A DNA stretch of 41,165 bases from a virus, in the IMG/VR virus record IMGVR_UViG_3300048586_000289, positions 1-41,165 of that record; one strand, given 5' to 3'. Shown in pieces: positions 1 to 41,165 of the stretch; the stretch's first letter is position 1, and every line of letters begins with the position of its first letter. Below the pieces are notes generated by a model, which saw only the letters and a program-made list of their open reading frames with translations, was not told the DNA's origin and did no database searches. A program made the translations under genes and the position numbers.

Positions 1-22
1 ACGATAGGCTTCTTAAAATAAA

Positions 23-50
23 AAAACCACCCTTTTTATGGAGTGGTTTT
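23..50 (-). terminator. Intrinsic terminator of the host tRNA-Ala
   Basis: An eight-base stem (AAAACCAC at 23-30 with GTGGTTTT at 43-50) lies directly after the encoded CCA end of the tRNA fragment. Read leftward it is followed by a T-rich run (TTTTTTTATTTT). This marks the host side of the left junction, because the phage end near 41003 carries a different terminator at the same relative place. Confidence 0.75.
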
Positions 51-99
51 GGTGGAGAATATCGGAGTCGAACCGATGACCTCTTGCATGCCATGCAAA
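50..99 (-). tRNA. 3' half of tRNA-Ala(GGC), partial
   Basis: Read on the minus strand the sequence gives an anticodon arm (stem 95-99 with 83-87, loop 88-94, anticodon GGC at 92-90), variable loop AGGTC, a T arm (61-77, TTCGACT loop), the 3' acceptor strand ATTCTCC (54-60), discriminator A (53) and a templated CCA (52-50). The first base of the anticodon stem is T rather than the expected C. Everything 5' of it (100-178) is AT-rich and has no D arm or 5' acceptor strand, so this is only the 3' half, as expected at a phage attL. It cannot make a functional tRNA on its own. Confidence 0.85.
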
Positions 100-178
100 T
101 GCCGAATCATTTTACTTTTATAATTAATTGATTTATAGTTTTTTGTGTTTTTGAAGAACTCATTTTCTGCAATAAGGT
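52..178. repeat. Left attachment site (attL), 127-bp direct repeat copy 1
   Basis: Bases 52-178 are identical to 41039-41165. The repeat includes the 3' half of tRNA-Ala(GGC) and about 76 bp of AT-rich sequence with no tRNA character. The left neighbour (1-51) carries the tRNA CCA and terminator and looks like host. The right neighbour is the phage lysogeny region. The crossover most likely lies in the anticodon arm to 3' end part, as is usual for tyrosine integrases that use tRNA genes. Confidence 0.9.
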
Positions 179-179
179 T

Positions 180-207
180 ATTAACGCTATTAACTATTTG
201 ATTAACG
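180..207. repeat. Putative integrase arm-type sites, left end (3 copies)
   Basis: ATTAACG occurs at 180-186 and 201-207, with a variant ATTAACT at 189-195. The same heptamer occurs twice beside the integrase gene (40945-40951, 40957-40963). Short direct repeats flanking the core are typical arm-binding sites of phage tyrosine integrases; this role is inferred. Confidence 0.5.
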
Positions 208-568
208 CTGCGGTTTCCTTCCAGATCGGTATCAATCTGATGAACATATCATCGGAAAAGCCAAAGATATACGCGGGGTTTGCCCCGTATGCTTCACATA
301 TCCTATGGATATGATCCACTGTGAAGTGTGCGTTTCCGTTGCGGATGTTCCAGAGATTTCCCTTTCTTATTCCTATCTCCTCACAGAAATCCGTATCGAA
401 ACGAATGGTGCCCTTGGCCTTTAGAGCCTCAATAAGCTTATTGATATTTACATCTATCGCGTCCAAACTAATTTTTACCGAAAAGTTTATCAAGACGTTT
501 TTTGTTGAGCCACGTGGAAATGCCAATAATATTGGCATTTTCATCAACTGAATGGGAAAACCCGACAT
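194..568 (-). CDS. Small HTH (XRE/Cro-like) protein next to attL
   Basis: Protein of up to 124 residues. The conserved-looking part begins around VNINKLIEALKAKG and reads like a lambda-repressor-type helix-turn-helix (FCEEIGIRKGNLWNIRNGN, then HIHRICEAYGANPAYIFG), a pattern seen in small Bacteroidota phage regulators. The ATG at 568 gives a 101-base overlap with the upstream exported-protein gene. A TTG at 466, one base after that gene's TAG stop, would give a more usual 90-residue protein and fits the domain better. Role inferred: lysogeny regulation or excision control, given its place beside the attachment site. Confidence 0.6.
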   Translation of the reverse strand: MSGFPIQLMKMPILLAFPRGSTKNVLINFSVKISLDAIDVNINKLIEALKAKGTIRFDTDFCEEIGIRKGNLWNIRNGNAHFTVDHIHRICEAYGANPAYIFGFSDDMFIRLIPIWKETAALIK

Positions 569-917
569 TAGTGGTTCCTAGCGCTCTTGCAAATCTCACC
601 CAAAGATATCCATCCTCAAGCCTTATCATTATATCCTCTTTTGGTGGATCCTCCCATTTTGATATGATCAAATTATACAGCTCCTCAAAAGCTTGTTCAT
701 TTTGCAGTGAGAATGATTTATATTCAAGCACATGTTGAAACTTCACATCTTGATAGGTGAAAACATATTTATCACCATATTTTTCACATTCAATTGAAAG
801 TTGGCCAAGATTGGTAATTTTACCTATCTGTATTGGTTTTTCAGTCTCTACTATTTCCAACTGAGCAAAACCCGAAAGGGTTATGCAGCACAATAAAATT
901 GTAATTATTGTTTTCAT
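468..917 (-). CDS. Exported protein of unknown function (candidate lysogenic conversion gene)
   Basis: 149 residues starting with a clear Sec signal peptide (MKTIITILLCCITLSGFAQ, likely cleaved after the last Ala-Gln). The mature part is about 130 residues with no motif I recognise. Its ATG overlaps the repressor stop (ATGA, 914-917), so the two are translationally coupled and should be expressed from the prophage. An A+T-rich (about 70% in one sampled line) secreted protein in the lysogeny operon is typical of 'moron' genes that alter the lysogen. It is not predicted to be needed for the phage cycle. Confidence 0.7.
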   Translation of the reverse strand: MKTIITILLCCITLSGFAQLEIVETEKPIQIGKITNLGQLSIECEKYGDKYVFTYQDVKFQHVLEYKSFSLQNEQAFEELYNLIISKWEDPPKEDIMIRLEDGYLWVRFARALGTTNVGFSHSVDENANIIGISTWLNKKRLDKLFGKN

Positions 918-1675
918 ATCTGCTTTTTTATGATGTTAAAAAGTTGGCGACAATCATCCAACCTTATTGTGAAATCCTGATACTCCGGAGAATTATTCAA
1001 GCTATGGCAGGTAATCGTGCCCCCCTCCACATCATGCGAGATGATTTCCTTGCACAGCACGGTATTTTTATGCACGATAATCCAGTAGGGATATTGGGTT
1101 ATGTTAAACTTGCTGTTCCAGTGCTGCCTGCCTAATTCCCTGCCTAACACTATTGCTCCATCCGGGATTGAATTAATGGTCCCATCATTCATTGAATCGT
1201 TTTGTACCTCAAAGGCCTGGTACTTTCCCTTTCCAACTCTATCCACTATAAATGATATTCTTTTTAAATCTGAAATATAATCTGCATCTGTATACTCACT
1301 TATGTAGGTAGCTTGCGCCCGTACCGGAACCATAGGAACTGTGAGGAGATATTTTCCATTCGGCAATTCCTCATAATTAGAACCTGCTTTGGTATTGAAT
1401 ATTTCCAATGGATCGTTAACCGTGGCATCGGCAATTTTATTAATTTCTTCTGCATATTTTTTACTACGCTCCGCTCTCACTTCTTCCGTGGGATTGTCAT
1501 TCAAGATTTCATCAATCTTGAAAACCGCTTCAATTAACTTCTCTGTAGTAAGTGAAATTTTTTCACTATTCTCCCACGTTATAATGGTACGAGCGCTTTT
1601 GCCAACTCTTTTGGCCAATTCTGCCTGAGTCAAACCTAATCTGAGTCGTTTATTTTTTAATTCTTCACCTGTCAA
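914..1675 (-). CDS. Phage repressor, XRE HTH plus S24 (LexA/CI-like) peptidase
   Basis: 253 residues. Residues about 3-55 are an XRE helix-turn-helix (LGLTQAELAKRVGKSARTIITWE). Residues about 110-250 form an S24 peptidase fold with candidate catalytic Ser161 (VQNDSMNDG) and Lys209 (VLCKEI). An Ala97-Gly98 pair in the linker is a possible self-cleavage site, though it sits further from the Ser than in LexA. The start is TTG at 1675; no ATG lies upstream in frame. It should bind the boxes at 1697-1754, block the rightward early promoter and be inactivated by RecA-stimulated self-cleavage on DNA damage. It is divergent from the early genes and coupled to the exported protein downstream. Confidence 0.9.
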   Translation of the reverse strand: MTGEELKNKRLRLGLTQAELAKRVGKSARTIITWENSEKISLTTEKLIEAVFKIDEILNDNPTEEVRAERSKKYAEEINKIADATVNDPLEIFNTKAGSNYEELPNGKYLLTVPMVPVRAQATYISEYTDADYISDLKRISFIVDRVGKGKYQAFEVQNDSMNDGTINSIPDGAIVLGRELGRQHWNSKFNITQYPYWIIVHKNTVLCKEIISHDVEGGTITCHSLNNSPEYQDFTIRLDDCRQLFNIIKKQI

Positions 1676-1696
1676 AACCCTAGTTTTTATTATGGA

Positions 1697-1754
1697 TGTG
1701 AAAATTTAACACATTATCAATGTGAAATAATTTCATTATGTGAAATAACTTCAT
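1697..1754. promoter_or_regulatory. Operator array (three repressor-box candidates)
   Basis: Three related boxes lie between the divergent repressor and LuxR-type genes. Box 1 at 1697-1713 has a TGTG...CACA dyad. Box 2 at 1721-1736 is TGTGAAATAATTTCAT and contains a perfect TGAAAT-A-ATTTCA palindrome. Box 3 at 1739-1754 is TGTGAAATAACTTCAT. Boxes 2 and 3 are spaced 18 bp apart, so they fall on nearly the same DNA face. The arrangement resembles a CI-type operator. Confidence 0.7.
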
Positions 1755-1761
1755 ATATTTG
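1754..1761 (+). promoter_or_regulatory. Early rightward promoter, -7 element TATATTTG
   Basis: TATATTTG matches the Bacteroidota -7 consensus TAnnTTTG and directly abuts operator box 3, so bound repressor would cover it. No good -33 TTG is visible at the usual distance, as can occur at activator- or repressor-controlled promoters. The first gene starts 76 bp downstream. Confidence 0.55.
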
Positions 1762-1837
1762 TACACACAATACAACAAAGTAATATAAAAAGGCCGGATA
1801 AAAAAAGCCTGCTAACCAAAATTGATATAAAAGTCCC

Positions 1838-2170
1838 ATGGAATTGACCACTACAGAATTCAAAGTTGCAGAATTGGTAACGAGAGGCTTTAGCGAAAAG
1901 GAAATTGCCCAACAAATGTTTATAAGTCCGAAGACGGTCCATAACCACACTTACAACATCAGGAAAAAGTGGAACGCCCGATCCGCTGTTGACCTGGCCC
2001 GGACCTTCATCTTGCAACTTGATAACCCCAAACAGTTCTTTACCGCAATCGCCTGCTTATTGATACAGTTCCATATTGTGTTAAACTGCGAGACAATGGA
2101 GGTTCGCAGGCCAATAAGAAGTGGAGCTAGAACTACACGAGTAATATCATCTAGAAAAAATAAAGAATAA
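1838..2170 (+). CDS. LuxR/GerE-type HTH transcription regulator, first early gene
   Basis: 110 residues. Residues 2-60 are a GerE-type helix-turn-helix (LTTTEFKVAELVTRGFSEKE, SPKTVHNHTYNIRKKWNARS) with no receiver or ligand domain. The C-terminal half is basic and unrecognised. As first gene after the operator region it occupies the place of cro in lambdoid phages. It probably acts as an early regulator, but whether it represses or activates cannot be told. Its stop overlaps the next start (TAATG, 2168-2172). Confidence 0.75.
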   Translation: MELTTTEFKVAELVTRGFSEKEIAQQMFISPKTVHNHTYNIRKKWNARSAVDLARTFILQLDNPKQFFTAIACLLIQFHIVLNCETMEVRRPIRSGARTTRVISSRKNKE

Positions 2171-2493
2171 TGGAAACAACAGAAGAAACTACAGCAATGC
2201 TATTGAACGAACAATTCGGAAGCCCAATAAGCGAGGAGCTTTCCAATCTGCTCACCAAATATACCAATCGCGACGATTGGGCTGACGTATCACGCTCCAA
2301 GGGCGTAGGATCATCAACAATTCGCGATGTGGTGTATAGAAGAAACTCCCTGACCGAGAGCAATTCGAAGGCTATCATAGAACTTATTAGAGTAGCCATC
2401 CAAAATATTGAATCTCTGATAGAAGGAGCAAAGACCGCTTCGGTATATGCAAAATCAATCACAAAAGACCATGGCAACCACTCAAATACTTGA
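2170..2493 (+). CDS. Small early protein with HTH-like segment
   Basis: 107 residues, coupled to the LuxR-type gene. The central segment (WADVSRSKGVGSSTIRDVVY, residues about 37-56) reads like a helix-turn-helix, followed by a helical tail. I do not recognise the family with certainty. Position suggests a second regulator of the lytic/lysogenic switch. Its end overlaps the start of the next gene by 23 bases. Confidence 0.6.
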   Translation: METTEETTAMLLNEQFGSPISEELSNLLTKYTNRDDWADVSRSKGVGSSTIRDVVYRRNSLTESNSKAIIELIRVAIQNIESLIEGAKTASVYAKSITKDHGNHSNT

Positions 2494-2677
2494 TAGGCTG
2501 GCCCAGCTTGAGGCAAATGCCCAGATGATTTTGAACAGCGTGACAGCGCTGAAGCAGGAACTGGTTGACGGTGGTGCGCCGACCGGTTCCGCCCGAAAGG
2601 GTGCCCTCAACGCAACCGAAAGAGCACGGCTGTTGGCGAAGCGCCAAAAGAACAGGATAAAAAAAAGCCACCAGTGA
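2471..2677 (+). CDS. Small coiled-coil, basic-tailed early protein
   Basis: 68 residues from the ATG at 2471 (MATTQILDRLAQLEANAQMI). An upstream in-frame ATG at 2447 is possible but lies deeper within the previous gene. The first 40 residues are amphipathic heptad-like helix. The end is strongly basic (RARLLAKRQKNRIKK), suggesting nucleic-acid binding. Function unknown. The stop codon lies in the loop of a hairpin (2665-2691). Confidence 0.55.
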   Translation: MATTQILDRLAQLEANAQMILNSVTALKQELVDGGAPTGSARKGALNATERARLLAKRQKNRIKKSHQ

Positions 2678-2691
2678 ACAGCTGGCGGCTT
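2665..2691 (-). terminator. Leftward intrinsic terminator overlapping a plus-strand stop codon
   Basis: Ten-base arms AAGCCACCAG (2665-2674) and CTGGCGGCTT (2682-2691) with one A/C mismatch and a 7-base loop that contains the TGA stop of the plus-strand gene. The run of eight T (complement of the A run ending at 2666) is on the minus strand, so it would stop leftward transcription. No minus-strand gene reads into it. Confidence 0.5.
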
Positions 2692-2709
2692 ACAATCAAA
2701 TCTTAATAA
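2692..2709 (+). promoter_or_regulatory. AACAATCAAATCTTAAATC-type leader motif, copy 1
   Basis: ACAATCAAATCTTAATAAT, followed at 2723 by a half copy AAATCTTAAATC, precedes the ATG at 2747. Four more copies lie ahead of 3404, 5643, 8546 and 13016. See the findings. Confidence 0.45.
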
Positions 2710-2746
2710 TTATAGAACTATTAAAATCTTAAATCACAGCAAAGAT

Positions 2747-3001
2747 ATGAAATCAAGAGTAATCAAACCGGACCTCAAGCAATATTTCGATGCGATGCCC
2801 ATAATAGGCATCTGGCTGTACCGAGAGTATGAAAAGGCGCAAACCTTTGAAGAAATCGCGAGCCTCTTCCACAAGTGGCAGGATGAAGCCGAGAGCACTA
2901 CAAACCCTGTTAAAAAGGATTGGCTCAGGGCAGCATCAAATTACATCTATTCATTTTTCACCGGGCGCTCCTTTGAGTGCAAAAAATTTCAGGAACTATG
3001 A
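2747..3001 (+). CDS. Small early protein, unknown
   Basis: 84 residues, mostly helical, rich in aromatic residues (YFDAMPIIGIWLYREYEKAQ). No motif recognised. It follows the recurring AATCAAATCTTAA leader, and its stop overlaps the start of the next small gene (ATGA), which supports real translation. Confidence 0.6.
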   Translation: MKSRVIKPDLKQYFDAMPIIGIWLYREYEKAQTFEEIASLFHKWQDEAESTTNPVKKDWLRAASNYIYSFFTGRSFECKKFQEL

Positions 3002-3138
3002 AAATGGAAATCGAATTTTTAAACGGAAGGTGGCTCGTGAACGGAAAGCGCCTTGAGGATATGACCCTCGACGAAAAGCACTTTATGGATGATTTCTTTC
3101 GGGAATTCAAGGCCAAGATAGAACTGTATAAAGAATAG
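2998..3138 (+). CDS. 46-residue early protein, unknown
   Basis: ATG at 2998 overlaps the previous stop (ATGA). It encodes MKMEIEFLNGRWLVNGKR then an acidic/basic helix ending IELYKE and a TAG at 3136-3138. It has no membrane segment or known motif. The coupled start and balanced composition support a real small gene. Confidence 0.5.
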   Translation: MKMEIEFLNGRWLVNGKRLEDMTLDEKHFMDDFFREFKAKIELYKE

Positions 3139-3161
3139 CAAAAACCCCAAAACCCCAAAAA

Positions 3162-3302
3162 ATGATTTTCACCTACCTACACATTGCCGCAATAGCGGTC
3201 GGATTGACAACTATAGTTTACATAGCTTATGAAAACATCAGTACTAAAATGCAAAAGACGAGAGGATTGCCAAAAAGCAATCAAGGAATGGATGAAATAT
3301 GA
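3162..3302 (+). CDS. 46-residue single-span membrane protein, tentative
   Basis: ATG at 3162 follows a CCCCAAAA-type repeat. Residues about 2-23 (FTYLHIAAIAVGLTTIVYIA) form one membrane segment; the rest is polar. It overlaps the next small gene in another frame by 74 bases, so one of the two may be spurious. Function unknown. Confidence 0.35.
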   Translation: MIFTYLHIAAIAVGLTTIVYIAYENISTKMQKTRGLPKSNQGMDEI

Positions 3303-3381
3303 CTACGTGATCGTGAACATATCATTCTTTTTTGACCAGATGGACGAAACGCACAAGGCCGTGATCTCATATTACGAATAA
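3229..3381 (+). CDS. 50-residue early protein, unknown
   Basis: ATG at 3229 to TAA at 3379-3381, beginning MKTSVLKCKRREDCQKAIKE and ending with an acidic/aromatic stretch. It ends immediately before the leader motif of the SMC-like gene, as would a genuine preceding gene. It overlaps the tentative membrane protein in another frame. No family recognised. Confidence 0.45.
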   Translation: MKTSVLKCKRREDCQKAIKEWMKYDYVIVNISFFFDQMDETHKAVISYYE

Positions 3382-3382
3382 T

Positions 3383-3403
3383 AACAATCAAATCTTATAA
3401 ATC
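3383..3403 (+). promoter_or_regulatory. Leader motif, copy 2
   Basis: AACAATCAAATCTTATAAAT directly precedes the ATG at 3404 and is almost identical to the stretches ahead of 2747, 5643 and 13016. Confidence 0.5.
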
Positions 3404-5431
3404 ATGAAAACCATTAAAATCAAATCGCTCGCCCTTCAGAATTTCAAGGGCATACGCAACCTTCACATTGCCGACTTCGGTCAGGAAACAAACATCTTCG
3501 GTGCCAACGCTTCCGGAAAGACAACTGTATTCGATGCCTTTACTTGGCTACTTTTCGGAAAGGATTCCACCGACCGCCAAGCGTTCGAGGTTAAGACCCT
3601 CGACAAATCCAACAATCCAATCCCACAGCTGGAGCATTCCGTTACCGCTACTCTTGAAATCGATGGCGAGCAAATCGATATACAGCGCACCCTTCGCGAG
3701 AAATGGGTAAAACAGCGTGGAGCTTTGGAAGCTACTTTCCAAGGCAATGAGCAGGCCTTCTTTTGGAACGGCGTACCGATGCAGGCGGGGGAATTTGCGA
3801 AAAAGGTATCAAGCCTGATGGACGAGAAGATCTTCAAGCTTATAACAAACCCACTTGCCTTCAACGCTATGAAATGGCAGGACCAGCGCGCAGTCCTGAT
3901 GGACATTGCCGGAAACATCACGGATAAGGACTTAGCTAAGGGAAATAGCAACTTTGAGGCATTGCTCAACAAGTTGTCCAACAAGTCACTTGACGAATAT
4001 AAAAAGCAGGTGGCCGCCCAGATCAAAAAGGCGAAGGATGAACTCAAGATGCTCCCTACCCGAATTGATGAAGTGGAGCGTGGGAAGCCTCAGGCTATTG
4101 ATTTTGATGGAATAAAACATGCCTTGAAAGTTTCAGAAATTCAATTGAATGGCATTGATGACCAGATCACCGACCGCCTAAAGGCACAACAGGCCATCAA
4201 CGATAAAAAGGCTGAGAAACAGCAAAAGATCTATGCACTTAAAAGTGAAATATCTTCCATCGAGCATAATGCCAAAATGGAAGCTGAAAAGCAAGTTCGG
4301 GAGGCTGGTTCAAAATCTACTGAACTGCTTGGTAAGATCAAAGAAGTGGATTCTGAAATCCAAGCCGCTGAGAATGGAATCAACACCTTGGTTTCTACTG
4401 TGAAATCTAAAGAATCGGAAATTGAAGGCTATAAAACGAAGCAGGAAAAAATTCGTAAAGGATGGATGGAACGCAATGCTGAAACCTTCAAGATGGATGA
4501 AAACGATTGCAAGTGTCCAACTTGTAAGCGTGAATATGATGCGGATGACATCGCAGCCGAAAAGGTTAAGATGGAGGCTAATTTCAAATTCAATAAGCAG
4601 CTTGATTTAGATGCCCTATCGGCACAAGGAAAATCCCTAACGCTGGTAATTGAAAACCTTGTAAAAGAAATATCCGGACTTTCTGAACGTATAGAAAATG
4701 GTAAAAAGCATCTTGAAAAATTGGTTGCTTCAAAATCTGAATTGGAGACCGAACTTGAGAATGACAAAGGTCTGGAAGGTATCAGTACCGTAGAAGAAAT
4801 CGTTTCCGGCATTTTGGGCAGCAATAAAGAACTGCCATCCATCAATCAGGAAATCCAAAAACTTGAAGAGCAGCTAAACAATCAGGAAGGCGTGAACGTG
4901 GATGATCTGAAATCCAAAAAAGCTGAAATCAACGCAAGGATTTCAGAACTCAAAACCCAGTTACAGGCCGAGGAGCAAATCAAAAAAGCAGATGAGCGCA
5001 TCGCTGAGCTGATGAAAATGGAAAGCGAACTGGCCCAGCAGATCGCAGATGTGGAACGCGAACAGTTCACGATCGAGAATTTCATCAAGGCAAAGATTGA
5101 CAGGCTGGAGGCCATCATCAATGAAAAGTTTGCATTTGTAAACTTTAAGATGTTTGAGACCCAAATCAACGGTGGCGAAGTCGAGACCTGCAAGGCCCTT
5201 GTGGACGGCGTACCCTTCAGCGATGCCAACAATGCCGCCAAGATAAATGCCGGTATCGACATTATCAACACCCTTTGCGAGCATTACCAAGTGAGCGCTC
5301 CAATTTTCGTGGACAACCGTGAGAGCGTTTCAAGGCTCATAGACAGCAAATCACAGATCATTAACCTAATCGTTTCCGAGGCCGATGCAAAATTGCGCAT
5401 CGAAGCTCCTGAAATGGTTGAAGCAGTTTAG
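3404..5431 (+). CDS. SMC/SbcC-Rad50-like ATPase with zinc-hook motif
   Basis: 675 residues. The N-terminus has an ABC/SMC-type Walker A (GANASGKT, residues 33-40). The middle is long coiled coil interrupted near residue 370 by CKCPTCKRE, matching the CxxC zinc hook of Rad50/SbcC. The C-terminus carries a short ATPase half with APIFVDNRESVSRL (near residue 635), the likely Walker B region, with Asp-Asn in place of Asp-Glu. It is shorter than SbcC (about 1000 residues), as in phage homologues. No Mre11/SbcD-type nuclease is adjacent; RecT and an MBL hydrolase follow. Inferred role: handling DNA ends for recombination or replication. Confidence 0.88.
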   Translation: MKTIKIKSLALQNFKGIRNLHIADFGQETNIFGANASGKTTVFDAFTWLLFGKDSTDRQAFEVKTLDKSNNPIPQLEHSVTATLEIDGEQIDIQRTLREKWVKQRGALEATFQGNEQAFFWNGVPMQAGEFAKKVSSLMDEKIFKLITNPLAFNAMKWQDQRAVLMDIAGNITDKDLAKGNSNFEALLNKLSNKSLDEYKKQVAAQIKKAKDELKMLPTRIDEVERGKPQAIDFDGIKHALKVSEIQLNGIDDQITDRLKAQQAINDKKAEKQQKIYALKSEISSIEHNAKMEAEKQVREAGSKSTELLGKIKEVDSEIQAAENGINTLVSTVKSKESEIEGYKTKQEKIRKGWMERNAETFKMDENDCKCPTCKREYDADDIAAEKVKMEANFKFNKQLDLDALSAQGKSLTLVIENLVKEISGLSERIENGKKHLEKLVASKSELETELENDKGLEGISTVEEIVSGILGSNKELPSINQEIQKLEEQLNNQEGVNVDDLKSKKAEINARISELKTQLQAEEQIKKADERIAELMKMESELAQQIADVEREQFTIENFIKAKIDRLEAIINEKFAFVNFKMFETQINGGEVETCKALVDGVPFSDANNAAKINAGIDIINTLCEHYQVSAPIFVDNRESVSRLIDSKSQIINLIVSEADAKLRIEAPEMVEAV

Positions 5432-5433
5432 TT

Positions 5434-5631
5434 ATGATTTTTCCAAGAGCAATGAATAATACAGAAAAAGAGAACTTAAAACAAATTAAGAAATCTGGTT
5501 TAGCCTATGAGTTGAAGTTTGATAATTCACCTTGGAGTGGTGGCTATGTTGCGAATATTCCATCAATTAAGGAAACACATTCATTGAACAATAAACATTA
5601 CAAATTCAATAATCAAATCTTAAATCAATAA
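5434..5631 (+). CDS. Small protein, unknown
   Basis: 65 residues, starting two bases after the SMC-like stop; an internal ATG at 5452 (MNNTEKENLKQIKKSG) is the alternative start. Polar and A+T-rich, with a segment LKFDNSPWSGGYVANIPSIK that looks folded. Its last codons run through the leader motif of recT, so the end may not be under strong selection. Confidence 0.4.
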   Translation: MIFPRAMNNTEKENLKQIKKSGLAYELKFDNSPWSGGYVANIPSIKETHSLNNKHYKFNNQILNQ

Positions 5632-5642
5632 AAACAGAAATT
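5608..5642 (+). promoter_or_regulatory. Leader motif, copy 3 (before recT)
   Basis: CAATAATCAAATCTTAAATC at 5608-5627, then an A-rich stretch up to the ATG at 5643. Same word as ahead of other early genes. Confidence 0.45.
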
Positions 5643-6512
5643 ATGAGTACAACAAAGCAAATGACAGTATCTAAAGCAGATATGATCGACAATGTGCAGA
5701 ACCGCATTGCGCAACTGCAAGAGGGAGGCTTCAAGCTCCCATCCAACTATTCACCAGAGAACGCCCTGCAATCGGCTTGGCTTATGCTTCATGACGTGCA
5801 GACACGGGACAAAAAACCCGCACTTGAAGCCTGTTCAAAGAACAGTATAGCCATGGCACTTTTCAAAATGGTTCAGTTGGGCCTTAATCCCGCAAAAACA
5901 CAATGTTATTTCATTCCCTATGGCAATGACCTTACAATGGTTACCTCCTATTTCGGGCAGGTATTGATTGCCAAGCGAGCCGGATTAAAAGATGTAAAGG
6001 CAGAAGTGATACGCGAAGGCGAGGAATTTGAGTTCAAGACCGAGCAGGACGGAAGAAAGGTTTTGATAACCCACGGCCAGAGCTTCAAGACCCTCGGCAA
6101 TAAAATACTGGGCGCTTATTGCATCATTACCTATGCCGATGGCGTGCAGGATATGGACTTAATGACGATTGATGACATTAAGCAATCTTGGCAACAGGGG
6201 GCAACGAAAGGAGACTCACCTGCCCATAAGAACTTTGAGGGCGAAATGGCCAAGCGTACCGTAACCAATCGCGCTATCAAGATGTTCGTAAACTCATCTG
6301 ATGATAGCGTACTGATGGACGATGATGCACCAAGAATTTCACCAACTGAGGCCTACGTTGAGCACACTATCGCTGAGAACGCCAATAAAAAGGAAATCAC
6401 TATGGATGTAGATGCCGAGGAGGTAAAGGACGAAGAGGCCGAAAACCAAAAGCTTTATGAAGAGGCTATGGCCGCTGAAGGACAATCACAAATGACAGGA
6501 CCGGGATTCTAA
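5643..6512 (+). CDS. recT: RecT-family single-strand DNA annealing protein
   Basis: 289 residues, the usual RecT length. Family-like segments include LQSAWLMLHDVQTRDKKPAL, IAMALFKMVQLGLNP, CYFIPYGNDLTMVTSYFGQV, LIAKRAGLKDV and the C-terminal acidic tail. RecT anneals complementary single strands during phage recombination, normally with a 5'-3' exonuclease partner. It is coupled (TAATG, 6510-6514) to the MBL-fold gene, and an SMC-like ATPase precedes it. No RecE, lambda-exo or YqaJ-type nuclease gene is visible nearby. Confidence 0.93.
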   Translation: MSTTKQMTVSKADMIDNVQNRIAQLQEGGFKLPSNYSPENALQSAWLMLHDVQTRDKKPALEACSKNSIAMALFKMVQLGLNPAKTQCYFIPYGNDLTMVTSYFGQVLIAKRAGLKDVKAEVIREGEEFEFKTEQDGRKVLITHGQSFKTLGNKILGAYCIITYADGVQDMDLMTIDDIKQSWQQGATKGDSPAHKNFEGEMAKRTVTNRAIKMFVNSSDDSVLMDDDAPRISPTEAYVEHTIAENANKKEITMDVDAEEVKDEEAENQKLYEEAMAAEGQSQMTGPGF

Positions 6513-7240
6513 TGAAGCTAAAAGTCATCGGTACTGGCTCTAAGGGTAATGCCTACCTTTTGGAAAATGAGAATGAAGCACTCCTCATTGAGTGCGGCGT
6601 GAACATTCGTGAAATAAAGCGCGCTCTCAATTTCAACCTTTCCAAAGTGGTAGGCTGCATCCTTACCCACGAGCACGGCGACCACGCCAAGTCATTGAAG
6701 GATGTGCTGGATTGTGGCATCAATGTTTACTCAGCTTCCAAAACGCACAAGGCCTGCGGAACGTATGACCATCGCAGAGCGTGGCACGTTGAGGGGTTGA
6801 CCTTTGATGTGGGAAACTTCAAGATAAAAGCGTTTGACGTTCGCCACGATGCCGCCGAGCCCTTAGGATTTTTAATAAACCATCCAGAGTGCGGAAACAC
6901 TTTGTTTCTTACCGATACTTTTTATTGCCCGTACACTTTCAAAGGATTGAACAACATCATAATTGAGACCAATTTCTCAAGCGCCATCATCAATGAAAAG
7001 CTGACCGATATGGAATTTTTGAGAAACAGGATCCTCACCTCGCATATGAGCCTGGAGACCGCAATCGGGTTCCTTCACGCAAACGATCTGGCAGCGGTGA
7101 ACAATATCGTACTGATCCATTTGAGCGATGGCAATAGCGACGAAACAATGTTCAAGCGAGAGGTCGAGAATGCAACCGGGAAGACGGTAACAGTGGCCAT
7201 CAATGGCCTTGAAATGGAACTTAATAAAACACCTTTTTAA
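6512..7240 (+). CDS. MBL-fold metallo-hydrolase, YycJ/WalJ-like
   Basis: 242 residues. The metal-binding HxHxDH motif is LTHEHGDHAKS (residues about 52-60). Further ligands are a His in FDVRHDAAEP, the Asp in LTDTFY and a final His in VLIHLSDGNSD, the last resembling the HLSxxN block of YycJ. YycJ-type enzymes have been reported to act as 5'-3' double-strand DNA exonucleases. The translational coupling to recT suggests it is the resecting partner; that is inference. It could instead be a general phosphodiesterase. Confidence 0.85.
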   Translation: MKLKVIGTGSKGNAYLLENENEALLIECGVNIREIKRALNFNLSKVVGCILTHEHGDHAKSLKDVLDCGINVYSASKTHKACGTYDHRRAWHVEGLTFDVGNFKIKAFDVRHDAAEPLGFLINHPECGNTLFLTDTFYCPYTFKGLNNIIIETNFSSAIINEKLTDMEFLRNRILTSHMSLETAIGFLHANDLAAVNNIVLIHLSDGNSDETMFKREVENATGKTVTVAINGLEMELNKTPF

Positions 7241-7250
7241 TAACATAACA

Positions 7251-7568
7251 ATGGAAAACAATTTTGAAATTTTCGCAATAGTAGAACTTTTTGGCCACCA
7301 GAGAATGGCCGGTAAAGTTACCGAACAAACAATAGGCAGTTCATCATTCATAAGAATAGATGTACCCGAAACACCATCTCAACCCGCTTTCAGCAGGATG
7401 TTGAACCCATCTGCTGTTTATGCCATAAACCCCGTAACTGAAGAGGTTATGAATGTTAGTGCACAACAATTCCAAAAAAAGCCAATCGAGGCTTGGGACA
7501 TTCGCGAAATGCAAAAAAAGCTGATGCTTTTGGGAAAGAATAATGAAGATGATTTACCCTTTGATTAA
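7251..7568 (+). CDS. Small protein with SSB-like acidic tip
   Basis: 105 residues from the ATG at 7251. The body is beta-rich (FEIFAIVELFGHQRMAGKVT, SSSFIRIDVPE). The end, NNEDDLPFD, matches the DDLPF tip by which Bacteroidota SSB recruits repair and replication proteins, but with one extra Asp. No OB-fold signature is evident to me. It may compete with or mimic SSB, or be docked to the same partners. It lies between the recombination genes and is coupled to the next gene (TAATG). Confidence 0.6.
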   Translation: MENNFEIFAIVELFGHQRMAGKVTEQTIGSSSFIRIDVPETPSQPAFSRMLNPSAVYAINPVTEEVMNVSAQQFQKKPIEAWDIREMQKKLMLLGKNNEDDLPFD

Positions 7569-7786
7569 TGGACTTCACCCCAGAAGAAAAGGAAAGTATA
7601 AAAAAGATGCTCCTCTTTTTGGTAAAAAAGAAGCATAAGACCAGTGGTGGGCATTGCGGGTTTCACCCGATGGAACTGCTTGAAAATCTCGAGGAGTTGG
7701 TCCAAGAGGAAAAGATCCAAGCTCGCGATACAATCCACGCTCGAAGATATTTTTTAATCACAAACACAAATAGTAATGGACATTGA
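7568..7786 (+). CDS. Small early protein, unknown
   Basis: 72 residues, coupled to the preceding and following genes. MDFTPEEKESIKKMLLFLVK and KTSGGHCGFHPMELLENLEE suggest a small helical protein; the His/Cys pair might bind a metal, but the pattern is incomplete. Not recognised. Confidence 0.55.
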   Translation: MDFTPEEKESIKKMLLFLVKKKHKTSGGHCGFHPMELLENLEELVQEEKIQARDTIHARRYFLITNTNSNGH

Positions 7787-8354
7787 AATCAAGAAAGCCA
7801 AAATCAAGAACAGGATATTCCTGTCCTCAGAGTACGTTGAAAAACTCAACGGCGTGAACAAAACCCGAAAGGAAGATTCGGATGCGATCGTTCACGATGA
7901 TCTTATCAATGCGTTCCAGAGATTGGTTCCGCATTTTGCACTTTTAACCGAACAGGTCCTTGAGAGTGAAGTTGAATCCATCATTCTAAACGGCAAAGAA
8001 ATCCCTGAAGATCTTCTCCAAAAAATAAAAGTCTCCGGCATTACCGTTGGCGGAACTGGAGAGAGTGAGGGCATTACCATTTCAGGCTCTAAGCGTTTGA
8101 GCAATGGCAAGATGATAAACTTCAACACACCATTCACGAAATGGGAGGCAGTCGATGAAGGCTACAAATTCATTTCAGAGCTTATCAATGTTCTGGAGGA
8201 TCTGAAGGATGAAGTCATTGCCTATATGGAAGGCAAGCAGGGAACCAAGGCTCAGACTGAAATGAATTTCGATGGTGAGGAAGAAGATGATGCGGCCGAT
8301 TTCAACATCGGTGGAACCGAAGAAAACCAACAACTGGAGGAAGCTTCAGCCTAA
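7776..8354 (+). CDS. Conserved-type phage protein with acidic tail, unknown
   Basis: 192 residues. Residues 1-150 are mixed alpha/beta (LINAFQRLVPHFALLTEQVL; GITVGGTGESEGITISGSKR); the last 40 are strongly acidic (FDGEEEDDAADF). It sits inside the recombination/replication cluster, and proteins of this type often accompany recT in Bacteroidota phages. Biochemical role unknown. Its TAA stop overlaps an ATG that leads straight into a G8 tract. Confidence 0.55.
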   Translation: MDIEIKKAKIKNRIFLSSEYVEKLNGVNKTRKEDSDAIVHDDLINAFQRLVPHFALLTEQVLESEVESIILNGKEIPEDLLQKIKVSGITVGGTGESEGITISGSKRLSNGKMINFNTPFTKWEAVDEGYKFISELINVLEDLKDEVIAYMEGKQGTKAQTEMNFDGEEEDDAADFNIGGTEENQQLEEASA

Positions 8355-8583
8355 TGAGGGGGGGGTGAATAAGTACCGAAAGATGTGCGGTGAGTTGGAC
8401 CAGGTTGATGTGGTGATCTACATCAACCGGATATCCCCCAAGCTATTCGAGCTGCACATCAACGGTACTATAGTAAAACAATACCGGCAGCGACGGAGCT
8501 GCAACAATCAAATCAAAAAAATTTATAAATCAAAAATTGAACAAAATGAACACACAAACACAAAGTCATCTCCAGGAAGTTGA
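8354..8583 (+). pseudogene. Small gene with G8 tract, start out of frame by one base
   Basis: An ATG at 8354 overlaps the previous stop (TAATG) exactly like its neighbours, but after AGG GGG GGG it meets TGA. One additional G (G9) would join this ATG to an open frame (MCGELDQVDVVIYINRISPK and beyond) that runs to 8583. In the present sequence, translation could only start at GTG 8365 or ATG 8383. The protein is small, beta-rich and unrecognised, and its last third runs through the leader region of the ParB-like gene. It may be phase-variable, mutated, or a sequencing error. Confidence 0.45.
8503..8545 (+). promoter_or_regulatory. Leader motif, copy 4 (degenerate)
   Basis: AACAATCAAATCAAAAAAAT from 8503, then TTATAAATC and the ATG at 8546. 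It shares the AACAATCAAATC core but lacks the CTTA. Confidence 0.4.
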
Positions 8584-10189
8584 CATAAAAAAAATATTTG
8601 TCAGCAAGACCAATCCCCGGAAAACATTTGAGCCCGAAGCAATGAAAGAGCTTCAGGAGAGCATTGAAAAGGTTGGGGTTCTCCAGCCTATCCTATTAAG
8701 AAAACATCCGACACTCTGGAAAGAAAAGATTGGGGAAGTTTATGAGCTGGTATGCGGTGAGCGAAGATACCTGGCTTCGGACAGGGCAGGCCTTGAAACA
8801 ATACCAGCTAACATTCGTGATCTTTCGGATGATGAGGCATTTGAAATGCAGATCATCGAAAACTTGGAGCGCAAGGATGTACACCCATTGGAGGAGGCAG
8901 ATGCTTTTAAGAGAATGCTTGAAAGCGGAAAATATCAGATTGCTGACATTGCGGCCAAGTTCGCAAAACCAGAAACATTTATAGCACAGCGCCTGAAGTT
9001 TGTCGACCTTATCGACGAAATCAAAAAGGATTTCTATGATGGAAAACTTGGTATTGGCCATGCCATCCACATGGCTCGGTTGGACCAAGAACATCAATTT
9101 GAAATTTATGATGAGGCCAATGGAAAACGGAACCGTGGCTATGGTACTGTCCAAGAATTGAAGGATTCGATTGAAGACGACACCTATAATCTTGATGAAG
9201 CCCCATTTGATATCCATAATGGAAAATTGGTAAAAGGTGTTTCGGCGTGCGATATATGCCCAAAGCGTTCCGGCGCAAACCCAACCCTTTTTCCTGACAT
9301 TGATGAGACAGATAAATGTTTTGACCGGATCTGTTATAAAGGAAAATTAGAGGCTCATTTAACAAATGAGGTGGCGGCCATTATCAATGAAGGAAAAAAC
9401 ATAGCGATAGGTGTTACCTGGGGCGAAAAATCACCAGACTTTATTTCTGAAATCTGCAAACAGCATAATGTGAAAATCCTAACCGATAGTGATTATAATA
9501 GAGTTTGGAACGATGATGAAAATAAAGCCCAGAAAATGCTTATTGTAAGTGGGCACAATGCAGGGGATGTTATATCGATTAGATTAAAAGCTTCAAGTAG
9601 CTCGGCTTCCGCTACTCAAGAGCCCTCTGTCCAGGACCAAATAAATAAGATTGAGGAGCGCGCCAAACGTGCGCTGGAGCTCGACAATGTAAAAATCTTC
9701 AATGCAATAAAAGAGGACAAAAAACTATATGATGAATATTCTCTAAGTGATGAGCCATTAACGGATTTGGAAACAAAGGCGCTATGGTTCCTTTTCAAAA
9801 AAGAGGTTCCGGATTATTCATCAACATGGGAATATAACAATCTTATCGATTGCCCAGATTCCTATAATGACATCAGGGAATTTGAATTTTATAAGAACGG
9901 GAAGCTCGAGGAACTAAAATTGAATCAGCTCGTCAGGATGGCTATCAAGGACAAGCTTACCTCGATGCACGAGCCAAACTTTGAGAAGTGTACCAAATCC
10001 AAATTCTATTTTGAGATAATCAAGGAACAGATGCCTCAATCTGTAAAGGCAATTGTTGATGCACAAAATGAGATTGCTCAGAAACGAATTGTACGTACCA
10101 ATGCCAAGCTGAAGGAATTGAAAGCATCTCTTCCGGCAGAAAAACCGAAAAAGAAACCTGCTTCAAAAAAATCCAAGAAAAATGCCTAA
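8546..10189 (+). CDS. ParB/RepB/Spo0J-family protein, long phage form
   Basis: 547 residues from the ATG at 8546 (a TTG at 8537 is also in frame). The ParB N-terminal domain is clear: VDIKKIFVSKTNPRKTF, LQPILLR, VCGERRY (near residue 73) and IIENLERKDVHPLEEA. A HTH follows (YQIADIAAKFAKPETFIAQR). Near residues 233-265 come two Cys pairs (CDICPKRSG, KCFDRICYKG), a probable zinc site found in phage and plasmid ParB-like proteins. The C-terminus is lysine-rich. There is no ParA, so classical partition is unlikely; a DNA-binding or nuclease role in replication is more plausible. Confidence 0.85.
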   Translation: MNTQTQSHLQEVDIKKIFVSKTNPRKTFEPEAMKELQESIEKVGVLQPILLRKHPTLWKEKIGEVYELVCGERRYLASDRAGLETIPANIRDLSDDEAFEMQIIENLERKDVHPLEEADAFKRMLESGKYQIADIAAKFAKPETFIAQRLKFVDLIDEIKKDFYDGKLGIGHAIHMARLDQEHQFEIYDEANGKRNRGYGTVQELKDSIEDDTYNLDEAPFDIHNGKLVKGVSACDICPKRSGANPTLFPDIDETDKCFDRICYKGKLEAHLTNEVAAIINEGKNIAIGVTWGEKSPDFISEICKQHNVKILTDSDYNRVWNDDENKAQKMLIVSGHNAGDVISIRLKASSSSASATQEPSVQDQINKIEERAKRALELDNVKIFNAIKEDKKLYDEYSLSDEPLTDLETKALWFLFKKEVPDYSSTWEYNNLIDCPDSYNDIREFEFYKNGKLEELKLNQLVRMAIKDKLTSMHEPNFEKCTKSKFYFEIIKEQMPQSVKAIVDAQNEIAQKRIVRTNAKLKELKASLPAEKPKKKPASKKSKKNA

Positions 10190-11006
10190 GACCGTAATCA
10201 CAAAAGAAATGGCGGATTTTATCCACAACAACTATTTAAAGGTTCCAGGAAAGGATATTGCAGACAGGTTTGGAGTTAGCAAAACCGCGGTTTATCGTTT
10301 TATGCGCCTCAATGGTTTGGATGTGCCAAGAGAGCTCTGGATAAAATGGAGGTCAGAAAAGATGAAGGGGCGCTCTATAATGACACCCTACAAGGATGAG
10401 ATATTGAAACGTGATCTATTGAAATTTCCAGTCAAACGACTTGCAAAAAGGATTGGTGTTTCACAGACCGTTATCAGAACCCGGATCAGGCAGCTGGGTC
10501 TTGTAATCCCCAAGGAGATAATCGAGAAGCGGAAAATGGACAGCAGGATCAAAAAGGGTCATGTGCCCGCCAACAAAGGAAAGAAAATGGATCCTGCCAC
10601 ACGGGAGAAGGTAAAGCATACCTGGTTCAAAAAAGGGCACGTTCCCGCGAATGCGCTTGAAGACGGGGCCATAACGATCAGACATGACCATCCGGAACGT
10701 ACTTGGGGAAAACCGTATAAATATATCCGAATAAGCCTTGCTGAATGGAAGCCGCTGCACCGGCATTTATGGGAAGAGGCAAACGGACCTATCCCAGAAG
10801 GAATGAACATCGTCTTCAAAGATGGCGACACCCTTAACTGTGAATTAAATAATCTTGAGATGATTGACAACGCGGAAAACATGCTCCGCAATACAATCCA
10901 CAATTATCCCGAGGAAATCAAAACCAATATTAGGTTAACCAATAAACTTCAACGAAAAATCAGAGACCATGAGCAACATAATGGAACTAAACAAAAAGCT
11001 TTTTGA
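10182..11006 (+). CDS. HNH endonuclease with N-terminal HTH segments (homing-type)
   Basis: 274 residues overlapping the ParB-like end by 8 bases. Two HTH-like units open the protein (GKDIADRFGVSKTAVYRFMR and VKRLAKRIGVSQTVIRTRIR), then two copies of a KKGHVPAN motif (NUMOD-like DNA contacts). The HNH core is at residues about 183-228: PLHRHLWEEANGPIPEGMNI, FKDGDTLNCELNNLEMI. This layout matches free-standing phage homing endonucleases. It could also aid packaging, but those HNH genes usually lie beside terminase. Confidence 0.85.
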   Translation: MPKTVITKEMADFIHNNYLKVPGKDIADRFGVSKTAVYRFMRLNGLDVPRELWIKWRSEKMKGRSIMTPYKDEILKRDLLKFPVKRLAKRIGVSQTVIRTRIRQLGLVIPKEIIEKRKMDSRIKKGHVPANKGKKMDPATREKVKHTWFKKGHVPANALEDGAITIRHDHPERTWGKPYKYIRISLAEWKPLHRHLWEEANGPIPEGMNIVFKDGDTLNCELNNLEMIDNAENMLRNTIHNYPEEIKTNIRLTNKLQRKIRDHEQHNGTKQKAF

Positions 11007-11319
11007 GACCCTTGATGCTCTTGAAAATGACAAAATAGATATTAAGAAGGCTCAGGCCATCGCTAACATCAGTGCGGAGATTAATAAGAATGCCAAACTC
11101 ATGTTTCAGGTGGCAAAATATTCCAAGAATGAAAATTTTGGAAACCTTTTGTTAGGAGATGATGCTGTCGAGAAAACAAGGACTAAGTCAGTTTATGAGA
11201 AAAAACTTGAATTCGCTCAACAAGAAGGCTTCAAAGATATTGCTTCAGCAATTGCAAAATTCGGAAAGGCTGAGTTTGAACTAATGTTCAGAGACGAAAC
11301 CGAAGATTTAAAATTTTGA
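10969..11319 (+). CDS. Small helical phage protein, unknown
   Basis: 116 residues, starting inside the HNH gene end. Predicted all-helical (ALENDKIDIKKAQAIANISA; a second helix AQQEGFKDIASAIAKFGKAE). Similar short proteins occur in Bacteroidota phage replication blocks. It lies one base ahead of the SNF2 helicase start and is probably co-translated with it. Function unknown. Confidence 0.55.
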   Translation: MSNIMELNKKLFETLDALENDKIDIKKAQAIANISAEINKNAKLMFQVAKYSKNENFGNLLLGDDAVEKTRTKSVYEKKLEFAQQEGFKDIASAIAKFGKAEFELMFRDETEDLKF

Positions 11320-11320
11320 T

Positions 11321-12994
11321 ATGCAAATAGTCGAATATAAAACAGAGTTCCAGATCCGCATTGACTACAACCATTGGCGGAAAAGAAACACGGCCGCGGT
11401 AAAGAAAATACCGGGGGTGCGTTTCGATTGGAAGGAAAAGGTCTGGGTGGCGCCGCTTGAACAGCGCCCGAACCTTGCACGGCTACAGCAGTACACCAAG
11501 GCCAAATACTTCAAGATTGACGATGCCACACCGGAACAGCTGGGAAACATTCCCGAGCTCCCGGATCTCGATATCCATATCCCCCTCTCCCATCCTGATG
11601 GGCTTGGATTCAGGCCCTATCAGGAAAAGGGAGTAGCCCGTGGACTACAGCTCAAAACGTTTATGAACTGCGATGAGCAGGGACTTGGTAAAACGCTCCA
11701 GAGCATCGCCACGATCTATGCGGCACATCTGCAGGGCGAGAATGTATTTCCATGCCTAGTGATCTGCCCGGCATCAACGAAGATCAATTGGAAGCGTGAG
11801 TGGGAAATGTGGACCGACCGTAAAGCAATGGTCCTCGAGAACCGTTTGAGGGATTCATGGAACCGATATTTTGAAATTGGGATGGCAGATGTCTTCATTA
11901 CCAACTATGAGAGCCTGAAGAAGTACTTCGTGAAGTATATGCCGCCCAAGGGCAAGCTGAGGAATTCTGCCGATATCATAATGGATCCACGCGTGGATCT
12001 TATCAAATCAGTCATTGTGGATGAAAGCCATCGGTGCAAGGACACTTCCACCCAGCAGGCAAAGTTCACGTTGAACATCTGCAAGGGAAAGGAAAGGGTG
12101 ATATTGTTGACGGGAACGCCAGTGGTGAACAAACCTATTGACCTCTTTCCACAGCTGGCCATTATGAACCGCCTCCACCATTTCGGCGGCAAGCGCGGAT
12201 ATCTTGAAAGGTATTGCGAGGGTGGCCGCGGGGCATCCAACCTGAAGGAGCTGAACTATCTATTGAACAAGCACTGTTTCTTCCGGAGGGAGAAAAAGGA
12301 TGTTGCCAAGGATCTTCCCGCCAAACAGCGCCAGACGATTCTGTGCGACATCACGACCAGGAAACAATATAACCAGGCACGTGACGAGTTCGTGAAGTAC
12401 CTGAGGGAAAAGGGCTGTGACGATGCGGAAGTGGCCAAGAAACTCCGTGGTGAGATTATGGTGAAGATGCAGGAGCTCAAGAAGATTTCCGCATATGGAA
12501 AATTGAATGAGGCAAAGGAATTCATCAATAGTGTGATGGAATCCGGGGAGAAGCTTATTGTCTTCGTCTGGCACAAGGTTATGGTCGAGGAACTGCTGAA
12601 GGAATTTCCATCTGCGGTAACCGTGACCGGTAGTGACAGCCTTGAACAGAAACAGGTATCCATTGACGGGTTCCAGCGAAATCCGGATATAAAGCTCATC
12701 ATCTGCAACATCAAGGCGGCTGGGGTCGGTATCACGCTCACGGCCTCCTCACGTGTGGCATTTATAGAATACCCTTGGACATATGCCGATTGCGCACAAT
12801 GTGAGGACAGGGCGCACCGGATCGGCCAGACGAACAATGTTATGTGTACCTACTTCCTTGGGCAGAATACAATAGACGAGGACCTGTATGAGATGATCCA
12901 ACAGAAACGGCATACCGGTAACACCATCACCGGTGCCACCGATGAGATGAAAATGGAGATGATCGACAACCTCGTGAACCTTTTTAAAAAGTAA
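11321..12994 (+). CDS. SNF2-family DNA helicase/translocase
   Basis: 557 residues. The N-terminal 100 residues resemble a HARP-type domain (RFDWKEKVWVAPL). Motif I is DEQGLGKT (near 118-125), motif Ia CLVICPASTKINWKREWE, motif II DESH (near 233), motif III LTGTPVVNKP (near 264) and motif VI EDRAHRIGQTN (near 497). Such SMARCAL1-like ATPases remodel or anneal forked DNA. In the phage this suggests a role in replication-fork handling. Length is normal for phage members. Confidence 0.92.
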   Translation: MQIVEYKTEFQIRIDYNHWRKRNTAAVKKIPGVRFDWKEKVWVAPLEQRPNLARLQQYTKAKYFKIDDATPEQLGNIPELPDLDIHIPLSHPDGLGFRPYQEKGVARGLQLKTFMNCDEQGLGKTLQSIATIYAAHLQGENVFPCLVICPASTKINWKREWEMWTDRKAMVLENRLRDSWNRYFEIGMADVFITNYESLKKYFVKYMPPKGKLRNSADIIMDPRVDLIKSVIVDESHRCKDTSTQQAKFTLNICKGKERVILLTGTPVVNKPIDLFPQLAIMNRLHHFGGKRGYLERYCEGGRGASNLKELNYLLNKHCFFRREKKDVAKDLPAKQRQTILCDITTRKQYNQARDEFVKYLREKGCDDAEVAKKLRGEIMVKMQELKKISAYGKLNEAKEFINSVMESGEKLIVFVWHKVMVEELLKEFPSAVTVTGSDSLEQKQVSIDGFQRNPDIKLIICNIKAAGVGITLTASSRVAFIEYPWTYADCAQCEDRAHRIGQTNNVMCTYFLGQNTIDEDLYEMIQQKRHTGNTITGATDEMKMEMIDNLVNLFKK

Positions 12995-12996
12995 TA

Positions 12997-13015
12997 ACAA
13001 TCAAATACTTAAATC
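12997..13015 (+). promoter_or_regulatory. Leader motif, copy 5
   Basis: AACAATCAAATACTTAAATC directly precedes the ATG at 13016, as ahead of 3404 and 5643. Confidence 0.45.
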
Positions 13016-13513
13016 ATGAAAACTATTTTAATTACAGCAATTCTATTCTCAACCGCAATGAACGGGCAGTTGAGATTTGGCGATGCAGAGGGTTTCGCCG
13101 CATCACTTTATTTGGATCCAGGAGCTTCGGCAAAGGAGAACGGTCTGGACATCGGAATCGATATCGAATACCAGGGGGCGATATATGCCAAGGCCGGCAT
13201 TGAAAGTTTCGCGGAGCTCCCGGGCAATTACTTTGACCTTCACGCAGCTGTCGGTCCACGGTTCACGATCGGCAATAGGGAAGCCATTTCATTCTACACT
13301 GGCTTTCGCGGTGGCGTGGTATTCCGAAACGGAGCGAACAATCCCATTGCGGGAGTTGAGGGCGGGGTGGATTACGTTTTCCCTTCCGGAATATTCGCCG
13401 GGGTGAACGGTTCGTACATCTACCGCGGTGATATGAAAGCAATGGGATGGCCGGAGATTTGGCGCGAGAATTTTTACCTGAGAATCGGGTATAAGTGGAA
13501 CTGGAAAAATTAA
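13016..13513 (+). CDS. Small outer-membrane beta-barrel-like protein
   Basis: 165 residues with a Sec signal (MKTILITAILFSTAMNGQ). The mature part alternates hydrophobic and polar residues in short strands with glycine and aromatic girdles (ISFYTGFRGGVVFRNG, GIFAGVNGSYIYRGD) and ends in a typical strand, FYLRIGYKWNWKN. This suggests an 8-stranded outer-membrane barrel. An early-expressed, phage-borne surface protein could block superinfection or alter receptors; this is inference. It has its own leader motif and sits between helicase and replication initiator genes. Confidence 0.7.
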   Translation: MKTILITAILFSTAMNGQLRFGDAEGFAASLYLDPGASAKENGLDIGIDIEYQGAIYAKAGIESFAELPGNYFDLHAAVGPRFTIGNREAISFYTGFRGGVVFRNGANNPIAGVEGGVDYVFPSGIFAGVNGSYIYRGDMKAMGWPEIWRENFYLRIGYKWNWKN

Positions 13514-13731
13514 GCGATGGATTCAGCCAGTGGATTTTTGGGGATATCAGAAGGGTCTTGTAAGTTCCATTATCCTTGCAAGGGAAAGCAGATGAATTTT
13601 GTCAGTCGGACTTTTGAGACTTACTGCTCCAACAAAAACCTGAAAACGACCACCGGTGACAACGAACAGTCAAGGACTGAGGGAAAGCTCCCTCATTTCC
13701 CTTGTAATGAAATTTTTAAAAACTTTAATCA
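13514..13731 (+). other. 218-bp spacer, possible small ORF
   Basis: An open frame 13517-13744 (75 residues, MDSASGFLGISEGSCKFHYP...) is present but has unlikely composition, overlaps the next gene start and resembles no family I know. The spacer holds a small hairpin (AGGGAAAGCTCCCT at 13679-13692) and no clear promoter. I treat it as probably non-coding or a decayed gene. Confidence 0.3.
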
Positions 13732-14427
13732 ATGGCACAATTAGGATATACGTGGTACCCACAGGATTGGTGGACCTCACAGACTTTCAAAAGATTGAAG
13801 CGCTATCCGATGGTCCGGTATGCGCTTCGAGAGCTTTTCGACCTTATGTACAAGGAAGGGGAGCCCGTAAAAATGAACCGTGATTTCCTCCAGGATGATT
13901 TTGATATAGATCTCAATGACAAGGAATATGAAAAGCTCCTTGAATATATTGAAATACAGGACGATGGGAAGTGGTGGATCGAGTCCATAAGAAAACGGAT
14001 TTCCAAAGCTGAGGCAGCCCGTGAAAATGGTAAAAAAGGTGGCCGACCAAAAACCCAAAAACCCAGCAAAAAAACCCAAGACGAAAACCCAAAAAACCCA
14101 CCTTATAAAAGAGAAAGAGAAAATGAAAGTAAAAGAGAAATAAAAAAGAAAGAGAATGGAACGCGCGCTCTGGAATTTTTAAAAACAAATTTTCCCTCGC
14201 GCTTTGAAACTGATTTTTTGATGAAGTACAAATCCAAAATTGAGAACCCAAAAAAGTTCGCGGAGGATTTCAACGATACGGTCGACCAGGAAAAACTGGA
14301 ATTTGACGACAAGGTGCTTTTCGGAAGACTTGGGAAATATGCCCGCAATTGGATCGATAACCAAAAAAAATATTCAAGAACCCCAAATCCAGATTCCTAC
14401 GAATCGGGCAAACTCCCCAGAATTTAG
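13732..14427 (+). CDS. Phage replication initiator / helicase-loader-like protein
   Basis: 231 residues. The N-terminal 100 residues form a winged-helix-like domain (YTWYPQDWWTSQTFKRLKRY, RYALRELFDLMYKEG) as in DUF1376/DnaD-type phage replication proteins. A GKKGGRPK basic linker and a low-complexity stretch follow (PKTQKPSKKTQDENPKNPP), then a C-terminal helical domain (FEDKVLFGRLGKYARNW-like). It lies just upstream of the replicative helicase, the usual place of the initiator or loader. The linker DNA is a repeated AAACCC array and could contain the origin. Confidence 0.65.
   Translation: MAQLGYTWYPQDWWTSQTFKRLKRYPMVRYALRELFDLMYKEGEPVKMNRDFLQDDFDIDLNDKEYEKLLEYIEIQDDGKWWIESIRKRISKAEAARENGKKGGRPKTQKPSKKTQDENPKNPPYKRERENESKREIKKKENGTRALEFLKTNFPSRFETDFLMKYKSKIENPKKFAEDFNDTVDQEKLEFDDKVLFGRLGKYARNWIDNQKKYSRTPNPDSYESGKLPRI
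14051..14160 (+). repeat. AAACCC repeat array and purine-rich tract (candidate replication origin)
   Basis: Five copies of AAACCC (14051, 14059, 14072, 14085, 14094) lie within 50 bp inside the initiator gene, followed by about 55 bp that is almost entirely purine on the plus strand and A-rich. Iterons next to an easily melted region inside the initiator gene resemble the lambda O arrangement. It could simply reflect the coding of a Lys/Pro/Glu-rich linker. Confidence 0.35.
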
Positions 14428-15909
14428 ATGGAACCAATCAAAAAAAAATATCCGTCCATTTCCAACCCACAGGTGATCTCCCTAGAGAAGGGAAAAATGC
14501 CCCCACAGGCAATTGATATTGAACAAGTGGTATTGGGAGCAGCACTTCAGTTTTCAAATGCAACTGGAGAAATTGTTGAAATTTTCAGAGAAGAGAATGT
14601 TTTTTATAGTGCTGCTCATCAAGAAATTTACAATGCCCTCTTGGAACTTTTCAAGGAAAATGAGGCAATAGATCTTCTCACTGTTTCACAGAAACTCAAG
14701 GAAAGGAAAAAGATTGAACTGGTCGGTGGTGAATTTTATCTGATCCAACTGACGCAAAAAGTTTCCTCCTCGGCAAATATTGAATTCCATTGCAGGATTT
14801 TACAACAGATGTTCGTGAAGCGGACCGCAATTCGTGTTGCAAATGAAATAATCGAAAATGCCTATGGGGAGGACACTGACATTTTTGAGCTATTGGCGGA
14901 CTCTCAAAAGCAGATCGACGACACGGCAGAATGGCTCATCCGGAAAAAGCCTGGGAATTTCAAGACTGTCGTTGACAAGATTTTCGACCACGAAAAGAAC
15001 CTATTGGGGGGAGTGCCAAGCTCATTGGAAAAGCTTCAGAATCATTTGAATGGCTACAGGCCTACCGATTTGATAATATTGGCAGCCCGTCCCGGAATGG
15101 GAAAAACCGCTTTGATGCTTAACGAGGCAAAATATCAGGCAATGCAGGGAATTCCGGTAGGGATATTTTCCTGCGAAATGAGCGACAAGGACCTTGCGGC
15201 AAGGATGCTGGCGGAATTCTGTGAGATAGATTCAAAAAAAATAACCCACAACAAAACCACGGATTTTGAGAAACGCTTGATGGAAGAAAAGCGCCCTGAG
15301 TTTGAAAAGCTCCCGATCTACATCCACGACCAACCAGCCATATCGCCTATGGAGCTGAAACTTCAGGCAAGCAAATGGAAGCGTGAAAATGGGGTGAAGA
15401 TGATTTTTGTCGATTACCTCCAGCTGATGACGGCCAATGGGAAAAACAATACCGGAAATCGTGAACAAGAAATATCATCGATATCACGTTCACTGAAGGC
15501 CACAGCCAAAGAACTTGAGATTCCGGTGATGGCGCTCTCCCAACTTTCCAGAGCTGTTGAAACCCGCGGAGGAATGAAACGCCCAATCCTTTCCGACCTT
15601 CGCGAATCTGGTGCCATTGAGCAGGATGCGGATTTGATTTTATTCCTTTTGCGCGCTGAATACTACAAAATCAATGAATGGGACGATGATCAAAGAACCC
15701 CATCAAAAGGTACGGCTGAGATCAGTATTGCAAAATTCAGAGGGGGCGATACCGGTTCTTTTCTTGTCGGTGCTCAACTTCAGTATATGCGCTTTTTTAA
15801 TATTGATGAACATCCTTGGACAAGTCCATCCCTTCCTGCACAGGATCCAAACGATGTCTTTGATGACCCGCAAGAATATATTCCGGAAGAAGAAGATTTG
15901 CCGTTCTGA
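14428..15909 (+). CDS. dnaB: Replicative DNA helicase, DnaB family
   Basis: 493 residues, full DnaB length. The N-terminal domain (DIEQVVLGAALQFSNAT) is followed by a RecA-like ATPase with Walker A ARPGMGKTA (near 220-228), Walker B MIFVDYLQLM (near 325-333), LSQLSRAVETRGG and LRESGAIEQDAD with a C-terminal AKFRGGDTG. It unwinds DNA at the phage fork. Unusually for DnaB it ends in EEEDLPF, an SSB-like tip. It starts directly after the initiator stop and overlaps the next gene by one base. Confidence 0.95.
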   Translation: MEPIKKKYPSISNPQVISLEKGKMPPQAIDIEQVVLGAALQFSNATGEIVEIFREENVFYSAAHQEIYNALLELFKENEAIDLLTVSQKLKERKKIELVGGEFYLIQLTQKVSSSANIEFHCRILQQMFVKRTAIRVANEIIENAYGEDTDIFELLADSQKQIDDTAEWLIRKKPGNFKTVVDKIFDHEKNLLGGVPSSLEKLQNHLNGYRPTDLIILAARPGMGKTALMLNEAKYQAMQGIPVGIFSCEMSDKDLAARMLAEFCEIDSKKITHNKTTDFEKRLMEEKRPEFEKLPIYIHDQPAISPMELKLQASKWKRENGVKMIFVDYLQLMTANGKNNTGNREQEISSISRSLKATAKELEIPVMALSQLSRAVETRGGMKRPILSDLRESGAIEQDADLILFLLRAEYYKINEWDDDQRTPSKGTAEISIAKFRGGDTGSFLVGAQLQYMRFFNIDEHPWTSPSLPAQDPNDVFDDPQEYIPEEEDLPF

Positions 15910-16337
15910 TGCGTTGGACCAAGAAAGACATAGAAAAAACCAAATTAGGAAACAATTTGCACGAGATTGGAAATAAAAAAGCCACAATCGGCAATTCAGA
16001 TGTCAAGATCGTAAAGAAATCTATCGAGAAAGAATATATAAAAGCCATTCTCTGGATGTTCAAACGGGATGGCATGATCCCCGGTTATGTGGAGGAGCTC
16101 CAGTTCCACGATGTGCGTAAGTTCCGATTTGATTGGGCCATACCATCAATGAAGATAGCAATTGAGTATGAAGGGATTTTCTCGAAAAAGTCAGGACATA
16201 CAACGGTAGGCGGATATACCAAGGACTGCGATAAATATAATCTGGCCACGCTCGAGGGATGGAAAGTTCTGCGATACACGGCAAAGAATTATAAACAGAT
16301 TTCCAACGATCTAAAATATTTGTTGAAAAAGTACTAA
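15909..16337 (+). CDS. PD-(D/E)XK/DUF559-like endonuclease
   Basis: 142 residues. The core FRFDWAIPSMKIAIEYEG (near 73-89) supplies an Asp and paired Glu in the spacing of Vsr/DUF559-type nucleases, followed by a Lys/Asp-rich segment GGYTKDCDKYNLATLEGWKV and LRYT. Small enzymes of this kind follow phage replication genes and may resolve branched DNA or trim ends. The exact substrate is unknown. Its stop codon lies inside the 25-bp palindrome at 16327-16351. Confidence 0.7.
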   Translation: MRWTKKDIEKTKLGNNLHEIGNKKATIGNSDVKIVKKSIEKEYIKAILWMFKRDGMIPGYVEELQFHDVRKFRFDWAIPSMKIAIEYEGIFSKKSGHTTVGGYTKDCDKYNLATLEGWKVLRYTAKNYKQISNDLKYLLKKY

Positions 16338-16352
16338 AATTTAGTACTTTTG
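16323..16352 (+). promoter_or_regulatory. Promoter (TTG / TACTTTTG) overlapping the palindrome
   Basis: TACTTTTG at 16345-16352 matches the Bacteroidota -7 element TAnnTTTG. TTG at 16323-16325 lies 19 bp upstream, the expected -33 spacing. Transcription would start near 16359 and read the ParB-like, Mom-like and terminase genes. Confidence 0.6.
16327..16351 (+). terminator. 25-bp perfect palindrome: terminator and/or operator
   Basis: Arms AAAAGTACTAAA (16327-16338) and TTTAGTACTTTT (16340-16351) are perfectly complementary around the single A at 16339. The downstream arm ends in TTTT, so it could end early transcription. It also covers the -7 promoter element and could be an operator. The upstream gene's TAA stop is within it. 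Confidence 0.6.
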
Positions 16353-16389
16353 AATTTTGAGAATAAGAGAATTTAGTTTCTATAAAGCT

Positions 16390-17007
16390 ATGCAAAACAA
16401 CATTTCGATATCGTCCAAGGTTATCAAGACCGAGCCTATCAAGTGGAAGGAGCTAAGTTTCGTACAGGATGAAAATTTCAAGGAATGGATCGGCAAGGGC
16501 GATGAGAAGCTCCAGCAATCCCTTTTGAAATATCAGTTCATCGATCCGTTCAAGGTTTGGTTTGATGGAGTGCATATATTCTGCCTTGACGGAAAGCACA
16601 GATATCTCGATCTGATTAATCTTCTCGAATCGGGAATAGATGTTCCTGAGGAATTGCCCGCAACGTTTATTGATTGCCGGGATATGAAAGAGGCAGCGGA
16701 ACTGGTGCTAATATATTCCTCACAATATGCCAAGATCACACAGCGCGGACTATTCCAGTTCGTTGAAAAGTTCCAGTTGAACCTAGACAATATGCCGGAG
16801 ATGAACCTTCCAAATTTCAAACTGGATGAATTGCCGCTTACTGAACCCTCGGACCTCACAGCTCCAAATCTTGACAATCCACCGGTTATAAAAATAACAT
16901 TTGTGAATCAAAAGCAGATGGAACAGTTTGAGAAGCGCCTCCAGATGATGGCCGAGGAAACAGAACTTCAGGGAATGAAATATTCCATAAGCCTCGGGGA
17001 ACTATGA
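16390..17007 (+). CDS. ParB-like N-terminal domain protein paired with Mom-like gene
   Basis: 205 residues from the ATG at 16390 (a TTG at 16357 would lie on the transcription start and is less likely). The ParB/sulfiredoxin-like fold is suggested by IKWKELSFVQDENFKEWIGK, LQQSLLKYQFIDPFKVW and LDGKHRYLDLINLL (in place of GERR). The C-terminal 60 residues end in a helix (KQMEQFEKRLQMMAEETELQ). No ParA is present. ParB-like proteins recur in phage DNA base-modification neighbourhoods. Its end overlaps the Mom-like start (ATGA). Confidence 0.75.
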   Translation: MQNNISISSKVIKTEPIKWKELSFVQDENFKEWIGKGDEKLQQSLLKYQFIDPFKVWFDGVHIFCLDGKHRYLDLINLLESGIDVPEELPATFIDCRDMKEAAELVLIYSSQYAKITQRGLFQFVEKFQLNLDNMPEMNLPNFKLDELPLTEPSDLTAPNLDNPPVIKITFVNQKQMEQFEKRLQMMAEETELQGMKYSISLGEL

Positions 17008-17669
17008 GAATCGAAAAGGCATCTGGAAAAGCGATAACGTATGCTTGCAAGGTCTATCACTATGCGAGGCAGAAACCCCAAATCCGTTTGGGCTATTCCG
17101 TTTTCAATGATGCGGGCGAATGGTGCGGTGTAGTTTTGTTCTCGAACGGTGCAAACCCCCATATCGCTTCACAGTTCAATCTCGTGCAGGGCCAAGTCGT
17201 GGAGCTCGTCCGTGTAGCTCTAAATGGAAAACAGAACTGCACCTCACAAGTATTGGGCGCCTGCCTCAGACAATTAAAAAAGGATGCCCCGGCGGTCAAG
17301 ATTGTGGTAAGCTATGCGGACAGGAACCAAGAGCACATCGGTACGATCTACCAAGCGACCAACTGGTTCTACATTGGGGAATATGCGAGCGAGCGTGGGA
17401 TAATGGTCCACGGGAAACTGAAGCATCGGAGATCCTTGAACAAAAAATACGGAACCTCGACAATTTCCTGGCTTCAGGAAAATGTGGATCCCAATGCCGA
17501 AGTGGTGAAAGGGCTATCAAAGATCAAGTATGTATTTCCGTTGGACAAAAGGATGCGGAATGCTGTAAGCACTATGGCCTTGCCCTATCCAAAAAAAGAT
17601 ACTATTTTAATGGGGAACAATAAAAAGACCCATTATGAGCGCACCACAATCATACAAAAGGCTAATTGA
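17004..17669 (+). CDS. Mom-like DNA modification protein (GNAT-type fold)
   Basis: 221 residues. Diagnostic segments are IRLGYSVFNDAGEWCGVVLF, a central VVELVRVALN and VVSYADRNQEHIGTIYQATN followed by WFYIG, the pattern of the phage Mu Mom family. Mom converts adenine to a carbamoylmethylated form and protects phage DNA from restriction. The Ser-Tyr-Ala-Asp, His-Ile-Gly and Tyr-Gln-Ala-Thr-Asn blocks are all intact. No com-like regulator is next to it; control may come from the palindrome promoter upstream. A general acetyltransferase is the alternative. Confidence 0.8.
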   Translation: MRIEKASGKAITYACKVYHYARQKPQIRLGYSVFNDAGEWCGVVLFSNGANPHIASQFNLVQGQVVELVRVALNGKQNCTSQVLGACLRQLKKDAPAVKIVVSYADRNQEHIGTIYQATNWFYIGEYASERGIMVHGKLKHRRSLNKKYGTSTISWLQENVDPNAEVVKGLSKIKYVFPLDKRMRNAVSTMALPYPKKDTILMGNNKKTHYERTTIIQKAN

Positions 17670-17874
17670 AATGAGAGACAAGATTCTTGAATATTTGGAA
17701 AAGGAAAAGAGCATCAATGAGGATGCCCTGAAAGCTTATGAGCCTCAGGCAATTCAGGATGACGATGCGGAGATCAGAAGAATGAGGGAGCGTGAGCGTA
17801 TCAAACTCAATGACCGGGTCTATGAGCTCAAGCGCCATATCGAAGTTATCAAAAGAATGTACCCAAATGGCTAA
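17635..17874 (+). CDS. Small coiled-coil protein, unknown
   Basis: 79 residues, charged and almost wholly helical (MRDKILEYLEKEKSINEDAL; MRERERIKLNDRVYELKRHI). It overlaps the Mom-like end by 35 bases and the terminase small subunit start by 8, so it is tightly coupled to both. No family recognised; it could assist packaging. Confidence 0.6.
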   Translation: MSAPQSYKRLIEMRDKILEYLEKEKSINEDALKAYEPQAIQDDDAEIRRMRERERIKLNDRVYELKRHIEVIKRMYPNG

Positions 17875-18313
17875 CAAATGTACAAAGGCGGAAAAGGAGA
17901 AACGGTTGCTTCAGGTCCAAGGGTGGATCATTGATGGCGCACAGGATAATTTTATCCTCAGACAGATAAGGAACACTTGGAATATTTCATTGGTGCAGGC
18001 CCGGAAGTATCTGAAGCAGGCATATGCAAATTGGCTGCCCGACGAAAGGATCAATATCGAAAACCGACGGGCTGCAAAAATCGCGGAGTTAAAGCAAATC
18101 AAAAGGTCGATGAAAACTGAATACAAGGGCACGCCTGCTGGAATAAATGCAATCACAAGGGTAGAAAAATTGATCATCAAACTGGAGGATCTCGAGCCTG
18201 CCAAAAAACATCAGGTCGATGCCACCGTCGTCCATACGGAAATGACCCGAGAGGAGCGCGATGAGTACATCAAAAAAATGCAGGAAAAACTGATAAAGAA
18301 TGCTAACGTATGA
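17867..18313 (+). CDS. terS: Terminase small subunit
   Basis: 148 residues from the ATG at 17867. The N-terminal HTH (IIDGAQDNFILRQIRNTWNI, SLVQARKYLKQAY) is followed by a helical oligomerisation region and a C-terminal acidic/basic tail. It lies directly before terminase large subunit with a 14-base overlap. It should recognise the packaging site and stimulate the large subunit. Confidence 0.8.
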   Translation: MANKCTKAEKEKRLLQVQGWIIDGAQDNFILRQIRNTWNISLVQARKYLKQAYANWLPDERINIENRRAAKIAELKQIKRSMKTEYKGTPAGINAITRVEKLIIKLEDLEPAKKHQVDATVVHTEMTREERDEYIKKMQEKLIKNANV

Positions 18314-19799
18314 AGAAGCCAAGAAGCTTGAGGAATGTCTATACCTCAATGATGTGGAGGATTCACGGGAGCATCTCCTAAAGTTCACGGAGACCACGTT
18401 CAAAAAGTTCAAGCCGGCGTGGTTCCATACAAAGTTCTATGACATTTTGGACCGCTTTGCAAATGCGGAGATAAAAAACCTCATTGCATCGATGCCACCA
18501 CAGCACGGAAAGTCTGAGGGAAGCTCACGGAGGCTTCCGGCCTACATTGCCGGAAAGCGTATGGCTGACAAGATCGCACTGGTGAGCTATTCCGCTACCA
18601 AGGCCGAGAAGTTCGGCCGTGAGATCATGACCATAATGCGCGAACGGGAGTACAAGGATATTTTTCCCGAGGTCAAATATCCCGAACGCGGGTACACGGG
18701 CACCAAGGCGAACACAAACCAGAGCCGTGAGTCCATCAACAGTGATGGGTCGATGCGGTTTGTTGGTGTAGGTGGGCCCTTGACGGGTGAGCCCGTGGAT
18801 GTACTGATACTGGATGACCTTTACAAGGATTGGCAGGAGGGGAATTCGCCCCTTCAGCAAAAGAAGGTCTGGGAATGGTACCTTTCCGTTGCCGATACCC
18901 GACTCCACAACGATAGCCAGCAACTTATCGTTTTTACCCGTTGGAGTGAGAATGACCTCATTGCAAAACTTGAGGATGATGGAAAGGTCGTTGAGTGGAA
19001 TGGCGAGGATGATCTGGAGGAAATTATTCTAAAACTGAGGAACGACCAGTTCCTGAAGATCAATTTTCCCGCAATCAAAGAAGATGCTCCCAGTTCATTT
19101 GACCCGAGGGAACCCGGCGAGGCACTATGGCCGGACAGGCACTCCATCGAAAAACTGGAATCCTCAAGGGCGATGGATCCGGATATGTTTGACTGTCTCC
19201 ATCAGGGGAATCCTGTCAACAAGGAAGGCCTTTTGTACCAGAACCCTTTCAAGACGTACGCACAGCTACCGGCATACAGGATACTGAAGAACTATACGGA
19301 TACGGCAGACACGGGAACGGATTATCTGTGCAGCATCAACTATCTGGTACCCTTGGCAAACACAGATGAGCATTACTACGTCACAGATGTGGTATATACC
19401 CAAAAGCCAATGGAGTACACCGAGCCAAAGGTCTCAGAGATGTTGATCAATGGCAAGATCAAAAAGGCAAAGATCGAGAGCAACAATGGAGGTAGGGGAT
19501 TTGCCCGGAATGTGGACAGGCTCGTTAAAAAGGTGGACAGGACCATAACGGTCGATTGGTTCCACCAAGCAGCCAACAAGGAGGCGAGGATATTCTCAAA
19601 CTCGGCAAGCGTGAACAGGCTGATCGTTTTTCCGGATGATTGGCACATACGATGGCCAGAATTTTACAAGGCAGTCACTAAACATAAAAAGATTTTTGCA
19701 TCCAACAAAGTTGACGATGCGCCCGATGCGCTCACGGGAATCATAGAGCAGGAAACAAAATCAAGCAGCACAGGATGGGGTTCAAGCCGTACCGCATAG
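18300..19799 (+). CDS. terL: Terminase large subunit
   Basis: 499 residues. ATPase: Walker A-like MPPQHGKSE (near 65-73) and Walker B VLILDDLYKDW (near 168-178), then a coupling motif VFTRWSENDL. Nuclease domain: candidate metal ligands in TDTADTGTDY (near 335), IESNNGGRGF (near 393) and KVDDAPDAL (near 470), the RNase H-like pattern of TerL. It packages DNA into the prohead through the portal, which here is encoded 13 kb downstream. Confidence 0.93.
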   Translation: MLTYEEAKKLEECLYLNDVEDSREHLLKFTETTFKKFKPAWFHTKFYDILDRFANAEIKNLIASMPPQHGKSEGSSRRLPAYIAGKRMADKIALVSYSATKAEKFGREIMTIMREREYKDIFPEVKYPERGYTGTKANTNQSRESINSDGSMRFVGVGGPLTGEPVDVLILDDLYKDWQEGNSPLQQKKVWEWYLSVADTRLHNDSQQLIVFTRWSENDLIAKLEDDGKVVEWNGEDDLEEIILKLRNDQFLKINFPAIKEDAPSSFDPREPGEALWPDRHSIEKLESSRAMDPDMFDCLHQGNPVNKEGLLYQNPFKTYAQLPAYRILKNYTDTADTGTDYLCSINYLVPLANTDEHYYVTDVVYTQKPMEYTEPKVSEMLINGKIKKAKIESNNGGRGFARNVDRLVKKVDRTITVDWFHQAANKEARIFSNSASVNRLIVFPDDWHIRWPEFYKAVTKHKKIFASNKVDDAPDALTGIIEQETKSSSTGWGSSRTA

Positions 19800-20386
19800 C
19801 CAAGGAGTGGCTCCTAAAGAGGAGCATCAGGATAAAACACTACGAATCACTGGATGGGAAAGATCGGGAGTTCGTGGATTATACCATCAAACATAGCCTC
19901 AGGCCAAACCCGAGGCTTCGGGTGGGTCGAAAGAAGTTAAAGCCAAAGCATTTTGATTTGTGGGCCTTAAGCTGGAGCGATATGATACTCACGTGGAAGT
20001 ACCTTGAGGAAAACAACATACAGGAAGTCCTGAAATTGCATTATGGACTAAGAGAACAGGATTTCCTAAGCCTTAATATCTTCAATGCCTTTGCGGTCTA
20101 TAAGTGGGTGGCCGAAAAGGTGAAGGAGATCAACGATGTTATGCAGGCAGAGCTGGGCGATGAACCATCGAACGATGAAAGGGCGGCGGGAGTGGATGAA
20201 TTTAAGAGATACGATTATTTGCCAACGCTCAAGAAGCTCTGCAATAATGATCGCACAAAATACGAATGGATGTTAAACCAGCCGTTCAGCTGGATTTTCA
20301 GGGAGATTTCCCTTTTGAATACCGAAACGGAGTATCAACGTAATTACCAAGAAGTTGTTAGTAGAAAGACTAAAAGAGGCGTGTGA
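19775..20386 (+). CDS. Phage protein of unknown function after terminase
   Basis: 203 residues, helical and basic at the start (YRIAKEWLLKRSIRIKHYES), with an aromatic middle (HFDLWALSWSDMILTWKYLE). It is coupled by overlap to both neighbours. Position suggests a head or neck factor, but no family signature is visible to me. Confidence 0.55.
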   Translation: MGFKPYRIAKEWLLKRSIRIKHYESLDGKDREFVDYTIKHSLRPNPRLRVGRKKLKPKHFDLWALSWSDMILTWKYLEENNIQEVLKLHYGLREQDFLSLNIFNAFAVYKWVAEKVKEINDVMQAELGDEPSNDERAAGVDEFKRYDYLPTLKKLCNNDRTKYEWMLNQPFSWIFREISLLNTETEYQRNYQEVVSRKTKRGV

Positions 20387-20792
20387 TTCCATAGGATGGA
20401 ATTTCAATTACGGACGTGGCCATTGGCAGAATCTGAAAGACTTTCCCGATGACTCGAATAAAGCATTCCCGCAGCGGGCAAAGTATTTTCTTTTGCTCTG
20501 GAAGGACCGGGACTTTAAGATCAATGACTATGGCGCCGTGGTCGGATATAGCTTTGAGGGAGAGGCAGTGCTTTGCGTTCGCTCCAAGATATCCGACAAG
20601 GACTATAATTTCAAGTACGAGGAGCATATCAAGAATCTTGAGATCGAGGCCGAAAAACTCTTTGAAGATTTCACCAGTTGTGAGGAATGGACAATGAAAC
20701 GTTGGAAGGAAATTGAAGTTGAGAACGAGTACGACACTAATTTGGATGGCCTGAAAGTCAGGTTCACCGTTGAATTTGAAATAGCTGAATAA
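20355..20792 (+). CDS. Phage protein, possible tail terminator/completion
   Basis: 145 residues starting with TTG at 20355 inside the preceding gene (no ATG is available in frame). Mixed alpha/beta with aromatics (GWNFNYGRGHWQNLKDFPDD; AKYFLLLWKDRDFKINDYGA), and a C-terminal strand VRFTVEFEIAE. Size and position between terminase and the gp10-like gene fit a tail terminator-type protein; this is weak inference. Confidence 0.5.
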   Translation: MLVERLKEACDSIGWNFNYGRGHWQNLKDFPDDSNKAFPQRAKYFLLLWKDRDFKINDYGAVVGYSFEGEAVLCVRSKISDKDYNFKYEEHIKNLEIEAEKLFEDFTSCEEWTMKRWKEIEVENEYDTNLDGLKVRFTVEFEIAE

Positions 20793-21094
20793 TGGAAGAA
20801 ATAAAACAGACATTTTCGGACCACGTGGCCGAGGTCAGGCAAAAGGAACAGCGTTCTGAAATAACTCATTTGGGTTCCATCCGTCCGAAGAAAGGGCACA
20901 CGCTTTTCGAGATCAATCTCAAAACCAAAGAGATTGTTCCCGCAACTTTCGAGGAAAAGGAATATCGGTTGGACGGCAAAAATTCTAATCGCAGAACGGT
21001 AGTAGTTAAAGACGATTGCACCTACATCTCGGCACTCAACGAAAAGAACGCAATCAGGAAACTATTAAAATCAGTCAACAATGCAAAAAAATAA
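20792..21094 (+). CDS. Small phage protein, unknown
   Basis: 100 residues, one-base overlap with the preceding stop. Basic and beta-rich (THLGSIRPKKGHTLFEINLK; NRRTVVVKDDCTYISALNEK). The end (NEKNAIRKLLKSVNNAKK) is a helix. Probably a minor structural or assembly protein; not recognised. Confidence 0.55.
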   Translation: MEEIKQTFSDHVAEVRQKEQRSEITHLGSIRPKKGHTLFEINLKTKEIVPATFEEKEYRLDGKNSNRRTVVVKDDCTYISALNEKNAIRKLLKSVNNAKK

Positions 21095-21329
21095 AGGTAT
21101 ATCCATGGCCTCAATGGCCATAGTCATCGCGACAATCACAATGATTCTTATGAAGTGGCTTTTCTTTCCTGAATTGAGTTACTGGATTGTGTTCACGCCT
21201 ATCCTTGCGCTCATCGGTGGTTTGATAGTAGTCCTGATTATTAGCATCATCATCGGCTCCATAGCCTACATTTTCAAAAAGGACAAGATCGGGGAGCGAA
21301 AACAAAAATTAAAAGATTTGAAAGAATGA
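21081..21329 (+). CDS. Small membrane protein with two hydrophobic spans
   Basis: 82 residues. Spans at about 9-27 (MASMAIVIATITMILMKWLF) and about 36-65 (VFTPILALIGGLIVVLIISI), then a charged tail KKDKIGERKQKLKDLKE. It could be an extra holin-like, pinholin or tail-related membrane protein; the main holin is at 37575. It overlaps both neighbours. Confidence 0.55.
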   Translation: MQKNKGISMASMAIVIATITMILMKWLFFPELSYWIVFTPILALIGGLIVVLIISIIIGSIAYIFKKDKIGERKQKLKDLKE

Positions 21330-21817
21330 CCAAAGACCAGCGGGCCATATACGACAAGTACCTTGAAAGTCTAAGGCTCAAGCTCATCAAGAAATACGAT
21401 GAGCTCGGCCTTCGTGCGTCCGGGGATTTTGAGCGTTCACTGGAACCCGAGGTCAAGGATTCCGCTATGACCATGTGGGGCGCTCCCCATTCGTGGTATA
21501 TGGAGCACGGAAGGCGTGCCGGTGGATGGCCACCGAGAAAAGCGATCGAGGACTGGATAGATGTCAAACAAGGGCTACCGGCTATATTCCGCGAAAAGAA
21601 AAAGCAGTACGCATTCCTTATTGCCCGAAAGATTGCCCAGGAAGGGATCAAGGTCCCGAACGAGCACAATGCCGGAAAGGTCATATCGGCAGTCGTGAAT
21701 GATTTTCTGGCCAATGATATTTATGAAATGCTCCAGGAGCTCGGCGATGTGTGGCTATCACAGATCAGGGCCGATGTTGTGGGCATTTTGCAAAACAACC
21801 TTACCAAAGCAGCATAA
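21326..21817 (+). CDS. HK97 gp10-like tail completion/neck protein
   Basis: 163 residues. The motif MEHGRRAGGWPPRKAIEDWI, then FLIARKIAQEG and a C-terminal helix, is the pattern of the HK97 gp10-like family (joins head and tail in siphoviruses). The ATG overlaps the membrane protein stop (ATGA). Confidence 0.7.
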   Translation: MTKDQRAIYDKYLESLRLKLIKKYDELGLRASGDFERSLEPEVKDSAMTMWGAPHSWYMEHGRRAGGWPPRKAIEDWIDVKQGLPAIFREKKKQYAFLIARKIAQEGIKVPNEHNAGKVISAVVNDFLANDIYEMLQELGDVWLSQIRADVVGILQNNLTKAA

Positions 21818-22999
21818 ATGATACAGTTCCTCAAATCCCTGCCAACAGACAAAGTCCTTTGGGCGTTCAACAACAATACGATCAAGTACAAAGACCCTAT
21901 TGTGCACAATGCCGAATGGAGTGATATCGATTGTGGTCTATTCTCGGTGCGGCTATATCCAGACCCGGACCAGAACTTCACGTTCAATTTTGTGGAATAT
22001 CTGAGAAAGGTGATAGTTACCAACAATTTTGAGGACACCCAGAATTTCAACATCACCCCGGCCATATCTTCATTGGTCTATAACGGAACTCCCCAGACAT
22101 ACCTTGAGTTAACGGCCACCATCACCGTTTCAAATACCGACGGGAACGGTGCTGCATACGAGCTGCCCCTGAAATTTATGGCCGGGGTACTGCAGATAGA
22201 GGATTTCAAAAGGGGAGAGACCCCACAGGACGGGCTTTTCTTTTTGATGCCCACCAACCCAAAAACAAGAACCCGGCATAAACTGAACTATTGGCCGGGC
22301 TACCCATTTGATGTTTCCGTATATGCAAAATCGATAGGTGTACTTTCTGCATCCAACACCAAAAACAATGTAGGAATGGCATTAACCCTTCTCAGCAAGG
22401 TCAACAGAATTGCCTTTTGCGATGGGGACCACGATGAGACCATTGAGGACCATCTGCCATTGAGCTTCGGAATAAATCCGGTAAGGTTCTCCAAACACCA
22501 ACTGCCACAGCCAGAGGATATTTGGATCGATATAGAAAAGCACTACGGGAGATGTGGAATCTACATCAAATACAGGAACCAGTTCGGAGGTTGGTCCTAT
22601 TGGCTATTCCACGAGAACCACAACCGATCGCGGAACGTCAAGGACGGCGATGAGCTTGAGAACGATTGGAACGATATCGAACAGACCAGTTCTCCCACAT
22701 TCCAGACCGGGGCCGAAAGCTCCCAGGATACATTGAAATGCTTTGCAAAAGGATTGAGTGTTGATGACGTGAGGCAATTGGAATATATCCTTGAGAGCCC
22801 AAAGATCTACTGGTACCTCGCTGATAGATATTCACAGGGCCTGCCTTTGTCCCAGACATCAACCTTGCCCATGCCGCAACGGTGGATGGCAGTAAAATGC
22901 ACCACCAAGAAACTGGACATAAAGCAGCCCAAGCGCCACAAGTATGCGTTCAGTATCGAATTTGCCCTGCCCGAGCGGTATAAAATCTCATTGATATGA
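21818..22999 (+). CDS. Tail protein (distal tail-type), unassigned
   Basis: 393 residues, immediately after the gp10-like gene. Long beta-rich protein (DCGLFSVRLYPDPDQNFTFN; TYLELTATITVSNTDGNGAA) with no low-complexity parts. It lies directly before the 725-residue tail protein and tape measure, so a tail tip or distal tail function is likely. No definite family can be named. Confidence 0.6.
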   Translation: MIQFLKSLPTDKVLWAFNNNTIKYKDPIVHNAEWSDIDCGLFSVRLYPDPDQNFTFNFVEYLRKVIVTNNFEDTQNFNITPAISSLVYNGTPQTYLELTATITVSNTDGNGAAYELPLKFMAGVLQIEDFKRGETPQDGLFFLMPTNPKTRTRHKLNYWPGYPFDVSVYAKSIGVLSASNTKNNVGMALTLLSKVNRIAFCDGDHDETIEDHLPLSFGINPVRFSKHQLPQPEDIWIDIEKHYGRCGIYIKYRNQFGGWSYWLFHENHNRSRNVKDGDELENDWNDIEQTSSPTFQTGAESSQDTLKCFAKGLSVDDVRQLEYILESPKIYWYLADRYSQGLPLSQTSTLPMPQRWMAVKCTTKKLDIKQPKRHKYAFSIEFALPERYKISLI

Positions 23000-25173
23000 T
23001 AAGGCTAATCATCAATGGAAAGGAGATGGATACGTTTGCTGGAACTGACATAGCACAGACCAAGCAGACGAATGATATTAACAGCCTTGAGACCAAGCAG
23101 ACCAACTACACCAACTCCTTTGATCTGCCCAAGACACCGAATAACGTGGAGAATATGAAGTACCTGTCTTTGGTAGGCAATACCTCCGATGTTCCCTACG
23201 AAAAAAATGAATGCTATCTATATGACCAAAAGACAGGGGAATGCTTCGTATACAAGGGATGGGCCATCATCAAGGAAACCACCGATGTGTACAAGTGTCA
23301 CGTTTACGATGGGAATCTCGATCTGTATAAGACCATCGAGAATTTCATATTGAAGGACCTTGACCTAACGGAACTGGTGCACGCCAAGGATCTTGCTACG
23401 GTGGTCGCGAGCTGGGCGAATCCTGTATATCGGTACATTCTTGCAGACTATGGCGGGAAGGTATCTTTCGGCGCACCTGCAAGAATTAACATTGACTACC
23501 TCACGCCATCGGTAAGGGTAAAATGGCTTTGGAACAAGCTTTTCGAATACTTCAACATAACTTATTCCGGATCTGTTTTCCAGACCGAGGATTTTGACAA
23601 TATGTGGATGACCTACCCAAAGGGGCTCAACACCGGTGAGGGCGATATACTTGTAGTGGAATCCGATGACTATGACTATGCGATGCAGATTGTGAGAGGT
23701 CATTTTCATTTTCCTATTGAGTCCGCATATTATGCCGTGGCACTTACGTGGACCGAGGGGCCAAAATTTTTCATTTACCGCAGGGGCATCCACATACAGG
23801 TATATGAATCGGGGACGTACAGGCTCGATATCACCGGAACCATCAACACCCTATTGAACGATAACGAGCATGCAACCGTCATCATAGGGAAGAATACCGA
23901 CGGCATTTTGCCAAACAATGTTACGCCTATTGGCTCGAATATCGCATATGTGCCAATTGGGGAGGAGTTCACCCGGTCTTTCATCTTTGATCTCAACGCT
24001 TATGATACGGCATCAGTGGTGATCAAAGGGAGGCCCGGCGGAATTTTTGTTCTTGACCAGCAAGAGTGCGAGCTATCATTGACATTTACGAAAGTCAATG
24101 CTGTGGTCATTGATTTTTCCGAGGCATTCATAGACTTTTCGGCCACGGATTTTGTCAAGGAAGTAATGGCAGAATTTGGGCTATCTCTTTTCAAGGACAA
24201 ATACCGAAACCACTACGAATTCCTCACAATGACAGAAAGGCTTCAGACAGCCGATGTGGAAGATTGGAGCTATAAATATCAGGGCAAGATTTCCGAGAAC
24301 TACATCTACGGAAGCTATGCCCAGATGAACATCCTTAAGCACAAATACAATGAGGAGAATGCGAGCTACAATGATGGGTCGGTCTCGATAGAAAACGTGA
24401 ACCTGCCGGACAACAAGATCTTGTTCCAGTCCAAGGCGTATTCCCCCGAAAGAGATCCTGTGGATTACTTCGGGAGGTCAACTTTAGTTTACAAGACCTT
24501 TGACAAGAACATCAAGGACGATGGCACTGTTACCTACAAATCCCTGGACAAGCGATTTTATTTTTTGAAGAGCGTGCCGTTCAATTTTGGTGGGAGCTTG
24601 AAAATAGGCTCGGAACAGCTCGGAACGGAACAGACGATCGTGGGGCCCGCACAGGTGGAGGCCTATGGAAGCATAGCCTTCAAGGACATAGTCCAGTCCC
24701 GTTATGGCTCGATCCTGAACGTTCTCAACAAATCACAGCTGCTCAAGGTGATTATGAATTTGAGCGCCATGGACATTGCCAATATTGATTTCAGAAAGCT
24801 CTACCATATTTCACGAAACGACATCAACGGCTATTTTATGCTAAACAAGATCAACAGCTACCGGCCGGGCCAAAAAACGGTAACCGAACTGGTACGGGTC
24901 ATACCCAACTCGCAGAACATTCCGGCACCGCGAATCTCTTTTGGCAACGGAGTGGATAGTATTTCAGTAGAGGTTGGACAAACGGTAGAAGTATGGTTGT
25001 CCACTCCGTTGCCGGGGGTAACTTCCAGTATTTCCCACCCTGGAGCCATTAAGGTTTCCGAATATCAGTATAACATCACACCTGACTCTACCGGAGTTAC
25101 CGACATTTCCTTATCCGTAACATCCACAGAAATTCCCATAGTGACCAATACTATCACATTAACAGTTATATAA
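22996..25173 (+). CDS. Large tail protein with C-terminal Ig-like domain
   Basis: 725 residues overlapping the previous gene (ATGA). The N-terminus (DINSLETKQTNYTNSFDLPK) has the pattern seen in Bacteroidota phage tail/baseplate proteins. The middle is beta-rich. The last 85 residues (VDSISVEVGQTVEVWLSTPL ... NTITLTVI) form a BIG2/Ig-like domain, often used for weak binding to cell-surface sugars. Probable tail tip or hub component. Confidence 0.65.
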   Translation: MIRLIINGKEMDTFAGTDIAQTKQTNDINSLETKQTNYTNSFDLPKTPNNVENMKYLSLVGNTSDVPYEKNECYLYDQKTGECFVYKGWAIIKETTDVYKCHVYDGNLDLYKTIENFILKDLDLTELVHAKDLATVVASWANPVYRYILADYGGKVSFGAPARINIDYLTPSVRVKWLWNKLFEYFNITYSGSVFQTEDFDNMWMTYPKGLNTGEGDILVVESDDYDYAMQIVRGHFHFPIESAYYAVALTWTEGPKFFIYRRGIHIQVYESGTYRLDITGTINTLLNDNEHATVIIGKNTDGILPNNVTPIGSNIAYVPIGEEFTRSFIFDLNAYDTASVVIKGRPGGIFVLDQQECELSLTFTKVNAVVIDFSEAFIDFSATDFVKEVMAEFGLSLFKDKYRNHYEFLTMTERLQTADVEDWSYKYQGKISENYIYGSYAQMNILKHKYNEENASYNDGSVSIENVNLPDNKILFQSKAYSPERDPVDYFGRSTLVYKTFDKNIKDDGTVTYKSLDKRFYFLKSVPFNFGGSLKIGSEQLGTEQTIVGPAQVEAYGSIAFKDIVQSRYGSILNVLNKSQLLKVIMNLSAMDIANIDFRKLYHISRNDINGYFMLNKINSYRPGQKTVTELVRVIPNSQNIPAPRISFGNGVDSISVEVGQTVEVWLSTPLPGVTSSISHPGAIKVSEYQYNITPDSTGVTDISLSVTSTEIPIVTNTITLTVI

Positions 25174-25174
25174 G

Positions 25175-28015
25175 ATGGCAGGAGAAAAAATAAAACTATT
25201 TGAGGCAGACATCGATGTCGATGGCATCGTAAAGAAGTCCGGAGAGCTCAAGCAGGCGATTATGGACGCAAAGGATGCCATGGTTTTGGCCAAGTTCCAG
25301 ACAGGCGAGACTTCGAAAGAGTACATCAAGGCCGAGGCGAACGTCAAGAAGCTGTCCGCGGAGTATCGCGTGAACCAACAGCAGATCATCAACCTCACAA
25401 ACGCCAACGGAAACTTATTGACCATCGAGCAGAAGCTTACCACCGCCTTGGACAAAGAGGTCAAGTCCATCGATAGCGCAGTGGCCAACAACAAGGAGTT
25501 GCGAAAAATACGCAATGCCATCAATACCGAGACCGAGGAGGGCCAGAAGGCCATCGCGGAGATCAACAAGAAAATTGACGAGAACACGGCCTTCATCAAA
25601 GCCAATACCGATAGCTATTCACAGCAGAAAATGGAAATCGGGGACTATAAGAATGCCATCAAGGACGCATACAATGAATTGAACATCTTCAATGGCGGCA
25701 TCCTTGGGTTTGTGCAGCGGGCGCAGGCAGCCGGTGGCGTGATGCCCTTGGTGAAGAATGGGCTTTCGGGAATCACACAGGGGATTATGGGGGCCACCAA
25801 AGCTTCCCTTGCATTCATTGCCACGCCCATCGGAGCCGTCATTGCCGCCGTCGGTGTCGTTTTGGGCGCAATCATTGGCTATCTAAAATCGACCCAAAAA
25901 GGGATCGATGCCGTAACCGCAGTTACCCGCCCCCTATCGGCCATCTTCCAGTCGCTCATAGGCATCCTGCAACAGGTCGGCGAATTTCTGTTCAAGGCAT
26001 TCAGTAATCCAAAGAAGACCATTACCGAGGTATATGATTTCGTCAAGGACAAGGTCATCAAGGTATTCGAGGGCTATTGGAAAATACTTTCCGGTATAGC
26101 GACCCTTGATTTCGATAAGGCAAAAGAAGGACTTTCCGACATCAACGATGTGGCCGTGGAAGGCATCAACGCTATGAAGAATGCCGCCGGTGCCATCGGC
26201 GATACGTTCGCCGAGGCCTATAAAAAAGGCCAGCGCATCGACGAGCTGCAAAAACAGTTCGAGCAAAAGGAGATCGACATCCTTGCATACCGCGCCCAGC
26301 AGGAAATCCAGTTGAAGAAATTGGAAAACATCCAAAAGAACCAGCTGCTGTCCGCAGAGGAACGCAACAAAGCGATCGAGGAAGGCGAAAAGATTTCCAA
26401 GGATCTGTTGGCCCGGGAGAATGAGATCCTGGACATACAGATCGAACAGCTCAAGATCAAACAGTCCTTGAATGACACCAGTCGGGAGGAGGAAAAGCAG
26501 TTACAGGAATTGATCGCCCAGCGCATCAAGAACGAGGCTATCGTTTTGGACGTTGAGAAAAAAGCACTTGGAGACAAGAAGCAGCTGGCCACCGAGGCCG
26601 CCAATGCCGCCAAACAGGCCGCAGCTGAAAGAAAAGCCGCCGCCGAAAAGGAATTTGAAGATTCCATAAAGCGCCAACAGTTAGAGCTGCAGATATACCT
26701 CGAGAGCCAGGGCATCAAGAAGCGCACGATGGCCGAGGAGCTCAAACTGGCAGAGGAGGCATCTGCAAAGCTCATCGATATCGAGCGCCAGAAACTCGAG
26801 AAAAAGAAGATCACCGAGGAGGAGTTCAAGCTGTTCGTGATCCAGAGCGAAAAGGACCTTGCCCTTAAACGTGTCGAGATTGCAAATGAGAACCTCGACA
26901 TCGAGCTTGAGGCATTCAAAAAGAACCACGAGGCAAAACTTGCCGCCGGCACTTTCTATTCGGACGAAGCCTACAAACAGGAACAGGAAAGACTGGCGGC
27001 CATTCTCGCAAAGGAACAGGAATACTGGGACCAGAAGCTGGAATTGGGAATAATAAACCAAACGGAGTACAATGCCGCCATCGATGCGCTCAACGAGGAG
27101 AACCGGCTTGCGCTGGAAGAGGCAAGGCTGGAACGTGAGGAGGCGGAAAAGGAAAAGCAAGTAGTTGATCTTGAGAACAAGCGCGCCGCACAAATTGAAA
27201 ACCTTGAGTACGATCTGGAGTTTCAATTGGCAGAGCTGGAAGCCAAGCGGCAACAGGAAATTGAGGCGGCCGAAAAAACAGGTGCCGACCTTACACTTAT
27301 CAATGAGAAGTACGCCAAGATGCGACAGGACATTGAGGCCACGGTGCAGGAGAACAAGCTCGATCTTATGTCCACTACTTCTAGTAATGTGGCTACATTG
27401 GTTGGCAAGGAAACAGCATTGGGGAAAGCGGCAGCCATCGCACAGACAACAATTGAAACTTATAAGGCAGCGGTTTCCGCCTATTCCGCAATGTCGGCCA
27501 TTCCTGTTGTGGGCCCGGTACTTGGGGCTATTGCTGCTGGAGCAGCGGTCGCGCTCGGTCTGGCAAACGTTAAAAAAATCGTATCCACAAAGCCCCCAAA
27601 AGCAGAGCGCGGGGCGGTGTTCAATATCGGGGGCAAACGGCACAGCCAGGGCGGCACCAAATTCTACGGTGAGGATGGTACTGCTTTTGAAGCCGAGAAA
27701 GATGAAAAGATGTTCATTCTAAATCGTCAGGCATCCGCAGCGCTGGGACCATTGCTTTCGGATATCAACCAACAGTACGGCGGTGTATCGCTGTCAAGGG
27801 CATCAAGCTATTTGGCGGCTGGTGGGCAAGTGTACCGAAATCCATCTACATCACAAATGCCACAATTCGACTTTGACAGGATGGCCGAGGTGGTCGGTGA
27901 GGGCGTGAGACAGGGAAGCCGTGAAGGTTCTTTGGAAGGTTCGAGCCGCGGAACATACTCCGGAATGGTGGACAAGGAGACCAATGAAACGATTGCCGCA
28001 GGGGCTAATTTTTAG
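25175..28015 (+). CDS. Tape measure protein
   Basis: 946 residues, the largest gene. Long coiled coils rich in Glu, Lys and Ala (AAERKAAAEKEFEDSIKRQQ), a central hydrophobic segment (SLAFIATPIGAVIAAVGVVL), and a second one near residue 770-800 (YSAMSAIPVVGPVLGAIAAG), as in siphovirus tape measures. The C-terminus is glycine/serine-rich. Its length sets tail length (about 140 nm at 1.5 angstrom per residue, a rule of thumb). Confidence 0.9.
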   Translation: MAGEKIKLFEADIDVDGIVKKSGELKQAIMDAKDAMVLAKFQTGETSKEYIKAEANVKKLSAEYRVNQQQIINLTNANGNLLTIEQKLTTALDKEVKSIDSAVANNKELRKIRNAINTETEEGQKAIAEINKKIDENTAFIKANTDSYSQQKMEIGDYKNAIKDAYNELNIFNGGILGFVQRAQAAGGVMPLVKNGLSGITQGIMGATKASLAFIATPIGAVIAAVGVVLGAIIGYLKSTQKGIDAVTAVTRPLSAIFQSLIGILQQVGEFLFKAFSNPKKTITEVYDFVKDKVIKVFEGYWKILSGIATLDFDKAKEGLSDINDVAVEGINAMKNAAGAIGDTFAEAYKKGQRIDELQKQFEQKEIDILAYRAQQEIQLKKLENIQKNQLLSAEERNKAIEEGEKISKDLLARENEILDIQIEQLKIKQSLNDTSREEEKQLQELIAQRIKNEAIVLDVEKKALGDKKQLATEAANAAKQAAAERKAAAEKEFEDSIKRQQLELQIYLESQGIKKRTMAEELKLAEEASAKLIDIERQKLEKKKITEEEFKLFVIQSEKDLALKRVEIANENLDIELEAFKKNHEAKLAAGTFYSDEAYKQEQERLAAILAKEQEYWDQKLELGIINQTEYNAAIDALNEENRLALEEARLEREEAEKEKQVVDLENKRAAQIENLEYDLEFQLAELEAKRQQEIEAAEKTGADLTLINEKYAKMRQDIEATVQENKLDLMSTTSSNVATLVGKETALGKAAAIAQTTIETYKAAVSAYSAMSAIPVVGPVLGAIAAGAAVALGLANVKKIVSTKPPKAERGAVFNIGGKRHSQGGTKFYGEDGTAFEAEKDEKMFILNRQASAALGPLLSDINQQYGGVSLSRASSYLAAGGQVYRNPSTSQMPQFDFDRMAEVVGEGVRQGSREGSLEGSSRGTYSGMVDKETNETIAAGANF

Positions 28016-28018
28016 GGT

Positions 28019-28216
28019 ATGGATTTTAGAAGCAAATACGGTTTAGGGGATATTGTTTTTCTCATAACCGATAAAGATCAGGAGCCGAGGATAGTGGTAC
28101 AGATAACCATAAACCAGACGGGGTTCCAATATTGCCTAAAGCACGGCACGGTAGAAAGTTGGCATTTTGAAATGGAAGTGGCCGCCGAAAAGGACGTTTT
28201 GAAAACGCTGAAATGA
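28019..28216 (+). CDS. Small beta-rich phage protein
   Basis: 65 residues, beta-rich: YGLGDIVFLITDKDQEPRIV, HGTVESWHFEMEV. The 'GD..FL.TD..Q.PRIV ... W.FE.E' pattern recurs in Bacteroidota prophages, where its role is unknown. It lies directly after the tape measure and overlaps the next start (ATGA). Confidence 0.6.
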   Translation: MDFRSKYGLGDIVFLITDKDQEPRIVVQITINQTGFQYCLKHGTVESWHFEMEVAAEKDVLKTLK

Positions 28217-28467
28217 GCAAAGTAAAAAACATACTGGATGGATGGGGCAACTACTTCAAGGGCAGCGATCCCGCCACCTTGGAGGAAGCAAAAAGACGCG
28301 CGGAGATTTGCGCAAAATGTCCTATAATAAAATACGGAAAACACGCAGCCATTCTGCCTGACATGCAAATAAAGGAAATTGAGGGCCATTACTGCGGTGT
28401 ATGCAAGTGCCCTATATCAACAATAGTTCGGTCCAAGGACTACAAATGCCCAAAGGGAAAGTGGTAA
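28213..28467 (+). CDS. Small cysteine-rich (zinc-ribbon-like) phage protein
   Basis: 84 residues with six cysteines in pairs: CAKCPIIKYG, then HYCGVCKCPISTIV and CPKGKW. The spacing suggests two metal sites. Proteins of this type accompany tape measure genes in Bacteroidota phages. Possible chaperone or tail assembly factor; unproven. Confidence 0.6.
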   Translation: MSKVKNILDGWGNYFKGSDPATLEEAKRRAEICAKCPIIKYGKHAAILPDMQIKEIEGHYCGVCKCPISTIVRSKDYKCPKGKW

Positions 28468-28686
28468 ATGCTATATACAAAATTGAAACATAGAACCAAG
28501 GCAATCAAGGAGCTCCAGGATTTAGGGGTGGTCTCCCCCACCATTCTGCGCAATATCGAGATATTCGAGGAGTTCCACCAGAACCCCGAACTGTGCAAGG
28601 TCTGTCGATACGAGGTCTTGGCCGAGGCTTATGGTTTCAAGAACAGTTCCAGTATTAAGAAGATTATAGAAGATCTTTCAAAATAG
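28468..28686 (+). CDS. Small protein with HTH-like end
   Basis: 72 residues starting one base after the cysteine-rich gene. Residues about 20-70 (VVSPTILRNIEIFEEFHQNP; YEVLAEAYGFKNSSSIKKII) read like a small helix-turn-helix protein. As last gene of the tail operon, just before the terminator at 28705, it could regulate. Not recognised with certainty. Confidence 0.55.
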   Translation: MLYTKLKHRTKAIKELQDLGVVSPTILRNIEIFEEFHQNPELCKVCRYEVLAEAYGFKNSSSIKKIIEDLSK

Positions 28687-28947
28687 CTTCTTTATTTTAT
28701 TCTCAGCCCGGGCATCCTCCGGGCTTTTCATTTTTTCAACAGGTGCGCCACTGCCGTTTTTTTCGAGCCATTCCAAATAAGCTTCATAGTGTGCATCATT
28801 CCTGTCCTTCAACTTGTGGTACTGGATGTACGGATTTTTGGAAGGCTTGGTATTTTTTTCATAATAATCTATCACAAATAGCAAAAACTTGGCGGTGGCC
28901 CAAAACCCGAAAACAATTGAGAATAATATTATTATAGCAATAGCCAT
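28678..28947 (-). CDS. Single-span membrane protein of the accessory cassette
   Basis: 89 residues from the ATG at 28947, which overlaps the stop of the upstream minus-strand gene (TAATG); a TTG at 28977 is less likely. An N-terminal membrane span (MAIAIIILFSIVFGFWATAK) is followed by a polar, charged cytoplasmic or periplasmic tail. The 3' end overlaps the convergent tail-operon gene by 9 bases and contains its terminator hairpin. Candidate lysogen-expressed exclusion factor. Confidence 0.6.
   Translation of the reverse strand: MAIAIIILFSIVFGFWATAKFLLFVIDYYEKNTKPSKNPYIQYHKLKDRNDAHYEAYLEWLEKNGSGAPVEKMKSPEDARAENKIKKLF
28705..28736 (+). terminator. Terminator of the tail operon inside a convergent gene
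   Basis: AGCCCGG (28705-28711) pairs with CCGGGCT (28719-28725), loop of 7, followed by TTTTCATTTTTT on the plus strand. The same bases encode the C-terminal PEDARA of the minus-strand membrane protein. Confidence 0.75.
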
Positions 28948-29174
28948 TACATTTCTCTGCTGTTGACCAAGCTCCAAAGGCCATTTCTCTTTTCAAATCT
29001 AAATATCCACCCAGTTGGGCTTTGAATTGGGACTGGTCCGGTATGATTGATTAAAACTTCTACTCTCTTTTTGACTGGGATTTCGAACCAATCATTAACA
29101 ATTCCTTTTAATTCGATATCCGCAAAAGCGACTACCGCTATTTGCTCAGCTTCTTCTTTATTTTTTGCTTCCAT
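28947..29174 (-). CDS. Small accessory protein, unknown
   Basis: 75 residues (MEAKNKEEAEQIAVVAFADI; VKKRVEVLINHTG), alpha then beta, no signal peptide. It is first gene of a two-gene minus-strand cassette that interrupts the virion genes and is A+T-richer than they are. Expression from 29175-29260 in the lysogen is likely. No family recognised. Confidence 0.55.
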   Translation of the reverse strand: MEAKNKEEAEQIAVVAFADIELKGIVNDWFEIPVKKRVEVLINHTGPVPIQSPTGWIFRFEKRNGLWSLVNSREM

Positions 29175-29194
29175 AATGTAAATATAATCAATAA

Positions 29195-29210
29195 GGTAAA
29201 ATTTTTTACC
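29195..29210. promoter_or_regulatory. Palindrome between divergent genes (operator candidate)
   Basis: GGTAAAATTTTTTACC is an almost perfect 16-bp palindrome in the 87-bp gap between the minus-strand cassette and the capsid operon. Confidence 0.4.
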
Positions 29211-29232
29211 AACTGCCGCTACAAATCGCCCT

Positions 29233-29240
29233 TAGTTTTG
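29233..29240 (+). promoter_or_regulatory. Capsid operon promoter, -7 element TAGTTTTG
   Basis: TAGTTTTG matches TAnnTTTG and lies 22 bp before the protease ATG. No clear TTG is found 17-23 bp upstream, so an activator may be needed. Confidence 0.5.
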
Positions 29241-29261
29241 AAGGAAATTACAGTTGATTAA

Positions 29262-30476
29262 ATGCACTTCAAGACCAACCCCGTTTTTTCCAAGGCCAAG
29301 CACATCAATGTTGATCGTGACAACGGCGTTGTGAAAAATGTCGTAATCCTAAAAGAAGGGGCCAACAAGAACGGCACCCATTTCGGGTTGAAATATCTTG
29401 GGGCACTCGCAACAGGAGCCAATGAGCAGAAGCAGGGCGTAAAGTCGCGTTTTGGCCATCCTAACATGTGCAGCACCAGCCTTGGCAGCTATTTGGGCAG
29501 GTACAAGAATTTCCGCCAAGAGGGCAACAAGGTATTTGCAGATCTCCATCTTGACCCCATTGCCAAGAAAACACAGGTCGAGGGCAAGGGCATTTCGATG
29601 TTTGAGTATGTGATGGACATGGCCGAGACCAATCCGGACATGTTCGGAAACTCCATACACATTCCCGCCCCGGAATATGAGCAGGAGCAGGTAGAGGTCA
29701 AGGGAAAAAAATTCAGTTCCCACATCTACAATGGCATCGTGGCCTCCGATGTGGTGGATGACCCCGCGGCCACCGATGGGCTCTTTGCCAACTCCGACGA
29801 TCTCGGCATCATAGTTACCGATTTCCTGGACAACAACCCAACAATCTTTGACGTGATTCAGAAAGACCCTTCCATCGTGGAGGATTTTTTTGACCGCTAT
29901 ATCAATTACCTAAACCTATTTAAAAACAATGAAAAGATGAGTTTCTTAGACAAATTGAAAAAGAAATTCAGTGCGAACGAGACGTTCGATGTCGAGGAAA
30001 CTACGGCGACGGGCGAAATCATCACGATCGTAACTGAAGACGAGACCCCGAAAGTTGGCGATGCAGTCAATGACTCCGAGGGCAAACCATTGCCAGATGG
30101 CGATGTGGTACTGAAGGACGGTTCTACCCTTGTGGTGGCCGCCGGCAAGATAGCCGAGATCAAAGAGGCCGAGGAAGATCCCTCCGGGGAGCCTACCAAT
30201 GCCGAGGTAATGCAAAGCGTAAACAAGCTCAGCAGTGCCTTTGCGAAATTCCAGACTTCCTATAAAAAGGATATGAAGGATAACGAACAAGCTTTGGAGC
30301 TGATCGCTGATCAAGTCCAGAAGTTTGACAGCCGTGTAACCACGTTGGCCAAATCGGTCACTTCCAAAAAGACCACATATGAGGCCGAGCCTCCAAGTGG
30401 AAAAAAGAAACAAAATGCGAGCGGCTACGATCCCGACAAGGTTCGTGAAGCTCGTGAAAACCGAAAAAAGAAGTAA
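29262..30476 (+). CDS. Prohead protease fused to scaffold
   Basis: 404 residues. N-terminal protease (about 1-190) with candidate triad His66 (FGHPNM), Ser131 (MFGNSIHIP) and Asp167 (VVDDPAATDG). Residues from about 226 are acidic and coiled (MSFLDKLKKKFSANETFDVE; a long helix MQSVNKLSSAFAKFQTSYKK), ending in a basic tail REARENRKKK, typical of scaffolds. An in-frame ATG at 29937 could give a separate scaffold protein. It directly precedes the major capsid gene. Confidence 0.85.
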   Translation: MHFKTNPVFSKAKHINVDRDNGVVKNVVILKEGANKNGTHFGLKYLGALATGANEQKQGVKSRFGHPNMCSTSLGSYLGRYKNFRQEGNKVFADLHLDPIAKKTQVEGKGISMFEYVMDMAETNPDMFGNSIHIPAPEYEQEQVEVKGKKFSSHIYNGIVASDVVDDPAATDGLFANSDDLGIIVTDFLDNNPTIFDVIQKDPSIVEDFFDRYINYLNLFKNNEKMSFLDKLKKKFSANETFDVEETTATGEIITIVTEDETPKVGDAVNDSEGKPLPDGDVVLKDGSTLVVAAGKIAEIKEAEEDPSGEPTNAEVMQSVNKLSSAFAKFQTSYKKDMKDNEQALELIADQVQKFDSRVTTLAKSVTSKKTTYEAEPPSGKKKQNASGYDPDKVREARENRKKK

Positions 30477-30479
30477 GCC

Positions 30480-31550
30480 ATGGAATTAAAATCAGCTTTT
30501 CAACTTTTGGCCACGGATGAGCGCTTCATCCAGGACACACGTGAGATCATCGTAAATGATCTATTTCACCAACCGACCAATGAGTTTTTCACAATCGTGC
30601 CCGGTATCAAGGGAGGCCAGCAAGTGGCCGCAATGCGTGGGTTTGAATATGTCACCGTAAAATCCGCAGGTTGCGGTGGCGCGGGTATATCTCCCGATTT
30701 TCCAGCTTTCTCACAATTCTGGAACCCAACCCTTCAAGAAGTAAAATTGAACTATTGCTATGATGACTTTATGGGTTATTTCACGCAGTGGGCTTTGAAC
30801 AATGGACATGACATCAAGAACCTTGAGGGCACTGAACTTGGAATGTTCATTCAGGACCACGTTGCCAAGGCCATGGAGCTTGACCTATTGAGGATCGTGC
30901 TCTTGGGCGATAAGGACATAGCCACGCAGGACATCCTTACCGATGAGGCCACCTATGCTAAGTTCTACAACACCATCGACAAAGGTCTTATCCCCACGCT
31001 CCAGTATCTGTCAACGCTTCCGGAGTTTGCCGATGCCTTTGTTGATCTTCCGCAGAACGATGCGGCCACGATCGCACTTCAGAACACTTTTGGAGCAACT
31101 GATGCACTTGACATCTATGAGAAAATTTTGGACCAGTACGATTTCGACAGCGACATCTTGTTGACATCGAACCGTTTGTTCAAGAACTATCAGAAATGGG
31201 TGAAGCGAGCAAATGGTTACGGTCTTCAATCGAATGTTGACTTGACCATGAAAGGTACTGGAGATCTTCAGATTGATGGTGAGACCTTGAAACCGATCGT
31301 TAACTACGACCGATGGAAACAAAAGGATTTCATTGTTGACAATGACCCGGATCCTGATACCATCCACTTGCCACACTTTGCGCTTAACACCCGCAAGGAA
31401 TACCTTCAGGTGGGTGTGGACAGCGAGGCCGCATTGAGCGATCTACGCCTTGAGTACATCGGAGGAGCGGATGAGACATTCTGGATCAAAGCAAATTATA
31501 TGCTTGATTTCAAGATGGTGAACCCCTATGCGCTCAAGGCCGCATTGTAA
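30480..31550 (+). CDS. Major capsid protein
   Basis: 356 residues, three bases after the protease/scaffold stop. HK97-type features include an N-terminal helix (LKSAFQLLATDERFIQDTRE), a central segment with the E-loop-like region (KLNYCYDDFMGYFTQWALNN) and a long P-domain helix (LGMFIQDHVAKAMELDLLRI). It is followed by a strong hairpin. Position and size make this the shell protein, although the fold assignment is by pattern only. Confidence 0.85.
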   Translation: MELKSAFQLLATDERFIQDTREIIVNDLFHQPTNEFFTIVPGIKGGQQVAAMRGFEYVTVKSAGCGGAGISPDFPAFSQFWNPTLQEVKLNYCYDDFMGYFTQWALNNGHDIKNLEGTELGMFIQDHVAKAMELDLLRIVLLGDKDIATQDILTDEATYAKFYNTIDKGLIPTLQYLSTLPEFADAFVDLPQNDAATIALQNTFGATDALDIYEKILDQYDFDSDILLTSNRLFKNYQKWVKRANGYGLQSNVDLTMKGTGDLQIDGETLKPIVNYDRWKQKDFIVDNDPDPDTIHLPHFALNTRKEYLQVGVDSEAALSDLRLEYIGGADETFWIKANYMLDFKMVNPYALKAAL

Positions 31551-31565
31551 AAATTTTGTCTAACC

Positions 31566-31587
31566 AAGGGGGCCAACCGCCCCCTTT
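31566..31587 (+). terminator. GC-rich hairpin after the major capsid gene
   Basis: AAGGGGGC (31566-31573) pairs with GCCCCCTT (31579-31586), loop CAACC, followed by only TTTC. It could be a partial terminator or an mRNA-stabilising 3' structure that raises capsid expression above the downstream genes. Confidence 0.65.
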
Positions 31588-31601
31588 CAACAATACATAT
31601 T

Positions 31602-32210
31602 ATGCCAGAATCATGTGATGCTAAACTGTCCGGCCTTTTCGCCAAGAAATGCGGGCACAAGCCAAAACAAGGGGTCAGCAAGAAGTGGTACTTCAACATC
31701 GACGAAGTCGACCGCGGGGCCACGTTGACCGTAAACCGCGGCACCAAGGTAACCGCATTGGTGCTAAAGGAAGGCGCAAAGCTATACCCCGCCGAGGGAA
31801 GCTCCAAGACAAAAAAGATCAAGCATGCCCTTACCATTGGCGATTTTGCGAATGGCTACATCCATACCGATGAGTTCACCGTTACCTACCGTGGCGAGGA
31901 AGAAAGGGAGCGTATCCAGGAGCTTGTGGACGGGGCCCGAGTGGGAACCATCAACAAAATGGTGGATACCGGTCTTAACGGGGAGATCAGCTATTCCATT
32001 GCCGGACTTGAATCGGGGATGGACATCCTGAACGACGACTTCGACTCCAATGCCAACTCAGGGGCCACCACGGTAATTGTGGCCACCAAGGAAGGCGAGG
32101 AAGAGGGCACCGGTCTAAAGCTGTTCCTAATGCCGGCCAGCACGGAGCCCACCGACCTTGAGGAGACTGAAGCTTGGATTGCCGCCAATGAGTACGTTGC
32201 AGTCCCATAA
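31602..32210 (+). CDS. Virion structural protein (possible tail tube)
   Basis: 202 residues, beta-rich (GATLTVNRGTKVTALVLKEG; FTVTYRGEEERERIQELVDG; GEISYSIAGLESGMDI). It has its own upstream spacer and follows the capsid hairpin. Its size and fold pattern fit a tail tube or a capsid decoration protein. No cysteine or enzymatic motif is informative beyond an N-terminal Cys pair (ESCDAK, KKCGHK). Confidence 0.6.
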   Translation: MPESCDAKLSGLFAKKCGHKPKQGVSKKWYFNIDEVDRGATLTVNRGTKVTALVLKEGAKLYPAEGSSKTKKIKHALTIGDFANGYIHTDEFTVTYRGEEERERIQELVDGARVGTINKMVDTGLNGEISYSIAGLESGMDILNDDFDSNANSGATTVIVATKEGEEEGTGLKLFLMPASTEPTDLEETEAWIAANEYVAVP

Positions 32211-32217
32211 CGTTCTA

Positions 32218-32847
32218 ATGCGGTTCATCCAGGAAACCCCAGCGGATGAACTGGTGAAAAAACACTTGGACAAAGTGTTCAAGGCTTACCATAGCCAATT
32301 TGGGGAAGTATGTACCGGCTGTCCCACCAAGATAGCCGGATACATTAACAGATTGAAAAAACTTCAAAAATCCAATATCATGGAAAAAGACAAACGAGAA
32401 TTCAGATTAAAGGAAGGAGCTGTTATAATGGTTCCGGGCACCAGTGAAGTGTATTCCAACGGCAACCTTACCGATGAGGTAGCAATCCGTTTCATCAAGA
32501 AAAACCCGAACAGGAAGCAGCTTTTCGCCAAGCTGCCCTCCAATGTTGACAAATTATTGGAAGGAAAAGAGGAAGAGGCCACTCACGTTAAGGTCGGCGA
32601 CCGCCAGTTCACGGTTGAGGAAGGTGTTTCTATTCTTGGCCAAATAGGGGTCAATACGTCTGCCAAAACAATTGAGGGCGTGCAGAAACGCTTCGATGGA
32701 CTCAAGGCCGGCGAGAAAAAAAAGCTGGATGAACTATTTGGCGTGGCCAATACCCTAACCGAGCCAGGGACTTCTGTAAATCCCCCAGCGGACAATCCGG
32801 AGGAAGTCGAGGTAAACAATCCAGAAATGCCGGACGAAGAAGAATAA
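32218..32847 (+). CDS. Structural-region protein with N-terminal CxxC segment
   Basis: 209 residues from the ATG at 32218 (an ATG at 32188 would overlap the previous gene). The N-terminal 50 residues carry CTGCPTKIAGYINRLKKLQ, a pattern seen in small Bacteroidota phage proteins, and the rest (MEKDKREFRLKEGAVIMVPG ...) looks like a separate domain starting at an in-frame ATG at 32380. The end is acidic (PEEVEVNNPEMPDEEE). Possibly a fusion of two formerly separate genes. Role unknown. Confidence 0.6.
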   Translation: MRFIQETPADELVKKHLDKVFKAYHSQFGEVCTGCPTKIAGYINRLKKLQKSNIMEKDKREFRLKEGAVIMVPGTSEVYSNGNLTDEVAIRFIKKNPNRKQLFAKLPSNVDKLLEGKEEEATHVKVGDRQFTVEEGVSILGQIGVNTSAKTIEGVQKRFDGLKAGEKKKLDELFGVANTLTEPGTSVNPPADNPEEVEVNNPEMPDEEE

Positions 32848-32853
32848 TCCGTT

Positions 32854-33999
32854 ATGAAATCCACTATCCCTAAATCCTTCAAGGAGGAGCGCAAGGATAT
32901 TTTCAACAAAAGATTTGGGGTTATCTTCCACGGTGAGGATAACCTCAAGTCAATTTTGAACGAAAGTGTAATTGACAACTCCCCCACGGCATCCCAGTGC
33001 GCCTGGACCTACCAGTCCTTTCTGGCGGGCGGAGGCTTCAATGTCGATATGTCCAACGTCAACCTTAGCGATGCCTTCTGGGAAGACACAAATCCGGACG
33101 ATCTGCTTATGGAAATCGCCGAGCCGGTCTCCAAGCACCAGGGATGCTTCATAAGGGTTGGCTACAACGCCAACTACGAGAAGGATTCCTTCAGTATAAT
33201 ACCATACACGCTATGCCGCGTGGGCCAGAAGGACAGCGACGACTATTTCGGCAAGATCGTGGTAAGCCCCAAGGGATGGGGGCGAAACGTAAAAAAAGAA
33301 GACGTGGATGTATATGACGTCTATAACCCTCGGCCCGAGGTTATACAGGCACAAGTTGACAGGGACGGTGGCTGGGACAATTACAAGGGCCAGATTTTCT
33401 TCTTCAGAATTTCAAAGAAACACACCTACCCGATCTCGATGATCGAGAAGGCCGAAAACTTCGCATTGGTGGAGTACAAGATGGGCGGTTTCTACAAAGG
33501 CACGGTCGATAGGAGTTTTGAAGATATTACCTATATCAGACATAGGGAATTTCCAGACCCACAGGACGAGCGGGATTTCTACAAGAACATTGAGGAGCTT
33601 TCCGGCGTGGAGAATGCCAGCTCTAAACTGATCATCAAAGACGACTGGGACGATGAGCGCGAAAAGTCCGGAAACTTCAAGTTCGATACGATCAAGAACG
33701 AGGTAAAGGCCGAGAAATACGCCCACTTCGAGGAGAGCTCCAGCAACTTCATCAGGAAGGCATTCAAGAACATTCCCCCGCAGCTCATTGACTATGTGGC
33801 CGGAAAACTGGGAAACACTTCGGGCGAAGACCTCATCAAGGCCCAGTCAATATACAACGCCCTTACGGCCGTGGACAGGCAAAAGATTGAGCGCCTGTTT
33901 AAGGAGCTGTTCTGGAACTATAAAGATCCGATCAACCCGACCAATGATTGGACAATAAAACAATATAAACTGCTCGACGATGGTACTGTTAATCAATAA
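32854..33999 (+). CDS. Portal protein
   Basis: 381 residues. N-terminal helix-rich stem (DIFNKRFGVIFHGEDNLKSI), a middle with LCRVGQKDSDDYFGKIVVSP, and a C-terminal helical crown region (SIYNALTAVDRQKIERLFKE, LFWNYKDPINPTNDW) in the manner of Bacteroidota siphovirus portals. It is shorter than typical portals (400-550). It is followed by the connector gene with a 20-base overlap. Unusual place: downstream of capsid rather than next to terminase. Confidence 0.7.
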   Translation: MKSTIPKSFKEERKDIFNKRFGVIFHGEDNLKSILNESVIDNSPTASQCAWTYQSFLAGGGFNVDMSNVNLSDAFWEDTNPDDLLMEIAEPVSKHQGCFIRVGYNANYEKDSFSIIPYTLCRVGQKDSDDYFGKIVVSPKGWGRNVKKEDVDVYDVYNPRPEVIQAQVDRDGGWDNYKGQIFFFRISKKHTYPISMIEKAENFALVEYKMGGFYKGTVDRSFEDITYIRHREFPDPQDERDFYKNIEELSGVENASSKLIIKDDWDDEREKSGNFKFDTIKNEVKAEKYAHFEESSSNFIRKAFKNIPPQLIDYVAGKLGNTSGEDLIKAQSIYNALTAVDRQKIERLFKELFWNYKDPINPTNDWTIKQYKLLDDGTVNQ

Positions 34000-34504
34000 G
34001 GCAAATGTGTCGGCGATACTCCAGGTGGCCATCGGCTATTCTGAGGCCGATTTTGACGTGTTCATCCGCGAGGCGCAGGATTTTGACCTAAAGCCGCTAT
34101 TGTGCGATGAGTTCTATTATGAGCTCTTGCAGAAAAAGGACGATCCAGAATGGAAAAAGCTCATTGACGGGGGCACCTACGTGAAAAACGGAATTGATTT
34201 CCATTTCCGGGGCTTGGGTGATGTACTGGCCTATTTCACCTATGCGCGGTTCATAAGGAAATCGAACAACGTGAGCACCAGCCACGGCTTCACCCAAAAG
34301 ACCACGCCCCATTCCACCCCTCTACCGATTGAAGAGAAGAACAATATGTACTACAAGTACAAGCAGGATGCCCACGTGATATTTTCGGACTTCCAAAAGT
34401 ACATTGAGGGCCGAACCATTGACTATCCAAGTTGGGCCGGATGCCGCACCAATTGTGGAACTACGATCCGGAACACGGGATTTAAAACCTATGTGATAAA
34501 ATGA
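33980..34504 (+). CDS. Head-tail connector protein
   Basis: 174 residues. EADFDVFIREAQDFDLKPLL and GDVLAYFTYARFIRKSNNVS give a mainly helical protein of the connector (gp6-like/DUF6712) type, ending in a Cys-containing tail (AGCRTNCGTTIRN). It overlaps the portal end and the next start (ATGA), consistent with assembly on the portal. Confidence 0.65.
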   Translation: MVLLINKANVSAILQVAIGYSEADFDVFIREAQDFDLKPLLCDEFYYELLQKKDDPEWKKLIDGGTYVKNGIDFHFRGLGDVLAYFTYARFIRKSNNVSTSHGFTQKTTPHSTPLPIEEKNNMYYKYKQDAHVIFSDFQKYIEGRTIDYPSWAGCRTNCGTTIRNTGFKTYVIK

Positions 34505-35841
34505 CGAACATCACCAACATAAACAGCCAACGGTTCACATTGAACGGAATTTCCTATTACAAGAACTTTCTTTCACAGATATTGGGCGATCCCGTGGCAG
34601 GGGATGTGGTCCGGATCGTCAATGCCTACGACTCGAAGTTTGAGCTTTTGCGGCCCACCAAGATCAGCAACATAAGCGTCAATGGCTTGACCTATCCAAA
34701 TGCAGTCTCGCTCCAGATGGCACTCTTGCCAATCCTATATTCCCGGGGAACGCTTGGCGATGGCAATTCGGCCGAGAACGGCATCGTTCAAATGGGGCCA
34801 CTGGAGATAATAGACAGCCCCTCCACGCCCGGAAGCGTGGCCTTAAAGATTCCGATAGAGCCGGTTTTTCCAATATGGAGGATTGGCGGCATTGATTACA
34901 CCAAGGAAACAGAAACCGTTATCGACATACCGGCCGCTGCGGAATCAAAATATAGAGTTGACACAATAGTTGCAAATACGGCCAATGGATTTGAGCGTAT
35001 TGTTGGCGAAGAGCGTGCAGATGTGGGCGTTCCCCCACAACTTCCCTATAACGTTGTGATCGTTACCCAGATCAACATATACGGCGATCTGGTGAACGAT
35101 GGAGACCCAACGCCGCCGCCGCCATTTCCGTTGGACAAGTACATAACGAAAGGATCCAAGAGATATCGCAGTTATACCCTGGTCAGCGAAACATCCAGCA
35201 CCCTCATGCTCAGCCACGAATACACGACGCACCTTCTCAAGAATGCCGCTGGCTCCGGAATCGTCAAGGGCTTCCTTTCGCTGAACGACTCACAGAGTGG
35301 TTATGCCTACGATGGAATGGATGTCTATATCAAGAATTTTGGTGCTGTGGACGTTACCCTAAAGCACAATGACGGTACGGCAACGGTTCCTTTCTGGTTT
35401 GCTAATGGCCAGGATCTGGCGGTGAAACAGCACGAGATACTTCATATGAAATTCAACGCTGGGCAGAACAGGGTAGAGCTTATTAGTGCGCCGTGGCGAG
35501 AAGTTGCCCCGGTAATGATAATCAAAACTGCCAACTATACCTTGGCGGCCAACGAAAACGGAGCAACAATAGTAAACCCCGGCTATATCTGCACCTTTGA
35601 CCCAACGACCGTAACCTATCCAAATGGCTATATAGTAGCGATGGACAACGATACCGATGCAACCGCGGTGAGCATTGTACTGATAGGTCTAACAGGCTGG
35701 AGCTACAAGCTGAACGATGGAGCGTGGACGGCTTTGACTACGGGAAGCAATGTAACGCTTTCTTGGCCAGCAGGGGCAACTTGTACACTATATAGAAAGG
35801 GTAATGAACAAAAAATAAGGATAAATGGCGGCGTTGAATAA
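34501..35841 (+). CDS. Tail fibre/appendage protein
   Basis: 446 residues. The N-terminal part (about 1-190) is beta-rich with repeated NG turns. A proline hinge (PTPPPPFPLDKY, near 203) leads to a C-terminal region of beta domains (KGFLSLNDSQSGYAYDGMDV; GWSYKLNDGAWTALTTGSNV), the layout of a receptor-binding adaptor. Locally G+C-rich (about 60% in two sampled lines). It overlaps the leucine-rich-repeat gene. Confidence 0.65.
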   Translation: MTNITNINSQRFTLNGISYYKNFLSQILGDPVAGDVVRIVNAYDSKFELLRPTKISNISVNGLTYPNAVSLQMALLPILYSRGTLGDGNSAENGIVQMGPLEIIDSPSTPGSVALKIPIEPVFPIWRIGGIDYTKETETVIDIPAAAESKYRVDTIVANTANGFERIVGEERADVGVPPQLPYNVVIVTQINIYGDLVNDGDPTPPPPFPLDKYITKGSKRYRSYTLVSETSSTLMLSHEYTTHLLKNAAGSGIVKGFLSLNDSQSGYAYDGMDVYIKNFGAVDVTLKHNDGTATVPFWFANGQDLAVKQHEILHMKFNAGQNRVELISAPWREVAPVMIIKTANYTLAANENGATIVNPGYICTFDPTTVTYPNGYIVAMDNDTDATAVSIVLIGLTGWSYKLNDGAWTALTTGSNVTLSWPAGATCTLYRKGNEQKIRINGGVE

Positions 35842-36817
35842 ATTGCATACACAGGTTTGGGGACAGCTCAATAAGCCTAAATTCAACGTGACTTTTGGAG
35901 GTATCGGTGGTCTTGGCATCACCAAGGCAATGATTGCGGAAAATTTGTCAAGAATTTCTGCATCCAACATAAGAAATTTTATAGATGACGGTACAGATAT
36001 AAACGTGTATATAGATTCTTCTTGTAGTTTTAGTGCTTTTGCTTCCAAAAGAGGAACACCATCATCTACACAAGAATTGATAGCCAATAATATCACTGCT
36101 GTTGATGACCCTACAGGTGTATTTACTGCAATAAATAACAACTCGTTTTACGGTATCGCCAACCCTTGTACATTTAATCTACAAGGAGTTGAAAGTATAG
36201 GGAACGAAGGTTTTAGAACCGTAGGCAATTGTATTGAATTTATATGCCCAAGTCTTACCACAATAACAGCATCCTTAGGCGAGACCGCTACCTTACAAAA
36301 TGTGCCAGTATATTTTCCATTGTTGTCTGGTAGTGCTCGGTTTGGGCGGGAAGTGAAGTTTTATTTCACAGGAACAAGCCCGTTGGTGACAGGTACTATA
36401 AGTATGCCCAGAAATGCAACATCATCAATATTTCCTTTTCCAAATGCCACTGGTATAAGTGCACAGGGATTTAGGTCTTATGCTGGCCAAGGAGTTGTCT
36501 CTTTACCCAATGTTACAACTTTTAATGGTGGTTTAACTTTTTATGAAGCAATTAATATAACAGAGCTTTATCTACAAAATGTAACACATATAACCTCTCC
36601 AAATAATACTTTCAGAAGTATGAATTCTTTGGAAATCCTTGATATTAGAAATATGGTAGATTTTGGAGGGTTACTTTCTGATTATTTTAGGTTTGGAACA
36701 CCTGCAAACTGGACAGTTCACGCAAACACAGCTATGCAGACAGCCGGAACTGGAGGGACAATGCACCCTTCTTTTCAGGATATAATAAATCGAGGAGCAA
36801 CAATTATTTGGTATTAA
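35825..36817 (+). CDS. Leucine-rich-repeat (BspA/LRR_5-like) receptor-binding candidate
   Basis: 330 residues. From about residue 110 there are repeated units of the type F..CPSLTTITAS, FPLLSGSARF, SLPNVTTFNGGLTFYE, INITELYLQNVTHITS and LEILDIRNMVD, matching BspA-like leucine-rich repeats (about 22-23 residues each). The first 70 residues are an attachment domain beginning MAALNKLHTQVWGQLNKP. The gene is much lower in G+C (28-33% in sampled lines) than the preceding one (about 60%), suggesting acquisition. It probably forms the tip that contacts the host. Confidence 0.7.
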   Translation: MAALNKLHTQVWGQLNKPKFNVTFGGIGGLGITKAMIAENLSRISASNIRNFIDDGTDINVYIDSSCSFSAFASKRGTPSSTQELIANNITAVDDPTGVFTAINNNSFYGIANPCTFNLQGVESIGNEGFRTVGNCIEFICPSLTTITASLGETATLQNVPVYFPLLSGSARFGREVKFYFTGTSPLVTGTISMPRNATSSIFPFPNATGISAQGFRSYAGQGVVSLPNVTTFNGGLTFYEAINITELYLQNVTHITSPNNTFRSMNSLEILDIRNMVDFGGLLSDYFRFGTPANWTVHANTAMQTAGTGGTMHPSFQDIINRGATIIWY

Positions 36818-36819
36818 TT

Positions 36820-37299
36820 ATGAAACTAAAAACAACAAACCCAGTAACAATAACCCAAGCCCGTCAATTTGAGGACGAGCAGGGATTGAAGGGAATAAAG
36901 AAACAGAACGTTTTCAGCCCAGACGACTGCAAGTGGGAGCTGGAAGTAACCGAGCGAAAATTTGGTGATGGATTTTCCGCAAAGGTAAAATGGTTCCAGA
37001 CCCAACAATATGAAGATGTGGACGAGAACGGAAACCCCATAACAAGGGAAATGCCCGTACTGATGTTCGATGAGGATTTCAGATTGACGACCGCAGAAAT
37101 GGACGGAATGTTCAACCAAATTGGAATATCCATAACGCCAAACCAAGATAGTTTCAGTGCAAAAGTAGATGAGATAGTACTTTCGGGAATTATCTATTGG
37201 GTAGGTACGGTACGGCAGATATTCGGACTTGATGCCAGCGGTTTTGAAGTGGTGGTTGCCAATAGGCCGTTGTCCGAAAAAAGTTCACGGAAAAAATAA
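36820..37299 (+). CDS. Phage protein downstream of the receptor-binding genes, unknown
   Basis: 159 residues from the ATG at 36820. Beta-rich with many acidic residues (KWELEVTERKFGDGFSAKVK; TREMPVLMFDEDFRLTTAEM). It may be a tail fibre chaperone or small fibre component. No motif identified. G+C returns to the phage average after the leucine-rich-repeat gene. Confidence 0.5.
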   Translation: MKLKTTNPVTITQARQFEDEQGLKGIKKQNVFSPDDCKWELEVTERKFGDGFSAKVKWFQTQQYEDVDENGNPITREMPVLMFDEDFRLTTAEMDGMFNQIGISITPNQDSFSAKVDEIVLSGIIYWVGTVRQIFGLDASGFEVVVANRPLSEKSSRKK

Positions 37300-37324
37300 C
37301 AGACGTTCAAAAACCAAAGAAAAT

Positions 37325-37558
37325 ATGAAAAATGAATTGATTTTCGGAATAATAGGGGCTATTGGCACACTTGTACTATACCTTTTTGACAAGGAAGTCT
37401 TTGCCGTGGCATTCGGCGGAATTGTATATGGTATATACGAAAGGTTCAACAGCGCCAAGAAAATAAACGAGAAAGACGCAGAAGTGAAGCAACTCCGCGC
37501 TGACTTCAAAGATGCCGTTGGAACGGATGTGGAGACCTTTAAGAGAGATTACAGATAG
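37325..37558 (+). CDS. Small membrane protein of the lysis region
   Basis: 77 residues from the ATG at 37325. A long hydrophobic start (LIFGIIGAIGTLVLYLF, then FAVAFGGIVYGIYERF) gives two short spans, and the remainder is charged. It sits directly upstream of the holin and may be an accessory holin, antiholin or membrane anchor. Confidence 0.6.
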   Translation: MKNELIFGIIGAIGTLVLYLFDKEVFAVAFGGIVYGIYERFNSAKKINEKDAEVKQLRADFKDAVGTDVETFKRDYR

Positions 37559-37574
37559 CATAAAGCCGCCCCAA

Positions 37575-38300
37575 ATGATTAACAGCATCAAAAATTCACC
37601 AGCAGAAATGTTCGACATCGTGCGAAAGGCGTTCACCTTTGAGCATGCGGCCCTCATTCCCCATTCGTTGGGGCTGGCCGCAATTTTCACGGACATCGCC
37701 CAGAAGTACGTGCGCCCAAGGGTGCAAGTTGTGGAAGTGCTTTTGAACATTTTCAGCGAGGAGGTCATCCGAGGATTAATCCTAACGTTTTTTGTATTTA
37801 TGGCTGGCCTCGGAATGTACCTAACGGTTTTTGTCTTCGATTTTATTACGGGCCTGAAAGCGAGCCGGAGGGAGCAATTAATAAGCGCGGGTACAACCAA
37901 GGGATTTGTTAAGTCGGACAAGCTATGGAGCAGCGTGTGGAAGTTCTTTGCTGTAATAGTCATATCGTCAATCCTCACTACATTCAGCTGCATCTTGGTT
38001 GTAATAAACCAGAGCACTCTCCACCAGGGCGGGATGCTGATAACGTTGTTCTTTTTCTTTATGGTTATTTCGTTCGACGTACATAGTATAGGCGAGAACC
38101 AGGAGCGGAGATTTGGCAAGAAACCGGCTTTCTATTCGCGGATGGATTGGTTTTTCCAGAAAATTGGAGACCTGCTGATGCTAAGGATCAAGAAATTTTT
38201 TACAGGGGAAAGCGATTATAGCTACAACCAATATAATTATAACGAAAATAACGAAAATGATAAAAACAATGAAGACCTTGGAAATTTTACACGCCAATAA
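37575..38300 (+). CDS. Holin-family protein
   Basis: 241 residues from the ATG at 37575. At least three membrane spans (SLGLAAIFTDIAQ region; RGLILTFFVFMAGLGMYLTV; FFAVIVISSILTTFSCILVV; MLITLFFFFMVISFDV), with the loop DFITGLKASRREQLISAGTT and SDKLWSSVWKFF shared by Bacteroidota phage holins. The tail is rich in Asn (NENNENDKNNED). It overlaps the endolysin gene by 44 bases, which helps couple their synthesis. Confidence 0.75.
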   Translation: MINSIKNSPAEMFDIVRKAFTFEHAALIPHSLGLAAIFTDIAQKYVRPRVQVVEVLLNIFSEEVIRGLILTFFVFMAGLGMYLTVFVFDFITGLKASRREQLISAGTTKGFVKSDKLWSSVWKFFAVIVISSILTTFSCILVVINQSTLHQGGMLITLFFFFMVISFDVHSIGENQERRFGKKPAFYSRMDWFFQKIGDLLMLRIKKFFTGESDYSYNQYNYNENNENDKNNEDLGNFTRQ

Positions 38301-38808
38301 GCTTGATGCCCGGAAACTGAAATGCGACCCACGGGACTTTGTGAACAAGGTGGTGGAAATATCAATCAAGTTGCGCATCAACCCCCATTGGCTGATGCTA
38401 GTGATGGAACTGGAAACAGCCGGGACCTTTGACCCCGCTATCACCAATAAGTTGGGGTACACCGGTTTAATACAATTTGGTACAGCTGCCGCGTCCTCAA
38501 TAGGAACTACTACAGACAGGCTAAGGCAGATGGATGGAATTGCTCAGCTCGATTATGTATATGCCTACCTCAAGCCGTACAAGAACAAAATGAACCGAAT
38601 GACCGACGTGTATTTGGCGGTTTTCTTTCCCGCGGCCATTGGGAAGCCTGATGGATGGGTGCTGCATACTTCAAGACTTTCCCCGGAGCGCATTGCGAAA
38701 TGGAATCCATTGTTTGATGTCAATAAGGATAAAAAAATTCAGGTGTGGGAAATTAAGCAGAAGCTATTGGCCCGGGTACCGGAAGAATTTAAATCTATAA
38801 TCCTATGA
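38257..38808 (+). CDS. Endolysin, lytic transglycosylase-like
   Basis: 183 residues. The SLT-type motif is visible: LMLVMELETAGTFDPAITNK with Glu as catalytic candidate (near residue 52), then LGYTGLIQFG and a helix with AYLKPYK. The domain lacks a signal peptide, so it needs the holin. The start may be ATG 38257 or 38269. It cleaves peptidoglycan glycan strands. Confidence 0.8.
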   Translation: MIKTMKTLEILHANKLDARKLKCDPRDFVNKVVEISIKLRINPHWLMLVMELETAGTFDPAITNKLGYTGLIQFGTAAASSIGTTTDRLRQMDGIAQLDYVYAYLKPYKNKMNRMTDVYLAVFFPAAIGKPDGWVLHTSRLSPERIAKWNPLFDVNKDKKIQVWEIKQKLLARVPEEFKSIIL

Positions 38809-38993
38809 AAACATACAAAATCCAATTTTACAGAAGCAGGCTACTAAGAAAATGGAGATGGCGTGCAATCGCCGACAACGGAAATATAACAGGGGCAAGC
38901 TCACAGGGTTATTGGAATTACCACGATTGCATGCATAACGCAAAAATGCTGGGCAAAAGCCTTTTAAATGAGTTTGGCAATGATGAGAATTAG
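38805..38993 (+). CDS. YegP/DUF1508-like small protein
   Basis: 62 residues, overlapping the endolysin stop (ATGA). The pattern KWRWRAIADNGNITGASSQG then YWN resembles one DUF1508/YegP unit (W.W.I.A.NG..I..S..GY.N...C). Function of this family is unclear; its place in a lysis operon may be incidental. Confidence 0.55.
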   Translation: MKTYKIQFYRSRLLRKWRWRAIADNGNITGASSQGYWNYHDCMHNAKMLGKSLLNEFGNDEN

Positions 38994-39061
38994 CTACTGC
39001 CCGGTATTAGGAATGGTCTATTTTTTTGAGCCAATCAACAAATATTCAAAAAAGAAACGAT

Positions 39062-39658
39062 ATGGAAAGAATCGCAAAGGTTACTTTTAAAATACTTCTA
39101 ATTGGTTTATCTCTATTCCTATTGTGGCTCACTTTCAGCTGCGCCGGGTCAAAAAGCAAGTTGATCCAAAAAACGCAATTTTCAACCGAGATTGCGAAGG
39201 TAGAGCGTGTATCAGAATTGAGCCAAAATGATATTCAAACCGATTTGATGTTAAATGCTTCATCACAAACACTAACCACAAATGAAAATGAAAATGTGGA
39301 CGCCGATATTGATGATCCTTCCAAAGAATTTGAATTGAACTCTGAAACCAAGGACGGTAAGACAAAATATTCAGGAAAAAACATTAAAAATCTAAAGGTT
39401 GTCAACGAAAAAGAAACTAAGAAATCAAAAGATACAACTTCACTAAATCAGTCAGAAATTGACAGGTCAAAATCCTCAAAGGATACCGAAGCCTCAACCG
39501 ATATAGATACTTCAGGAAATGGAGAAATAATCAACAAACAAAAGGACGGAAAGTTTCCGTGGTGGTGGTTAATCGTGATTGTCTTGGCTATTATTGTTTA
39601 TATATGGATTGGCAAGCTGAAAAAAACCTATATGCCTTGGAAATGGTTCACTTCTTAG
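39062..39658 (+). CDS. Candidate unimolecular spanin (lipoprotein with C-terminal TM)
   Basis: 198 residues from the ATG at 39062. An N-terminal hydrophobic signal ends in LTFSCAGS, a lipobox-like site of Flavobacteriia type with Cys27 as lipidation site. A long polar, Ser/Thr/Lys/Glu-rich periplasmic region without cysteine follows. Near residues 168-190 is a strong membrane span (WWWLIVIVLAIIVYIWIG). Outer-membrane lipid anchor plus inner-membrane C-terminal span, just after holin and endolysin, is the layout of a u-spanin (phage T1 gp11). Very A+T-rich. Confidence 0.6.
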   Translation: MERIAKVTFKILLIGLSLFLLWLTFSCAGSKSKLIQKTQFSTEIAKVERVSELSQNDIQTDLMLNASSQTLTTNENENVDADIDDPSKEFELNSETKDGKTKYSGKNIKNLKVVNEKETKKSKDTTSLNQSEIDRSKSSKDTEASTDIDTSGNGEIINKQKDGKFPWWWLIVIVLAIIVYIWIGKLKKTYMPWKWFTS

Positions 39659-39738
39659 GATATCCATATCTTCCGAGCAACCAAAGTCCAATAAGCCAAG
39701 CGGCAAATAATATGAGAAAATGCCACCATTCCATATGG

Positions 39739-40941
39739 CTAATTTAACCTCAAATCCAGTTCCTTCAAAAGTTCACGCTGTCTTTTTTCCTTATTGACCT
39801 GGTAGATGGCCGTGGTGGCAGCATTGGTATGCGCCGCCATCTGCTGTGCCACATCTTCGGGGAGACTGTCGAGCAGACTATGTTTTAAGGAATAGAAATC
39901 GGCCGTTACCTTTATAACATTCCCTTCAGCGTCCTTTATTCCATCAGATTTTTTCACTAACCGATACCAGCGTTTTGTAATCTGATAGGATCTTATCTGT
40001 TTAGGCCCCGGCTCCAGGTTCTTTGAGAATATAAAATCATCGGGTTTTGCATCTTTCAAGAGCTCTTCCCAAAATGGCAGCGCATCCTTCAATATCACCT
40101 TTGTTTTTTCACGCTCGCTCCTCCCCTTTCGGATCAAAACCTTATATTCCTGGGCCGCAATGTTCACATCCTTGGCCCGTACCGCGAAAAGCTCAGATGA
40201 CCGTCCTCCGGAATAACTGAAAATCTTGGCATATCGATAGAACGTGTAATATTTGGACTTTAGATAATCCAACACTGCTTTGAAATGTTCCGGGGAAAGT
40301 ACCTCCCGTTCGCGTTTTACAGTTTTTCGCTTCCTGATATCCCGCACGATGTTCGTCTCACAACATTCATATTCCACCAGCTCACGAAAGATGGAACCTA
40401 AATAACCTTTGAAACGGTTGTAATATTCGTCGGGTAAGTCCAGCCTGTCCAAAAGGTTTTTTAGTTGTCTCCTGCTCAGCTCCCCGATGGTGACATCTGC
40501 CATTTTCATTTTAATGGCCATCGGCCGCATACGCTCAGTTACCCATTTAAGCTGTTTGTGTTGTGATTCCGAGACGCGCATTTTTCTCCTGGCAATTTCC
40601 AGAGCTGTAATAAAGGGAAGGTTGGGGTGAAGCTCAGCATTCTTGAAATCTTCATTTATCACGAATCTCTTTAGTATGGGGTTATAGCCCCTGAGGTTAT
40701 TCTCAATCTCATCGTTTAATAATAACAAGGTAGCATCCCGTCGCTCCTTAAGATCTTTATAAGCATTCATACCCTTGACAATGCAAAGTTTCTTTTTGCG
40801 CGGATGTTCGGGGTCATAAAAATAATATTGGATCCGCCAATCTATTTTAGTGAGTGATTGCCCTCCACTTTTCCAGTTCTTCGGAAATATGGATGGATTG
40901 CTCATTGAGCACTTGTTCGGGAGTAGGATTCGGTCTGCCAT
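39739..40941 (-). CDS. int: Tyrosine recombinase integrase
   Basis: 400 residues from the ATG at 40941; upstream in-frame codons run into the tRNA repeat and are not used. N-terminal arm- and core-binding domains are followed by a catalytic domain: Arg247 (SYSGGRSSEL), a beta-hairpin Lys region (LIRKGRSEREK), YSLKH in place of the classic HxLRH (frequent in Bacteroidota integrases), His371 (AAHTNAATT) and nucleophile Tyr380 (TAIYQVN). It joins phage and tRNA-Ala sites. The gene points away from attR and 12-bp repeats lie just before its start. Confidence 0.93.
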   Translation of the reverse strand: MADRILLPNKCSMSNPSIFPKNWKSGGQSLTKIDWRIQYYFYDPEHPRKKKLCIVKGMNAYKDLKERRDATLLLLNDEIENNLRGYNPILKRFVINEDFKNAELHPNLPFITALEIARRKMRVSESQHKQLKWVTERMRPMAIKMKMADVTIGELSRRQLKNLLDRLDLPDEYYNRFKGYLGSIFRELVEYECCETNIVRDIRKRKTVKREREVLSPEHFKAVLDYLKSKYYTFYRYAKIFSYSGGRSSELFAVRAKDVNIAAQEYKVLIRKGRSEREKTKVILKDALPFWEELLKDAKPDDFIFSKNLEPGPKQIRSYQITKRWYRLVKKSDGIKDAEGNVIKVTADFYSLKHSLLDSLPEDVAQQMAAHTNAATTAIYQVNKEKRQRELLKELDLRLN

Positions 40942-40965
40942 TTTATTAACGATTTTATTAACGTT
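40942..40965. repeat. Putative integrase arm-type sites, right end (2 copies)
   Basis: Two tandem copies of a 12-bp word (minus strand CGTTAATAAAAT) lie just before the integrase ATG, each containing ATTAACG on the plus strand (40945-40951, 40957-40963). The same heptamer occurs at the left end. It may also serve integrase autoregulation. Confidence 0.5.
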
Positions 40966-41002
40966 TTGTAAAATGACAGCGTTGAAGCAATTGAATAAAA
41001 TT

Positions 41003-41035
41003 CCCCGAAAACCTATAGTGGTGCGATTTTCGGGG
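41003..41035 (-). terminator. Phage-borne terminator downstream of the tRNA core
   Basis: CCCCGAAAA (41003-41011) pairs with TTTTCGGGG (41027-41035), loop of 15. Read leftward it follows the tRNA 3' end and is followed by AATTTTATT. On integration it would replace the host terminator cut off by the insertion. Confidence 0.6.
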
Positions 41036-41038
41036 ATT

Positions 41039-41086
41039 GTGGAGAATATCGGAGTCGAACCGATGACCTCTTGCATGCCATGCAAA
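41039..41086 (-). tRNA. 3' half of tRNA-Ala(GGC), phage-borne copy
   Basis: Identical to the copy at 52-99 from the anticodon arm to discriminator and first C. Beyond it the phage sequence gives C-A-A where the host has C-C-A. Upstream (toward 41165) the non-tRNA flank is the same as at the left end. Confidence 0.8.
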
Positions 41087-41165
41087 TGCCGAATCATTTT
41101 ACTTTTATAATTAATTGATTTATAGTTTTTTGTGTTTTTGAAGAACTCATTTTCTGCAATAAGGT
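41039..41165. repeat. Right attachment site, direct repeat copy 2 (attP-like)
   Basis: Exact copy of 52-178. In a normal attR the tRNA 5' half should follow the core here. Instead the repeat continues with the phage left-end sequence, so this junction has the form of attP or of a tandem/circular joint. The window ends at the last base of the repeat. Confidence 0.85.

Follow-up and report, generated by a model that had tools for sequence, protein, structure and literature searches.

A ParB-like partner for a Mom-family protein: a predicted DNA modification cassette and its exchange among phages

Little is known of how a bulky base-modifying enzyme is delivered to a phage's own DNA, and recent work (PMC12783734) states that what the ParBc domain does near DNA-modifying enzymes of phages is unknown. 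This question is raised by a two-gene locus in a 41,165-base stretch of DNA (hereafter the window), which equals the length of the virus record IMGVR_UViG_3300048586_000289. Here, a ParB-like gene is followed by a Mom-like gene (Table 1). The genes of the window include those for a phage integrase, RecT, a DnaB-type helicase, and terminase, and the window therefore looks like a temperate tailed phage from its sequence. The integrase is of the tyrosine type and lies at the right end (39739-41097, minus strand), as would fit a temperate phage. A tRNA gene was looked for in the 41,165-base window and not found. We asked what the two proteins are, whether their pairing recurs, and what the ParB-like protein might do for Mom.

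Table 1. Coordinates of the ParB-Mom locus and its flanking features in the window
Feature	Position	Strand	Remarks
Promoter-like site and palindrome, backbone element	16319-16352	+	Motif match; palindrome kept in L267
ParB/Srx-fold protein, 205 aa	16390-17007	+	Alternative TTG start at 16357; AF2 model, Foldseek, family profiles
Exchangeable ParB core with linker	16390-16866	+	GxxR motif as DGKHR (G68, R71)
C-terminal tail, residues 160-205 (...IKITF...YSISLGEL), proposed Mom-docking segment	16867-17004	+	Tail type tracks Mom clade; swap breakpoints at core/tail border
ATGA overlap, ParB-like stop and Mom start	17004-17007	+	
Mom-family DNA adenine modification enzyme (predicted), 221 aa	17004-17669	+	S81 at 17244-17246
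Small ORF between Mom and terminase genes	17635-17874	+	Weak winged-HTH match, PF14090 E=0.005, under curated cut-off
Probable terminase small subunit	17867-18313	+	By position; no confident family match
Terminase large subunit	18300-19799	+	phrog_38 E=8.7e-84

A Mom-family protein and its ParB/Srx-fold neighbour

Performing profile searches, we found that the Mom-like protein matched Pfam PF25680 with 138.6 bits (E=2.7e-40), for which the curated cut-off is 27.1 bits, and its residues 3-197 aligned on profile positions 4-202. It also matched PHROG 1384 'Mom-like' (E=2.9e-46). The sequence-only reading had called this protein Mom-like from two blocks, SYAD and HIGTIYQATNW; both blocks are present, and these profile matches bear the call out. 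The AlphaFold2 model of the protein (pLDDT 87.5) found its best PDB fold match in the Mu Mom S124A structure 8bv8 (E=6.5e-11). The serine S124 of Mu Mom, mutated in this 'inactive' mutant, aligns with S81 of the window Mom. Its S103 and D106 are invariant or nearly so. Judged by sequence and predicted structure together, the second gene of the pair is a true Mom-family protein.

The first gene was harder to name. A single-sequence Pfam search of its product gave no family match, the ParB_N (PF02195) cut-off not being reached, and we dropped this route to a name. The match to PHROG 1033 was weak (E=0.013), and a tblastn search in cultured phages returned one weak match. The earlier label of ParB-like, weak on the single sequence, was confirmed by structure prediction and by family profiles. 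Foldseek placed the AlphaFold2 model (mean pLDDT 88) with Noc/ParB at E=2.3e-6 and probability 1.00, and also with PadC and sulfiredoxin. Profiles of its relatives matched solved ParB N-domains in the PDB, over the N-domain only, and relatives in the same role scored above the Pfam ParB_N cut-off when tested independently. The protein showed no Pfam match to the parS-binding HTH_ParB domain and no Pfam or PHROG match to a separate nuclease family. The models and profiles thus confirmed a predicted ParB/sulfiredoxin-like fold that lacks the ParB helix-turn-helix. The window also encodes, at 8546-10186, a canonical ParB distinct from this protein, which has ParB_N (E=2.5e-26) plus HTH_ParB and is followed by an HNH protein and an SNF2-type helicase.

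We also inspected the nucleotide-binding motifs of the core. The GxxR motif is kept as DGKHR, with its G present in 99% and its R in 89% of 101 relatives. The ENxxR motif is absent, and the window core reads YSSQY at the aligned place. Because the core subfamily of the window has lost the [D/E]N pair that aligns with the ParB CTPase motif, NTP use by this subfamily is doubtful. Going by these residues, it would be unsafe to take the window core for a CTP-driven clamp.

The pair had further been proposed to lie under a promoter-operator of its own. The element itself is there. At 16327-16351 lies a perfect 12+1+12 nt palindrome, unique in the window, that overlaps a Bacteroidota-type promoter-like TTTG-N22-TACTTTTG, which is one of two plus-strand matches in the window. 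The ownership did not stand. In the phages nearest to that of the window, L267 and L268 (TerL 74%), the slot holds neither ParB nor Mom, yet the palindrome is kept at its place with paired base changes; in L267 (about 4941-4966), it lies over a TAnnTTTG promoter-like site and TACATTTG is present. Conservation of this operator upstream of ParB was not seen in other close Mom relatives. A pair-specific operator was rejected for the presence of the palindrome in L267 without ParB-Mom. The pair is thus an insert behind a backbone promoter-like element, and the palindrome probably serves the packaging operon as an operator or a hairpin.

Recurrence of the pair and exchange of tail with enzyme

The ATGA overlap noticed earlier is present between the two ORFs, and a survey of ParB-Mom adjacency showed the pairing to be recurrent. 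Starting from loci of viral and genome collections seeded with the window's Mom clade, we found a ParB-like gene directly upstream of Mom in 148 of 177 assessable related Mom ORFs, with an exact 4-nt overlap in 115 of these 148 pairs, a redundant set that corresponds to 85 distinct pairs. Among the 29 assessable Mom ORFs that had no ParB-like gene upstream, 17 were distant Moms. The upstream ORFs of these Mom loci were used to build the ParB profile and to iterate it, and the Pfam ParB_N scores of its members served as the independent check. Across the 85 non-redundant pairs, ParB and Mom distances correlated at 0.61 against a permutation maximum of 0.21.

The closest Mom relatives in cultured phages (phiEf11, BarretLemon, Appa, and B2_17) also have a ParB_N gene upstream, directly in phiEf11, Appa, and B2_17, and one small gene apart in BarretLemon. 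In this Marthavirus (L003 3765-3998), the gene between the ParB-like gene and Mom encodes 77 residues. The pairing is not peculiar to Bacteroidota: phages of Enterococcus, Arthrobacter, Microbacterium, and Salinibacter carry it too, as do contigs from many phyla. No adjacent ParB was found beside the distant Moms of Mu and of Listeria, ICP1, Mycobacterium, Corynebacterium, Paenibacillus, and Enterococcus Efquatrovirus phages. ParB pairing is therefore a property of certain Mom clades, and Mom does not need ParB in general. Two loci carry two Mom-like genes in tandem (L102 103-1360 and L107 519-1771).

As had been pointed out for the window, the terminase genes directly follow the pair. In most loci tested (46 long downstream genes, chosen for length), the terminase large subunit lies two genes downstream. 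This location fits modification shortly before packaging.

A second scan was seeded with the ParB-like proteins instead of Mom and covered 80 loci. Mom stood next to the core in 32 of them; in 21, the core was fused to a [DSN]PPY methyltransferase; 26 had other partners or none recognised, and one locus was truncated. The exchangeable core of about 120 residues occurs beside or fused with N6/N4 and C5 DNA methylases, TAGT glucosyltransferase, and an ABC-ATPase with GNAT. Further partners are FkbM methyltransferase, class II amidotransferase, a kinase-like protein, and additional glucosyltransferases. In L230 and L260, the core pairs with queuine transglycosylase-like (DpdA-like) proteins as a phage analogue of DpdB-DpdA. 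Cultured viruses show such pairs as well: a ParB-like protein with an ABC/GNAT protein ahead of terminase in Leptospira LE3, with TAGT in Gordonia Lilbeanie and the archaeal virus HHTV-2, and with a glycosyltransferase and UDP-glucose dehydrogenase in Microbacterium RobsFeet. The ParB-like and TAGT glycosyltransferase genes of HHTV-2 (L357 1932-3594) extend the pairing to archaeal viruses.

Comparing closely related phages, we observed that they share flanking DNA (about 79-99% identity) and the ParB core, yet differ in the enzyme. In one set, the enzyme is Mom (L067), a fused methyltransferase (L219), ABC-GNAT (L241), a C5 methyltransferase (L217), or a glucosyltransferase (L252), with cores up to 98% identical. 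A systematic count gave 54 swap pairs in four backbone groups, the clean cassette swaps coming from another core subfamily than that of the window. The left alignment, where it reaches the gene, nearly always stops about 346-384 nt into the core, which is the core/tail border. On the right, alignment begins again no farther than about 135 nt from the stop of the enzyme, with two swap pairs as exceptions. An assembly artefact is unlikely to account for the swaps, because the same breakpoints recur in several different contigs and pairs of these kinds are also present in cultured phages. In the same backbone slot, L208, L222, L240, and L266 carry a second Mom clade with an NGN-tail ParB and mostly an overlap of about 22 nt; their Mom has about one third of its residues in common with the KITF-type Mom of L067.

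We then compared what each part of the ParB-like protein follows. On the Mom tree, the tail types KITF, zinc-ribbon CPxCG, and NGN were tightly clustered (9 changes vs 47 shuffled). On the core tree, which has few columns and many unresolved forks, the partner labels were unclustered, with 27 changes vs a shuffled mean of 26.6. Hence, it is the tail, not the core, that travels with the enzyme. The window and L007 have Moms that are 78% identical and ParB tails that are 57% identical, and their cores align no better than shuffled sequence. L059, L086, and L129 have the core type of the window (47-50%) but more distant Moms and tails. Within the KITF pairs, tail distance still predicted Mom distance once core distance was accounted for (partial r 0.23, 0/1000 permutations), and the core-Mom relation beyond the tail was weaker (partial r 0.10, 26/1000 permutations); tail-Mom coevolution thus exceeds core-Mom coevolution by a modest margin. 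A 69-residue ORF resembling a free ParB tail is ATGA-coupled to Mom in L092 (1608-1817) and L093 (2295-2504). There, it lies directly after an N6/N4 DNA methyltransferase and is a tail without a core.

The part played by the ParB-like protein

We consider it probable that the two genes form a DNA adenine modification cassette, in which the ParB-like protein would be a dedicated partner of Mom, docking the enzyme through its tail and acting on DNA through its core. Before packaging, Mom would attach its small group to adenines in the phage DNA, and this modification would protect the DNA from restriction. The C-terminal tail would make physical contact with Mom. The ParB/Srx-fold core may load the enzyme on phage DNA, target it, or hold it there, whether by a DNA or a nucleotide activity, and it may play the same part for other base-modifying enzymes in related phages. 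The sequence-only reading took the locus for a DNA-modification module of the Mom type that includes a ParB-like partner, and this is well supported by the Mom membership, the conserved serine, the recurrent pairing, and the replacement of Mom by known DNA-modifying enzymes.

The ParB-like protein might instead regulate mom expression in place of Mu Com and have no part in modification. Its gene occupies the same place as com and is ATGA-coupled to mom. Com had been held to be absent here, and our PF10122 search of the record did not find it, whereas the same model does detect Mu Com. In L156 (2155-2385), a Com-type zinc ribbon (PF10122 E=7.5e-12) lies upstream of a Mom nested in the zinc-tailed ParB-Mom clade, which suggests, from the sequences at hand, that Com and ParB can replace each other. 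We nevertheless find a purely regulatory role unlikely. The core is covalently fused to methyltransferases, an arrangement ill-suited to a regulator, and the tail type matches the enzyme clade. The window ParB/Mom junction gave an mRNA fold no stronger than that of shuffled sequences (z=0.28 and 0.51), though the junctions of L036 and L026 do fold better. A Com-like RNA switch at the window junction was set aside on this result, in a test of little power, as the junction of Mu itself falls short of significance too (z=-0.74).

A nuclease or nickase acting on unmodified DNA would make the pair a small restriction-modification-like or competitor-exclusion system. Nuclease or nicking activity of some ParB/Srx proteins is cited in PMC12839542 and PMC10853773, and phage Mom domains fused to endonucleases are described (PMC7824862). 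The fusion of the core to single methyltransferases, the many partner chemistries with no sign of matched specificities, and the lack of a separate nuclease family match in the ParB-like protein make this quite improbable. Doubt could also be directed at Mom, since its GNAT fold is common to many acetyltransferases, and it might modify or acylate a protein, RNA, or small molecule. We give little credence to such a non-DNA target: the best matches in both sequence and structure are Mom itself, sister phages fill the same slot with bona fide DNA-modifying enzyme families, and the slot lies before terminase. Finally, the ParB fold might speak for a partition factor of a plasmid-like prophage with Mom next to it by chance. 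This is scarcely credible, as the protein has no HTH_ParB, the window encodes the separate canonical ParB with the HTH, and the recurrent Mom pairing contradicts an incidental adjacency.

Modular exchange and comparison with known systems

Beyond the cassette with Mom, we propose more tentatively that the ParB/Srx core serves phage DNA modification at large as a module for engaging DNA, kept at a fixed locus before terminase while cassettes of docking tail and enzyme are exchanged. The ParB-like helper looks like a universal holder for differing DNA-camouflage enzymes, and the tail-plus-enzyme exchange is possibly a general principle. If true, phages could switch among Mom, methylation, glucosylation, deazaguanine, and acyl chemistries with the delivery of the enzyme to DNA unchanged. 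The swap loci are natural experiments, in which one backbone and core carry different enzymes with matched tails, and through them the question can be put to the test in cultured phages. The conserved core and the tails also offer a search handle for unrecognised DNA-modifying enzymes. No report of the ParB-Mom pairing or of the tail-plus-enzyme exchange was found in the literature searched, although key older surveys may mention them; the parts are known, and the arrangement with its modular exchange appears new.

The locus resembles com-mom of phage Mu in the Mom family and fold, the conserved serine, the SxAD/YQAxN blocks, and a small upstream gene that overlaps mom. It differs in that the upstream partner is a ParB/Srx-fold protein, whereas that of Mu is the zinc-ribbon translational activator Com, and in that the pair lies before terminase, whereas Mu mom lies at the end of the Mu genome. 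With the canonical ParB/Noc CTPases, the ParB-like protein shares the N-terminal ParB fold and the GxxR motif; unlike them, it has no HTH_ParB, does not keep ENxxR, and shows no sign of a partition role.

The same domain family is known near or fused to DNA base-modifying enzymes. ParBc (PF02195) is fused to phage DNA methyltransferases or found near CmoX in the account given by PMC12783734, and a Wolbachia prophage protein, Met, combines a ParBc domain with a DNA methyltransferase in that of PMC3089641. Mom partners, partner-specific tails, and cassette exchange are not described in those passages. By analogy, the nearest functional precedent would be DpdB with DpdA. According to PMC12839542, the DpdB ATPase, a member of the ParB superfamily, works with the DpdA transglycosylase in bacterial 7-deazaguanine DNA systems, and so a ParB-superfamily protein stands alongside a base-modifying enzyme there as it does here. 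In the window, in contrast, the enzyme is Mom and not a queuine-type transglycosylase, and its partner is an ATGA-coupled phage gene that encodes a short core with a proposed docking tail.
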